Of a stretch of 51,024 nucleotides of DNA, positions 1 through 51,024 are shown piece by piece; within the stretch, counting starts at the first letter, position 1; each line of letters starts with the position of its first letter. The notes below the pieces were generated by a model. The model worked only from the letters and a program-made list of their open reading frames with translations. It was not told the DNA's origin and did not search any database. The position numbers and the translations under genes were made by a program. Source of the stretch: Candidatus Zixiibacteriota bacterium (lineage in GTDB: Bacteria > Zixibacteria > MSB-5A5 > CAIYYT01); NCBI GenBank assembly GCA_020853795.1, contig JADYYF010000062.1:1-51024 (forward strand), given 5' to 3'.

Positions 1-1259
1 TATCCGTCGACAACACGGCACTCGGCGCCGGAGTGTACAAGGATTCCGTGGCGATCAGCGATGGCACCGCGACCAACTCGCCGCAATACCTGGTCGTGGT
101 CTTCGAAATCTTCTCGGCCTTTCCGGTGATTGACCCCGTGCCGGATTCCATCTATGCCATCGGTTCGGAATCGCAGAACCCGTACAACCGCATTCTGACG
201 ATTGAAAATGACGGCGGCGGGACGCTGCAGTGGTCGTTGACCAAGACCAAGCCGTGGCTGTCGCTGAGCGTCGACACCGGTTCGACGGTACAGGGCTCGC
301 CGTCGACGGTGACGCTGTCGTTCAACCGTCTGGTCGTCGATTTCGGCAAGCAGTACGATACGATCGTGATCCACTCGACCAATGCAATCAATGCGCCGAA
401 GCGGGTACCGGTGACGTTCTGGAAGATGGAAGTTCCGCAGAACATGTCGGTCTCAACCAGCGCGCTGAACTTCAGCAGCGTCGAGTGCGGGACCTACCCG
501 CCGACTGCCTCCAAAACCTTCCTGATCACGCCGTTGCTGGGGACGCCGTTGCTCTACTGGCACTTGTCCTACGACGCGCCGTGGCTGAGCGCAACGCCGG
601 GTTCCGGCAGTGGTCAACAGACGGTGACGGTCAAGGTCAATGTCACGGGGCTGGGGCCGGGCGTCTATATGGACACCATCTACGTCAGTTCCGATTTGGC
701 GCTGGATCCGCCGAAGCAAGTCGTGGTGACGTTTACCGTGGCCGCTACCCCGGCGACGAAGGTCCTGCAACTGTCGCGCGACTCCCTGCTGTACATTTTC
801 AAGTACACGCAGTTGGGAAGCGCGAATCAGAAGGTCTACATCTCCAACCAGCTCGGCGGCTGTGTTGATTGGGCGGCGACTTCGACGGTGCCGTTCCTGA
901 CGCCGGAACCGGCGGCCGGGACCACGGTCGATAGCGTCATGGTCCGCAGCGATCCCATCGGATTGTCGCTGGGTCGCCACACGGGTTCGATCGTGTTTAC
1001 GTCGAATACCGCCTCCAATTCACCGCTGACCCTGCCGGTGGTGGTCTGGATCTACACCTTTGGCGACGCGAACGGCGATGGCATCGTAAATGTCTCGGAC
1101 TGCGTCTATATCGTTAATTACATCTTCAGTGGCGGGCCGGCGCCGGTGCCGATTTTCATTACCGGTGATGTCGACTGCAACCGCCAAATCACAATCTCCG
1201 ACGTGGTCTACCTGCTCAACTGGATCTTCATTGGCGGTCCGGAGCCGTGCTTGTATTAG
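1..1259 (+). CDS. Exported BACON-repeat protein with C-terminal dockerin-like pair (5' truncated)
   Basis: The reading frame is open to the left edge (first full codon at base 3), so the start and any signal peptide lie outside the window. What remains is about 419 residues. It holds three to four Ig-like repeats of roughly 95 residues resembling BACON/abnormal-spindle-like domains, seen as recurring 'PWLS' and 'GVYxDTIxVSS' phrases. The last 65 residues hold two EF-hand-type dockerin loops, DANGDGIVNVSD and DVDCNRQITISD, each followed by a VYxxNxIFxGG helix. The chain stops six residues after the last GGP. Such proteins are secreted or surface attached; the ligand of the BACON repeats is unknown here. 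The family call is firm, the function is not. A strong terminator follows. Confidence 0.85.
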   Translation, partial: SVDNTALGAGVYKDSVAISDGTATNSPQYLVVVFEIFSAFPVIDPVPDSIYAIGSESQNPYNRILTIENDGGGTLQWSLTKTKPWLSLSVDTGSTVQGSPSTVTLSFNRLVVDFGKQYDTIVIHSTNAINAPKRVPVTFWKMEVPQNMSVSTSALNFSSVECGTYPPTASKTFLITPLLGTPLLYWHLSYDAPWLSATPGSGSGQQTVTVKVNVTGLGPGVYMDTIYVSSDLALDPPKQVVVTFTVAATPATKVLQLSRDSLLYIFKYTQLGSANQKVYISNQLGGCVDWAATSTVPFLTPEPAAGTTVDSVMVRSDPIGLSLGRHTGSIVFTSNTASNSPLTLPVVVWIYTFGDANGDGIVNVSDCVYIVNYIFSGGPAPVPIFITGDVDCNRQITISDVVYLLNWIFIGGPEPCLY

Positions 1260-1284
1260 CCTGAGCTGACGGACGCCTGGATTT

Positions 1285-1318
1285 GGGACTGCGGTGATTC
1301 ACCGCAGTCCCTTTTTTT
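1285..1318 (+). terminator. Rho-independent terminator
   Basis: A perfect 12-bp stem (1285-1296 with 1300-1311, GGGACTGCGGTG / CACCGCAGTCCC) with a 3-nt loop is followed by seven T. It closes the dockerin gene ending at 1259. Confidence 0.93.
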
Positions 1319-1372
1319 GGCCCTTCTGCAGCAATCCGACCCGGGCGGCCCGAAGAAAAAACTGCTTGCCGG

Positions 1373-1573
1373 TTGGGTTTAATTCCGTTTAATCACAGCG
1401 AACCTTGGGAGCGGGTAGCCGTGTTTGTCGGGCTGATCATACTTGCACTGGGCGTTATCTTCTTGCTTAAGAATCTGGGCGTCATTCGCGGCGACATCGG
1501 GGCTGTCCTGTGGCCGGTAGCGTTAATGGTGCTTGGACTCGGAATCTTGATCAAAAAGCGCGGCCGCGGCTAA
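1373..1573 (+). CDS. Small membrane protein, LiaF/DUF5668-type transmembrane domain
   Basis: A 66-residue protein with two predicted membrane helices (about residues 16-33 and 41-60), separated by a short loop NLGVIRGDIG and ending in a positive tail KKRGRG. The pattern 'GxxLLxxNxG...WPxxLIxxGxxxL' is that of the LiaI/LiaF-like N-terminal transmembrane region found in many small envelope proteins. The start is uncertain: TTG at 1373 gives the most natural N-terminus but lacks a clear Shine-Dalgarno sequence, and GTG at 1411 would begin right at the first helix. It lies 67 nt before a membrane-anchored signalling gene. Role unknown. Confidence 0.6.
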   Translation: MGLIPFNHSEPWERVAVFVGLIILALGVIFLLKNLGVIRGDIGAVLWPVALMVLGLGILIKKRGRG

Positions 1574-1640
1574 GCGGCGCGCTCTTCCGAAATACTGCAC
1601 AGGCGGTCCCGGTCCCGGGATCGACGGAGAAAGGTGATTG

Positions 1641-4358
1641 ATGCGCGTGAATATTTATGGGTTGGTGATTGTGGCGGTGGCGGCGGGGCTGCTGTTCGTC
1701 GTTCCGAAGTTTCGCGCGCGGCTGCACGGTTTGGCGGCGAACGGCTGGACGAAAATCGTGCTCGCGCTGTGGTTGCTGGTGCTGACCGGCGTGTTGCAGT
1801 TCCTGCTCGGCTGGCCGGCGTTCGTCAATCTGTTTGTGCCGGAGCTGGTGTATTGGCTGACGGTGCTGTCGCAACTGACGATTGCCGCCGGGGCGGTGAT
1901 GATGATTTGGGGGATCGGCAATATTGTCTCGTCGATGCACCAGATCGAGACGCAGAAGAGCGATGACGAAGAGTGGCGGGCGCTCTACCTGAACCTGCAG
2001 GATCTCTCGCAACAGCCGTTTTCCTTCGTTGAAATCCTGAATCTCGCCATCAATCAACTGCTGAAGCGTTCGGAATCGGACGGCGCAGCGGTTCTGCTTT
2101 ACAAGGAAAATACGGAAGAGCTGATCCTGGCGGCATATTCGAATCTACCGCCGGACATTACCAAACGCATCGAGCGACTGGCCGTGACCGGCGACGTCTT
2201 CGGCCGCGTGCAGAAACTGGCGCGGACGCAAAATATCACCAACGTGGCGGAAACCGATCAGGCGACGGCGGCGCTGTTCGCCGGCTCGGGGTTTCTGTCG
2301 CTGGCGGTGTATCCGCTGCGGGCGCGCGACCGCGTGCTCGGCAGCGTGGCCCTCTTTTCGACGCGGCCATTCCATTTCCATCAGCGGCGCGCCGCGGCCC
2401 TTAATGTCGCGACCAATCATCTCGCCACCCTGCTCGAGAGCGCGCGTAACGAGAAGGAAATTCTGCGCCTGAAAGACCGGCTGCGGCCGTCGGAGGAGGC
2501 CAAGCGCATTACGGAAGAGCTGTTCTTCCGGCGCGGCATCGGCAGCAATCTGGAACTGCGCGAAGCGGTAGAGTTCGAGCGCGTCCGCAAGTTCTTCGAT
2601 GCGGATTGCATCAAGTTGGTGTTCAAAGACGCCGCCGGCGAGTTTCGCGTCAAGGCATCATCGGGCGGCGCCGAAACCGGTTTGCTGCTGGATCAACGCA
2701 AACTGCCGGGCTTGAATCGCGCGGTGTCGGAGCGCAAGCTGCTGCTGCTGACCTCGCCAAAATCCGCGCCGGCCGGACGCGGTTTCGACTCGATGCCGCG
2801 GCAGACGTTGTTCGTGCCGGTACCGTATCCCGACCGCGACGATCTGGTGTTTCTATTGGAAAGCGAAAATGCCTCTCTGGAGTTCTCCGAAGAAAAGCTG
2901 TCGGCGGTGCGGGTGGCCTCGGTCTATCTCGCCGATCTGCATTTCCTGTTCCTGGCCAAGCGCGAAGGCGAGCGGTTCCGCCTCTCGGTGGCGCAATTGG
3001 ACGCTTGTCTGCGGCAGCTTCTCGAGGCGGAAACGCCGGAACAAATTGCCGCCGCGATCAGCGACAGCGCTTCCGGCCTGGTGCCGCAAGCGACGGTGCG
3101 GATTGTCGCGCTCGCAAGCGGCGGCGACGAACGCGAACCGGTGGTTGAGCAATCGGGCTTGCGCTTCGGTTCGGAGGCCGGGCGCGCGCGCCAGAGCCAG
3201 TTGCTGACGGAATGGATTGGCCGGTTGACGGTTGGCGAGGAGAACGAACGACGTCTCTCGCGCGCCGAGCTGGTTGCGATGGTGTCGGGAGAAGGCCAGA
3301 TGCAGTTGGCGAAAGCACTGGCGGGATTGCCGGAAACGGTGACGCTGTGGAGTCTGCCGATGCGAACGCCTGAGGCAGCGCTGGGAGCGATCGTCCTTCT
3401 GGGCCTGCCGGACGAACCGATGGCGAAGGAGAGCCTCGAACTGCTGCGGCGGTTAGTGGATGTCGGAACACTGAAATTGGCGCGGCGGACCAGGAATGCA
3501 GCGCCGGCGGCGACTAATCCCGATCCGATTGTGCCGACAACGACAGCGCGGCGCATGGCGGCGCCGGCGCCGCCACCGGAGCCGGTGGGAAGCAACGGGA
3601 CCTCGCTGCTGGATTTCGTCACCTGGCATCGTATCGACAGCAATGTTGATGCCGCCGCCTTGGCGGGCGAGAATCGGGCGGTGCCGGCGGCCATCGAAGC
3701 GCTGGTGAAGACATTCTTCTCCGAGCGGGCCGGGCGACGACTATTCTTGTCCAGTTTTGAAGATGAACACTACCGCTATTTCCAGTTGACGGTGAACGAG
3801 GTTGAAATGCGGCGTTTCCGCGAGCAACGGGTTGACGTCGGCGACTGGCAACCGGCGGTCGTGGCCCTGGATTTCCCCGAAGCATTTCGGTCGCTGCCCG
3901 CGGAATACGCGGTGGCACCGGGCGAAGGGAATGTCGAAACGCTGGTCTGGCGTTTCGTCCGCGCCGACCGCAAGAAAGACAAGGGGCGCCGACTGAATAT
4001 TCTGGGGATCGACGACCAGGAAGTAATTCGCGATTTGCTGACGAATATCATCACGCGGATGGGGCACCGCATCAGCACCGTCGCCGGCGGCCATGAGGCC
4101 CTGCGCTTGTTCCGGCAGGAGCACTTCGATCTGGTGATCGCCGAAGCGGGTCTGCCCGACATCAGCGGCTGGTCGATTGCCGAGCAGGTGAAGTTGCTGG
4201 CGCCGCAAACGCCGGTAATCATCCTGTCGGGATGGGACTCGCTGCAACGACCCGAGCGGATGGCGAGCGACGCGGCAGACTTCGTGCTAACCAAGCCGTT
4301 CAAGATGGAACAGCTGGACAAGATGATCGGCGCCGCCTGCGAAATGATCGCCGGATAA
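1641..4358 (+). CDS. Membrane-anchored GAF-like sensor with atypical C-terminal receiver domain
   Basis: A 905-residue protein. ATG 1641 is preferred over TTG 1638 because GAGAAAGG lies at a proper distance upstream. The N-terminus has two or three membrane helices (about 3-20, 37-57, 68-88). A GAF-like sensor domain follows at about 110-270, then two more weakly GAF-like regions (about 290-430 and 440-610), a Pro/Ala-rich linker, and a REC domain at about 785-905. The REC keeps the acidic pair D791/D792, S863 and K885, but the position of the phosphoacceptor Asp is Glu835 (GAA at 4143). There is no histidine kinase, GGDEF or output domain. It is probably an intracellular signal-integrating scaffold at the membrane. 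The HDOD gene follows 72 nt downstream and may act in the same circuit. Confidence 0.85.
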   Translation: MRVNIYGLVIVAVAAGLLFVVPKFRARLHGLAANGWTKIVLALWLLVLTGVLQFLLGWPAFVNLFVPELVYWLTVLSQLTIAAGAVMMIWGIGNIVSSMHQIETQKSDDEEWRALYLNLQDLSQQPFSFVEILNLAINQLLKRSESDGAAVLLYKENTEELILAAYSNLPPDITKRIERLAVTGDVFGRVQKLARTQNITNVAETDQATAALFAGSGFLSLAVYPLRARDRVLGSVALFSTRPFHFHQRRAAALNVATNHLATLLESARNEKEILRLKDRLRPSEEAKRITEELFFRRGIGSNLELREAVEFERVRKFFDADCIKLVFKDAAGEFRVKASSGGAETGLLLDQRKLPGLNRAVSERKLLLLTSPKSAPAGRGFDSMPRQTLFVPVPYPDRDDLVFLLESENASLEFSEEKLSAVRVASVYLADLHFLFLAKREGERFRLSVAQLDACLRQLLEAETPEQIAAAISDSASGLVPQATVRIVALASGGDEREPVVEQSGLRFGSEAGRARQSQLLTEWIGRLTVGEENERRLSRAELVAMVSGEGQMQLAKALAGLPETVTLWSLPMRTPEAALGAIVLLGLPDEPMAKESLELLRRLVDVGTLKLARRTRNAAPAATNPDPIVPTTTARRMAAPAPPPEPVGSNGTSLLDFVTWHRIDSNVDAAALAGENRAVPAAIEALVKTFFSERAGRRLFLSSFEDEHYRYFQLTVNEVEMRRFREQRVDVGDWQPAVVALDFPEAFRSLPAEYAVAPGEGNVETLVWRFVRADRKKDKGRRLNILGIDDQEVIRDLLTNIITRMGHRISTVAGGHEALRLFRQEHFDLVIAEAGLPDISGWSIAEQVKLLAPQTPVIILSGWDSLQRPERMASDAADFVLTKPFKMEQLDKMIGAACEMIAG

Positions 4359-4367
4359 TCGACAAGC

Positions 4368-4396
4368 TTCAAGCGCGCCAAAGTTCTTCCGATAAT
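4368..4396 (+). promoter_or_regulatory. Possible sigma70-type promoter of the HDOD gene
   Basis: TTCAAG (4368-4373), 17-nt spacer, GATAAT (4391-4396), followed by a 34-nt leader to ATG 4431. The -35 match is moderate. Confidence 0.4.
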
Positions 4397-4430
4397 AGAA
4401 TTGGCTCTACATCTACTATTCGGGAGAACC

Positions 4431-5732
4431 ATGGAAAAGATACGCCTCCTTGACAATATCGATGCCTCGAAGGACTTACTGTCAATTCCCGACACGCTCA
4501 TCCGAGTCCTGGAAGCCGTGTCCTCGGAAGAAACCTCCCCGGACCAATTGGCTGATATCATCCTGAAAGACCCGTCCCTGACGGCGCGCGTGCTCAAGAT
4601 GTCCAACTCCAGCTACTATATGCGCAGCGCGCAGATCAAGACCGTACATCAGGGAATCCGGGTGCTGGGGGCGAATGCCATCAAGTGCATTGCGCTGTCG
4701 GTTTCGGTATTTGTGCCGCCGCGCAAGGATTCGGTGCTGGGCGAGCCGGAACTGCGGCAATTCTATTTGCATTGTATCGGCGTTGGCCTGTTAGCGCGCA
4801 AAATGGCGCAGAATCTCGGCATCAAGAACACCGAGGAGGCGTTTGTCGCCGGGTTGCTGCATGACCTGGGCAAGCTGTACATGATGAATGCGCATCCCGA
4901 GGCCTATCTGCGGGTGCGGGAAATGATCAATAGCGGCGACGACGACATCGAAGCCGAGCGCCGCGTGTTCGACGTCGACCACGCCGAACTGGGCAGCATC
5001 ATTGCCACGCGCTGGCGGTTGCCGGAAGACTTGCAGCGCGTTGTCCGCTCGCATCACCATCTCGATCTAAATCCCAATTCCGACCGGCTGCTGGCGATCG
5101 TGCAATTGGCCAATATTCTGGCGCGCAACATCCAGACGCCGAACATCAAGTACATCGAGCGCAATTCGCATCAAGTCGCGCGGCTGGCGGAGTCGCTGCA
5201 ATTCAATCGCGAGTTTATGGATAGCCTGGCCTTCGAGTTGCTCGACGAAGCGGTTGCAGCGGCGACGACCATCGGCATCGACATCGGCAATTCGACCGAC
5301 CTGCTCACGCGCGCCAACCGTGAGTTGTGCCGCTCGTACCTGACGATTGAAGGATTGTTCAAGGACCGCCAGGAGCTGTCGGGCAAGCTGCTGGCCGAGG
5401 AGCGACTGGCGGGGATGGTGCGTTCGAAGAACATCGCCATCGCGACGCTCTCGCATTACCTGAACAACGTCGCGACGGCCATCAGCGGGCGCGTGCAGTT
5501 GCTGCAGATGGCGGTCGAGAAGAAGGAAATCGTCGATCGCACCGGCAAAATCGACGTCTCGCTCAAGGTGGTCGAAAACTCGATCCTCAAGATTCTGGCC
5601 GTCCTGGCCGAGCTGAAGGCGCTGTCGCGTTTCGACGACCAGGAGTTCTATAACGACTCTGATGCGATCAACATCGACGAGCGCATCCGTGAGCGCATGG
5701 AAGCCTTCGACCGGCAGATGGTCAATTCTTAG
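4431..5732 (+). CDS. HDOD-domain signalling protein with histidine-kinase-like dimerisation region
   Basis: A 433-residue protein. ATG 4431 follows CGGGAGAACC; an upstream in-frame TTG at 4401 has no ribosome site. Residues about 12-210 form an HDOD domain (the HD-related output domain common in bacterial signalling), with 'ILKDPSLTARVLKMSNSS' and 'GLLHDLGKLY'. A central helical region follows. Residues about 325-400 resemble a HisKA/DHp helix pair with an H-box-like LSHYLNNVATAISG (His342) and a second long helix, but no HATPase_c domain follows and the chain ends about 35 residues later. The protein probably dimerises and may be phosphorylated in trans or simply use the helices for docking. 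A strong terminator follows. Confidence 0.85.
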   Translation: MEKIRLLDNIDASKDLLSIPDTLIRVLEAVSSEETSPDQLADIILKDPSLTARVLKMSNSSYYMRSAQIKTVHQGIRVLGANAIKCIALSVSVFVPPRKDSVLGEPELRQFYLHCIGVGLLARKMAQNLGIKNTEEAFVAGLLHDLGKLYMMNAHPEAYLRVREMINSGDDDIEAERRVFDVDHAELGSIIATRWRLPEDLQRVVRSHHHLDLNPNSDRLLAIVQLANILARNIQTPNIKYIERNSHQVARLAESLQFNREFMDSLAFELLDEAVAAATTIGIDIGNSTDLLTRANRELCRSYLTIEGLFKDRQELSGKLLAEERLAGMVRSKNIAIATLSHYLNNVATAISGRVQLLQMAVEKKEIVDRTGKIDVSLKVVENSILKILAVLAELKALSRFDDQEFYNDSDAINIDERIRERMEAFDRQMVNS

Positions 5733-5759
5733 GATTCGAGGCGAAACACGGAAAAACCA

Positions 5760-5784
5760 GGGCGCGGACTCCGCGCCCTTTTTT
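5760..5784 (+). terminator. Rho-independent terminator
   Basis: GGGCGCGG, ACT loop, CCGCGCCC and then six T, 28 nt after the HDOD stop codon. Confidence 0.92.
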
Positions 5785-5848
5785 GCTTGCAGACCGGTGA
5801 CGAAAAGAATTGCTTGTAATGTAGACCCGTGAAAGATAGAATGACGCC

Positions 5849-6817
5849 ATGATCCAGACTACAACGGTTGGCAACTATCCGAAGCTTTCGTCCACGAAGG
5901 GCGATGTGAATATTCGCAAGATGCTGCATCGCTTCGACAAGGGCGAGATCGCCGCCGCGGAGTTGACGGCGGCCTATGATCAGGTAACCGCGCGCGTTCT
6001 GCGCGAACAACGCGAAGCGGGGATCGACTTGCCGACCGACGGGCAAATTCGCTGGGACGACCTGGTGACGCCGTTGGCGGCGCGGCTGGACGGCTTCCAC
6101 AGCGGCGGTCTGCTGCGGTGGTTTGACAACAACGTGTACTATCGCCGCCCCCGCGTCACGGGGACGGTGCGCTGGCGCGAAGCGATCATGGCGGCGGATC
6201 ATGCCAAAGCGGCCAGGGAGTTCGGCGGTCCGGTCAAGGCGGTACTGCCGGCGCCGTTCAGTTTCGCGCAGTTGTGTGAAGACCAGCATTATCGCTCGAT
6301 GGAAACGCTGATGGCCTACTTGGTGTCGGTATTGCGCAGTGAGACCGAGGCGTTGATCAGGGCGGGCGCGCGGCACATTCAGTTTGACGAGCCGTGTCTC
6401 CCAAAACTGCCGGAGTACGGGGTGGCGGCGATCGCGGCCCTCAATCAGGTCATCGCCGGACAGAGCGCGGAGTTCTGGCTGTGCTTCTACTTTGGCGATA
6501 TCAGCGGGCTGGTGCCGGCCCTGCGGGAGTTTCGCGGCCAGGTGATTGCGGTGGACTGCGTTTCTCAGCCGCGAAATCTGGATATCACTCTAAATTTGGA
6601 CTCGGCACACAATCGCTGCTTCGGTATCATCGAAGCGCGGAATATCAAGCTGGAGCGTCCGGAACAGGTGCGCGCGCAATTGGAACGGATCAGCGGCCGC
6701 CACCCGGATGCTTACGTTAGCCCGTCCTGCGGTCTGGAATTTCTGCCGCATCGGGACGCACTGGCAAAACTGTCATTGCTGGGCAGCGCGGTACGGGCAT
6801 TTCGCGGAGGGCAGTAA
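5849..6817 (+). CDS. Core-MetE-like (beta-alpha)8 protein with altered zinc site (paralogue A)
   Basis: A 322-residue protein of the UROD/MetE-like barrel family, the size of a single MetE half (full MetE is about 750). It opens with the family phrase TTTVGNYPK and has QFDEPC in the middle. Compared with its neighbour and with E. coli MetE, the zinc ligands are largely lost. The HxC motif is replaced by C212-F-Y214 just before FGD (His is absent under any alignment), the ligand Glu is Asp236, and only the last Cys, C294 in PSCG, remains. It could be the non-catalytic N-terminal-half equivalent of a split MetE, or a methyltransferase with another methyl donor. The next gene starts 1 nt after this stop. 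No SAM riboswitch is visible upstream. Confidence 0.8.
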   Translation: MIQTTTVGNYPKLSSTKGDVNIRKMLHRFDKGEIAAAELTAAYDQVTARVLREQREAGIDLPTDGQIRWDDLVTPLAARLDGFHSGGLLRWFDNNVYYRRPRVTGTVRWREAIMAADHAKAAREFGGPVKAVLPAPFSFAQLCEDQHYRSMETLMAYLVSVLRSETEALIRAGARHIQFDEPCLPKLPEYGVAAIAALNQVIAGQSAEFWLCFYFGDISGLVPALREFRGQVIAVDCVSQPRNLDITLNLDSAHNRCFGIIEARNIKLERPEQVRAQLERISGRHPDAYVSPSCGLEFLPHRDALAKLSLLGSAVRAFRGGQ

Positions 6818-6818
6818 C

Positions 6819-7784
6819 ATGCTGGAAACGACAAGTGTGGGCAGTTTCCCCAAGCCCGATTATCTGCAGAAAGCGCGGACGGCTTTCGCCGCGGGCAAGC
6901 TGCCGTATGCGCAGTTGCACGAGCTGGAGTTGCAGGCGACGCGCGAGACGATTCGCCTGCAGGAGGATCTCGGGATCGATATCCTCGTGCACGGCGAAAT
7001 GGAACGCGGCGACATGACCACCTATTTCGCCGAGAAGCTGGTCGGCATGGGCATCAGTGATCTGGTGCGCTCCTACGGCAATCGCTATTACCGCAAACCG
7101 ATCGTCGCGGGCGAACTCCAGCGGCCGCAGCCGATGACCGTGGAGATGTTCAAGTACGCGCAGTCGCTCACCTCCCGGCCGGTCAAAGGGATGCTGACCG
7201 GGCCGTATACAATGTGCGATTGGTCGTTCAACACTCACTACGAGACGCGGCGGGAAGTGGTGCTGGCGTTTGCGCGGCTGCTGCACGAGGAGGTGCGCGA
7301 CCTGGAGGCGGCCGGTGCCAAGTATATCCAGATCGACGAACCGGCGATCTCGACGCGGCCGGAAGAATTGGAGATCGCGATTGAAGCCATGGGAATCGTG
7401 ACGCAGGGGATCAACGCGATGACAATCTCCCACATCTGCTACGGCGATTTTAAGTCGATCTACCCGCGGCTGCTCGATCTGCCGGTGGATCAACTCGATC
7501 TGGAGTTCGCCAACTCCGGCTACAGCAATCTGGACGTTTTCCGCAAACCCAAGTTCACCAAGCGTATTGCCTTCGGGGTGCTGGACATTCACAGCCACCG
7601 GATCGAGAGCGTCGACGAAATCGTGGCGGGAATCCGCAAAGGACTGGAAGTGTTCGATCCGGAATTGATGTGGATCGATCCGGACTGCGGACTGAAGACG
7701 CGGACGACGGCGGAATCGGAAGCGAAGCTGCGCAACATGGTGGAAGCGGTGGAAGTCGTCAAGGCCGGCCACGGGCTGAAGTAG
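6819..7784 (+). CDS. Core cobalamin-independent methionine synthase-like protein (MetE C-terminal domain, paralogue B)
   Basis: A 321-residue single-barrel protein. ATG 6819 follows GCGGAGGG. It opens ETTSVGSFPKPDY and has all four MetE zinc ligands: H205 and C207 in SHICYGDF, E229 in LDLEF, and C290 in DPDCGLKTR. QIDEP matches the homocysteine-binding strand. It should therefore bind zinc and homocysteine and make methionine. Stand-alone 'core' enzymes of this type (the Mes families) lack the folate-binding half and can take methyl groups from corrinoid proteins. Here paralogue A next door might supply the missing half. It is tightly coupled to paralogue A upstream and the Hcy-methyltransferase/MTHFR fusion downstream. 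Confidence 0.87.
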   Translation: MLETTSVGSFPKPDYLQKARTAFAAGKLPYAQLHELELQATRETIRLQEDLGIDILVHGEMERGDMTTYFAEKLVGMGISDLVRSYGNRYYRKPIVAGELQRPQPMTVEMFKYAQSLTSRPVKGMLTGPYTMCDWSFNTHYETRREVVLAFARLLHEEVRDLEAAGAKYIQIDEPAISTRPEELEIAIEAMGIVTQGINAMTISHICYGDFKSIYPRLLDLPVDQLDLEFANSGYSNLDVFRKPKFTKRIAFGVLDIHSHRIESVDEIVAGIRKGLEVFDPELMWIDPDCGLKTRTTAESEAKLRNMVEAVEVVKAGHGLK

Positions 7785-7790
7785 TTTCCC

Positions 7791-9620
7791 ATGAGTCAGA
7801 CGTTTCGCGAGCGCATTGCCGCCGGGCCGATCCTGGGCGACGGCGCGATGGGCACGTATTTGCACGCGAAAGGGGCTTCCTTCAATCAATGCTTGGACCA
7901 GCTCAATCTGACCACGCCGCAGTTGGTGGGCGCGGTGCACGATGAATATATCCAGGCCGGCAGCGAATTGATCGAAACCAACACCTACGGCGCTAATCGC
8001 TACAAGCTGAGTCAACACGGGCTGGGGGATTTCGTGCGCGAGATCAACGTCAAGGGGGTCAAGATCGCGCGCGACCGCCGGGAAGTGCTGGGGCGCGATA
8101 TCTTCGTGGCGGGAGCGATCGGGCCGCTGGGAAAGTTGATCGGGCGCTTCGGTGGTATCTCCCCGGGCGCGGCGCGCGAGTATTTCGCGGAGCAGGCGGA
8201 GGCGCTGCTGGAAGGGGGCGTCGATCTCTTCATCATCGAGACAATGCCGGATGTCGAGGAGCTGCGGCTGGCGGTTGAAGAAGTGGCGCGGCTGTGCCGG
8301 CTGCCGATCGTGGCGCAGGTAAGCATCAACGACGATCTGGCGACGATCCGCGGCAATACGCCCCCGGAAGTCCTGGCTGCAGGCAAAGCGCTGGGGGTGG
8401 ACGTGCTGGGAGCGAACTGCTCGGTCGGACCGCAACGGATCTATGATTTCCTCGCCATGCTGCGTCAACACACCGACTTGCCGCTGTCGGCACTGCCGAA
8501 TGCCGGATTGCCGCGGTATTACGAAGGACGGTTTTTCTACGTCTCGTCGCCCGAGTACTTCGCCGACTACTGCGGCAAGTTTCTGAACCTGGGAGCGCGG
8601 CTGATTGGCGGATGTTGCGGCACGACACCGGAGCACATCCGCGCGATGCGGCGGGTGCTGGATACGATTGATGCTGCCCGCCCGACGGCGGCCGTCCACG
8701 AGACGCGCGCCGAGATCGAGCGCATCGAACCGGCGCAACCGGGGCGAAAAGTCTCGGCCTTCGCGGAAAAGTTGGGCAAGCAGTTTGTCGTGTCGGTGGA
8801 AATTGACCCACCCCGGGGAGCGAATCCGGAGAAGGTGCTGAAGGCGGCGGCGAAACTGAAGGAGGCGGGTGTGGACGCCGTCAACGTCGCCGATTCGCCG
8901 ATGGCGCGCACGCGAATGAGCTGCCTGGCGGTGTCGGGACTGATTGCCGCGCAGGTGAAGATGGAAGTGATTCTGCATTTCACCTGTCGCGATCGCAACC
9001 TGATGGGGCTGCAATCGGACTTGATCGGCGCGCACGCGCTGGGAATCCGCAATGTGCTGGCGCTCACCGGCGATCCGCCGGCACTGGGAGACTATCCGAA
9101 CGCGACGGCGGTGTACGATGTCGACGCCATCGGATTGGTGGAAATCATCTCCAAGCTGAACGGTGGTTCCGATCTGGCCGGAAATCCGATCGGTTCGAAT
9201 ACCGAGTTTTCGGTCGGGGTCGCCATCAACCCGACGGTGGAGAACTTGGAGCGCGAAGTCGAACGGTTCGAGCGCAAGGTGGCGGCCGGGGCGCAGTTCG
9301 CGATGACGCAGCCGCTCTACGAATTGGAGCCGCTCGAGCGGTTTCTCGAACGCACCGCGCATCTGAAGCTGCCGGTGCTGCTGGGATTGCTGCCGCTGCA
9401 GTCATACCGCCACGCCGAGTTTCTGCACAACGAAGTGCCCGGCATCGAGATTCCGTCTCTGTTGCGCGCACGCCTGGAAGCGGCGGGCAAGGACGCCGCG
9501 ATGGTCGGGGTCGATTCGTGCCGCGAGCTGCTGCAGCGGGCGCGCCACTTGGTGCAGGGAGTCTACCTGATGCCGTCATTCGGCCGCTTCGATACAATTC
9601 TCAAAGTTCTCGAACCGTAA
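7791..9620 (+). CDS. Bifunctional homocysteine S-methyltransferase / 5,10-methylenetetrahydrofolate reductase
   Basis: A 609-residue fusion with the architecture of Bacillus YitJ. Residues about 1-300 form the homocysteine S-methyltransferase barrel (DGAMGTYL near the start) with zinc cysteines C210 in GANCSVGP and C275/C276 in GGCCGTTPEH. Residues about 320-605 form the flavin-dependent MTHFR domain, with VSVEIDPPRG and LALTGDPPALGDYP. The reductase makes 5-methyl-THF. The first domain may transfer a methyl group to homocysteine or help to channel it. It starts 6 nt after the core-MetE gene and completes a three-gene one-carbon/methionine unit. Confidence 0.93.
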   Translation: MSQTFRERIAAGPILGDGAMGTYLHAKGASFNQCLDQLNLTTPQLVGAVHDEYIQAGSELIETNTYGANRYKLSQHGLGDFVREINVKGVKIARDRREVLGRDIFVAGAIGPLGKLIGRFGGISPGAAREYFAEQAEALLEGGVDLFIIETMPDVEELRLAVEEVARLCRLPIVAQVSINDDLATIRGNTPPEVLAAGKALGVDVLGANCSVGPQRIYDFLAMLRQHTDLPLSALPNAGLPRYYEGRFFYVSSPEYFADYCGKFLNLGARLIGGCCGTTPEHIRAMRRVLDTIDAARPTAAVHETRAEIERIEPAQPGRKVSAFAEKLGKQFVVSVEIDPPRGANPEKVLKAAAKLKEAGVDAVNVADSPMARTRMSCLAVSGLIAAQVKMEVILHFTCRDRNLMGLQSDLIGAHALGIRNVLALTGDPPALGDYPNATAVYDVDAIGLVEIISKLNGGSDLAGNPIGSNTEFSVGVAINPTVENLEREVERFERKVAAGAQFAMTQPLYELEPLERFLERTAHLKLPVLLGLLPLQSYRHAEFLHNEVPGIEIPSLLRARLEAAGKDAAMVGVDSCRELLQRARHLVQGVYLMPSFGRFDTILKVLEP

Positions 9621-9668
9621 TCTGCTATATTCCCGCCAATTAGAATTCTACTCAGGGAGAACGACATC

Positions 9669-11138
9669 ATGCGTGTCACTTGCGATCTCAGCGATATCAA
9701 GAAGATGAGTTGCGACCTTTTGTGTGTCTTGCTGACAAAGGAAGATACCGCGCCGGCGGACCTGGACAAGCTGCTGAAGGGACAGATCGCGGAACTGCGG
9801 CGCCGGAAACACTTTCAGGGTGAAGCGTTGGAGCGGGGCACGTTCGTGCCGCATCCGCCGCAGAGATTTGCGCGGGTGCTGTTAGTCGGGCTAGGCCGGC
9901 CGAGCGAGGTGACGCTGGATCGGATTCGGCGCGCCGGCGGCACGGCCGGTCAGGCCGCCATGGGCCGGGTCGTGACGCTGTGGCCGAAACAACTGCCGGT
10001 GGCGCTCGACACAGGCCGCGCGGCCCAGGCGTTTGTCGAAGGTTTCATCCTGGGCGGTTATCGTGACCTGCGCTTTCGAAGCGAGAGTGCCGGCCGGCAG
10101 GATGTGCAGCAGCTCACGCTGCTAACGCCACAGGAACGCCAGGTGGCGAAGCTGCGCGCCGGCGCCGGGCGCGGGCGGATCCTGGCCGAGTTGCAGAATC
10201 TCTGCCGTGATCTTTCCGGCGCTCCGGGAAATGTGCTGACGCCGACGGCGCTGGCCGGCGAAGCGCGGAAACTGGCGCGCAAGCACGGCCTTAGGATTTC
10301 CGTATACGATCGCCGGCTGATTGAGAGAATGAAGATGGGGGCGTTCCTGGCAGTGGCGAAGGGATCGGCGGAGCCGCCCAAGCTGATTCGCCTCGACTAT
10401 ACACCGAAGGGGCGGGCGCGCAAGCGGGTGATACTTGTCGGCAAGGGAATTACGTTTGATACCGGCGGCATTTCGATCAAGCCGGGCGAGAATATGTTCG
10501 AGATGCGGCAGGACATGACCGGCGCGGCGGTGGTGATTTGCGCCATGGCGGCGCTGGCGCAGCTGCGGCCCGCCCTGGCGGTGACGGCGCTGATTCCGAC
10601 GTGCGAAAACATGCCGGGCTCGCGGGCATACAAGCCGGGCGACGTGGTCACGACCTCGATCGGCAAGACGATTGAAATCATCAACACCGACGCCGAGGGA
10701 CGGCTGCTGTTGGCGGATGTGCTCGGCCACGCGACCAAGTCGAGGCCGGACTATCTGATTGATGTGGCGACGTTGACCGGTGCGGCCACGGTCGCGCTGG
10801 GGAACGCGGGTGCGGCGATTCTGGCGACCTCGGACATACTGGTGGAGAAGTTTGCGGCGGCGTCGGCGACGACGGGCGAAAAGATATGGCGTCTGCCATT
10901 GTGGGAAGAATATGAGCAGCAGATCAAGTCGAATATCGCCGACATGGTCAATTCCGGCGGGCGTCCGGCCGGGACGATCACGGCGGCATTGTTATTGAAG
11001 AAGTTCACAGGCGGGATACCTTGGCTGCATCTGGATATCGCCGCCGTCGACTATGAGTATCGCGGAACCGAAATCACGCCGAAGGGGCCGTCAGGATTCG
11101 GCATGAGAACGGTCGTAGAAGCGCTGACGAATCTCTAA
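9669..11138 (+). CDS. pepA: Leucyl aminopeptidase, M17 family
   Basis: A 489-residue cytosolic di-metal aminopeptidase that removes N-terminal residues from peptides. The C-terminal catalytic domain carries VGKGITFDTGGISIKP (metal Asp and catalytic Lys region) and the signature NTDAEGRL, followed by DVATLTGA. The N-terminal macro-like domain (about 1-170) is diverged, as usual. ATG 9669 follows CAGGGAGAACG. A TATATT box at 9626-9631 could be its -10, but no good -35 stands 16-18 nt before it. It is monocistronic; the following gene is convergent. Confidence 0.95.
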   Translation: MRVTCDLSDIKKMSCDLLCVLLTKEDTAPADLDKLLKGQIAELRRRKHFQGEALERGTFVPHPPQRFARVLLVGLGRPSEVTLDRIRRAGGTAGQAAMGRVVTLWPKQLPVALDTGRAAQAFVEGFILGGYRDLRFRSESAGRQDVQQLTLLTPQERQVAKLRAGAGRGRILAELQNLCRDLSGAPGNVLTPTALAGEARKLARKHGLRISVYDRRLIERMKMGAFLAVAKGSAEPPKLIRLDYTPKGRARKRVILVGKGITFDTGGISIKPGENMFEMRQDMTGAAVVICAMAALAQLRPALAVTALIPTCENMPGSRAYKPGDVVTTSIGKTIEIINTDAEGRLLLADVLGHATKSRPDYLIDVATLTGAATVALGNAGAAILATSDILVEKFAAASATTGEKIWRLPLWEEYEQQIKSNIADMVNSGGRPAGTITAALLLKKFTGGIPWLHLDIAAVDYEYRGTEITPKGPSGFGMRTVVEALTNL

Positions 11139-11153
11139 GTCTTCAGAAAACGA

Positions 11154-11177
11154 AAGGGCACGTTTGCACGTGCCCTT
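11154..11177 (-). terminator. Terminator of the PD40 gene (minus strand)
   Basis: AAGGGCACGT / ACGTGCCCTT, a 10-bp stem with a 4-nt loop. Read on the minus strand it runs into TTTCGTTTT; on the plus strand no T tract follows, so it mainly serves the minus-strand gene, with possible partial use by pepA. Confidence 0.75.
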
Positions 11178-11204
11178 CATCAACAGATCATTGGAATAAT
11201 CGGC

Positions 11205-12173
11205 CTAATTGCACCAGGCGGGGTTGAAGTCGTTACCGGGGCCGGAGAGACGCATGGGTTCACCGCCGGTAATCGCCAGCTTATAGATCGAACCGTTCTG
11301 GGTGGCGAAGGCGACATACTTCGAATCGGGCGACCAGGTCACCGGTCCACCCGCGAAGCCCAGACCGGCGGTCGGCTTCCATAACACCCGTTTATCGCTC
11401 AGGTCGGGAGTCGCGATCGAAAGCGACTGGTCGTTCATGTCGCTGGACATGTAGGCGATCCACTTGCCGTCCGGCGACCAGGCAGGAGCCGTTGCGCCCT
11501 TGAACTTGGAGGCTCGTTCAAGCAGGACTTCGTCCTTGAGGGGGAACTCCGCCACTCCAGCGACGGCGATACCGGTCGGTGTAAATTGTTCGCCCTGCAT
11601 CCGCATCACGACAAACGCGACCTGCTTGCCGTCGGGTGAGATCGTTGGCGAGGAGACGATCAGGTCGGAGCTGGCGGTCATCTCCAGGTTGCGCAGCAGG
11701 AAGGTCTTGGTATCGTAGAAGCAGAGCCGGTAGTTCGGCTTGGTGACATTGGCGAGATTGGCGTTGAGATCGTGCAGAAACATGATCCTGCTGCCGTCGC
11801 GGACAAATTCCGGATATTGCGCGCCCATCGTGTTGGTGATGTTTTCCCAGAAATTGCTGCTGGAATCGGTATAGGCGTAGAACAGGTCGTAAACGGCGTG
11901 TTGGTGGCCGCCCATGTCGGGGTATTGAAGCGTGACCATGCCGCGACGGGAGAAGACGATCTTCTTGTTGTCCGGCGACCAGCTCAAACGGCCGCGGGCA
12001 TTGGTGAGACCGGTAACGAACGGGCGCTGGTTGGCGCCGTCGGCGTCCATTAGCCAGAGATCGTTGTTACGCAAAAAGGCAATCGTATTGCCCTTCTTGA
12101 TATTCTGCTGGGCGAACATCGTCGCGGTGAGGGCGATGACAGCGGCAAGCGCGATCAGGGTAACTCGTTTCAT
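11205..12173 (-). CDS. Exported TolB-like PD40 beta-propeller protein
   Basis: A 322-residue protein. ATG at 12173 is preceded by AAGGAGAATC; a longer frame upstream lacks a ribosome site. It has a signal peptide MKRVTLIALAAVIALTATMFA with cleavage before QQN. The mature part carries WD40-like/PD40 repeats recognised by 'SPDxKxxxF' phrases: LSWSPDNKKIVFSR, ISPDGKQVAFV, AWSPDGKWIAYMSS, TWSPDSKYVAFAT. These build a TolB-type propeller in the periplasm or at the surface, usually a protein-interaction platform. The partner is unknown. It is transcribed alone. Confidence 0.87.
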   Translation of the reverse strand: MKRVTLIALAAVIALTATMFAQQNIKKGNTIAFLRNNDLWLMDADGANQRPFVTGLTNARGRLSWSPDNKKIVFSRRGMVTLQYPDMGGHQHAVYDLFYAYTDSSSNFWENITNTMGAQYPEFVRDGSRIMFLHDLNANLANVTKPNYRLCFYDTKTFLLRNLEMTASSDLIVSSPTISPDGKQVAFVVMRMQGEQFTPTGIAVAGVAEFPLKDEVLLERASKFKGATAPAWSPDGKWIAYMSSDMNDQSLSIATPDLSDKRVLWKPTAGLGFAGGPVTWSPDSKYVAFATQNGSIYKLAITGGEPMRLSGPGNDFNPAWCN

Positions 12174-12302
12174 GATTCTCCTTATCCGAACTGAAAAATG
12201 ATTCTCACGTAATTGTACTCGAAACTGCGCCATTGTTTCAGATTATCGGTAAAAAACGGACGTGGCAGCAGTTGTCAAGCCGTGCCTCTAATTTATTGAT
12301 AT

Positions 12303-13073
12303 TCAAGTAAATAGCGCTTTCAGTTCAGCTACCGATTTAAGCGTCAGGTCGGGCTGAATCAAAGCCGGTGCCGAATCGCTCTTGCCGCTCGTAACGAGCA
12401 CCGCCTTGAGACCGACCGCCTGAGCGCCGGCGACATCGTTGTCGAGGTCGTCGCCAACCATGATGACCTCGGACGCCGGCAGTTTCAGGCTTGAGAGCGC
12501 CATCAAGTAGAAATCACGACTCGGTTTGCCGATGACGATGGCCGGTTTGCCGGTGGCATACTCGAGGCCGGAGACAAAGGCGCCGATGTCGAGTTTGACT
12601 TGGCCGCCGGTCAGCCATGATTTGCCTCTGTGGAGAGCGACGATTTCGGCGCCGTTGCGGACAAGCTGGAAGAGGCGGTTCATCAGGGCATAATCCCAGC
12701 GCTCGCCGATATCGCCGATGACAATCAACTCGGGGTCGTCGGAGTCGTGGTTGAACTCAGAAAAGTCCGTCAGTGTATCTTCCGCCAGAAGCAGCCAGCA
12801 CGTCCTGGCCTTGCGACGCCGCAAGTATTCGCGCGCGGCGCCGGGGGCCGAGAAAACCTGATCGGGATCGACGGGCAAACCGGCAGCAGTGAGCATCTGC
12901 GCCATGCTGCGCTGCGAACGGGTTGTCGTATTGGAGCAGATGCGGAAGGGGATGCCGCGCTCACGCAGAAGCTGTAGCGTTGCGGCCGCGCCGGGCAGCG
13001 GGCCGCCGTCGACGGTGAGCGTGCCGTCGAGATCGAAGAGGACGGCGCGAACGGTGCGAAAGTCAATCGCCAT
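12303..13073 (-). CDS. HAD-superfamily (class IIA, NagD/LHPP-like) phosphatase
   Basis: A 256-residue cytosolic phosphatase with all HAD motifs: nucleophile DLDGTL with the NagD-like TVDGGPLPGA turn near residue 13, motif II CSNTTTRS, Lys in VIGKPSRDFY, and motif IV MVGDDLDNDVAGAQ. The C2a-type cap lies between motifs II and III. Substrates of this class are sugar phosphates, nucleotides or phospho-amino acids and cannot be fixed from sequence. ATG 13073 has no Shine-Dalgarno sequence, and a TATATT box ends 9 nt before it, so the mRNA may have almost no leader. Confidence 0.87.
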   Translation of the reverse strand: MAIDFRTVRAVLFDLDGTLTVDGGPLPGAAATLQLLRERGIPFRICSNTTTRSQRSMAQMLTAAGLPVDPDQVFSAPGAAREYLRRRKARTCWLLLAEDTLTDFSEFNHDSDDPELIVIGDIGERWDYALMNRLFQLVRNGAEIVALHRGKSWLTGGQVKLDIGAFVSGLEYATGKPAIVIGKPSRDFYLMALSSLKLPASEVIMVGDDLDNDVAGAQAVGLKAVLVTSGKSDSAPALIQPDLTLKSVAELKALFT

Positions 13074-13082
13074 GACCCGGCT

Positions 13083-13088
13083 AATATA
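13083..13088 (-). promoter_or_regulatory. -10-like box immediately before the HAD gene
   Basis: TATATT on the minus strand; transcription would begin about 3 nt before ATG 13073. No convincing -35 is seen at standard spacing. Confidence 0.35.
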
Positions 13089-13204
13089 GAGTGCGAGCGG
13101 CGATCTTGGCGATCAATTTGCGGCAAGAGTTATTGATTTTAAGGGAAATGCGCATTTATTAGGCGCGGGCTCGGTGAGCAACAACTAACAAGGACTTTGC
13201 CGCT

Positions 13205-14203
13205 TTGAATTTCTCCACGATTCGTTGGGTTGATGGAGAGGTAGAGATTCTCGACCAGACCAAGCTGCCGGCGGTCGAGAATTATCTGCGCCTTCAGGAT
13301 TATCACGAATTGGTCCGGGCGATCAAAACGCTGCAGGTGCGCGGCGCGCCGCTGATCGGGATTGCGGCGGCTTACGCCATCGTCCTGGCCGCGCGGCAGT
13401 GTCGCAACAAGGTCGAGTTCGCCGTGGCGATCAATGAGATCAAGTCGGCGCGTCCGACCGCGGTCAATCTGAGCTGGGCGGTGGAGCGGATGTTGATTTC
13501 TTATCACGCCTACGCTGGTTCGCCCGACGTGGAAGCGCGCCTGCTCGATCTGGCGCTGCAGATTCACGACGAAGACGCGCGCATGTGCGAGCGGATCGGG
13601 ACGAACGGCATGGATTTGATGCCGGCGGTCGGGACCGTTCTGACGCACTGCAACGCCGGCGCGCTGGCGACCGGAGGCATGGGCACGGCCTTGGCAGCGA
13701 TCTATCAGGCGTTCCGCTCCGGCAAGAAGCTCGGAGTGTTCGCCTGCGAGACGCGGCCGATTTTGCAGGGCGCGCGGTTGACAGCGTGGGAGCTTTCGCG
13801 CGAAGGGCTGGACGTCACCCTGATTACCGACAATATGGCCGGCGCGCTGATGGCACAGCGGATGATTGACTGCGTGATCGTCGGCGCCGATCGGATCGCG
13901 ATCAACTTCGACGTTGCCAATAAGATCGGCACCTATGCGCTGGCGGTGCTGGCGCAGTATCATGGCATCCCGTTCTACGTCGCGGCCCCGACCTCGACCT
14001 TCGATCCACGGGTCGCTTCCGGCGTCGACATTGAAATCGAGCAACGCGGTGCGGATGAGGTCACTCACCTGGCGGGGCAGCGGATCACGCCGCCCGGCGT
14101 GCGCGTCGCGAACCCGGCCTTTGACGTCACCCCCAACAATCTCATCACGGCGATCATCACCGATCGCGAAGTCATTAAGTGCAAGCGCTGGGGCGAGCGG
14201 TAG
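13205..14203 (+). CDS. mtnA: S-methyl-5-thioribose-1-phosphate isomerase
   Basis: A 332-residue enzyme of the methionine salvage pathway that isomerises methylthioribose-1-P to methylthioribulose-1-P. Family marks: VRGAPLIGIAAAY near residue 45, TNGMDLMP, the catalytic Cys in LTHCNAGALATGG, and the catalytic Asp in IVGADRIA. TTG 13205 is used as start, with AAGGA about 10 nt upstream; no ATG or GTG gives the conserved N-terminus FSTIRWVDGEVEILDQ. Other salvage genes are not adjacent, but the methionine synthesis module lies 4 kb upstream. Convergent with uvrC, with 27 nt between stops. Confidence 0.95.
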   Translation: MNFSTIRWVDGEVEILDQTKLPAVENYLRLQDYHELVRAIKTLQVRGAPLIGIAAAYAIVLAARQCRNKVEFAVAINEIKSARPTAVNLSWAVERMLISYHAYAGSPDVEARLLDLALQIHDEDARMCERIGTNGMDLMPAVGTVLTHCNAGALATGGMGTALAAIYQAFRSGKKLGVFACETRPILQGARLTAWELSREGLDVTLITDNMAGALMAQRMIDCVIVGADRIAINFDVANKIGTYALAVLAQYHGIPFYVAAPTSTFDPRVASGVDIEIEQRGADEVTHLAGQRITPPGVRVANPAFDVTPNNLITAIITDREVIKCKRWGER

Positions 14204-14230
14204 ACAGGGGCTGAGAGCCGGAAAAAGGGA

Positions 14231-16081
14231 TCAGCGTTCCGGACTGATCGACTGGGCTTGGAAGAAGTTGACGATTTTTTGCGCCAGCGGTTTGTTCTTC
14301 ACGATTAGGTTGATCGCCTCAACATCGGCAGCCCGGATCGCCTCAAGTGACCCGAAGGATTTGAGGAGTTGTTCCTTACGCTTGTCGCCGATCCCCGCGA
14401 TGGCGTCGAGCAGCGAGCGCTCGGTTTTCTTGTCCCGCAGCGAGCGATGATAGGTGATCGCAAAGCGGTGGGCCTCGTTGCGCACGGCCTGCATCAGCTT
14501 GAGCGAGGGCGAGGTGCGCGGCAGCGACAGCATGCGCTTCTCCCCCGGCAGGACGATCTCCTCCAGACGCTTGGCCAGGCCGCAGATTTGCAGGTCGTTA
14601 ATACCGACTTCCTTGAGGGCTTCGAGCGCCGCGCCGAGTTGGCCGCGGCCGCCGTCGATGATGCACAGATCCGGCATCTCCGCCTCGTCGGTCAGGACGC
14701 GCGTGAAGTACCGCGCGACAATTTCCCGCATCATGGCGAAGTCATCTTGTCCGACCACGGTTTTGATCTTGAAGTGACGGTAATTGCGCTTGAGCGGTTT
14801 GCCGTTGCGGAAGAAGACCATCGAGCCGACCGGATCGGCCGGGCCCAGGTTGGAGATATCGAAGCAGACGATGTTGACCGGCGGCGTCGTGAGGTAGAGG
14901 TCCTTCTGCAACATGGCGACGGCGGCGGGGAGTTTGCCGGCGCGTTCCCGGCGCTGTTTCAGCAATTCCTGCAGGAGCAGGCGCGCGTTGGCTTCGGCCA
15001 TTTCGACCAGCCGCAGTTTCTCGCCCTTCTGCGGCACCTGCAGTTCGACGCGGTCGCCGCGGCGCTGGGTTAACCACTGCTGGATCAACTTCTCGTCCTC
15101 GGGTTGGAACGACGAGTAGACTTCCTCCGGCACCATCGTTGAACTGAGATAGTATTGCTTGAAAAACGATTCGGCGATGTCGGATTCGTTGTCGCCGGCG
15201 TCGGCCTTGAGGTGGAAATTCTGGCGGCCGATCAGCAAGCCGTCGCGCAGCTGCAGGACGACCGCGGCAATGTCGCCGCCGGAGCGGGCAAAGGCGATGA
15301 TGTCACGGTTGACGGCGTGGTCGGCGACGACCTTTTGCTTCTGCATGATCGCCTCGATCGTGCGGATCTGGTCGCGCACCCGGGCGGCCTCTTCGTAGTT
15401 CTGGTCGAGCGCGAGCTGCTTCATTTCGACCTGAAGCTGATCAATCAGGCTCGCCGACTTGCCCTGCAGGAGCTTGATGACCTTCTGGACTTCTTTGTCG
15501 TAGTCCGCCTTGCTTTGCAGCCCGACGCACGGGCCGTCGCAGCGCTTGATATGGTATTGCAGGCAAACCTTGTAGCGGCCTTCGCCCTTGGGGTGCGGGA
15601 TCTTCAACTTGCAGGTGCGGAGCTTGAACAGGCGCGTGATCATTTTGTAAGTCTCACGCATGCCGCCGACGTTGGCGTAGGGGCCGAAATAGATCCCGTC
15701 GCCGCGGCGCATGGTGCGGGTCACGACCAGCCGCGGGAAGTCATCGTCCTGCGTGATCATCAGGAAGGGGTAACGCTTATCGTCCTTGAGATTGATGTTA
15801 TAGCGCGGCTTGTGCTTCTTGACGAGATTGGCTTCGAGAATCAACGCCTCGATCTCGTTGTCAGTGACGATCAGCTCGAAGTCGGCGATCTTGCTCTTGA
15901 GCGCAGCAACCTTGGGGTTGATCTCCGGCGCCTGGGCGAAGTAGGTGCGGACGCGGTTGCGCAGGATTTTGGCTTTCCCGATGTAAATGATCTTGCCGAC
16001 GTCGTCCTTCATGATATAGACGCCCGGCTTGGTCGGGAGGTCTTCCAGCTTGTCGCGCAGGTGCGCCGAGATTTCGCTCAT
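14231..16081 (-). CDS. uvrC: UvrABC excinuclease subunit C
   Basis: A 616-residue nucleotide-excision repair nuclease. GIY-YIG domain at the N-terminus (GVYIMKDD...IIYIGKAK) for the 3' cut; Cys-rich segment KVCLQYHIKRCDGPC; UVR motif with NYEEAARVRDQI for UvrB binding; RNase H-like UvrC domain with CFDISN and IIDGGRGQLG for the 5' cut; C-terminal helix-hairpin-helix pair (LLDAIAGIGDKRKEQLL). ATG 16081 gives MSEISAHLRDKL. The frame is open further upstream, but that stretch overlaps the neighbouring gene and is not UvrC-like. Last gene of a long minus-strand run, 53 nt after the NlpC gene; possibly co-transcribed. Confidence 0.96.
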   Translation of the reverse strand: MSEISAHLRDKLEDLPTKPGVYIMKDDVGKIIYIGKAKILRNRVRTYFAQAPEINPKVAALKSKIADFELIVTDNEIEALILEANLVKKHKPRYNINLKDDKRYPFLMITQDDDFPRLVVTRTMRRGDGIYFGPYANVGGMRETYKMITRLFKLRTCKLKIPHPKGEGRYKVCLQYHIKRCDGPCVGLQSKADYDKEVQKVIKLLQGKSASLIDQLQVEMKQLALDQNYEEAARVRDQIRTIEAIMQKQKVVADHAVNRDIIAFARSGGDIAAVVLQLRDGLLIGRQNFHLKADAGDNESDIAESFFKQYYLSSTMVPEEVYSSFQPEDEKLIQQWLTQRRGDRVELQVPQKGEKLRLVEMAEANARLLLQELLKQRRERAGKLPAAVAMLQKDLYLTTPPVNIVCFDISNLGPADPVGSMVFFRNGKPLKRNYRHFKIKTVVGQDDFAMMREIVARYFTRVLTDEAEMPDLCIIDGGRGQLGAALEALKEVGINDLQICGLAKRLEEIVLPGEKRMLSLPRTSPSLKLMQAVRNEAHRFAITYHRSLRDKKTERSLLDAIAGIGDKRKEQLLKSFGSLEAIRAADVEAINLIVKNKPLAQKIVNFFQAQSISPER

Positions 16082-16134
16082 GGCAGAGAAAATACGCGTG
16101 CGGGCGGCAATTGGGCAAAGAGGAAATGCGGCAA

Positions 16135-16692
16135 TTAGTGGATGCGGCGGCCGCCGGCGTAACGGCTGGCGAAGTATTCGTCGTTGAGGCTGTCGACGAC
16201 GACGCCGCGCGACTCGGAGGCGTGGATGAACTTGCCGTTGTCGAGATAGATGCCGACGTGCGAGACGCGGCGGTCGTTGATGCGGAAGAAGATCAGATCG
16301 CCGTAAGCGAGATCGTCGTAGCCGACGCGGTTGTCGAGGCGATAGAGCGCCTGGACATTGAGCGGCAGGCGCGTACCGTCGTAGTCGCGGTAGACGACAT
16401 AGGCCAGCCCGGAACAATCGATCCCGAGCGTCCCCGTGCCGCCATCCTGATAGGGCGTGCCGAGGTAGCGCGAAATCACGCGATTCATCACCGCCTTGTC
16501 GATGCGGGTGAGCGTCTCTTTGGGAAGCGGACGCTCATCCTGCTCTTCCTCGACGGCCGGTTCGCTGGGCAAAGTATCAACGGCGACGCGCTCGCGAACG
16601 CCGCCCGGAGGCGTCGAATAGCGCACGGCCGAAGTACAACCGATGAACAGCAGCGCTACCGCCAACCCGATGAGCGACGCGGCGAGCTTCAC
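16135..16692 (-). CDS. NlpC/P60 cell-wall peptidase, lipoprotein
   Basis: A 185-residue protein. GTG 16692 overlaps the UbiA-family stop codon (GTGA), with GGAGAAG just upstream. A lipoprotein signal VKLAASLIGLAVALLFIGC precedes a Cys at residue 19. A charged linker leads to an NlpC/P60 domain (about 65-180): YLGTPYQDGGTG, catalytic Cys in IDCSGLAY, His in VSHVGIYL, and FIHAS. It should cleave stem peptides of peptidoglycan while anchored to a membrane. Its place behind uppS/cdsA and a prenyltransferase fits an envelope-biogenesis operon. Confidence 0.93.
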   Translation of the reverse strand: MKLAASLIGLAVALLFIGCTSAVRYSTPPGGVRERVAVDTLPSEPAVEEEQDERPLPKETLTRIDKAVMNRVISRYLGTPYQDGGTGTLGIDCSGLAYVVYRDYDGTRLPLNVQALYRLDNRVGYDDLAYGDLIFFRINDRRVSHVGIYLDNGKFIHASESRGVVVDSLNDEYFASRYAGGRRIH

Positions 16693-17651
16693 TTCTTCTC
16701 CACGATCGCCGGATACGCGATATTGAACTTGCGGGAGTGGTAAATTCGCGCGCCGACGATAGTCAAGATCAGGATCGCCAAATAGAGGGGGAAAAACAAG
16801 GCCGCAAAGAGCGAGAGCGTGAGAATCGAGACCTTCGTCGCTAACGTCGCCGTCGCGATCGATTTGGTCGTGGCGGCAGCGATAAAGAACGGCAGGGACG
16901 CGGCGGCGGCGACGGCAAAGGCGTAGTCGGCGATCATGATCGAGAAAATCAACGCGCCGACGACCATCCAGGCCGCGTATCGCAGCGTCTTGGCTACGCC
17001 CCATTCGGCGGCATACGTCTTCTTGCCGACCGCGGTGTCGCCGCGCAAGTCGGGCAGGGTGGTGTTCAGATAGACTGCGCCGACAGCGAGGAAGTAGGGA
17101 AACGACTTGATGATGCCCTCGATGTTGAAGTTGAGGTACATCACCCAGCCGAACAGGAAGGCCAACGTGCCGTGGGCGAGGACGTTATTGCGAAATGATT
17201 TGTAGGGATGTTCGCGGAGATTGAAGCGCGGATACGAGTACTGAAAGCCAAACCAGGCGCCGACGACGAACAGACAACCGAGCTGCCAATTGAGAACAAA
17301 GGCACCGATCAGCGCGATGCCGGTGAGAAAGAAGTAGATGTTCCAGGCTTCGCCAATTGAGACGTGACCCTCGGGGATCAAAAACAACTTCTTGTTTTCG
17401 CGATCGGAATCAACGTCGAAAATCTGGTTGAGCACGAAAACGCCCCCGGCCAGCAGGGTCGAGAGCAGCAACATCAGCAACAGATTCAAGTCGGAGGTGG
17501 TCAGCCCGACAAAGGGGAAGTGGTCAAGGGTGACGGGACTAAAACCGCGCTCGCGCCAGAGGGCGGCGCGGGCGCCGAGCAGCGCGATCGTCCACACCGG
17601 GATGATCAGCATCGGGCGCATCAGGAAGATATAGTCGATGATTCTCTTCAT
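16689..17651 (-). CDS. UbiA-family membrane prenyltransferase
   Basis: A 320-residue protein with about eight to nine membrane helices. The two Asp motifs that hold Mg-diphosphate are present: NQIFDVDSDRENKK (about residue 76) and LPDLRGDTAVGKKT (about residue 200). Members prenylate quinone rings, haem or glycerol phosphates; the acceptor here is not evident. ATG 17651 gives MKRIIDYIFLMRP; a TTG 12 nt upstream is also possible. TTGAAA and TATTAA-like boxes lie in the 64-nt gap behind cdsA, so an internal promoter may exist. Overlaps the NlpC gene by 4 nt. Confidence 0.9.
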   Translation of the reverse strand: MKRIIDYIFLMRPMLIIPVWTIALLGARAALWRERGFSPVTLDHFPFVGLTTSDLNLLLMLLLSTLLAGGVFVLNQIFDVDSDRENKKLFLIPEGHVSIGEAWNIYFFLTGIALIGAFVLNWQLGCLFVVGAWFGFQYSYPRFNLREHPYKSFRNNVLAHGTLAFLFGWVMYLNFNIEGIIKSFPYFLAVGAVYLNTTLPDLRGDTAVGKKTYAAEWGVAKTLRYAAWMVVGALIFSIMIADYAFAVAAAASLPFFIAAATTKSIATATLATKVSILTLSLFAALFFPLYLAILILTIVGARIYHSRKFNIAYPAIVEKK

Positions 17652-17715
17652 ATCCGGTCGCAACAGTTAATATGGCGGCGGACGGAGAAGGTTTCAATAA
17701 AAAAGATGGCCGGGA

Positions 17716-18534
17716 CTACACCAGATAGCGCAGATACAAATACAGTGCCGGCGCGGCAAAGACGAGCGAGTCGAAACGGTCGAGAATTCCGCCGTGGCCG
17801 GGAATCAGGTTCGACGAGTCTTTGACGCCCATCTCGCGCTTGAAGATCGACTCAACCAGATCGCCGAGCTGTCCAAAGAAGGCGATGATCAACGCCGGCA
17901 GGATCAAACGGGGGAAGCCGACGTCAGCAAGAAAGATGAAATGGAAGATGCCGGCGGTCAGGATCGCGCCGAGGAAACCGCCCAAGAAGCCCTGCACGGT
18001 CTTGTTCGGGCTGATGGCGGGGGAAAGCTTGGTGCGGCCGAATTTCACGCCGACATAGTAGGCGGCCGAATCGATAATCCAGATCGCGGCGAACAAGAAC
18101 GTCACCCAGCCGGCGGCTTGCTCCGACAAGACAACGTCAGCAGAACGAATCAGGATGAGGCAGGAGAAGCCCAGGCTGAGGTAGAGCACACCGAAAAAGC
18201 CGATGCCGATCGAGCGCGAGACTTCACCCAGCCCGCGGGTGAAGGTGTAGGGCAGGGTGGTGAGGAAGATCGCGCCGAAGAGAAATTCGAGCAAGTAGGC
18301 GCCATGAAGATACGCGTCGGTGATCGGTGGAAACGCCGCCAGCGCAATCAGGATCAGCTTCTGCCAGAGGTAGAGCTTGATCTTGGTCAGGCTGAATAAC
18401 TCCCAAACCGAGAGGATGATCAGCAGCTCAACGAAGACGAGAAACGCGACACCGCCCAGATGAAAGATGTAAAGCAGCAGCGGAATAAAGATGGCGGCGA
18501 CGGCCAGGCGCTGGAACAGATTGCGCGAAATCAT
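17716..18534 (-). CDS. cdsA: Phosphatidate cytidylyltransferase
   Basis: A 272-residue, roughly eight-helix membrane enzyme that makes CDP-diacylglycerol from phosphatidate and CTP. The CdsA signature is intact at the C-terminus: a KREMGVKDSSNLIPGHGG core followed by ILDRFDS. ATG 18534 overlaps the uppS stop by 4 nt (ATGA), which suggests coupled translation. The order frr-uppS-cdsA is widely conserved in bacteria. Confidence 0.96.
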   Translation of the reverse strand: MISRNLFQRLAVAAIFIPLLLYIFHLGGVAFLVFVELLIILSVWELFSLTKIKLYLWQKLILIALAAFPPITDAYLHGAYLLEFLFGAIFLTTLPYTFTRGLGEVSRSIGIGFFGVLYLSLGFSCLILIRSADVVLSEQAAGWVTFLFAAIWIIDSAAYYVGVKFGRTKLSPAISPNKTVQGFLGGFLGAILTAGIFHFIFLADVGFPRLILPALIIAFFGQLGDLVESIFKREMGVKDSSNLIPGHGGILDRFDSLVFAAPALYLYLRYLV

Positions 18535-19283
18535 AGCTTGCCGAAACGGCGCTCGCGTTTCTGGTAATCGAGGATGATTTCAAGGAACTCGCGCTCGGCA
18601 AAATCGGGCCACAGCGTTTGCGTGATAAAAAGCTCGGTGTACGACGTCTGCCAGAGCAGGAAATTCGACAGCCGCATTTCGCCCGACGTGCGGATCAGCA
18701 GATCGGGATCGGGCAGCGGATGCGTAAACAGGTAGGTCGAGAACAGGGACTCGTCGATATCGCCGACCTTGATCTTGTTGGCCTTGACGTCGCGCGCTAG
18801 TTTCCGGGTCGCCTCGACGATCTCCATCCGGCCGCTGTAGTTGAGGGCGAGATTGAGCACCAGGCCGGAGTTCTTGGACGTTTTTTCAATCGCGTGCAGG
18901 ATCGCGCGGCGGCGCGTGAAGGGAATCTGGTCGAGCTGACCGGTTGCGATCAGACGGACGTTGTTCTTGTTGAGTTCCGCCAGTTCCGAGCGCGCCGTGT
19001 CGTCGAGGAGCTTGAACAGGAAGCCGACCTCGGACTTGGGGCGCTTCCAGTTCTCCAGGCTGAAGGTATAGAGCGTGAGATAGGAGATGCCGACTTGGCC
19101 GCAGATTTCGACGATGTGGCGCACGGCGCCGACACCGGCCTTGTGGCCGGCGGAGCGGTCGAGGCCGCGTTTTGCGGCCCACCGGCCGTTGCCGTCCATA
19201 ATGATGGCAACGTGGGCGGGCAATTTGTCAGGGACGATCTTCTCTTTGAGAGAAGCCAGATCGGAGGTCAGGCGCGCGCTCAG
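18531..19283 (-). CDS. uppS: Undecaprenyl diphosphate synthase (probable CTG start)
   Basis: Cis-prenyltransferase making the C55 carrier lipid for peptidoglycan and other glycans. It has the signature HVAIIMDGNGRWA, then AGHKAG, TLYTFSLENWKRP and the C-terminal LIRTSGEMRLSNFLLWQ. The first ATG/GTG/TTG in frame is TTG 19223, which begins directly at PAHVAIIMDG and has no ribosome site. UppS-like sequence (SLKEKIVPDKL) continues upstream of it. The only near-cognate start giving about 250 residues, the usual length, is CTG 19283. It overlaps the frr stop as CTGA and has GAGGTGATGG upstream. If TTG 19223 is used, the protein has 230 residues. Confidence 0.93.
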   Translation of the reverse strand: MSARLTSDLASLKEKIVPDKLPAHVAIIMDGNGRWAAKRGLDRSAGHKAGVGAVRHIVEICGQVGISYLTLYTFSLENWKRPKSEVGFLFKLLDDTARSELAELNKNNVRLIATGQLDQIPFTRRRAILHAIEKTSKNSGLVLNLALNYSGRMEIVEATRKLARDVKANKIKVGDIDESLFSTYLFTHPLPDPDLLIRTSGEMRLSNFLLWQTSYTELFITQTLWPDFAEREFLEIILDYQKRERRFGKL

Positions 19284-19843
19284 ACCGCCATCACCTCGGC
19301 TTCTTTCGCGGTGGTGAGCTTGTCGATTTGCGCGATGTACTTATCCGTCAGCTTCTGGGCATCGATCTCCGCGTTTTCCATTTCATCCTCGGAAATCTTG
19401 TGATCCTTGAGCTGGCGCTTGACGTGGTCGAGCGAGTCGCGGCGGATGTTGCGCACGGCGACCTTGTTCTCCTCGGCCATCTTCTTGACGAGCTTGACGA
19501 GCTCCTTGCGGCGCTCTTCGCTCAACGACGGCACCGGGATGCGGATCACCTGCGCGTCGGACTGCGGATTGAAGCCAAGATTCGACTTCTGAATCGCCTT
19601 CATGATCTCGCCGAGCAACGGCTTTTCCCACGGCTGCACGACGATCAACTGCGCTTCAGGAGTGCTGATCGAACTGACGTTCTTGAGCGGGGTCGGGGTG
19701 CCGTAGTAGTCGACCATCACCTCGTCGAGCATATGGACATTGGCTTTGCCGGAACGCACGGTGCTGAAATGGTGTTGCAAGGCAGCGATCGACTTCTTCA
19801 TCTTATCTTCAGCTTCAGTCAACAACTGCTTGACGATTGTCAT
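19280..19843 (-). CDS. frr: Ribosome recycling factor
   Basis: A 187-residue factor that splits post-termination ribosomes with EF-G. Typical length and sequence: [39 protein letters not shown], and a C-terminal helix with [24 protein letters not shown] 19843 overlaps the pyrH stop by 4 nt. Confidence 0.97.
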
Positions 19844-20577
19844 ACAACTTCCTCCGAACGGAACGTTACCAGTGTACCGATTTTCTCGCCCGTCACCACC
19901 TTATACAGATTCCCGGCATCGGTCAACTTAAAAACCACCAGCGGCAGCTTGTTCTCGCGGCAAAGCGTGAAAGCGGTTCCGTCCATCACTTTCAGGTCGC
20001 GGCGCAGCACCTCGTCGTAACTGATGGCGGCGAAGCGCTTGGCCTCGGGGTGCTTCATCGGGTCGGCATCGTAGACGCCGTCGACCTTGGTCGCCTTGAG
20101 CACCACGTCGACCTCGGTCTCAATCCCGCGCAGCACGGCCGCGGTGTCGGTCGTGAAGTAGGGGTTGCCCGTGCCGGCGGCCATGATGACGATGCGGCCT
20201 TTCTCCATATGGCGGATAGCGCGGCGGCGGATAAACGGTTCGGCCACAGCCTCGATCCGGATCGCCGAGAGCACCCGCGTATACATGCCGTAATTCTCCA
20301 GCGTCGACTGCAGCGCCATCGAATTGATGACGGTGGCGAGCATGCCCATGTAATCACCGGTAGCGCGGCCGATGCCGAGCGCAGTGCCCTGGGCGCCGCG
20401 GTGGAAATTGCCGCCGCCGATGACGAGGCCGACCTCGACGCCGAGTTCTTTCACGGACTTGATTTCGTTGGCGATGTATTCGAGGCGGCGGAGGTCGATG
20501 CCGAAGCCCTGCTCTCCGGCGAGTTGCTCGCCGGAGAGTTTGAGCAGAATCCGTTTATAAACCGGTGCGACCGCCAT
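19840..20577 (-). CDS. pyrH: UMP kinase
   Basis: A 245-residue bacterial UMP kinase of the amino-acid-kinase fold (UMP to UDP). [10 protein letters not shown] at the N-terminus, [26 protein letters not shown] and [11 protein letters not shown] are present. ATG 20577 shares a base with the tsf stop (TAATG). Confidence 0.97.
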
Positions 20578-21170
20578 TATTCACCGAGCCGGTAGCGGAC
20601 GAAGCGGCGGACGACGATGTTCTCGCCGATCTTGGCGATGGCGTTCTTGACCAAATCGCCCACCGAGATTTCGGGATCGCGGACGAACGGCTGTTCGAGC
20701 AACGCGACCTCGGAATACCACTTCTCCATGCGACCGTCAACGATCTTGTCGACGATTTTTTCCGGCTTGCCCTCGTTGAGGGTCTGGTGGCGGTAGATTT
20801 CGCGTTCGCGGTCGTAGACATCCTGGGAGATGTCCTCGCGGCGCACCACCAGCGGATTGGAAGCGGCGATGTGCATGGCGATGTTCTTGACCAGCTCTTT
20901 GAAGTTGTCGGTGCGGGCGACGAAGTCGGTCTCGCACTGGACTTCGACCAGGACGGCGAGCTTGTCGCCGGGGTGGACGTAGTGGCCGATCAGGCCTTCG
21001 CGGGTCTCGCGGGCGGCTTTGGAAGCAGCCTTGGCGATGCCGCGTTCGCGCAGAATCGTCACGGCTTTGTCCATGTCGCCGTTGGCCTCCGTCAGCGCCT
21101 TCTTGCACTCCATCATGCCGGCGCCGGAACGCTCGCGCAGGACCTTTACCATGTCAGCTGTTATGGTCAT
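20577..21170 (-). CDS. tsf: Elongation factor Ts (short form)
   Basis: A 197-residue nucleotide exchange factor for EF-Tu. It has the N-terminal UBA-like module ([16 protein letters not shown]) and the exchange core with [17 protein letters not shown]. At 197 residues it is the short Thermus-like form, about 85 residues shorter than the E. coli protein, lacking the second core copy and coiled coil. Its Shine-Dalgarno AGAGAGG lies inside the end of rpsB. Confidence 0.96.
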
Positions 21171-21176
21171 TGTTGT

Positions 21177-21947
21177 TTACCTCTCTGAGTGTTCAGCTCC
21201 ATCGAACTTGCCGGCGGAAGCTTCGTGGTCGGCAGCCGGAGCCTCGGTTTGCTGCGGGATCATCATCGCTTTCGCCTCGAGGGCGGCATCAACCACCTGG
21301 CGGGTGATGATGCGGATCGACTTGATGGCGTCGTCATTGGCGGCAATCGGGAAGTCGATCGGGTCGGGGTCGGAGTTGGTATCAATGATGCCGATGATCG
21401 GGATGCCGAGCTTGTTGGCTTCGGCGACGGCAATCTTCTCCTTCTTGCAGTCGACGACAAACATCAGACCCGGCAGGCGATTCATGTCGCGGATACCGCC
21501 CAGCACCTTCTCGAGCTTCTCGTGCTCTTTGGTCAGGCCGGCGATTTCCTTCTTGGTGAGCTTCTCGAAGGTGCCGTCTTCGCGCATCTTCTCGATATCT
21601 TTCAGTCGCTTGATGTTCTTTTTGATCGTCTGGAAATTGGTCAACATGCCGCCGAGCCAGCGTTCGATGACAAAGAAGTGGCCGCAGCGCTGGGCCTCGG
21701 CCTTGATGACATCCTGCGCCTGCTTCTTGGTGCCGACGAACAAGATGTACTGATTCTTGCCGACGACTTCCTGCGCCTTGCGGCTGGCGATCTTGATGGC
21801 GCTGAGGGTCTTGTTGAGATCGATGATGTAGACGCCGTTTTTGGCGGTGAAGATGAACTTCTTCATCTTCGGGTTCCAGCGGCGGGTCTGATGACCGAAG
21901 TGCACGCCGGCTTCGAGGAGGTCACGAACAGTGACTTCTGCGGGCAT
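21177..21947 (-). CDS. rpsB: Ribosomal protein S2
   Basis: 256 residues. ATG 21947 is preceded by CAGGAGTTCTTA; a longer frame upstream is not S2-like. It has the S2 core [41 protein letters not shown] and [15 protein letters not shown] short acidic tail ([13 protein letters not shown]...) follows the core. The 141-nt leader to rpsI holds hairpins. Confidence 0.97.
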
Positions 21948-21997
21948 TAAGAACTCCTGATGTGTGGTTAAACCGCCACCCGGATCCTCTTCGGTCA

Positions 21998-22027
21998 ACG
22001 GGACGAGTCAGCGACTCGACCACCCGT
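21998..22027 (-). other. Hairpin in the rpsB leader
   Basis: On the minus strand ACGGG/CCCGT plus CGAGTC/GACTCG form a two-part stem (21998-22027), about 50 nt before the rpsB start codon. A second stem GGGCAG/CTGCCC lies nearer rpsI, without a T tract. It could be a processing or autoregulatory leader as known for rpsB in other bacteria, or just spacer structure. Confidence 0.4.
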
Positions 22028-22088
22028 CCGAATCCCCGGATGTGTGATATCGAAGGGCAGACCTTGCGGGCTGCCCGGTGAATTCCAA

Positions 22089-22481
22089 TTAACGCTTCGA
22101 GAACTGGAAGCGCTTGCGCGCCTTGACCTGGCCGTACTTCTTGCGCTCGACCGCGCGCGGATCGCGGGTCAGCATGCCGGCCACTTTCAACGGCTTGCGC
22201 AGTTCCGGATTGAAGGTCGCCAGCGCCCGCGCCAGGGCGAGGCGGATGGCGCCGGCCTGGCCGGACAAACCGCCGCCCGTCGCGTTGACTTCGATGTCAA
22301 AGCGGCCGGCGAGACTGGTAACCTTGAGCGGCTCGGACGCGTGCGTCACCAGCGATTCGCGGGTCAGGTAGGGCAGAATCTCGCGTCCGTTGACGCTCCA
22401 CTTGCCGCGACCCGGGATCAGCCAGAGACTGGCCACGGCGTTCTTGCGCCGTCCGGTAGCGTGAATCTTGTCTTGTGACAT
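22089..22481 (-). CDS. rpsI: Ribosomal protein S9
   Basis: 130 residues with the S9 pattern: ATGRRKNAVASLWL, NGGLSGQAGAIRLALARAL-type core and the C-terminal basic tail ending KARKRFQFSKR that reaches the decoding site. It follows rplM by 24 nt, with AAGG upstream of its ATG. Confidence 0.97.
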   Translation of the reverse strand: MSQDKIHATGRRKNAVASLWLIPGRGKWSVNGREILPYLTRESLVTHASEPLKVTSLAGRFDIEVNATGGGLSGQAGAIRLALARALATFNPELRKPLKVAGMLTRDPRAVERKKYGQVKARKRFQFSKR

Positions 22482-22505
22482 TAACTACCTTTCTATCTCC
22501 AACAA

Positions 22506-22940
22506 CTATTTCAATTCCAGCGGTTCCGGGTTCTGCGCCGCGTGCGGGTGCACCGGTCCCTTGTAGACCTTGAGCTTGCGGATCATCTTGCGTCCCAGTG
22601 GGCCTTTGGGCAACATGCCCCAAACCGCATCGCGGATGATCGTTTCGGGATAACGGGTGATCGCCTTATCAAAGGTGATCTGACGATGGCCGCCCGGATA
22701 AAGGGTGTTCCAATGCCAGGTCTTCTCAGATTCCTTCTTCGGGGTCGACAGACGCACCTTGTCGGCATTGACGACGACGACAAAGTCACCGAGATCCATA
22801 AACGGCGAATACTCGGGCTTGGTCTTGCCCATCAGGATGCGGGCGATCTTAGTCGCCTGGCGTCCGAGGATCTTGCCGTTGACGTCGACGACGTACCATT
22901 TGCGTTCGACGGCCTCGGGTTTTAGAAAAGCGGTTCTCAC
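22506..22940 (-). CDS. rplM: Ribosomal protein L13
   Basis: 144 residues, first gene of the ribosomal/envelope run. It has KWYVVDVNGKILGRQATKIA, VVNADKVRLST, WHWNTLYPGGH and the end VYKGPVHPHAAQNPE. The start is GTG 22940 with AGGAG upstream. A strong promoter lies about 40 nt before the start. Confidence 0.97.
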   Translation of the reverse strand: MRTAFLKPEAVERKWYVVDVNGKILGRQATKIARILMGKTKPEYSPFMDLGDFVVVVNADKVRLSTPKKESEKTWHWNTLYPGGHRQITFDKAITRYPETIIRDAVWGMLPKGPLGRKMIRKLKVYKGPVHPHAAQNPEPLELK

Positions 22941-22979
22941 TAACTACTCCTTACACTTCTCACCAATAACAAGACCCGC

Positions 22980-23007
22980 AAGATAGTGAACCGGATCGGT
23001 TTGTCAA
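22980..23007 (-). promoter_or_regulatory. Promoter of the rplM-rpsI-rpsB-tsf-pyrH-frr-uppS-cdsA run
   Basis: Minus strand: perfect TTGACA at 23002-23007, 16-nt spacer, TATCTT at 22980-22985; leader of about 33 nt to rplM. Confidence 0.8.
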
Positions 23008-23060
23008 GGGTGCGCACACAATAACGCGATTTTTTTACGCCGTTGGGGGAGAGCCGGTTG

Positions 23061-23081
23061 GCCGCTCGAGCGGCTTTTTTT
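23061..23081 (+). terminator. Terminator-like palindrome on the plus strand, no obvious gene upstream
   Basis: GCCGCTCGAGCGGC is a perfect 14-nt palindrome followed by seven T on the plus strand. All genes around it lie on the minus strand, where it is preceded by A and not followed by T. Confidence 0.5.
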
Positions 23082-23124
23082 GCCCTTTTCCCCCTTTCTG
23101 ACGACAATTATTCCGATCGCCCGT

Positions 23125-23751
23125 CTACGGGCAGCCCGCGCAAGGCGCCGAACCGCCGGCGAAAATGAAGTTCACCAAATAGACGGCGTCGGTGATGTCG
23201 ACGCGGGCGTTGCAGTCGACGTCGCCTGACGCAAGCGGATCGGGTGCCGCACCGCCGGCGAAAATGTAGTTCACGATGAACACGGCGTCCGTGATGTCCA
23301 CCCGGCCGTTGTCGTCGACGTCCCCGCAGAGGTAGGCGGCTCCGGTCGCGAAGTTCTGCCAGAATCCGGAATTGAGCACGAATGAAGCCGAACTGGATGG
23401 ACCGGCCACGGTTTGACCGATGGTGCCATCAAGCACAAAATTGGCCGAGGACATGGTGCCGCCACCGGAGGCAATCACATCCCAATTAATCTGCTCCCCG
23501 GCGCGCGGTGCATTCGGCTTCTGTGTCGCCGGCAAAGTCGGGTTATCAGATTCACTCCCGGATGTCGGCACGGCGGTCTGATTCGTCGTCGTGGCGGCCG
23601 TCGGCGCCGGTTGCGTGACGGGAGAACTGACGGTTGTCGTCGGAACCGACTTAACGGTTTTGGCCTTGGTGTCGGTCTTAGCGGCGGAAGCAGAAGCGAC
23701 AAGGGCCAGCGCAGTCAGTATGATTAGAACACGCGAAATCGGTGATTTCAT
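23125..23751 (-). CDS. Small exported protein with C-terminal dockerin-like pair
   Basis: 208 residues. ATG 23751 follows CAGGAGACTTACC. Signal peptide MKSPISRVLIILTALALVASASA. A Thr/Pro/Ala-rich linker (about 25-90) leads to a short module with INWDVIASGGGTMSSANFVL, then GTIGQTVAG and SGFWQNF (about 95-145). The tail has two EF-hand dockerin loops DVDDNGRVDITD and DVDCNARVDITD, each followed by VxxVNxIFAGG, and ends APCAGCP. Likely a secreted protein held at the surface or exported by recognition of this tail; the middle module is common in such organisms but has no known activity. Confidence 0.85.
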   Translation of the reverse strand: MKSPISRVLIILTALALVASASAAKTDTKAKTVKSVPTTTVSSPVTQPAPTAATTTNQTAVPTSGSESDNPTLPATQKPNAPRAGEQINWDVIASGGGTMSSANFVLDGTIGQTVAGPSSSASFVLNSGFWQNFATGAAYLCGDVDDNGRVDITDAVFIVNYIFAGGAAPDPLASGDVDCNARVDITDAVYLVNFIFAGGSAPCAGCP

Positions 23752-23790
23752 GGTAAGTCTCCTGCGAATATAGATCAAAATAGTACTTTC

Positions 23791-23804
23791 TTGCGAGAAC
23801 GCAA
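23791..23804. repeat. Inverted repeat upstream of the dockerin gene
   Basis: TTGCG-AGAA-CGCAA, a perfect 5-bp dyad with a 4-nt centre, 40 nt upstream of ATG 23751. Possible operator; could be chance. Confidence 0.3.
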
Positions 23805-23834
23805 ATCTTTATTAACCCGTCCTTGCGAGTCTCC

Positions 23835-25715
23835 TCACTCTGCAGGTTGATCCGGTTCCTGCGGCTTGGTCGCAGCCGGCGGCAACTTGGTCAGTTCCTG
23901 CACGGCCGGAAAGTCGATGCTTCGTTCAAATGGCAGGCCGTAGGCCTGCGGATGGAGATAGCGGCCGCGCTGTTCGGCTGGCTTGGCGATCTCGGAAATC
24001 AGCGGATTGGCCTTGGCAAACTTGTCCGTCCGCACGCCGGTGACCGCCCAGGACACCTTGACGTTGGGCTGATCCGTCCTGATCTGGAAGCGATCGCCCG
24101 AGAGTTCCTTGGCGACGATCGCCTGGGCAAACTGGCCGAGCACCGTCAGTTGGTAGCGATGATCAGAAGTGATCGCCGTGAAGTAGGCGGGCACGGCCAC
24201 TTCCGCCTGACCGCCTGCATCCGTTTCGACATTGCCGGAGACCGTCACCAGCATTTCCGGCGAATCAACCCCGGCCAGTTGCAGATTCTGATTTTCCGGG
24301 TCGGCCGGGTGGTCGATTCGCGTGATCTTAGCGGGCATATAGACATTGCCGCCGACATAGACATCGCCCGTGAAATAGCCGGACCAGTTGGTGGCGTTGC
24401 TGTAAGAGTGGCCATATACGGCGTAGCCGGTACCAACGTTGCTGCCAGTAGTGCCGGAGATACCGTAGGCGTTGCCCCCATTATCCAGCACAAAGTTGAC
24501 AATTCCAATCGATGAAGAACTTGCGGTGTTATCGTGTACGCTGGTGTAGACGCCCGTACCAGTGCTATTACCGGTGACTTCGGCAAACACACCGAATCCC
24601 GAAATCGCGTTGGAGGTGTGTAGCTCGGCGCCGTAGGCGGCAACGCCGTAGCTGGCTTCAGCATACAGGCCATAACTTGAACCCGTCTTAAGATCGACAG
24701 TGCGGGCTCGCCCATGGACATACGCTCCGTATCGATAATCGCCGTCGGAAATGCCCACCCCATAATACCCGTAGACAGTGCCGGCGTTGGCGGCGCCGGC
24801 GGTGGCTCCCGAGGCGCGGCTGCGCATTCCGTAGACCGTGCCGGTGCTGAAATTGTCGAGATCGGCGTAGAGGCCGTAGCGAGATCCCGTCGTGCTGTAG
24901 TTGCGTATGGCCTGGAGCAAATAGGATGAGGACGGACTAAAGGCGTCGGTGCCGATCACGACACCGCTGTTGTTGCCGTAGAAGGTCGAATCGCCGATGT
25001 TCAGGCCGCCGGCAAAGGTCTTCGAGGCGGACACGGTCTGCGATGAAGTCAGATTCATCGCGGTGCCTGAAATCTTGCCGGTGGCAATGGCGGCGGAGTT
25101 GTTGATGTCGGCGTTCACGATCGTGCCGTCGAGCAGGTGCGTCGAGGTCACCCCGGCGTCGGCGATGCCAAGCGATGCACTGCCGGTCGTCGCGCCGCCC
25201 TCCAGCCCCTCGCCGGCCACGACCTCGGTAATATCGCCGGTGCCGACGTTGTCGGTCCCGTCGGCAAACCCAGCGGGGACGTTGGTCAGGTTCGTCCAAC
25301 TATGATAGTGCGATGCCGGCTCTCCCTCAAGCAGGTCGCTGTCATAGCTGTGGAAAGCATATGCCGAAGAAATCATCTGGCGCCGCGGCGCGAGTTCGGG
25401 GCCGCCGTCTACTCTGATCGCCAGATAGCGGTTCGGTTCGACAAAATAGCCGGGAGCGAGGGGATTGATCGAGCCAAGAACGACCGAAAACAGACCATCG
25501 GTGACCGTCACCGCCGGGTGTAACTCCGACCAAAGCTGAATACCGCCACTGTCGCTGTCGAAGAGCGCAAACGCGATTTGATGGGATCCGTTCAGCGCAA
25601 GGCCGGCATCGTCGGTAAGTCGACCTTGATAGCTCAGCAGGAGCGGTGTTGCCGCGAAGAGACCAGTCGAGAAGACGAGCAAGCAAACGAGTGTTGTTAG
25701 TACATGAGGACGCAC
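23835..25715 (-). CDS. Exported fibre-like protein, array member 1
   Basis: 626 residues, GTG 25715 with TAGGAG upstream. Signal peptide to about residue 21 (VCLLVFSTGLFA|ATP). Then an N-terminal module with LLSYQGRLTDDAG and ELAPRRQMISSAYAF (about 22-130). A Gly/Thr/Ser-rich stretch with GTGDITEV and TSTHLLDGTIVNADI follows, then a stalk of irregular YGxY repeats (about 275-455: SRYGLYADLD, YGYYGVG, YGLYAEA, YAVYGHS). The C-terminal domain (about 470-600) begins PAKITRIDHPADPENQNLQLAG and contains YQLTVLGQFAQAIV and VSWAVTGVRTD, then RGRYLHPQAYG. Resembles trimeric fibres with a conserved C-terminal cap; no catalytic motif is seen. Function unknown. Confidence 0.8.
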   Translation of the reverse strand: MRPHVLTTLVCLLVFSTGLFAATPLLLSYQGRLTDDAGLALNGSHQIAFALFDSDSGGIQLWSELHPAVTVTDGLFSVVLGSINPLAPGYFVEPNRYLAIRVDGGPELAPRRQMISSAYAFHSYDSDLLEGEPASHYHSWTNLTNVPAGFADGTDNVGTGDITEVVAGEGLEGGATTGSASLGIADAGVTSTHLLDGTIVNADINNSAAIATGKISGTAMNLTSSQTVSASKTFAGGLNIGDSTFYGNNSGVVIGTDAFSPSSSYLLQAIRNYSTTGSRYGLYADLDNFSTGTVYGMRSRASGATAGAANAGTVYGYYGVGISDGDYRYGAYVHGRARTVDLKTGSSYGLYAEASYGVAAYGAELHTSNAISGFGVFAEVTGNSTGTGVYTSVHDNTASSSSIGIVNFVLDNGGNAYGISGTTGSNVGTGYAVYGHSYSNATNWSGYFTGDVYVGGNVYMPAKITRIDHPADPENQNLQLAGVDSPEMLVTVSGNVETDAGGQAEVAVPAYFTAITSDHRYQLTVLGQFAQAIVAKELSGDRFQIRTDQPNVKVSWAVTGVRTDKFAKANPLISEIAKPAEQRGRYLHPQAYGLPFERSIDFPAVQELTKLPPAATKPQEPDQPAE

Positions 25716-25725
25716 AGCGAGACTC

Positions 25726-25878
25726 CTATGGTTGAAGCGATCTGATTACCTGCGCACCGGTGTCGGGTCGCAGTTGCTGGCAGAACTGGGAACAGCAGTC
25801 CTGCGCGGTGATATCGGACGGCACGGTGCCCTCCCACGGAAAGATCAAGTCGATGTGGTAGATTGTGGCTGCGGCCAT
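25726..25878 (-). CDS. Possible 50-residue Cys-containing peptide in the leader of array member 1
   Basis: An open frame from ATG 25878 encodes about 50 residues, opening MAAATIYHIDLIFPWEG and holding DCCSQFC. It lies between a good promoter (-10 ends 25893) and the GTG of the following gene, so it would be an upstream reading frame in the same mRNA. There is no Shine-Dalgarno sequence and the leader would be only a few nt. It may be non-coding leader. Confidence 0.25.
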   Translation of the reverse strand: MAAATIYHIDLIFPWEGTVPSDITAQDCCSQFCQQLRPDTGAQVIRSLQP

Positions 25879-25892
25879 ACCGGCGCTCCCAA

Positions 25893-25920
25893 AACATAGT
25901 AAACCGGACAAAATTGTCAA
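25893..25920 (-). promoter_or_regulatory. Promoter for array member 1
   Basis: Minus strand: TTGACA (25915-25920), 16-nt spacer, TATGTT (25893-25898). It implies a leader of about 170 nt before GTG 25715. Confidence 0.7.
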
Positions 25921-25975
25921 GGAATTTGATATGGGCGGACTGGCCCCTACTCAGCGAACGCGAGTTATGGGAGAG

Positions 25976-27808
25976 CTATCGATTGTCGGTCGGTTCCGGC
26001 ATGGCCGTCGGCTCCGGCTGGGGCTGTCGCAATTGGCCGTGGCGAAGTTGATCGACACCGCGCTCACGCGGCTGGCCGAAAGCATCTGGCTGCAGGTACG
26101 TGCCGCGCTCCTCTAGCCGCTTCGGCATCTCGACCTGAGTCGGATGCGCGATTGCAAAAGCATCCTTTCTGACTCCGGTTACCTGCCAGGAAACTTCCAG
26201 ATTCGGTTTGTCGGTCTTGATCGTGAATCGGCCGTGATCCAGCTTCCGGAGAACAATCGCTTGAGCAAATTCCCCGATGACCGTTAGTTGGTAGCGGAAC
26301 TCGGCATTGAGAGCATCGAAATAGGGTGGCATTGCAACTACAGCCTCGCCATTGGCATCTGTCGTCACCACGCCGTCGTAGATGACCTTCTGCTCCGGTG
26401 AGTCTACTCCGGCCAATCGGAGTGTTTGATTCTCCGGATCGAGCGGATGGTCGATCTCGGTGAACTTGGCCGGCGTGAAGACATTGCCGGTGACGTTGAC
26501 ATCGCCGGTGAAGTAGCCGGCCCAGTTCTGCACACTGTTGGTAGAAGCGTTACCGTACACACCGTAGCCGCTTCCGAGGTTGCCGGTGGCACTGCCGACG
26601 GCGCCGTAGCCGTCATTGGAGTTGGCATAAGAAGTCCCGACTGTACCATAGCCCTTGTAGTTGTGCTTAGTTAATCCGTAGACTCCGTAGCTCAGGCTCC
26701 CCGAAGAATCGGCCTCGGCGTACACGCCATAAGTGGTTGCGCCATTGTAGGCCTGCGAGTAGACGCCGTAGGTATTCCCGTTTACCGCCCCGGAGCCGCT
26801 CAGGGTGCGCGCGAGCGCGCGGACGCCGTAGCGCTCGCTTCCGTCCGACTCGCCGCGCGCGTACACGCCTTGTACTACGCCGCTGTAGGAGAAGCCGGGC
26901 GTTGACGCCTTACTGAATCCATAAAGCGCGGTAGTCGTGCCGGACGAAGCGTTTTCGAGCCAGGAATAGAGGCCGTAATTGAAGAACGTATCGTCGTACT
27001 TGCGCCGAGCCGACAAGAGCGCGTTCGGCCCGGCCGTGATCCGCCCGATGGCAATGCTCGTGTTGTCGAGCCGCGCCGTGCTGTCGCCGACAATGAGGGC
27101 ATTGTTGAACGTGTTGGTGCCGGAGAAGGTCTGCGAACCGGTCAACGTCGCCATCCCACCGGCGATCTTGCCGGGCGAAATATTCGCGGCGGCGGAGATG
27201 TCGGCATCAACAATCTGACCGTCGCCGATGTGACCGGAGGTCACACCGCCGTTGGCAATGGAAATATTGGCGTCGCCCGAAGCAGTTCCGCCGGTGAGAC
27301 CGCCTGACGTGTTGACTGCCGTGATGTCGCCGCTACCGGCATCGTCGATGCCATCAGCAAATCCGGCCGGAACGCCTCTAATCCCACTCCAGTTTACCGA
27401 ATCGGCAGTCTGGCTGACAATCGCGTATGCGGTTGCGACCAATTGCCGGCGTGGCGACAGCTCCGGATCCACACCGACGGTGATTCCGAGCCATCGGCTG
27501 CCGCCGACGAAGAGTCCGTTGGGAAAGGGGACATCCTGACCGAGCAAGTAAGTGTAAATGCCACCAGAGACCTGCACACTCTGGTAACCCGAGTTCCAGA
27601 GCACCAGGCCGCCTGCGGGGGCATCATATATTTGGAATTTGATCAAGTAGAGCCCATCGGCCACCGGATCGCCGGCGGCGGTGGTCAAGCGTCCTTGAAA
27701 ATTCACCAGGCCGGGAGTCGCGGCTTCGGCGCGACGTGCGACCATTCCCAGGAACGAGAGTAGAATCAGGGCCGCAAGAGTGGTTCGGAGGAAATCGGGC
27801 TTCATCAT
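25976..27808 (-). CDS. Exported fibre-like protein, array member 2
   Basis: 610 residues; ATG 27808 follows AAAGGAGACC. Signal peptide with cleavage after RRAEA. N-terminal module LVNFQGRLTTAAGDPV (about 35-145), linker with GDITAVNTSGGLTGG and VTSGHIGDGQIVDADI, then the conserved KIAGGMATLTGSQTFSGTNTF. The stalk (about 285-450) has repeated YGVY/GYGxxG units. C-terminal domain FTPAKFTEIDHPLDPENQ, YQLTVIGEFAQAIV and VSWQVTGVRKD, then ERGTYLQPDAFGQP. It is closest to array member 3; the two are alike at the nucleotide level around 27.0 and 28.9 kb, pointing to recent duplication. It starts 97 nt after member 3 and is probably co-transcribed. Confidence 0.8.
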   Translation of the reverse strand: MMKPDFLRTTLAALILLSFLGMVARRAEAATPGLVNFQGRLTTAAGDPVADGLYLIKFQIYDAPAGGLVLWNSGYQSVQVSGGIYTYLLGQDVPFPNGLFVGGSRWLGITVGVDPELSPRRQLVATAYAIVSQTADSVNWSGIRGVPAGFADGIDDAGSGDITAVNTSGGLTGGTASGDANISIANGGVTSGHIGDGQIVDADISAAANISPGKIAGGMATLTGSQTFSGTNTFNNALIVGDSTARLDNTSIAIGRITAGPNALLSARRKYDDTFFNYGLYSWLENASSGTTTALYGFSKASTPGFSYSGVVQGVYARGESDGSERYGVRALARTLSGSGAVNGNTYGVYSQAYNGATTYGVYAEADSSGSLSYGVYGLTKHNYKGYGTVGTSYANSNDGYGAVGSATGNLGSGYGVYGNASTNSVQNWAGYFTGDVNVTGNVFTPAKFTEIDHPLDPENQTLRLAGVDSPEQKVIYDGVVTTDANGEAVVAMPPYFDALNAEFRYQLTVIGEFAQAIVLRKLDHGRFTIKTDKPNLEVSWQVTGVRKDAFAIAHPTQVEMPKRLEERGTYLQPDAFGQPRERGVDQLRHGQLRQPQPEPTAMPEPTDNR

Positions 27809-27904
27809 CTCAGGTCTCCTTTAGTGTAGTTCTCAGAGTGCAAGCAGGCGCTCGAAGATTGTCCGCACAAGCGCCGTTCGGGATCGTCGGTCCGCCGCGG
27901 CTGA

Positions 27905-29683
27905 TCATGGTTTCAGTTCAGCCGGAAGCAAGTCATCATTGGTCGTCGGCGTGATCGGCGCGTGCGAGCGCACCGCATCGATGCCCTGATCCCGCGCCCG
28001 ACCGAAGGCCTCCGGCTGCAAATAGGCACCGCGTTCTTGCGGGCGTTTCCGGGACTCAACCACCAGCGGGTTGGCCCGGGCAAAGGCGTCTTTGCGCAAG
28101 CCGGCCACTTGCCAGGAAACCTCGAGATTCGGCTTCTCCGTCTTGATCGTAAATTGGCCGTGTTCGACCTTTCTGATAACGATTGCCTGCGCGAAATCGC
28201 CGATTACCGTCAGTTGATATCGGAAATCAGTAGTGAGTGCATCCGCGTACGCGGGCAGAACGACAACGGCCTCACCGTTGTTGTCCGTGGTCACAATTCC
28301 GTCATAGATCACTTTCTGATCGGGCGCATCAATACCGGCGAGGCGGAGCGTCTGGTTCTCCGGGTCGAGCGGATGATCGATTTGGGTGACCTTGGCCGGC
28401 GTGAAAATCGTGCCGCTCACGTTCACGTCTCCGGCGAAGTAGCCGGCATAGTTCGCCCAGCCGTTGTTGTATGCTTCGCCCCAGACGCCGTAGCCGTAAG
28501 TTGCGTTATTGTTCGCGGCCCCGTGTACGCCGTAACCAGAGCCGCTATTCAGGGCCTTGGCCATGACACCGTAGGCAGCGAACGAGGCAGAGTCGCCGGA
28601 AGCGTACATGCCGAAGACATCCGATCCCCACTTGGCGTTGGAAACAACTCCCCAGGAACCTCCGGTCGTCAGGCCGGGAGTCAGGGAGCGGGAAATCGCC
28701 TGGACGCCGTAGCGAGGGGTGCCGTCGGATTCACCGCGCGCATAAACGCCTTGCGCCAGGCCGCCGTTGCCGGCACCGGGAGTCGAGGCGCGGCTCAGCC
28801 CGTACAATGCCGTGGTCTGGCCGGTGGAAGCGTTTTCAAGCCAGGAATAAAGGCCGTAGTTGAAAAACGTGTCGTTGTACTTGCGGCGCGCGGACAGCAG
28901 CGCCGTCGGTGCGGCGGTAATTCGCCCGAGCGCAATTGTCGTATTGTCAATCCGCGCCGTACTGTCACCGAAAATGACGGTGCTATTGAACGTATTTGCG
29001 CCGGAGAATGTCTGCGTACCGGTGAGTGTTGGAATGCCGCCGGCGATTTTGCCCGGAGCGATGTTGGCGGAATTCGCAATGTCGGCATCGACGATGGTTC
29101 CGTTCTGGATGTGACTTGAAGTTATGCCGCCGGACGCTATCGCAATATTCGCGTCACCCGACGTCACTCCACCCGTCAAGCCGCCGGTTGTGTTCACCGC
29201 GGTGATATCGCCGGTTCCAATGTTGTCAATACCGTCGGCAAACCCGGCCGGCATGTTTCTGATGCCGCCCCAGTTGACCGAATCGGCATTTTGACTGACG
29301 AACGCAAAGCCGCTGGTCAGGAACTGCTTGCGCGGCGTGGACTCCGGATCGGCGCCGACCGTAATTCCCAGCCAGCGGTTGCCGTTGTTGAAAATGCCGT
29401 CGGGAAGGGAAACATCTTGGCCCAGCAGATAGGTGTAAACCCCGCCGGTCACAACTACGGGCTGGATGTTGGAATTCCAAAGCGAGGTCCCGCCGGTGGG
29501 AGCGTCGTAGATCTGGAAGCGCAGGAAGTAAGTGGCGTCGGGAACCGGGTCGCCAGCGGCAGTGGTCAATCGTCCTTGGTAGCTGACGAGACCGGGAACC
29601 GCTGCCTGCAGCGACAGCGCCGCGACCAAGGGCAAGAGCAGGGCCAAGCGGGCAAGAATCGAACGCGCAATTGCACGGGGCAT
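27905..29683 (-). CDS. Exported fibre-like protein, array member 3
   Basis: 592 residues, ATG 29683 with CAAGGAG upstream. Signal peptide ending SLQA before AVPGLVSYQGRLT. Same order as member 2: N-terminal module, GDITAVNTTGGLTGG linker, THI/SHI-type 'TSSHIQNGTIVDADI', KIAGGIPTLTGTQTFSG, a stalk with YGVxA and GYGVxG units (about 285-430), and the C-terminal domain FTPAKVTQIDHPLDPENQ, YQLTVIGDFAQAIV and VSWQVAGLRKD, then ERGAYLQPEAFG. It has its own promoter. Compared with member 2, the stalk differs more than the two end domains, as expected if the stalk faces selection for variation. Confidence 0.8.
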   Translation of the reverse strand: MPRAIARSILARLALLLPLVAALSLQAAVPGLVSYQGRLTTAAGDPVPDATYFLRFQIYDAPTGGTSLWNSNIQPVVVTGGVYTYLLGQDVSLPDGIFNNGNRWLGITVGADPESTPRKQFLTSGFAFVSQNADSVNWGGIRNMPAGFADGIDNIGTGDITAVNTTGGLTGGVTSGDANIAIASGGITSSHIQNGTIVDADIANSANIAPGKIAGGIPTLTGTQTFSGANTFNSTVIFGDSTARIDNTTIALGRITAAPTALLSARRKYNDTFFNYGLYSWLENASTGQTTALYGLSRASTPGAGNGGLAQGVYARGESDGTPRYGVQAISRSLTPGLTTGGSWGVVSNAKWGSDVFGMYASGDSASFAAYGVMAKALNSGSGYGVHGAANNNATYGYGVWGEAYNNGWANYAGYFAGDVNVSGTIFTPAKVTQIDHPLDPENQTLRLAGIDAPDQKVIYDGIVTTDNNGEAVVVLPAYADALTTDFRYQLTVIGDFAQAIVIRKVEHGQFTIKTEKPNLEVSWQVAGLRKDAFARANPLVVESRKRPQERGAYLQPEAFGRARDQGIDAVRSHAPITPTTNDDLLPAELKP

Positions 29684-29728
29684 GGGAATCTCCTTGAGTC
29701 GGATGTCGATAATCGCAAGTATAGCCCC

Positions 29729-29756
29729 ATATTATCCATTTTTGAGGAATTGTAAA
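29729..29756 (-). promoter_or_regulatory. Promoter for array members 3 and 2
   Basis: Minus strand: TTTACA (29751-29756), 16-nt spacer, TAATAT (29729-29734); leader of about 40 nt to ATG 29683. Confidence 0.65.
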
Positions 29757-29785
29757 GCGAAAGTTGAGCCAATGGCAATCGGCGT

Positions 29786-31171
29786 TCAGCGGGCGCCGGC
29801 CTGCGGCAAGAGTTCCGCTTCGAGCCGCCGCAAGCGCACCTCGAGGCTCTCCAGCGCGGCAGCCTGTTCGGCGGCCGCGCGAGCCGCAATCTGTGCGTCT
29901 AATTCGCCTGCAGCCGAGTTGCTTGCAGCCGGCGCGATCCCGTACCAGGTCGGGACAAATAGCGCGGTAAGGTTGATGTTGGCAGCGGTGGCGCCGGCTC
30001 CGGAGTCCTGCCGCCCCAAGAGGTAGAAGTGCCTTGCGCCGGCGTTGACGACAAAGACTGCCTGCACGGTGACAGGCTGGGCAATCGTCGCGCTCGGCTG
30101 CGCCGACGGGACCAGCCAGCGGTAGTCCTGCGAAGCCGGAATCGTTACGGCTTGGTCGGAAACCGCAAAGTGAATTTCGTCCGCTGCACCCTGCAAGTGA
30201 TTGACCTCGAGCTGCGCGGTGGCGATCACAATTACATAGCCGTTGCCGGGGCAGTTCAGGCTGCGATCGGTCAGGACGCCGAGCGAGTTGCTGAGCGCGG
30301 CGGCAGTGACAACGTTTGAGGCCACTCCCGGCTCGTTGGCGATTTCGAGAGCGCTGATCGATCCGACGGGCAGCATCACGGAATTGTCGCCGCCGATAGT
30401 CATGTCAAACAGCGCTGACCGCTCGGCGCCGGTAATGGCGACAGTCGGGCTGGCCGTGCCCGCGTAGTTGCCGTCGATAACCACGCCGCTGTGGCCCTGA
30501 TTATCGCGGTTGATCACCAGCATACCGCCGCCGCCGCTTGACAAATCTGCCGCCAGTTGCGCCGCCGGCGCCGCGGAAAGATCGCGCAGAACCAGCCGCG
30601 AGCCGGAGGCCGTGGCCTCCAAAAGCGCCACCGGCTGCGATGATCCGCCACGGGAGAGCGACAGGCCGCCGTCGCGCGCACTGCTGCCGATGCGAACTGA
30701 TACTGCGTATAGCGAATCGCCGGCCGCCAGTTCGCCCTGAACCGACAAATCACCGAGAATTTCGCCGCCGCCGGCGCCGTCGACACTGCCGGCGCGCAGG
30801 GCGTAAGCGGTTGCCACGATCTGGCGGCGCGGCAACAATTCAGCACCGCCGTTGATGGTGACACCAAGAAACGTGTTAGGAGAATCAAAAATTTCCGGTG
30901 CCAGCGGCGTGACGGCTCCCAGCAGGACTCCATAAAGACCGCCGACGACGGACACATCATCGTGTACCTCTGTCCAGAGCGCAATCCCGCCGACAGGATT
31001 TTCGTAGATGCGGAAGGTGAGTTGAAAACTGCCGTTCAACGCGACACCGCTGTCGTCGGTCAATCGGCCTTGATTGGAAATGAGCAACGGCACGCCGGCA
31101 TTGAGCGGCCGGACGGTTGCCAGCGCGACAAACGCCATCGCCAGCACGACGGTTAACGGGATGCGATTCAT
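29786..31171 (-). CDS. Exported protein sharing the array N-terminal module, coiled-coil end (array member 4)
   Basis: 461 residues. ATG 31171 follows GAGGAAGAG; the longer frame upstream has no ribosome site. Signal peptide MNRIPLTVVLAMAFVALATVRPLNA. The N-terminal module is the one of the array (SNQGRLTDDSGVALNGSFQL, ELLPRRQIVATAYALRA). Then a Gly/Ser-rich beta-type region, a predicted globular part (about 270-400), and a C-terminal coiled coil (about 420-461, ALESLEVRLRRLEAELL). It lacks the YGVY stalk and the IDHPLDPENQ domain. Phage-tail-like S74 proteins often end in such coils, but no S74 motif is evident. Role unknown. Confidence 0.78.
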   Translation of the reverse strand: MNRIPLTVVLAMAFVALATVRPLNAGVPLLISNQGRLTDDSGVALNGSFQLTFRIYENPVGGIALWTEVHDDVSVVGGLYGVLLGAVTPLAPEIFDSPNTFLGVTINGGAELLPRRQIVATAYALRAGSVDGAGGGEILGDLSVQGELAAGDSLYAVSVRIGSSARDGGLSLSRGGSSQPVALLEATASGSRLVLRDLSAAPAAQLAADLSSGGGGMLVINRDNQGHSGVVIDGNYAGTASPTVAITGAERSALFDMTIGGDNSVMLPVGSISALEIANEPGVASNVVTAAALSNSLGVLTDRSLNCPGNGYVIVIATAQLEVNHLQGAADEIHFAVSDQAVTIPASQDYRWLVPSAQPSATIAQPVTVQAVFVVNAGARHFYLLGRQDSGAGATAANINLTALFVPTWYGIAPAASNSAAGELDAQIAARAAAEQAAALESLEVRLRRLEAELLPQAGAR

Positions 31172-31297
31172 TGGCTCTTCCTCTTTTGTGAGTTGCGTCC
31201 TCAACCGGCGCCGACCACGTCGAAAAGCAGCTCCGCGCGGGCGGGGCAAAGCGACGCCGTTTTTTGGGCTTTCCCGAATCAGGACTTAACGTCGAGA

Positions 31298-31325
31298 AAT
31301 ATATCCAATCTTGTGACAAAGTCAA
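31298..31325 (-). promoter_or_regulatory. Promoter for array member 4
   Basis: Minus strand: TTGACT (31320-31325), 16-nt spacer, TATATT (31298-31303); leader about 120 nt. Confidence 0.7.
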
Positions 31326-31349
31326 GCCTCGACTGCCGTCCAATCCTGC

Positions 31350-31378
31350 TTGGCAAGCGACGGCGCACCGCTTATGTT
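31350..31378 (+). promoter_or_regulatory. Promoter for the isochorismatase-GNAT-PaaK genes
   Basis: Plus strand: TTGGCA (31350-31355), 17-nt spacer, TATGTT (31373-31378). It is back to back with the array member 4 promoter, about 25 nt between their -35 boxes. Confidence 0.65.
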
Positions 31379-31379
31379 C

Positions 31380-31402
31380 TCTCAGGAAATCTCATCCTGA
31401 GA
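31380..31402 (+). promoter_or_regulatory. Hairpin/dyad at the transcription start of the isochorismatase-like gene
   Basis: TCTCAGGA (31380-31387) and TCCTGAGA (31395-31402), an 8-bp perfect inverted repeat with a 7-nt loop. It lies right after the -10 box and 2 nt before the AAGGAG ribosome site. It could be an operator or an mRNA 5' stem. Confidence 0.5.
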
Positions 31403-31414
31403 AAGGAGATAGTG

Positions 31415-31954
31415 ATGCTTGATGCCGCGAAGGCGATCTTGGTGATCGTTGACGTCCAGGGCAAACTGGCGCAACTGATGCACGATCGCGAATCCCTCTT
31501 TGCCAACCTGCAGCGGATGGCGAGCGGGGCCAAGACCCTGGGGATTCCAATCCTTTGGAACGAACAGAATCCGCTCGGCCTGGGCGCGACGATACCCGAG
31601 CTGGCCGAAATCTTGACCGGGCAGCAGCCGCTGGTGAAGAACACGTTCAGTTGCTGCGGCAATCCGGCGTTTGCCGAGAAGATCAAAGCGAGCGGTCGTC
31701 GCCAGGTGCTGCTGGTCGGCATTGAGACCCACGTCTGCGTGTACCAAACCGCGCAGGATTTGCTCGGACAGGGCTTTCAGGTCGAGGTCGTCGCCGATGC
31801 GGTGTCGTCGCGCACGGAGGCCAACCGCCGGCTCGGCCTCGAACGCATGAAAGCTCTCGGCGCCGGCATCACCAGCACTGAGATGGCGCTGTTCGAGCTT
31901 CTGCGCGTAGCCGAAGGCGACAAATTCAAGGCGATTCTCAAGTCAGTGAAATAG
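31415..31954 (+). CDS. Isochorismatase-family cysteine hydrolase
   Basis: 179 residues; ATG 31415 follows GAAAGGAGATAGTG. Family marks: ILVIVDVQGKLAQ (catalytic Asp near residue 11), a Lys in QPLVKNTFS, and the nucleophile Cys in VGIETHVCVYQTA. The shape is that of the YcaC/cysteine-hydrolase branch, which acts on amides or nitriles rather than isochorismate; the substrate cannot be read. First gene of a three-gene plus-strand unit. Confidence 0.9.
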   Translation: MLDAAKAILVIVDVQGKLAQLMHDRESLFANLQRMASGAKTLGIPILWNEQNPLGLGATIPELAEILTGQQPLVKNTFSCCGNPAFAEKIKASGRRQVLLVGIETHVCVYQTAQDLLGQGFQVEVVADAVSSRTEANRRLGLERMKALGAGITSTEMALFELLRVAEGDKFKAILKSVK

Positions 31955-31956
31955 AT

Positions 31957-32751
31957 GTGTCGGAACCAACAAGACTGACTGATCGGGCCACGATCTGCGC
32001 CTATCTGCGGCGCAACGTCCCGCTGCATATCTACCAGATCGGTGATCTCGATGACTTCTTCTGGCCTCACACCGAATGGTGGAGTTGGCCGGGGGAAGGC
32101 ACGACTGAGGCGCTCGCCCTCATCTATCATGCGCAGTCCGGCGCGACGCTGATCGTCCTTGACAGCGATAATCACTCGTCGAATTTGGCGCTCGTGCGTG
32201 CGCTGCGGCCGAAGTTGCCGTCACGGTTCTATGCACATTTGTCACCGGGGATGGAAGTCGCCTTGGCAGAATTCTGCGAGTTGGACGACCACGGCCTTCA
32301 CCTCAAGATGCATGCGGCGCTGAGTCCGGCCAGATCGAGCGGAGAGTCAAGCGGTATTGAGCCGCTGACGATAGAGCAAACACGGGATATTGAAGAATTC
32401 TACCGCGCGGCGTATCCGGGCAACTGGTTTGATCCGCGCATGCTGGCGACAGGAATGTACTTTGGCGCGCGTGACAATGGACGATTGATTGCCGCCGGCG
32501 GCGTTCATGTCTATTCACCGCAGTACCAGGTGGCGGCGATCGGCAATGTCGCGACGCTGCCGCAGTACCGCGGCCGCGGGTTGGCGACAGCGGTGATGCA
32601 GGCGATCATGCACGCGCTGGCTCCCACGATAACTTCGGTCGGCCTCAATGTGAAAGCCGACAATGCTGCCGCTATTGCCTGTTACCGCAGGCTGGGGTTC
32701 GTGGAAGTCGCGCCCTACCGTGAATTGAGCGCGATAAAACGGGACACCTGA
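31957..32751 (+). CDS. GNAT-family N-acetyltransferase with N-terminal extension
   Basis: 264 residues, GTG 31957 two bases after the preceding stop, with no strong ribosome site, so translation is probably coupled. The N-terminal half (about 1-125, LRRNVPLHIYQIGDLDDFFWP) is found in some GNAT proteins and is not catalytic. The C-terminal half has the acetyl-CoA loop QYRGRGLA in GNVATLPQYRGRGLAT and the closing NxxAxxxYxxxGF motif (ADNAAAIACYRRLGFV). The acceptor is unknown. Confidence 0.85.
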   Translation: MSEPTRLTDRATICAYLRRNVPLHIYQIGDLDDFFWPHTEWWSWPGEGTTEALALIYHAQSGATLIVLDSDNHSSNLALVRALRPKLPSRFYAHLSPGMEVALAEFCELDDHGLHLKMHAALSPARSSGESSGIEPLTIEQTRDIEEFYRAAYPGNWFDPRMLATGMYFGARDNGRLIAAGGVHVYSPQYQVAAIGNVATLPQYRGRGLATAVMQAIMHALAPTITSVGLNVKADNAAAIACYRRLGFVEVAPYRELSAIKRDT

Positions 32752-32767
32752 TATCGGGGCACAACTC

Positions 32768-34141
32768 ATGAGCCGTCTTCTCGATCCACTGCGCCAAGCC
32801 TTCCATTCGGCGATTCCCCTCCCTTTGAAGTATGGCGTGGAATATCGACGCTGCTACAAGCGCCATCGGAATCTGCAGCAATGGAGCCGTGACGAAATTG
32901 CTCGGTATCAGTTCCGGCGACTGCAGGCAATCGTTGACTATGCGGTTATCCACGTGCCGTTCTATCGCCGCGTTTACGGCGCGCTGGGATTTCGCCCGGG
33001 CGATCTGAACACACCCGCCGATTTTCTGCAATTACCATGCATCCACAAGGCCGATGTTTTTCAATTTGGGGAGGAGTTCAAGTCCGACGAGTTCGAGCGC
33101 CTGCGACCGATCAAGACGGTCACGAGCGCAACGACACGCGACGGCATGGTGATGTATCGCAGTGCGCGCGCCGAGACCATCCGGTGCGCGATCGTGTGGC
33201 GGCATTGGTTCAACCTCGGTTACCGCTACCGCGAGCCGCGGGTGCAATTGACGACCGCACTGGCGTCAGCGGACAAATCCGCCATTCATGATGACTTAAG
33301 CGAGAATTGCCGCCAAATCGATCCCCGCGCCATCACCTTCGAGCTGGCGCCGCGGCTGTACAGCAGTATCCGCGAATTCCGCCCGCGTCTGATCTACGCG
33401 CAGCCGTCCAATCTGGCGGCGCTGGTGTTGTCCTGGCGCCAGCGCCAACTCGCGCCGTTTCGAGTCCCGATCGTCTATCTCGTCGGCGAAAAGATCTACC
33501 CGGAATATCGCGACATCATCGCCGACTTCTTCGGCGGGCCGATTCGGGAATACTACGGCAATCGCGAGAACACGGCCTCCGCCGGCGAACTTGCCGACGG
33601 CCGGCTCTACGTCCACGCGGATTTCGTCCACCTCGAGTTCCTCGATGTTGCCGGACAGCCGGTTGTCGGCGCACCGGCGAACATCGTTTCGACCGGTTTC
33701 GAGAACTACGCGTTTCCCCTGATCCGCTATCACACTGAAGATGTCGGTATCGACCGCGACCATCCGGCGCAAGCCCTCGTCGGCTTCCCGACCCTCGAGA
33801 TCGTCGGTGGGCGCAACAAGGATCTGCTGCTGACGCCCGAGGGCCTGTTCTGCCCCTACATGGCGTCGCAGCTGCGCGACGTCGGATTCTCTCGATTCAA
33901 GCGGGTCCAATTGGAGCAGACCGCCGCTGACCGGGTCCTGGTCCGCGTCGAACCAACGGCGGACTTTGAGTTTCCCCGCGATCTCGAGATTATTGAGAAT
34001 GCCTACCGCAAGTATCTCGGCCGCTGGTTCACGGTCGAAGTCGCCATCGTCGACACAATTCCTCCCAGCGATTATTGCAAGAATCGGATGGTGATCTCAG
34101 AATTGGCGCTACAGGAACTGCGCCAACAACGGGCCTTCTAA
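32768..34141 (+). CDS. PaaK/CapK-like adenylate-forming protein with degenerate phosphate loop
   Basis: 457 residues, related to phenylacetate-CoA ligase / coenzyme F390 synthetase / CapK proteins. N-terminal helices HVPFYRRVYGALGF and FLQLPCIHKADV match the family. The nucleotide loop normally SSGTTG reads TSATTRDG, and YGxTE reads YGNRE. The later FPLIRYHTEDVG, GGRNKDLLLTPEG and a C-terminal CKNRM Lys are retained. CapK-type members work in surface polysaccharide or modified lipid synthesis; the substrate here is unknown and activity may be altered. Last gene of the unit; its end faces the subtilase gene. Confidence 0.82.
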   Translation: MSRLLDPLRQAFHSAIPLPLKYGVEYRRCYKRHRNLQQWSRDEIARYQFRRLQAIVDYAVIHVPFYRRVYGALGFRPGDLNTPADFLQLPCIHKADVFQFGEEFKSDEFERLRPIKTVTSATTRDGMVMYRSARAETIRCAIVWRHWFNLGYRYREPRVQLTTALASADKSAIHDDLSENCRQIDPRAITFELAPRLYSSIREFRPRLIYAQPSNLAALVLSWRQRQLAPFRVPIVYLVGEKIYPEYRDIIADFFGGPIREYYGNRENTASAGELADGRLYVHADFVHLEFLDVAGQPVVGAPANIVSTGFENYAFPLIRYHTEDVGIDRDHPAQALVGFPTLEIVGGRNKDLLLTPEGLFCPYMASQLRDVGFSRFKRVQLEQTAADRVLVRVEPTADFEFPRDLEIIENAYRKYLGRWFTVEVAIVDTIPPSDYCKNRMVISELALQELRQQRAF

Positions 34142-34156
34142 AGCACGAGTAATCAG

Positions 34157-34190
34157 CAAAAAGAAAGCGGCAGGCGTGACAGCCTGCCGC
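34157..34190 (-). terminator. Terminator of the subtilase gene (minus strand)
   Basis: GCGGCAGGC / GCCTGCCGC, 9-bp stem, 6-nt loop, followed on the minus strand by TTTCTTTTT. No T tract on the plus strand. Confidence 0.85.
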
Positions 34191-34215
34191 TGAAATCCCA
34201 GGATCAAATCGCGGA

Positions 34216-35919
34216 TTAGAGACAAAGCGCCGGTGCTGGACCGCCCGCGAAAATGAAATTGATCAGGTATACCGCATCCGAAATCGACAGCGAGCCGCTG
34301 CAATCCGCATCGCCCGATGAAGTCGGAGCCGGCGGAGTCCCGCCCGAGAAAATGTAATTGATCATGTAGACCGGGTCCGACACGGTGATCTTGCCGTTGC
34401 CGTCAGCGTCGCCAGGCATGAACGCGGGGGCATAGGAGTAGTGCAGCGCTGCCCAGGCATTGACAATTCCCCAGCCATAGTTGTTGTCTGGTGTGGCCGA
34501 CTGCGAGGCCGTCATCATCAAGGCTTCCCGCACCTGCATGTTCGTCCAGGTCGGATGACCGCCCCAGACGATCGCCGCTACTCCGGCCGTCAGCGGACAG
34601 GAGAACGACGTGCCGCTCGAGAACGTGTAGGACGCATCGCCGCCCGACGAAGCCACCGACACTGACGATCCCTGAGCGCAGACTTCCGGCTTGATCCGGC
34701 CGTCGGCGGTCGGACCGCGCGAGGAAAACGAGACAATCGCACCCGAAGAACTAACTGCGCCCACGGTCACAATACTATCGGCATCCGCCGGTGCCCCGAG
34801 GGTTGAGGCGCTTGGCCCGGAATTGCCGGCCGAGTTCACAACTAATATGCCGTTGGCAGCGGCAATATCCGCCGCGACCGTTGTCACGCAGGTGTTGCCG
34901 TCATAATCGGGAGCAGTGTACCAGTCGGTGTAGCCGAGGGAAGAGGACACGATGTCGGTGCCGATGGAATCAACCCACTCGATCGCTGCGACCCAGTTGT
35001 ACTCCTCCTGAATCGTCTCATCGCGCACGTCTTCAGTCTTGCACAAAATGAACGAAGCTTCGTACGCCGGGCCGTAGTGGACGCCCGGGTTCTCGCCGCC
35101 GGAGGTCGACCAGGTTGAGGTTCCGTGGCTCCAGGCGGAGGACCAGTCGGCGGCCTCGTTGGCGACGTTGCCGTCGTTGTAAACAAAGTCCCATTCCGCG
35201 AGGACGCGCCCGTCGAGATAGGCATTCGCGAAGGAATTGTGCGTCTTGCGGAAGCCGGTATCAAACATCGAAATAATCATGCCCTGGCCGGCATAGCCGG
35301 AATCGTGGCACACCGGAACATTGATCTGCGCCAACTGGGTCAGAGAATTTCCGTACGACAGCGCGTGTGTGCCCAACGCCTGTTTCTCCACCGGGGCATC
35401 GCCTTTGAGCGGTTCTTCCGCCGGCAACGAACGTTTCATCGCCACGGCCGGCTCGATCGATGCGACGAATTCGGCGGTGGCGAGGCTGCCCAGGCGATAT
35501 GGTTGGATCTCGATCGCCGCAGCGTTCAACCACTTGGAAGTGCGCAAGACACGCGCTCCCTGCTGGGTCAGTTGGTCAACATAGCGCGCGTAAACCGGCA
35601 AATCGGTGAACTTCACGTCGGAGACGCCATGCTTAAGGCGGCGCGCCTTGGCTCGCTCGGTCATGCCGGCATCAACAAGCTGCGCGGCTTGCTGAAGTTG
35701 TGCCTTGTTGAATATCCCCTTGTCTGTGAAGTAGACCCAGACCTTGACCAGACCGTCAGTTTGGTGGTTCGCCAGGTATTGAACTGCCCGGTCGGTGATC
35801 ACGGCGGCGCGCTTGGCGCGCACCAGCGTCGGATCCTCGGCTTCGGGTCGAACTTTAGCAACGGCCATGGATATTGCCAGCAGCGATAACGCGGCGATCC
35901 AAAGGCGGAAATTGAGCAT
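34216..35919 (-). CDS. Secreted subtilisin-family (S8) protease with dockerin-like tail
   Basis: 567 residues, ATG 35919 with GAGGTG upstream. Signal peptide to about residue 21 (LAISMAVA). Residues about 25-190 look like an inhibitor/propeptide region rich in Lys and Arg. The S8 domain follows at about 200-490 with the triad D220 in MFDTG, H265 in SHGTS and S438 in SGTSFSCP, plus oxyanion Asn in NSAGNSG. The tail has two EF-hand dockerin loops DADGNGKITVSD and DADCSGSLSISD, ending AGGPAPALCL. An extracellular protease sharing its tail with two other proteins of the window, so probably delivered by the same route. Own promoter and terminator. Confidence 0.93.
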   Translation of the reverse strand: MLNFRLWIAALSLLAISMAVAKVRPEAEDPTLVRAKRAAVITDRAVQYLANHQTDGLVKVWVYFTDKGIFNKAQLQQAAQLVDAGMTERAKARRLKHGVSDVKFTDLPVYARYVDQLTQQGARVLRTSKWLNAAAIEIQPYRLGSLATAEFVASIEPAVAMKRSLPAEEPLKGDAPVEKQALGTHALSYGNSLTQLAQINVPVCHDSGYAGQGMIISMFDTGFRKTHNSFANAYLDGRVLAEWDFVYNDGNVANEAADWSSAWSHGTSTWSTSGGENPGVHYGPAYEASFILCKTEDVRDETIQEEYNWVAAIEWVDSIGTDIVSSSLGYTDWYTAPDYDGNTCVTTVAADIAAANGILVVNSAGNSGPSASTLGAPADADSIVTVGAVSSSGAIVSFSSRGPTADGRIKPEVCAQGSSVSVASSGGDASYTFSSGTSFSCPLTAGVAAIVWGGHPTWTNMQVREALMMTASQSATPDNNYGWGIVNAWAALHYSYAPAFMPGDADGNGKITVSDPVYMINYIFSGGTPPAPTSSGDADCSGSLSISDAVYLINFIFAGGPAPALCL

Positions 35920-35966
35920 GCTGCACCTCGTGCGTGGTAGTGAATCGAAGTAACTAACGCTACGTC

Positions 35967-35995
35967 AAGATATTAACGAAGCCTCGTTATGTCAA
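35967..35995 (-). promoter_or_regulatory. Promoter of the subtilase gene with palindrome in the spacer
   Basis: Minus strand: TTGACA (35990-35995), 17-nt spacer, TATCTT (35967-35972). The spacer is almost wholly the dyad TAACGA-AGCC-TCGTTA (35974-35989), and a second palindrome TCAACGTTGA (35992-36001) overlaps the -35. Likely regulated. Confidence 0.75.
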
Positions 35996-36255
35996 CGTTG
36001 AACTCGCCCATTTGCTCAATGTATCGGCACATTTCACTCCGGCGCAAGCTCGGCATGGCAACCGGGAGTGACTCGTCATCGAGTTAAACACAGTCGATCG
36101 TAGTGTTGTTTCGCGCGCACAACGCTGTCCAGTATTGCCGCCATCCCATACTCTGGAGACTCAGCTTCATAGTTTTGCGCACGGCCGGCATCAGCGTGAT
36201 CGCGACCGAGGCGCCTAACCCGCCATCGGCCTTCAGCTTTCGCCCGCCCAACGGT
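35996..36255. other. Intergenic region with possible enhancer site
   Basis: No convincing gene is seen between the subtilase promoter and the pseudopilin promoter. It contains an imperfect inverted repeat AGTGTTGT (36102-36109) / ACAACGCT (36119-36126), about 150 nt before the sigma54-type promoter, and a small ACTCG/CGAGT dyad at 36071-36084. Confidence 0.4.
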
Positions 36256-36272
36256 TTGGCAACGCAATTGCA
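36256..36272 (+). promoter_or_regulatory. Sigma54-type promoter of the pseudopilin gene
   Basis: TTGGCA-ACGCAA-TTGCA matches the -24/-12 consensus YTGGCACG-N4-TTGCW at 12 of 14 informative bases, with the required 10 nt between GG and GC. The predicted start near 36283 leaves about 30 nt of leader before ATG 36314. Confidence 0.7.
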
Positions 36273-36313
36273 GAGACATTTGCCGGTTACTATACGAACG
36301 GAGTAGAGAAACG

Positions 36314-36808
36314 ATGACCAGAATCAAGTCTCATAGCGGCATGTCAATGATGGAGATGATGATTGTCGTCGTCATCATCGGGCTGCTGGCGGCGATCGCC
36401 GTACCGAATTTCGGCGGCGCCATCAAGAAGATGAAATTCGACAATGTTGGTCGGGAAATGTTGAGCTCGTTGCGCTATGCCCGCGCGGCCGCGATCGGCA
36501 CGCAGCGCCCGCACGGTGTGTTCTTCGACGCCGATAGCCGCAAGGTCTTGGTGTTCGTCGACCTGGTCAGTCCGGAACTCGGTACCTATGAAATGGGCGA
36601 TTCAGTCGTCAAGACGGACACGATCCAGGTGCCCCTGAGCTCGATGAACAGCACGTTCGCAAATTCAACAGTGATCTTCAATCCCGACGGCACGGCCTCG
36701 CAGAGCGGCGATATCCTCTGTTACGGCGCCTCCGGTTACTCAAGCTCTTCATTCTCAGTCTCTTTGGTGGCGGGATCCGGGCGCGCCCGTCTCGAACGCT
36801 ACGATTAG
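36314..36808 (+). CDS. Type IV pseudopilin, GspH/FimT-like
   Basis: 164 residues. A short basic leader MTRIKSHSG is followed by the prepilin cleavage site G9|MSMMEMMIVVVIIGLLAAIAVP-type helix, with Glu at +5 of the mature chain. The rest has the minor-pilin pattern REMLSSLRYARAAAIGTQR and FNPDGTAS seen in GspH/FimT proteins. It would be cleaved by a prepilin peptidase (not in this window) and inserted near the pilus tip or act in priming. It stands 211 nt before pilM and has its own promoter. Confidence 0.9.
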   Translation: MTRIKSHSGMSMMEMMIVVVIIGLLAAIAVPNFGGAIKKMKFDNVGREMLSSLRYARAAAIGTQRPHGVFFDADSRKVLVFVDLVSPELGTYEMGDSVVKTDTIQVPLSSMNSTFANSTVIFNPDGTASQSGDILCYGASGYSSSSFSVSLVAGSGRARLERYD

Positions 36809-37019
36809 CCTTTGCTTCACTTTAGTACAGGGCCGCGTCAACACCTCGGCGCGGCCCCATCCCGCTGTAAAGAAATTTAGCACCCTCGCTAATTTTTTCC
36901 GAAGCGCTCGACGATAATAAAACAGAGTTAAAGGACTTAACAGGATCCGGTATTGCGGGGACGCCACGGTCTCCCTTTGCGATGAAGAAATTAGCGACTT
37001 TTAACAGATAAGGTACGAT
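36809..37019. other. Spacer before pilM
   Basis: Contains a GC-rich hairpin (GGGCCGCG ... CGCGGCCC, 36831-36857 region) without T tract and a dyad GTTAA-AGGAC-TTAAC (36927-36941). No clear sigma70 promoter and no gene seen. Confidence 0.35.
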
Positions 37020-38069
37020 ATGTTGTTTGGCAAAGGCAGCAAGACGGTCGTCGGCCTGGATATTGGCGCGTCGTCCATCAAGTGCGTCAAGCTCGAGCGC
37101 CGCAGTGGTACCTACGCGCTTCTGGCCATGGAGACCCGTGATCTTCCGCCGGAAGCGATTGTTTCGGATGAGGTCAAGGACCGCGACACCGTGATCTTCA
37201 ACATCCAGTCGGTCATCGATATGGTCGACCCGCGCGCGCGCGACGTCGTCGTGTCGGTCTCCGGTCACGGCGTCATCACCGACAAATTCACACTCGACCG
37301 CAAGACCGGTCCGGAAGCCGAGCAGGCGATCCTGTTCGAAGCCGAACAGCGGGCGCCCTATGATCTCGACGATGTCACGATGGACTACCATGTCCTCAGC
37401 GTCGACGAGGTCAATAACAAGATGGACGTACTGCTGGTGGCGGCCCGCAACGACTTCCTCAAACAATACCTCGATCTGCTGGTGGATGCTAACCTGCGGC
37501 CGGTGCTGGTCGATACCGACGCCTTTGCCGTGCTCAATGCCTACGAGATCAACTACGATATTCACCCCGAGCGCGTCACGGCGCTGGTCAACATCGGCTA
37601 CGACAACACCAACGTCGTCTTCATCAAGGACGGCATCTATCATTCGACCCGCGACGTCGCCGCCGGCGGGCGCATCATCTTCGACACGATCCAGAAGGAA
37701 TTCCGCCTGAATCAGGAATTGACGATGAAGGCGATCAAGGGGGAAATGGAAGCTTCGATCGATCAGGATATGCTCAAGGCGACGATCATCACCTCGGCGG
37801 AAGAACTGATTTCCGGCCTGGAAGTCGCGTTCTCGTACTTCCGGTCGTTGGCGAAAGTTGACAAGATCGACTGGGTGGTGCTGTCGGGCGGCGGCGCGTT
37901 GATGCCGCACCTGCCGGAATTCCTGCAGTCGAAGCTGAATATCCCGATCGAGATCGCCAACCCGCTGCGCAACATCGAATACGATCCCGACATCTTTACC
38001 AATGTCCAGCCGGAGCGAATTGCACCCCTGCTGGCGGTGCCGATTGGACTGGCAGCAAGGAAGGTATAG
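37020..38069 (+). CDS. pilM: Type IV pilus assembly ATPase-like protein PilM
   Basis: 349-residue actin-like cytoplasmic protein of the pilus alignment complex. It opens VVGLDIGASSIKCVKLE (phosphate-1 loop), has ILFEAEQRAPYDLDDVTMDYHVL, the nucleotide-binding NIGYDNTNVVFIKDG and VVLSGGGALMPHL. ATG 37020 follows AAGG. It binds the N-terminus of PilN made by the next gene, 5 nt downstream. Confidence 0.95.
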   Translation: MLFGKGSKTVVGLDIGASSIKCVKLERRSGTYALLAMETRDLPPEAIVSDEVKDRDTVIFNIQSVIDMVDPRARDVVVSVSGHGVITDKFTLDRKTGPEAEQAILFEAEQRAPYDLDDVTMDYHVLSVDEVNNKMDVLLVAARNDFLKQYLDLLVDANLRPVLVDTDAFAVLNAYEINYDIHPERVTALVNIGYDNTNVVFIKDGIYHSTRDVAAGGRIIFDTIQKEFRLNQELTMKAIKGEMEASIDQDMLKATIITSAEELISGLEVAFSYFRSLAKVDKIDWVVLSGGGALMPHLPEFLQSKLNIPIEIANPLRNIEYDPDIFTNVQPERIAPLLAVPIGLAARKV

Positions 38070-38074
38070 ATACT

Positions 38075-38863
38075 ATGCTGGAAATCAATCTACTCCCCAA
38101 AGAATACCGCCGGCGCAGCAATGTGCTCAACTTCGACAAGAAGTTCATGTACGTCGGCGTCGCCGCGGCCGCGGTCGTGGTCGCCCTCGGCGGCATCAGC
38201 TTCTACCAGACGCACCAGGTCAGCCGGCTGGAAAAGCTGATCCAGAAGGCGCGCATCGAAGAAGGCCGCTACAAGAAGGACATCGCGATTATCGACGCGT
38301 TGACCGAAGTCAAAGGCAAGATTCTCGCGCGCGTGTCGGCGATCGAAAAGCTCGACCAGCGCCGCGACTTCTATATCCGGCTGATGGAAGACCTGAACAG
38401 CCGCATTCCGGAATTCCTCTGGATGACCGGCTTCCAGGAAACGCCACCCAGCATCGGCGCGGTGTCGCCGCAGCAGCCCGGCAAGAGCGCGCCACCGTCC
38501 AGCGGCACCGCCAAGACGCCGCCGCCGGCCGCCGGAACCCCGCCGGCGCTGGAAGGTCCGGCCGTGGGCACCGCCGAGATCGACGGCTACGCCCACAGCC
38601 TGAACGCCATCGGCTCCTTCATCATCGGGCTGATGAAATCCGATTTCTTTGACAACATCAAATTGAGCCGTGCGGTCGCCGAAGACGTCGGCGATGTCAC
38701 GGCCTACAACTTCAAGATCACCTGTAGTCTGAATTATGATGCTGACCGCGCGCGCGACGAGTTCGAGGACGGCTCCGATGACGATCTCAACTTATCGTCG
38801 ACCGCCGGGCACGAAGACGACGTCTACGATTTCGATTATACCGCGGATTACAGGGAACAGTAA
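38075..38863 (+). CDS. pilN: Type IV pilus inner-membrane protein PilN, with Pro-rich insert and acidic tail
   Basis: 262 residues. The PilM-binding motif EINLLPKEYRR is at the N-terminus, one membrane helix lies at about 24-44, followed by a periplasmic coiled coil (about 48-100) and the ferredoxin-like fold. A Pro/Ser/Ala-rich insert (about 130-165, PQQPGKSAPPSSGTAK...) splits the fold, and a strongly acidic tail (about 225-262) follows it; both are unlike standard PilN, which is about 180-200 residues. It links PilM to PilO across the inner membrane. Confidence 0.92.
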   Translation: MLEINLLPKEYRRRSNVLNFDKKFMYVGVAAAAVVVALGGISFYQTHQVSRLEKLIQKARIEEGRYKKDIAIIDALTEVKGKILARVSAIEKLDQRRDFYIRLMEDLNSRIPEFLWMTGFQETPPSIGAVSPQQPGKSAPPSSGTAKTPPPAAGTPPALEGPAVGTAEIDGYAHSLNAIGSFIIGLMKSDFFDNIKLSRAVAEDVGDVTAYNFKITCSLNYDADRARDEFEDGSDDDLNLSSTAGHEDDVYDFDYTADYREQ

Positions 38864-38892
38864 GGATTTTGGCAAGCGAGCCGGAGGCATAG

Positions 38893-39537
38893 ATGGATTT
38901 CAAAGACCCGAAAACACAAAAGCTGCTCCTGGTAGCGCTGGTGTTCATACTGGCGATCTACTTCTGGCACTCGAAGGTGTTCGAGCCCGCGAGCGAGCGG
39001 CTCAGTGCCCAGCGCGCCAGCTACGAGCAGGTGATGACCAATCTCAAAACGATTGAACTCAAGGCCAAATCGCTGGCGGGACTGCGCAAAGAATATGAGA
39101 AGCTGCTCGACCGTTACCAGGCGATCGAACAACTGCTGCCGGAAGAAGAGCAGGTGCCCGACTTCCTGCTGCAACTGCATTCCGCCTCGATGGTCGCGCA
39201 GGCCAAGATCGGCGAAGTGACGCCGCAAATGGCCAGCAGCGAGTCGTTCTACAACACGTCGGAATACGGCGTCAAGTTCATCGGCACCTACCATGAACTG
39301 GGACGATTCCTCGCCGCCGTCGCCAATTTCCCGTTTATCACCAACGTCTCGCGTCTGACGCTGAAGGGACTGCCTCCGGAAGTTGCCTCCCAGAAGACGG
39401 CCGACCGCAAGAAGGGTGATTACGACACGCGCACGCTGGAAGCCAACTTCTTCCTCTCGACCTACTTCGTGAAGCCGGAAGAGAAGCTGAAAGGCGTGCA
39501 GTTTGAAGGAGAGGAGCCGGGCAATGTTACGAACTAA
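38893..39537 (+). CDS. pilO: Type IV pilus inner-membrane protein PilO
   Basis: 214 residues. ATG 38893 lies after GCCGGAGGC. One N-terminal membrane helix (about 10-27), a coiled coil (LSAQRASYEQVMTNLKTIELKAK...), then the periplasmic fold with LLPEEEQVPDFLLQLHSAS and VKFIGTYHELGRFLAAVANFP, the PilO signature. Partner of PilN. The next start codon lies inside its last codons. Confidence 0.93.
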   Translation: MDFKDPKTQKLLLVALVFILAIYFWHSKVFEPASERLSAQRASYEQVMTNLKTIELKAKSLAGLRKEYEKLLDRYQAIEQLLPEEEQVPDFLLQLHSASMVAQAKIGEVTPQMASSESFYNTSEYGVKFIGTYHELGRFLAAVANFPFITNVSRLTLKGLPPEVASQKTADRKKGDYDTRTLEANFFLSTYFVKPEEKLKGVQFEGEEPGNVTN

Positions 39538-41179
39538 GCTTCTGCTGCTGCTGACGATCATCCTGGTCGCCGCGCCGCTCTCGGCTTACGCGACCGTCCA
39601 GGTCACGAATCTCCAGATGGTGAAGAGCGGCCAGTTTACCGAGCTCACCATCGCCTGCAGCGATAAGTGCGACTTCACGCACCAAATTGTCGAGCAGGCC
39701 GCCAATAAGCCTTACCGCATCGTGGTTGATATCAAGGATGCCATCCACGGCTTGCCGCAGCACGCGTTTGCGAACCTGCCGGGCGCGACGATCAAGCAGA
39801 TCCGCACCAGCCAGTTCTCAACCGAGCCGGAGAAGATCGTCCGGATCGTGGTTGATGCCGCGGCGACCGTGACCTACAAGGTCAAGGCCGGCGACAACGG
39901 CGTCACGCTGATGATCAACACGCCGAACGATCAGGATTTTGCCGCCTGGTCGGCGGTGCCGGGCGCCGCTCCGGTGGTGGCCAGCTCGCAGCCGGCCGCA
40001 CCGAAACCGATGCCGGCGATTGAAGGCAATGAAGCCAACGCCCCCAAGGTCGACCGGAGCGATCCGGCCAAGCAGAACCTGCAGTTGGCCGGCAAGCCGA
40101 TCGACGAAGGCAAGCTCCTGAATAAAAAACCGACCAATTCGAGTACCAACCAGACGCCGCCGACCGCCGGCACTTCGACTCCGCCGCCGACCGTCACCGG
40201 CGATCCGGCATTGCTCGAAACGATCTATGGCGCCAGTCCGTCCGATTCGAAGCAAACTACTCCGGCGACGACGACCAAGCCGGCGCCCGCGCCCGCGACG
40301 ACTGCAGCGCAACCCAAGTCGGAACCGGCCAAGGTGGTGGATTCGGCGGTGATCCCGCAGCTCAACAAGCCGGGCACGCAGCCGGCGGCGACTCCGAGCG
40401 AGTCGATCAAGCCGCCAACCAGCCAGAAAACGGCGCTGCCGGATGTGAAGGTGAATCCGAAACCGAAGTTTGCCGAGAACCAGCCGCCCGCTGCCGGCAC
40501 CGTCGGCACGGCGCTGAACCACACCCCAAACGAGACTGAGGCGGAATCCGCGCCGGAAGTCGCGCAGGATGACGCGAACGCCGCCGTGAAGTCGAAGAGC
40601 GAAGCCGTGCGCGAAAAGTATCAAGCGCAGCGCGACAAGAGCGCCGGCGACGAGGGCGCAGCCGAGACGTCTGAACTCGCGCAGAACACCGACACCCCGG
40701 CGTCGCTCAATAAGATCGACCGCATCCGCCTGAAATACAAACGCGGAATCAAGTTCGTGCAAAACGAAGCGGACGAACAGCGGCAGGCGGAGGAATTGAT
40801 GGAAGTCCCGACCGAGGAATACGCGGAAGCGCCGCAGGTCGGCCCCTACAACGAATTCCTGCCCGAACGTGAGATCGTCGTCTACAACACCGGCGGCCGT
40901 CTCGATCCGTTCGAGCCTCTAATCGAGGACGCCCAGAAGAGCGCCGGTTACGACCGCATCCCCGATGTCGAGTCGCTGCGCCTGGTCGGCGTGCTCCTTG
41001 ATAAACGTTCCAGTCGCGCGCTGTTCGAGGATGCCAACGGCTACTCCTACATCCTGCAGACTGGTGATCGCGTGAAGAACGGTTTTGTGCTGTCGATTAC
41101 GGAAGACCGCGTGGTCTTCCAGATTCGCCAGTACGGCTGGAACCGTCAGGTCGCCTTGGATCTGGAAGACAGTCAATAA
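39524..41179 (+). CDS. AMIN-domain / PilP-like hybrid pilus protein
   Basis: 551 residues; ATG 39524 (GGAGAGGAG upstream) overlaps the pilO end by 14 nt. Signal peptide MLRTKLLLLLTIILVAAPLSAYA. Residues about 25-135 form an AMIN domain (TELTIACSDKCDFTHQIV, YRIVVDIKDA), normally the peptidoglycan-binding N-terminus of PilQ. A long Pro/Thr/Ala-rich linker (about 145-330) and a charged region follow. The last 120 residues look like PilP (GGRLDPFEPLIED, LRLVGVLLDKRSSRALFEDANG, GDRVKNG). No lipobox. It would bridge PilNO to the secretin and anchor to the wall. A single polypeptide combining both is unusual. Confidence 0.85.
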   Translation: MLRTKLLLLLTIILVAAPLSAYATVQVTNLQMVKSGQFTELTIACSDKCDFTHQIVEQAANKPYRIVVDIKDAIHGLPQHAFANLPGATIKQIRTSQFSTEPEKIVRIVVDAAATVTYKVKAGDNGVTLMINTPNDQDFAAWSAVPGAAPVVASSQPAAPKPMPAIEGNEANAPKVDRSDPAKQNLQLAGKPIDEGKLLNKKPTNSSTNQTPPTAGTSTPPPTVTGDPALLETIYGASPSDSKQTTPATTTKPAPAPATTAAQPKSEPAKVVDSAVIPQLNKPGTQPAATPSESIKPPTSQKTALPDVKVNPKPKFAENQPPAAGTVGTALNHTPNETEAESAPEVAQDDANAAVKSKSEAVREKYQAQRDKSAGDEGAAETSELAQNTDTPASLNKIDRIRLKYKRGIKFVQNEADEQRQAEELMEVPTEEYAEAPQVGPYNEFLPEREIVVYNTGGRLDPFEPLIEDAQKSAGYDRIPDVESLRLVGVLLDKRSSRALFEDANGYSYILQTGDRVKNGFVLSITEDRVVFQIRQYGWNRQVALDLEDSQ

Positions 41180-41198
41180 TCAATAGAGAGAGGGACCA

Positions 41199-42497
41199 AT
41201 GTTAGGGAAAAAGCTCGATTGCCTGATAGCGATTGTCCTGCTCGCGCTCGCCCTGGCCGTTGCCGGTCAGCCCGCGCTGGCGCAGGATGATCCGTCGGCG
41301 CCGATCAAAAACCTCAGCTTCCAAAACGCCGACATTCGCACCGTCATCGGTTTCCTCGCCGATTACGGCCAGGTGAATATCGTGACGACTCCGGAAGTGC
41401 AGGGCAACGTGACGTTCAGCCTGAAGCGCGTGACGTGGCGCGAGGCGCTCGACATTCTCTGCAAGACCTACGGCCTCACCGTCGATGAAACCGCCAAGTT
41501 CATCCGCGTCGTGCCGACCAAGACCTATCTCGACGAAGTCGCCACCCTCGAAAAGCACAACGCCGAGAAGGAAAAACTCACCGAACTCAACACCTCGGTG
41601 ATGAAGATCGACAATGCCGCCGCGGAAGACCTGCAGAAGACCGTCACCCCGCTGTTGTCGGAGCGCGGCAAGGTGCAGATCGACAAGCGCACCAATAACC
41701 TGATCGTCCGCGACGTGCCGTCGAACGTCACCAAGATCTCCAAGCTGGTCAGCGATCTTGATTATGCCACCAAGCAGATCCGGATCTCGACCCAGATGGT
41801 CGAAGTCTCGACCTCGAAGCTGCAAGAGTACGGCATCGACATCACGTCGACCGGCTTCAAGCGCACTTCCTCCGGCAAGGAGTACACGCAGGAATCGAGT
41901 CAGTTGCTCGACCGCGTCGCCAATCCGGCCGGCAACTTCACCTTCTCGACCATTCAGGATGGCTGGGATCTGAAGGCGACGATTTCGGCGCTGGTTTCCG
42001 ACGGTCACGGCAAAATCGTGGCGCACCCGGAAATCACCACGGTCGACAACAAGGAAGCCAAGATCCAGATGGGTCAGAAGATTCCGATCAAGCAGTTCGA
42101 CCAGGCCGGCAACGTGGTCATCACGTTTGAAGAAATCGGCACGCTGCTGCGCGTCACCCCGCACATCACCGAGGAGAACAAGATCCTCATGGCGTTGCGG
42201 CCGGAACGCAGCTCGTACCAGTTTGACGCGAATGGCGTCATCATCAATACCAGCAATGCTGAAACCAACGTCGTCGTCGAAAACGGCCAAACGGCCGTCA
42301 TCGGCGGTCTGACGACGCAGGATGTGATTAACGACGTTTCCGGTATCCCGGTTTTGAAAGACATTCCGTTACTCGGAGCACTGTTCCGTTACGAACGCAA
42401 GAAAGTCGAGAACCGTGACCTGGTGATCTTTGTAACTCCGACCGTTGTCGAGGGCAGCCTGGCCGGCACGCCGCCCGACAGCGATCGTGGCAATTAA
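41199..42497 (+). CDS. pilQ: Type IV pilus secretin PilQ, short form without AMIN
   Basis: 432 residues, with signal peptide to ALAQ (about 29). It has an STN/N0 domain (NLSFQNADIRTVIGFLADYG), one N1-type domain (TSVMKIDNAAAEDLQKTV...DKRTNNLIVRDVP), and the secretin core with the closing NRDLVIFVTPTVV. Full proteobacterial PilQ is about 700 residues because of AMIN domains, absent here but present in the preceding gene. It forms the outer-membrane pore for the pilus. Confidence 0.95.
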   Translation: MLGKKLDCLIAIVLLALALAVAGQPALAQDDPSAPIKNLSFQNADIRTVIGFLADYGQVNIVTTPEVQGNVTFSLKRVTWREALDILCKTYGLTVDETAKFIRVVPTKTYLDEVATLEKHNAEKEKLTELNTSVMKIDNAAAEDLQKTVTPLLSERGKVQIDKRTNNLIVRDVPSNVTKISKLVSDLDYATKQIRISTQMVEVSTSKLQEYGIDITSTGFKRTSSGKEYTQESSQLLDRVANPAGNFTFSTIQDGWDLKATISALVSDGHGKIVAHPEITTVDNKEAKIQMGQKIPIKQFDQAGNVVITFEEIGTLLRVTPHITEENKILMALRPERSSYQFDANGVIINTSNAETNVVVENGQTAVIGGLTTQDVINDVSGIPVLKDIPLLGALFRYERKKVENRDLVIFVTPTVVEGSLAGTPPDSDRGN

Positions 42498-42548
42498 CTC
42501 GGGCGAGATTAAGCTCAGGACTTTAACAGCCTTAAGGAGATGATCGCA

Positions 42549-44642
42549 ATGAAGTCGATTTCCCCCTTGCGCAAGCTCGCCGTCGGGTTGATGATCGCTG
42601 CCGCCGCCGCGCTCGCGTTTGTGATCGCTGGCTGCGGTGATGACACGCTCTCGGGCAGCGGCAATTACTTCATCGAAACTATCTATTCGACGCCGTCGTC
42701 CGAGGTCACCAAGGGTTCGACCGTGATTGTCGAAGCCCAGGTGACCGACGCCAACGGCAACCCGGTCGCCGGCCGCGAAGTTACCTTCACGGTCAGCCCG
42801 ACGTCGCTCGGCTACTTCACACCGACGACGGATACCTCCGATGCCAGCGGTTTGGTCGCCGCGGTGTTTACCGCGTCCTCCGCCGGTAACGCCACGCTCA
42901 CCGCCACCACCGGCGGCAACTTCAAGAGCAAGGCGATGCGCATTAACGAATCCGCCGTCTCCACCGGCCGCGTCTCGATCGAACTGACGCCGGCGCTGAT
43001 GACGGCCAACGGCGAAGACAGCGCGTTTGTCACGATCACGGCCGAGACTTCCGCCGGCGCCCCCGTCGCCGACGGCACCGTGCTCTACCTGGTCGCGGGT
43101 GAACGCTTTGAAGATCGCGATCAGGACGGCTATTACACGCAGGGCATCGACAGTCTGATGTTCGACGCCAACGCCAACGGCCGTTGGGATCCGATCGGTT
43201 CAATTCCGTCAACCGTTCAAACCAGTGGCGGCTCCGCGTCGGTGATCTACCGCGCCGGCAGCCAGGCCACGACGGTCTATATCCGCGCTACCATGATCGA
43301 CGGCTCCGAAGTCGAATACTCCGAAATTCCGGCGAAGCTGAATCCGAATACCTCGGTCGCGTCGATTACGATGACCCACAACGGCGAGGACCTGCGCGTC
43401 CGCGGCGTTGGCGGCATCGAATTCTCGATCGTGACCGCCACGGCCTACGATCAGTACGGCAACAAGGTGCCGGAAGGCATTCCGATTGACTTTACCATCG
43501 CCAACGGTCCGAACGGCGGCGAGAATATCCAGGGCCAGGGCTACGGTCCGGTAACGGTTGCGACCAATTCGTCCGGACAGGCCTCGGTGACCATCTATTC
43601 CGGAACCGTCGCGGGAACAATTCGTCTCCGCGCCTCCTCCGGCTCGGTGCTCTCAGCGGTGACGCACCTGACGATCAACGCCGGTCCGCCGGCGCACCTG
43701 TCGGTCGGCGTGGCCAGCCTGAATATCCGCGCGTGGGATGTCGTGAACGTGCTGAACCGGATCGCGGTCAATGTCAACGACATCTACGGCAACCCCGTGC
43801 CTGACTCGACCTCGGTGTACTTTGGTACCGAAGAAGGTACCGTGCAGGCCGAAGCGATGACCGGCACGCAGTGGCCGGACGGTATTGTCGAAGTCGACTG
43901 GTACTCCGGTAATCCGCGCAACGATGGCCTCGCGCATGTCTTCGTAAGCACCGCGGGCGGCCAGGTCGGCGACACGGTGATGTTCATCACCTCCGGTCCC
44001 TCCGTTTACATGACCGCGCTGGCTTACCCCAGCTCGCTCATCGCCGACGGCGAAGACAAGGGTACCGTGATCATCCAGGTGCGCGACATCAACAATAACT
44101 GGGTCGTGCCGGGAACACCGGTCACCTTCAAGACTGATTTCGGTACCATTAATGGCGGCGGCACGCAGGACGGCTGGATCAACTCGCTCTATGAGACCGA
44201 GTACCACTCCGAAGTCCTGAAGCGCGACTATTCGCCGGTCTCGCCGGATGACGGCATCGGCGCGGTCGCGGTGGTGCGTTATCAGGCCGGCGGTGTTGTC
44301 GGTCCCGATGCCACCTTCCAGACGCTGTTCCTGACCGGTTATACCTACGTCGGCAACTGCGACATTATCATCGAACCCGAAATCGAGCCGGGCGCTACCG
44401 TCCCGTTCTCGATCGTGGTGAAAGACCGCGCGGGCAATCCGCTCGGCGGCCATTCCCTTGAGGTTTCGGCCAGCCTGGGTACGCTGTCGGCCGTCTTCCT
44501 GACGACCGATTCTTATGGCGAAGCCAACCTGTTCTTCACCGCTCCGGCCTCGATCGGCGCGTCGATCATCACGGTCAACGACCGCGATCCGCGCGGCGAA
44601 GTCGCCTTTGCCAAGAAGGTGAAGATCAAGAACGAAGAATAG
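42549..44642 (+). CDS. Lipoprotein with Big-1-type Ig-like repeats, next to pilQ
   Basis: 697 residues. ATG 42549 is chosen because AAGGAG abuts the other ATG at 42540. Lipoprotein signal ends FVIAGC (Cys about 28). Several invasin-type Ig-like (Big-1) repeats follow, each with 'VTDANGNPVAGREVTF' or 'DQYGNKVPEGIPIDFT' openings and 'GxAxVxF' ends. One repeat holds a Ca-loop-like insert DRDQDGYYTQG and DANANGRWDP (about 195-220). It lies 51 nt behind pilQ with the same strand, so it is probably in the pilus operon: a candidate secretin-associated or surface adhesin lipoprotein. A terminator follows. Confidence 0.85.
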   Translation: MKSISPLRKLAVGLMIAAAAALAFVIAGCGDDTLSGSGNYFIETIYSTPSSEVTKGSTVIVEAQVTDANGNPVAGREVTFTVSPTSLGYFTPTTDTSDASGLVAAVFTASSAGNATLTATTGGNFKSKAMRINESAVSTGRVSIELTPALMTANGEDSAFVTITAETSAGAPVADGTVLYLVAGERFEDRDQDGYYTQGIDSLMFDANANGRWDPIGSIPSTVQTSGGSASVIYRAGSQATTVYIRATMIDGSEVEYSEIPAKLNPNTSVASITMTHNGEDLRVRGVGGIEFSIVTATAYDQYGNKVPEGIPIDFTIANGPNGGENIQGQGYGPVTVATNSSGQASVTIYSGTVAGTIRLRASSGSVLSAVTHLTINAGPPAHLSVGVASLNIRAWDVVNVLNRIAVNVNDIYGNPVPDSTSVYFGTEEGTVQAEAMTGTQWPDGIVEVDWYSGNPRNDGLAHVFVSTAGGQVGDTVMFITSGPSVYMTALAYPSSLIADGEDKGTVIIQVRDINNNWVVPGTPVTFKTDFGTINGGGTQDGWINSLYETEYHSEVLKRDYSPVSPDDGIGAVAVVRYQAGGVVGPDATFQTLFLTGYTYVGNCDIIIEPEIEPGATVPFSIVVKDRAGNPLGGHSLEVSASLGTLSAVFLTTDSYGEANLFFTAPASIGASIITVNDRDPRGEVAFAKKVKIKNEE

Positions 44643-44670
44643 TTCGAACTTGCTCCAATTCCTGTTGAGG

Positions 44671-44708
44671 CGGCCCGTCCCGGCAACGAGACGGGCCGTT
44701 TCGTTTTC
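44671..44708 (+). terminator. Terminator of the pilus cluster
   Basis: CGGCCCGTC (44671-44679) / GACGGGCCG (44690-44698), followed by TTTCGTTTT. Confidence 0.88.
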
Positions 44709-44719
44709 CCAATTTTCCC

Positions 44720-44750
44720 TTGCCAAAGGGGGGTCGTCGCAGGGTATTAT
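44720..44750 (+). promoter_or_regulatory. Promoter of the acyl-CoA ligase gene
   Basis: TTGCCA (44720-44725), long 19-nt spacer, TATTAT (44745-44750). Start of transcription would fall at about 44757, one base before ATG 44758. Confidence 0.5.
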
Positions 44751-44757
44751 ATGATGC

Positions 44758-46455
44758 ATGCTCATACACGAACTGCTCTTCGCGACCGCTGATCGTTGCG
44801 GCGACCGCCCGGCCTATTGGCTGCGCTACGGGCAGGAGACGCGTCCCCTGACGTACTCCGAATTGGCTGATCGCGTCCGGACTCTCGCGGCCGGCCTGCA
44901 GGAACTTGGTGTCGGCGCCGGCGACCGCGTCGGCCTCTATGCGCCCAATTCTCCCGACTGGGGGCAGATCTACTTGTCGATCCTGACGGCGGGGGGGATC
45001 GTCGTGCCGCTCGATCCGCAGGCGAAGTATCTGGAATTGCGCTCGATCATCACGCGCTCGCAGATGAAGTATCTGTTCTGCGCCGGCAGCACCTACGACG
45101 ATCTGACCCAGTTACAGTCGATGTCGGCGCCCTATCCCGACATCATCGCGATCGACCCGCCGCGTGACCGCAGCGTGCCGATCGACCTGTCGCTCGACAA
45201 GTTGATCGACCTGGGCCGCGGTCGCGAGCTGCGTCCCTCGGCGGCGCAGCCGACCGACATGGCGATCCTGATCTTTACTTCCGGCACTTCCGGCGACTGC
45301 AAGGGCGTCATGCTGTCGCACGATAACATCGTCTCCGACCTGCAGGCTGTGACGGCGTGTCTGGCGATCGGACCGGACGACGTCTTCCTGTCGGTACTGC
45401 CGTTGCACCATACGTTTGAGGCCACCTGCGGCTTTCTATATCCGCTGTCGATCGGCGCGTCGATCGTGTATGTCAGCTCGCTCAAGTCGGCCGATGTCAT
45501 GGCGGACATCAAGCAATTCAAGGTCACCGTCATGTGCGGTGTGCCGCTGCTGTTCGAGAAAATGTACGGCGGCATCGAGCGCGCGCTGCAGAAGAAGTCA
45601 CTACCGGCACGGCTGTTCGTGCGGTTCGGACAGAGGTTCTCCGACCTGACCAAGTCGCTGCTCAATCAGCCGGCCGGATCGCTGATCTTCGCAGCGCTGC
45701 GCCGCAAGGCCGGGCTCGATTCGATTCGCATGCTCGTCTCCGGCGGCGCCGCGCTCGATCCGGAGATTGCGCGCTTCTTCAACAATCTTGGCATCTTGCT
45801 GCTGCAGGGCTACGGCCTCACCGAGACCTCGCCGGTGCTCTCGGTGAATGACAAATCCGACAACAATTATGCCTCCGTCGGCCGCCCGCTGCCGGGAGTG
45901 GAGGTCAAGATCATCGATGCGAACGAACAGGGCATCGGCGAGATCGCCGTCCGCGGCCGCATGGTGATGCTCGGATACTTCGAAAATCCCGGCGCCACTG
46001 CCGCCGTGATGAATGACGGCTTCTTTATGACCGGCGATCTCGGCTACCTCGACAACGCCGGACACATTCATATCACCGGCCGCAAGAAAAATGTGATCAT
46101 CACTCCGGCGGGGAAGAACATTTACCCCGAGGAGATCGAAGCCGTGATCGACGCTTCGCCGTTCATTATGGAATGCACCATCCTGCCGCGCCCCAAGGGT
46201 ACCGGGCAGGAGCCGATCGCCGTCGTCGTTCCCGATTATGAATTCATCGCGTCGATCAATAATGGCAACCGCCTGAACGACGCGGAGATTCGCGAGCTAC
46301 TGCGCGAAGAAGTGTTGCGCCACTGCAATCAGTTGGCGGAGTACAAACGCGTCAAGGACGTCATCGTGATGACGGAAGAGCTGCCGAAGACCTCGACGCG
46401 TAAAGTGCGCCGCCACGTGCTGCTCGAGACGCTGCAGAAATTGGGAGCGATCTGA
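44758..46455 (+). CDS. Long-chain acyl-CoA synthetase-like AMP-dependent ligase
   Basis: 565 residues of the ANL superfamily. P-loop-like IFTSGTSGDCKGVMLSH, LPLHHTFE, A5 motif QGYGLTETSP, MTGDLGYLDNAG, hinge ITGRKKNVIITPAGKNIYPEEIE, and the C-terminal Lys in LPKTSTRKVRR. It is the FAA1/AAE branch that activates long fatty acids with ATP and CoA, at the inner membrane face. No Shine-Dalgarno sequence stands before ATG 44758, and the -10 box fits a leaderless mRNA. The YjbQ gene follows after 10 nt. Confidence 0.93.
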   Translation: MLIHELLFATADRCGDRPAYWLRYGQETRPLTYSELADRVRTLAAGLQELGVGAGDRVGLYAPNSPDWGQIYLSILTAGGIVVPLDPQAKYLELRSIITRSQMKYLFCAGSTYDDLTQLQSMSAPYPDIIAIDPPRDRSVPIDLSLDKLIDLGRGRELRPSAAQPTDMAILIFTSGTSGDCKGVMLSHDNIVSDLQAVTACLAIGPDDVFLSVLPLHHTFEATCGFLYPLSIGASIVYVSSLKSADVMADIKQFKVTVMCGVPLLFEKMYGGIERALQKKSLPARLFVRFGQRFSDLTKSLLNQPAGSLIFAALRRKAGLDSIRMLVSGGAALDPEIARFFNNLGILLLQGYGLTETSPVLSVNDKSDNNYASVGRPLPGVEVKIIDANEQGIGEIAVRGRMVMLGYFENPGATAAVMNDGFFMTGDLGYLDNAGHIHITGRKKNVIITPAGKNIYPEEIEAVIDASPFIMECTILPRPKGTGQEPIAVVVPDYEFIASINNGNRLNDAEIRELLREEVLRHCNQLAEYKRVKDVIVMTEELPKTSTRKVRRHVLLETLQKLGAI

Positions 46456-46465
46456 CCCGCGCGTC

Positions 46466-46882
46466 ATGTTTAAGAACTTCGGAATCCGGGTGACGACGAA
46501 GGGTGACGGCGATATCATCGACCTGACGCTCAGGGTCGCGCAATCCGTCACCGATTCCGGCATAATCGACGGCACCGCCCTCACGTTTGTGCCGGGCTCG
46601 ACAGCCGCCATCACGACGATCGAGTATGAGCCGGGATTGATTGCGGATCTGCCGGAAATCTTTGAGAAGCTGATTCCGTCAAACAAGACCTATCACCACG
46701 ATGCCAGTTGGGGTGACGGCAACGGCTACGCGCACCTGCGCGCTGCCCTGGTCGGCGCTTCATTCACTTTCTCGATTGTCGGCGGCAAACTGATGCTGGG
46801 CACCTGGCAGCAAATCGTCCTGCTCGAGTTCGACAACCGCCCACGCCGGCGGGAAATCATCGTGCAGATTCAGGGCGAATAG
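46466..46882 (+). CDS. yjbQ: YjbQ/UPF0047 family protein (secondary thiamine-phosphate synthase type)
   Basis: 138 residues covering the whole family. It has ALTFVPGSTAAITTIE, the His/Asp site YHHDASWGDGNGYAHLRAAL and the end LGTWQQIVLLEFDNRPRRRE. Members have been reported to rescue thiamine-phosphate synthase mutants weakly; the real role is unsettled. Probably co-transcribed with the acyl-CoA ligase. Confidence 0.94.
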   Translation: MFKNFGIRVTTKGDGDIIDLTLRVAQSVTDSGIIDGTALTFVPGSTAAITTIEYEPGLIADLPEIFEKLIPSNKTYHHDASWGDGNGYAHLRAALVGASFTFSIVGGKLMLGTWQQIVLLEFDNRPRRREIIVQIQGE

Positions 46883-46984
46883 CGCGTCGCGCTGTGCACC
46901 GGGATTCTGAGGAACCTTGCGCCACGTCCTGCGTTCTTACAGCGGTATGCGGAACCCCACGCTTGACATCTTGAGCCGGCCACA

Positions 46985-47065
46985 ATGAGCAATTGGCTGA
47001 GTATTATCGTCCTGATTGGCGCGGTGATCTTCTACGCCTACTGGCTCAAGCGGGGCGGTGGCTGA
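46985..47065 (+). CDS. Possible 26-residue single-pass membrane protein
   Basis: ATG 46985 encodes MSNWLSIIVLIGAVIF and then YAYWLKRGGG: one helix of about 16 hydrophobic residues, flanking aromatic residues and a basic end, the usual look of bacterial small membrane proteins. TTGACA lies 22 nt upstream but the boxes do not make a standard promoter for it, and there is no clear ribosome site. A longer overlapping frame from 46993 looks less protein-like. Confidence 0.4.
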   Translation: MSNWLSIIVLIGAVIFYAYWLKRGGG

Positions 47066-47310
47066 CGGTAAGACTCAAGCGGCTGCGTGTCAGTCGGACA
47101 ATTTTCATCCCGCTTAATTGCCTCGACAGAATAAAATTCGTTTTACAATATGTGCCAGCCAGTTACGTAACTTGCTTATTGGTTTGCATATACGCCGTCA
47201 TTTTTTAGTGAAACTTGTTGACAATTATTCCCGTAATATTATTATTGATAGACGATAATTCTGATTGGTGGCTTGTTCGCCGATAATCTTCAAGCAACGA
47301 GGTGATGTGT
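47066..47310. other. AT-rich intergenic region before the ornithine aminotransferase gene
   Basis: Markedly AT-rich compared with the window from about 47090 to 47280. It holds the palindrome GTTACGTAAC (47162-47171) and the promoter below. No convincing gene or ArgR-type box is seen. Confidence 0.4.
47218..47245 (+). promoter_or_regulatory. Promoter of the ornithine aminotransferase gene
   Basis: TTGACA (47218-47223), 16-nt spacer, TATTAT (47240-47245), in an AT-rich stretch; leader of about 60 nt. Confidence 0.78.
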
Positions 47311-48600
47311 ATGAACTACGATGCCGTGTCGGAAAAGACCCTCCAAAACGTTGGCTATTCTTCTATGCCGGATGACGACGTTTTCAAGCTCGAAGATACT
47401 TACGGCGCACACCACTACACCCGCTTGCATACTGTCATTCATCACACGGAAGGCGCGTGGCTGTACACCAAGGACGGCCGCAAGATTCTTGACTGCCTGT
47501 CGGCCTACAGTGCTGCCAATCCGGGGCATCATCATCCACATATCGTCAAAGCGATCGTGGATGCTCTCCACAAGGGCTATGGCTCGGTAATTTCCAACGT
47601 CGTTTACACCGACGTGCGGGCGCAATTCCTTAAGAATCTCTGCGAACTCGTGCCGCAACTGGGGCCGCGTTTCGGCAACAACGGCAACAAAGCCCTCTGC
47701 AAGAATGGCGGCGTCGAGTCGGTCGAAACTGCCATCAAATTGGCGCGCTACTACGGCTACAAGGCCAAGGGCATTCAGGACGGCAAGCAGGAGATCATCG
47801 TCTTCTCGTCGAATTTCCACGGCCGCATGATTACCGTCGTTTCCTTCTCGGAAACACCGAAGTACAAGGAAGGCTTCGGCCCGCTGACGCCCGGCTTCAA
47901 GCTGGCTCAGTACGGCGACCTCAAGAGCGTCGAATCGCTTATCAACGACAATACTTGCGGCATCCTGGTTGAGCCGATGCAGGGCGAGGGCGGCATGTAC
48001 ATTCCGCCGACCGGCTTCCTGAAGGGCTTGCGCCAACTGGCCGACAAGCATGACCTGATGCTCATTTTTGATGAGATTCAGGTCGGTCTGGGCCGTACCG
48101 GCCGCGACTTCTGTTTCCAGCACGAGGATGTCACGCCGGATGCAATCATTATCGGCAAGGCGATTTCGGGCGGCCTGGTACCGTTGTCGGCATTGGTCAC
48201 CAACTCGAAATTGATGGACATGGTCTTCCATCCCGGGACGGAAGGCTCGACTTACGGCGGCTATTCGCTGGCGATGGCGGCGGGAATTGCCGCAATCGAG
48301 GTGTTCAAGCGCGAACGGCTTTCCGAGCGTTCGGCGAAAATGGGCGCGTATCTGAAGGCCAAGATCGAGGCAGTCGCCAAGCGCTCGACGCATGTCAAGG
48401 AAGTGCGCGGCCGCGGCCTGTTCATCGGCATTGAAGTCAAGGACGGCGATGCCATGAAGTTCTGCCGCAAGCTGCTGGAGCTGGATCTTTTGGCCAACGA
48501 CAGCCACGGCCACACGATTCGCATCAGCCCGCCGCTGGTCATTACTGAGGCCGAAGCCGACTATATCGTCGAACGGCTGGAAAAAGTGCTGGTCGACTAA
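47311..48600 (+). CDS. rocD: Ornithine aminotransferase-type class III PLP enzyme
   Basis: 429 residues. ATG 47311 has CGAGGTG at a good distance; GTG 47302 and ATG 47305 are too near. Class III transaminase marks: LDCLSAYSAANPGHHHP, NGGVESVETAIKLARYYGY, EPMQGEGGMYIPP, IFDEIQVGLGRTG, and PLP Lys in IIIGKAISGG. The wording matches ornithine-oxo-acid aminotransferases (ornithine plus 2-oxoglutarate to glutamate semialdehyde) better than acetylornithine enzymes. Strong promoter and terminator make it a single-gene unit. Confidence 0.92.
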   Translation: MNYDAVSEKTLQNVGYSSMPDDDVFKLEDTYGAHHYTRLHTVIHHTEGAWLYTKDGRKILDCLSAYSAANPGHHHPHIVKAIVDALHKGYGSVISNVVYTDVRAQFLKNLCELVPQLGPRFGNNGNKALCKNGGVESVETAIKLARYYGYKAKGIQDGKQEIIVFSSNFHGRMITVVSFSETPKYKEGFGPLTPGFKLAQYGDLKSVESLINDNTCGILVEPMQGEGGMYIPPTGFLKGLRQLADKHDLMLIFDEIQVGLGRTGRDFCFQHEDVTPDAIIIGKAISGGLVPLSALVTNSKLMDMVFHPGTEGSTYGGYSLAMAAGIAAIEVFKRERLSERSAKMGAYLKAKIEAVAKRSTHVKEVRGRGLFIGIEVKDGDAMKFCRKLLELDLLANDSHGHTIRISPPLVITEAEADYIVERLEKVLVD

Positions 48601-48628
48601 GACAGAACTGCAGAGGTTCCTGATCTTG

Positions 48629-48666
48629 ATCGGGCCTGCCCGCTGGGGCAGGCCCGATTGCTTTTG
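48629..48666 (+). terminator. Rho-independent terminator
   Basis: ATCGGGCCTGCCC / GGGCAGGCCCGAT, 13-bp perfect stem with a 4-nt loop, then TGCTTTTG. Confidence 0.87.
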
Positions 48667-48728
48667 TGTTGTCAACGCCGGGATTCGAGTGTATAAGTCA
48701 TAACACACAAGCTGAGTGGAGAGCAATA

Positions 48729-49388
48729 ATGAAAGCCATTGCCATAGCGACCACCGCGTTGACCGTCATCCTGATCGGGTGTGCCGATGCCGCCGGACCG
48801 GGCAGCCCGAAAATCCAACTCAATCGCGACAGCACGGAGATCTTCGTTCGCTCCGGCGAAAATAAGCGCACGGTACTGCTGCATGTTTCCGATCTGGCGG
48901 ACACCGTGCCGATGGCGTTTCCGCACTCGGCTGATCAACGCTTTGACAATCAGAAATTCCATCACATGGCAGCCTCCCCCGACGGCAAATGGGTCGCGTT
49001 CGTGTCCGGCACCGACGATCAGTGGCTAGGCGTCTACAATTGCGAACAGCAATATGACAAATTCGTGGTGTTCGGAATCCAGACGCGCTTCTACGATCTG
49101 ATCTGGAGTCCCGACAGCAAGTACCTGGCCTACGGCTTCAAAGGGCCGGACCAGCGCCTGCTGATTCACTTGATGGAGCCGCAAGGGAAGAACGACGTCA
49201 GGCCGAAGCCGATGAACGGCTGGCAGAAGTTGACCCAGAGCAACGAGAACCTGCGACTGGTCGGCTGGAAACAGGCGGCAGATACGTCGTTCGCGTTCGA
49301 AGTGCTCGATTCGCTCGGGCGGGTCAGCGAGAGACAGGAAATTCCGCTGCACCGTCCCGCGCCGCCGAGTCAGCCGTCCGATCGGTAG
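48729..49388 (+). CDS. Lipoprotein with PD40-like repeats
   Basis: 219 residues; ATG 48729 follows GTGGAGAGC. Lipoprotein signal MKAIAIATTALTVILIGC. Two PD40-type phrases, ASPDGKWVAFVSG and WSPDSKYLAYGF, suggest a small or partial propeller, shorter than usual. Likely at the periplasmic face of a membrane. No catalytic motif. Confidence 0.8.
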   Translation: MKAIAIATTALTVILIGCADAAGPGSPKIQLNRDSTEIFVRSGENKRTVLLHVSDLADTVPMAFPHSADQRFDNQKFHHMAASPDGKWVAFVSGTDDQWLGVYNCEQQYDKFVVFGIQTRFYDLIWSPDSKYLAYGFKGPDQRLLIHLMEPQGKNDVRPKPMNGWQKLTQSNENLRLVGWKQAADTSFAFEVLDSLGRVSERQEIPLHRPAPPSQPSDR

Positions 49389-49401
49389 CGGCAGTTAGTC
49401 T

Positions 49402-49430
49402 TTGTCCGCAAGCGACGCTTATCGTAATTT
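49402..49430 (+). promoter_or_regulatory. Promoter of the glycosyltransferase gene
   Basis: TTGTCC (49402-49407), 17-nt spacer, TAATTT (49425-49430); expected transcription start at about the GTG codon 49437. Confidence 0.5.
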
Positions 49431-49436
49431 ACTCCC

Positions 49437-50432
49437 GTGAAAATCCTGCTCGCCGCAGCGAATGCGGCGTCCTTCATCACGCGCGATGCCAGGATTCTGC
49501 GCGAACGACACGAAGTCGTCGAATACGTCCTGCCGCGCGCGCTGTGGCCCTCCGCCGCTTCGCGCCGGCTGGTGGACGACTGCGACCTGCTGTTCGTCTG
49601 GTTTGCGACCGTGCGCGCCTGGCCGCTGGTCGTGCGGGCGCGACGTCAGGGCAAGCCGATTGTGCTGGTGATCGGCGGGTATGAAGTCGTGCATCGCCCC
49701 GATCTCAACTACGGCACCGCGCGCAGACTCCTCCACCGCCAGGCCACACAATCGGTGCTGAATCGGGCAACGCGGGTGCTCACGGTCTCAAAATCTTCAC
49801 ACCACGATCTGCTGGCGAATTTCCAGGTTGACCCGGCCAGGACGAAGGTGATTCCGCACGGCTTCGAAGACCTGGCCGAGGGTATCGCGCGCCCCAAGTC
49901 GCCGAGTGTGTTGACGGTGGGCTATGGCCGGGAAGACACCTGGCGAATCAAGGGGCTGGAGGAATTCTTTGCCACGGCCGCGCAGATGCCGGACGTGAGC
50001 TTCGTGCACGTCGGCGGAATCGCTCCGGCGGTGCTGCAAAGCAAGGTGGGCACCCTGCCGCCCAACGTGAAGCTCGTCGGCGCGGTGCCGTATGCCGACA
50101 TCGGCTCCTACTATGCTCCGGCGCAGGTCTACTTGCAGATGTCGCGGCACGAAAGCTTCGGCTGTGCGGTCGCGGAGTCGATGTTGTTTGAATGCGTGCC
50201 GGTGGTGAGTCGTGGCGGGGCGCTGCCGGAGGTTGTCGGCGACGCCGGGATCATCGTCGAAAGTTGGGCGACTGCGGATGTTGTGGCAGCGATCCGAGGC
50301 GCGCTGGCACTGCCGTCCAGCGCGGGCGTGAAGGCGCGCCAACGGGTGTTGACGGAATTCTCGTACGCGCGACGGCGGGATCGGCTATTGGCTGTGATTG
50401 ACGAAGCGGTTGCGGTGCGTCATATCTCTTAG
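49437..50432 (+). CDS. GT4-family glycosyltransferase
   Basis: 331 residues. N-terminal Rossmann domain KILLAAANAASF..., hinge VLTVSKSSHHDLLANF, VIPHGFE, and the C-terminal nucleotide-sugar domain with the E-x7-E motif ESFGCAVAE and VVSRGGALPEVVGDAG. Retaining transferase of a cell-surface glycan or glycolipid; the sugar is not known. The start is GTG 49437, without a ribosome site but with a promoter placed for a leaderless mRNA. Confidence 0.9.
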   Translation: MKILLAAANAASFITRDARILRERHEVVEYVLPRALWPSAASRRLVDDCDLLFVWFATVRAWPLVVRARRQGKPIVLVIGGYEVVHRPDLNYGTARRLLHRQATQSVLNRATRVLTVSKSSHHDLLANFQVDPARTKVIPHGFEDLAEGIARPKSPSVLTVGYGREDTWRIKGLEEFFATAAQMPDVSFVHVGGIAPAVLQSKVGTLPPNVKLVGAVPYADIGSYYAPAQVYLQMSRHESFGCAVAESMLFECVPVVSRGGALPEVVGDAGIIVESWATADVVAAIRGALALPSSAGVKARQRVLTEFSYARRRDRLLAVIDEAVAVRHIS

Positions 50433-50438
50433 GGGCAA

Positions 50439-50642
50439 TCAGGCTAAGATATCCAGCAGCGCGCCGCCGGCATCGATTTGGGCCTTCAAGGCGGCGACGT
50501 TGGCCTTAACCGCGTGCTCGGCGACGATCAGATCAACCTGATCGCGCGCGGGGTTGCTGTTTTCGAAATCGGCGATTCGGCGCGCGGCGCGGTCAAGCAG
50601 ATCAAGGCCGCGATGAATGCCGGCAATCGAGTGGACGTACAT
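50439..50642 (-). CDS. Small protein resembling joined ends of a flagellar rod protein
   Basis: 67 residues. ATG 50642 is preceded by GGAGG at 5 nt; ATG 50654 overlaps that site. The N-terminus MYVHSIAGIHRGLDLLDRAARRIADFE and the end VDLIVAEHAVKANVAALKAQIDAGGALLDILA echo the N- and C-terminal helices of FlgC/FlgG-type axial proteins, with the whole middle missing. No flagellar gene lies nearby. Convergent with the glycosyltransferase, 6 nt apart. Confidence 0.7.
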   Translation of the reverse strand: MYVHSIAGIHRGLDLLDRAARRIADFENSNPARDQVDLIVAEHAVKANVAALKAQIDAGGALLDILA

Positions 50643-50850
50643 GTATTCCTCCATGCTTCAAGATCGACACCGTTTCACTTCGAATTGACACGAATCGCGG
50701 CCTGCGCAGATTCTGCACAGCCGCAGTATCGCCATCGGCTGCAAGGTCTGGTGCTGCTTCTGATTGCTGCGGTGGTTTGGGTGCCGTTTTTTGTGCTGCG
50801 CTGGCTCCAGGCGCGACTCTCCGCGGAGCCTGCGAGCGGCGACAATTCGG

Positions 50851-50879
50851 TTGACAAATTCGCCCGATTCCGCTAAGCT
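50851..50879 (+). promoter_or_regulatory. Promoter of the EF-G-family gene
   Basis: TTGACA (50851-50856), 17-nt spacer, TAAGCT (50874-50879); leader about 38 nt. The stretch 50643-50850 shows no convincing gene. Confidence 0.7.
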
Positions 50880-50923
50880 ATTTGTCTTATGATTTTAGGC
50901 CTTTTTCCACAGAGGAGCTGACC

Positions 50924-51024
50924 TTGAAAGAGTACCTTGCTGAGCAAATTCGCAATATCGGAATAGTCGGACACGGTTCGAGCGGCAAGACGACGCTGGC
51001 GGAATCACTGCTGTTTATGGCCAA
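50924..51024 (+). CDS. Elongation factor G-family GTPase (3' truncated by window edge)
   Basis: The first 33 residues only, from TTG 50924 with GAGGAG upstream. They read KEYLAEQIRNIGIVG and then a GTPase P-loop GHGSSGKTT, then LAESLLFMA. This is the start of an EF-G-type translational GTPase. The SSGKTTLAE wording, rather than DAGKTTTTE, suggests the EF-G-like second paralogue instead of the main translocase; the rest lies beyond the window. Confidence 0.8.
   Translation, partial: MKEYLAEQIRNIGIVGHGSSGKTTLAESLLFMA

Follow-up and report, generated by a model that had tools for sequence, protein, structure and literature searches.

The closest described systems are the mosaic adhesive trimer (MAT) proteins of Bdellovibrio bacteriovorus (Caulton et al. 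2024, PMC10769870), adhesive fibres with which this predator grips its prey, and which were presented as a predator's toolkit. The superfamily is marked by a conserved β-rich N-terminal domain of ~130 aa behind a signal peptide; a fibre-like middle follows, the C-terminal tips vary, S74 and TNF-like domains being among them, and each genome holds many copies. We analysed a 51,024-nucleotide window of Zixibacterium DNA containing four fibre genes that share these traits: a signal peptide, a β-rich N-module directly behind it with detectable profile similarity to that of the MATs, a fibre-like middle, tips of several kinds, and many relatives in the same genome. Compared with the MATs, the Zixibacterium proteins are shorter (460-870 aa versus ~1,000), and their tips include two types that are not named in the part of that study considered here, an IDHP cap and a DVAEPFE type. 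Their N-module scores below the curated cut-off of the MAT profile. We conclude that the array probably belongs to a repertoire of MAT-like mosaic adhesive fibres encoded across the genome, for which surface display, adhesion and trimer formation are putative.

Architecture of the fibre gene array

The four fibre genes, designated A, B, C and D, are neighbours on the minus strand at 23835-31171, and their initial annotation had the coordinates exactly right. A (23835-25715, 626 aa), B (25976-27808, 610 aa) and C (27905-29683, 592 aa) each encode a signal peptide, an N-module, a stalk and an IDHP cap, while D (29786-31171, 461 aa from ATG) encodes a signal peptide and N-module followed by an unrelated spacer, a TNF/C1q-like tip and a C-terminal coiled coil. 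Each gene is preceded by a ribosome-binding site; A starts with GTG, with AGGAG upstream. By inspection, all four N-termini are typical signal peptides. Similarity of protein B to the others is far above chance (E=2e-245 with C, 6e-134 with A and 8e-20 with D), and the features first recognised from the sequence alone, namely a common signal peptide and QGRLT...PRRQ N-module in all four adjacent genes and common YG-x-Y-repeat stalk and C-terminal cap motifs in A, B and C, were borne out. The array is flanked by ribosomal-protein-type genes (EF-Ts, S2, S9, L13) and an isochorismatase-like hydrolase gene. Three promoters had also been proposed, and promoter-like sites are indeed found on the minus strand upstream of D (31298-31325), C (29749-29778) and A (25893-25920), as consensus matches only, in a region that has 15 such sites where 2.6 would be expected; the same consensus scan detected none upstream of B. 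An Rfam search gave no match.

The stalks of A (24318-25340), B (26456-27409) and C (28382-29290) are rich in Gly, Ala, Ser and Thr, and contain six, seven and five YG-x-Y repeats, respectively, at irregular spacing. Identities for N-module, stalk and cap are 66/66/65% between B and C, 42/44/53% between A and B, and 40/47/50% between A and C. At the level of whole modules the B-C comparison is thus even; within them, identity is 72-79% in the proximal stalk, 42-45% in the distal YG-repeat half and ~76% in the cap core. The earlier description of conserved ends and differing stalks therefore holds only for the distal half, as conservation of the proximal stalk equals or exceeds that of the N-module. 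In comparison with a sister species, the stalk can rank as the most conserved module, as between C and its counterpart C' (40/77/64%). A PDB sequence search with protein B gave no relative, and the PHROGs collection gave weak matches only (phrog_28536, 1e-5; phrog_6616, tail).

The N-module and its repertoire in the genome and phylum

The N-module, of ~105 residues, occupies 25341-25655 in A, 27410-27724 in B, 29291-29605 in C and 30785-31099 in D, all on the minus strand. It matches the NCBIfam model NF053851 (Bdello_MAT_N) in A (E=7.7e-9, 35.5 bits), B (E=9.7e-4) and C (E=4.7e-3), with no match for D even at E=1; the segments of B, C and D were placed by alignment (A3), and residues 31-120 of the D model have pLDDT of ~90-98. 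Eleven places in the genome match NF053851, the best with E of about 9e-11 to 3.3e-10 and 42 bits, all below the curated cut-off of 60 bits, and the match covers only positions ~2-88 of 162. Among 69 cap proteins found in other genomes, 33 also match the model (best 3.5e-13). No relative was returned by a PDB sequence search with the N-module profile, and a Pfam search gave nothing even at E=10. Profile similarity thus makes the N-module a divergent relative of the Bdellovibrio MAT N-domain, with significant matches that are all sub-threshold and partial; membership of the MAT family is not claimed outright, and the trimer and its surface display are putative.

Paralogues were identified by sequence search of the genome (3.56 Mb, 99.9% complete), which revealed 17 stretches of similarity distributed over at least 14 genes; N-module matches number 16, and proteins with this module are encoded on about ten contigs besides that of the array. 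Four classes of tip are found: the IDHP cap (contig C101), S74 (C84, C32, C140 and C182), the TNF-like D type (C30 and C129) and DVAEPFE (C38 and C101). A mosaic of different C-terminal tips on the same N-domain is therefore present within one genome. All four S74 domains of the genome are on proteins of the N-module family, the N-module of the C182 copy being severed by the contig end, and a domain search found no C-terminal S74 domain (PF13884) in A-D. In the comparison of gene number among related genomes that had been suggested, 120 of the 132 phylum members compared have the N-module, at 1-27 copies each. The D tip is present in 88 of 128 genomes of the phylum, and the IDHP cap in 9 of 39 relatives.

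The tip of D and the IDHP cap

Everything after the N-module of D is unrelated to A, B and C. The AlphaFold model of D shows a confident N-module, followed by an eight-stranded sandwich at residues 283-407 (29951-30325, minus strand) and a terminal coiled-coil helix of ~40 residues at 420-460 (29792-29914, minus strand). For this domain, a Foldseek search of the PDB gave the BC2L-C lectin (2wq4, E=3.7e-5, TMt 0.67), as well as PLTL, C1q and CD40L, indicating a jelly roll of TNF type in a domain modelled at pLDDT of only ~54-84 by block. The N-terminal TNF-like lectin of BC2L-C and PLTL have the same fold as the D tip at TMt 0.54-0.67, but are only 8-16% identical to it. Caulton et al. (PMC10769870) describe TNF-like MAT tips in Bd2439 and Bd2734 of Bdellovibrio, and for Bd2734 they report 2WQ4 as the top structural match. 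Higher-ranked matches of D to lambda gpJ and cyanophage A4 were disregarded, since they extend across the poorly modelled central part at an rmsd of more than 30 Å. A PDB sequence search with the D-tip profile found no relative, and a scan of viral contigs did not detect the D tip. D had been described as exchanging its stalk for a coiled coil; the terminal coiled coil exists, but it is preceded by the TNF/C1q-like domain, and the replacement extends to all that follows the N-module.

The IDHP cap is a C-terminal domain of ~140 residues that opens with IDHPLDPEN. Together with a short C-terminal tail, it is encoded at 23838-24317 in A, at 27908-28381 in C and at 25979-26455 in B, where it is predicted to form a β-sandwich (mean pLDDT 92.4), all on the minus strand. 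A scan of 84,980 species genomes confirmed at least 534 cap relatives in at least 11 phyla; the best 80 of these are from Bacteroidota (31), Acidobacteriota (21), Zixibacteria (7), Planctomycetota (5) and Armatimonadota (3), with one or two each in six other bacterial phyla. An archaeal locus (L074) was left out as probable contamination. This search with the cap alone, proposed in the initial annotation, revealed that the cap is always the last domain in full-length genes (tail median 9 residues, maximum 52), and that it is joined to diverse stalks, of which 9 in a set of 69 proteins contain collagen repeats. At roughly one in four of the cap loci examined, at least two family genes lie within 8 kb. 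The cap is also found in cultured isolates, namely Chryseobacterium daecheongense, Lacihabitans soyangensis and Herbiconiux gentiana. Neither Pfam (nothing even at E=10) nor NCBIfam has a model for it, and a PDB sequence search with the cap profile found no relative.

The cap is shared with phage tail fibres. It matches by sequence a tail fibre of Prochlorococcus phage P-SSM2 (2e-8) and a minor tail protein of Arthrobacter phage Mufasa8 (4e-12), and also ends proteins of cyanophage S-TIM54 and of Arthrobacter phages. By sequence, predicted fold or both, it is carried by tail fibres of cyanophages P-SSM2 and S-SM2 and Arthrobacter phages Mufasa8 and Sonali. The AlphaFold model of the cap superposes on predicted phage fibres at 1.6-1.9 Å over ~140-150 columns, with E=1.5e-9 for the predicted fold of P-SSM2 Q58M60 (150 columns, rmsd 1.9). 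In the PDB, the seven best matches of the cap are all phage or pyocin tailspikes and fibres, although these are weak (best E 3.5e-3, TM ~0.3 of query). The R-pyocin tail-fibre foot and related tailspike ends (6ct8, 6cl6, 4ru5) have a partial jelly-roll likeness to the cap, with E of 0.016-0.08, a TM-score of ~0.3 of query and ~77-95 columns aligned. In contrast to the array proteins, the phage fibres are virion parts and are not exported, and the nine viral loci lack the N-module. Because phage tail fibres that end in the cap are not sorted, the sorting role considered for this domain in the initial annotation is unlikely.

Module exchange and the proposed function of the fibres

A contig of a sister species (L146) is collinear with the four-gene array and both flanks. 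At the syntenic position of D, it has a 711-aa open frame, D', with an N-module 52% identical to that of D, followed, by inspection, by YadA-like head repeats and an S74-like end that are unrelated to the D tip. In the N-module tree, B and C group with the non-syntenic G003_C349 and G002_C240 (97/97), while C+C' (p=0.001) and B+B' (p=0.0008) are rejected; in the stalk tree, C and C' form a clade (99/97) and B+C is rejected (p=0.019), the tested clades having been partly picked after identities were seen and the alignments being short. N-modules, stalks and tips thus differ in their history. The replaced tip of D at a syntenic position and the conflicting N-module and stalk trees indicate that variety arises by exchange of whole modules and not by point diversification. 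Such exchanges are not recent, since the best shared 300-nt blocks of B and C have just 68-74% DNA identity, and recent B-C gene conversion was rejected on the same grounds. In homologous modules pN reaches at most about half of pS, with dS saturated (pS ~0.6-0.9), which implies that purifying selection dominates on average. Of the initial proposal of surface fibres or adhesins under diversifying pressure, the modular family of exported fibre-like proteins stands, but diversifying pressure in the usual sense is not supported, given these ratios and the exchange of whole modules.

In the proposed mechanism, the signal peptide would export each protein, and the ~105-residue N-module, by analogy with the Bdellovibrio MATs, would most likely form a base anchoring the fibre to the cell surface. 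The Gly-rich YG-repeat stalk would most likely form a long, trimeric, β-structured shaft. The C-terminal domain would be an exchangeable tip, assisting the folding of the trimer and making contact with a ligand, which is probably a glycan of a surface or of another cell: the IDHP cap in A, B and C, a TNF/C1q-like lectin fold in D, and S74 or DVAEPFE in other copies. New combinations come from whole-module exchange between loci.

A different division of labour, to which we give somewhat under an even chance, would make the cap not a ligand-binding tip but a C-terminal domain for trimerisation or registration that acts in place of the S74 chaperone without proteolysis, with binding by the stalk surface. 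Across its 11 or more phyla the cap keeps ~50% identity, and positions that are invariant or nearly so lie within and next to its strands; such conservation is more than expected of a receptor-binding tip and favours a structural role. The cap also takes the terminal position of S74 in paralogues, and variability is highest in the distal stalk. However, the structures nearest to the cap in fold include those of the R-pyocin foot and the phi297 tailspike end, proposed carbohydrate-binding jelly rolls (PMC6363177), and these favour binding; the two roles are not exclusive.

The remaining explanations concern the array as a whole. An exported dockerin-type protein (23125-23778, minus strand; Dockerin_1 E=1.9e-8) is encoded directly downstream of A, and a similar gene adjoins a cap gene in two relatives (loci L146 and L149), making three genomes with the family in which this arrangement occurs; the Zixibacterium genome also has cohesin-like domains. 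A-D might accordingly be structural proteins of a surface layer, sheath or cell-cell or biofilm matrix, perhaps linked to the dockerin protein, but this seems improbable, as tip swaps and large copy-number variation suit recognition better than a fixed structural layer, and D has a lectin-like fold. That A-D are remains of prophage tail-fibre genes is highly improbable: cap and S74 domains do occur in phage tail fibres too, but the genes have intact long frames and housekeeping neighbours, there are no virion genes beside the array in the window, and none of the nine viral loci has the N-module. A prophage origin was rejected on the conserved synteny in the sister species and the signal peptides.

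We thus favour MAT-like mosaic adhesive fibres. More tentatively, with a chance a little short of even, the IDHP cap may be a so far unnamed fibre-tip domain that forms trimers independently of S74 and is passed between tail fibres of phages and the exported fibres of at least 11 bacterial phyla, and that together with the N-module and the other tips would make up an exchangeable kit for MAT-like recognition fibres in whole non-model phyla. The cap is a widespread domain still outside the family databases, and its presence in cultured isolates makes its role open to testing. For the uncultured Zixibacteria, the mosaic fibre genes provide genome-based clues to attachment, and the occurrence of related fibres in ~90% of their genomes suggests that the architecture serves recognition at the cell surface in general and is not specific to predation.

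Tips and stalks of related fibres

Two fibres that share the N-terminal module of the array, encoded on other contigs of the same genome (L024 on C38 and L026 on C101), end at the C-terminus in a DVAEPFE...GRVYC domain. The best that this domain gave was a weak, sub-threshold match (1.5e-4) to PF23982, the minor capsid protein XM1_gp53, which makes it a further phage-like tip without a name. Another paralogue, an 867-aa fibre with an S74 end (L030 on C140, 3327-5930), has a stalk containing repeated D-x-D-x-D/N-G units that are calcium-loop-like.

Cap loci in other genomes

On a Calditrichota contig (L073, 73-2629), a cap fibre gene is directly followed by a fibre gene whose tip is of the D type, so that the two kinds are paired as they are in the window array. 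The cap locus L074, on a contig filed as Methanoregulaceae archaeon, is probably contamination of the archaeal MAG, since its cap proteins are nearly identical to those of a Fimbriimonadaceae bin (L075).

Other proteins encoded in the window

An invasin-like protein (42540-44642, plus strand; Big_1, 1.1e-35; Invasin_D3, 1.3e-28) is a putative second adhesin. Domain matches also revealed a subtilase (S8) protease with a terminal dockerin domain (34216-35919, minus strand) and a protein with a BACON_2 match (33-1259, plus strand). A tblastn search with the sister gene as query indicated that the C-terminus of the latter is also similar to the dockerin portion of the protein encoded at 23125-23778.

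A dockerin gene beside the cap fibre gene

An exported dockerin-type protein is encoded directly after a cap fibre gene in the window (23125-23778, minus strand) and in two family relatives (L146, 7216-7833; L149, 4432-4962). Because of this adjacency, and because the genome carrying the array encodes several cohesin-like domains, a link between the fibres and the dockerin protein is conceivable.
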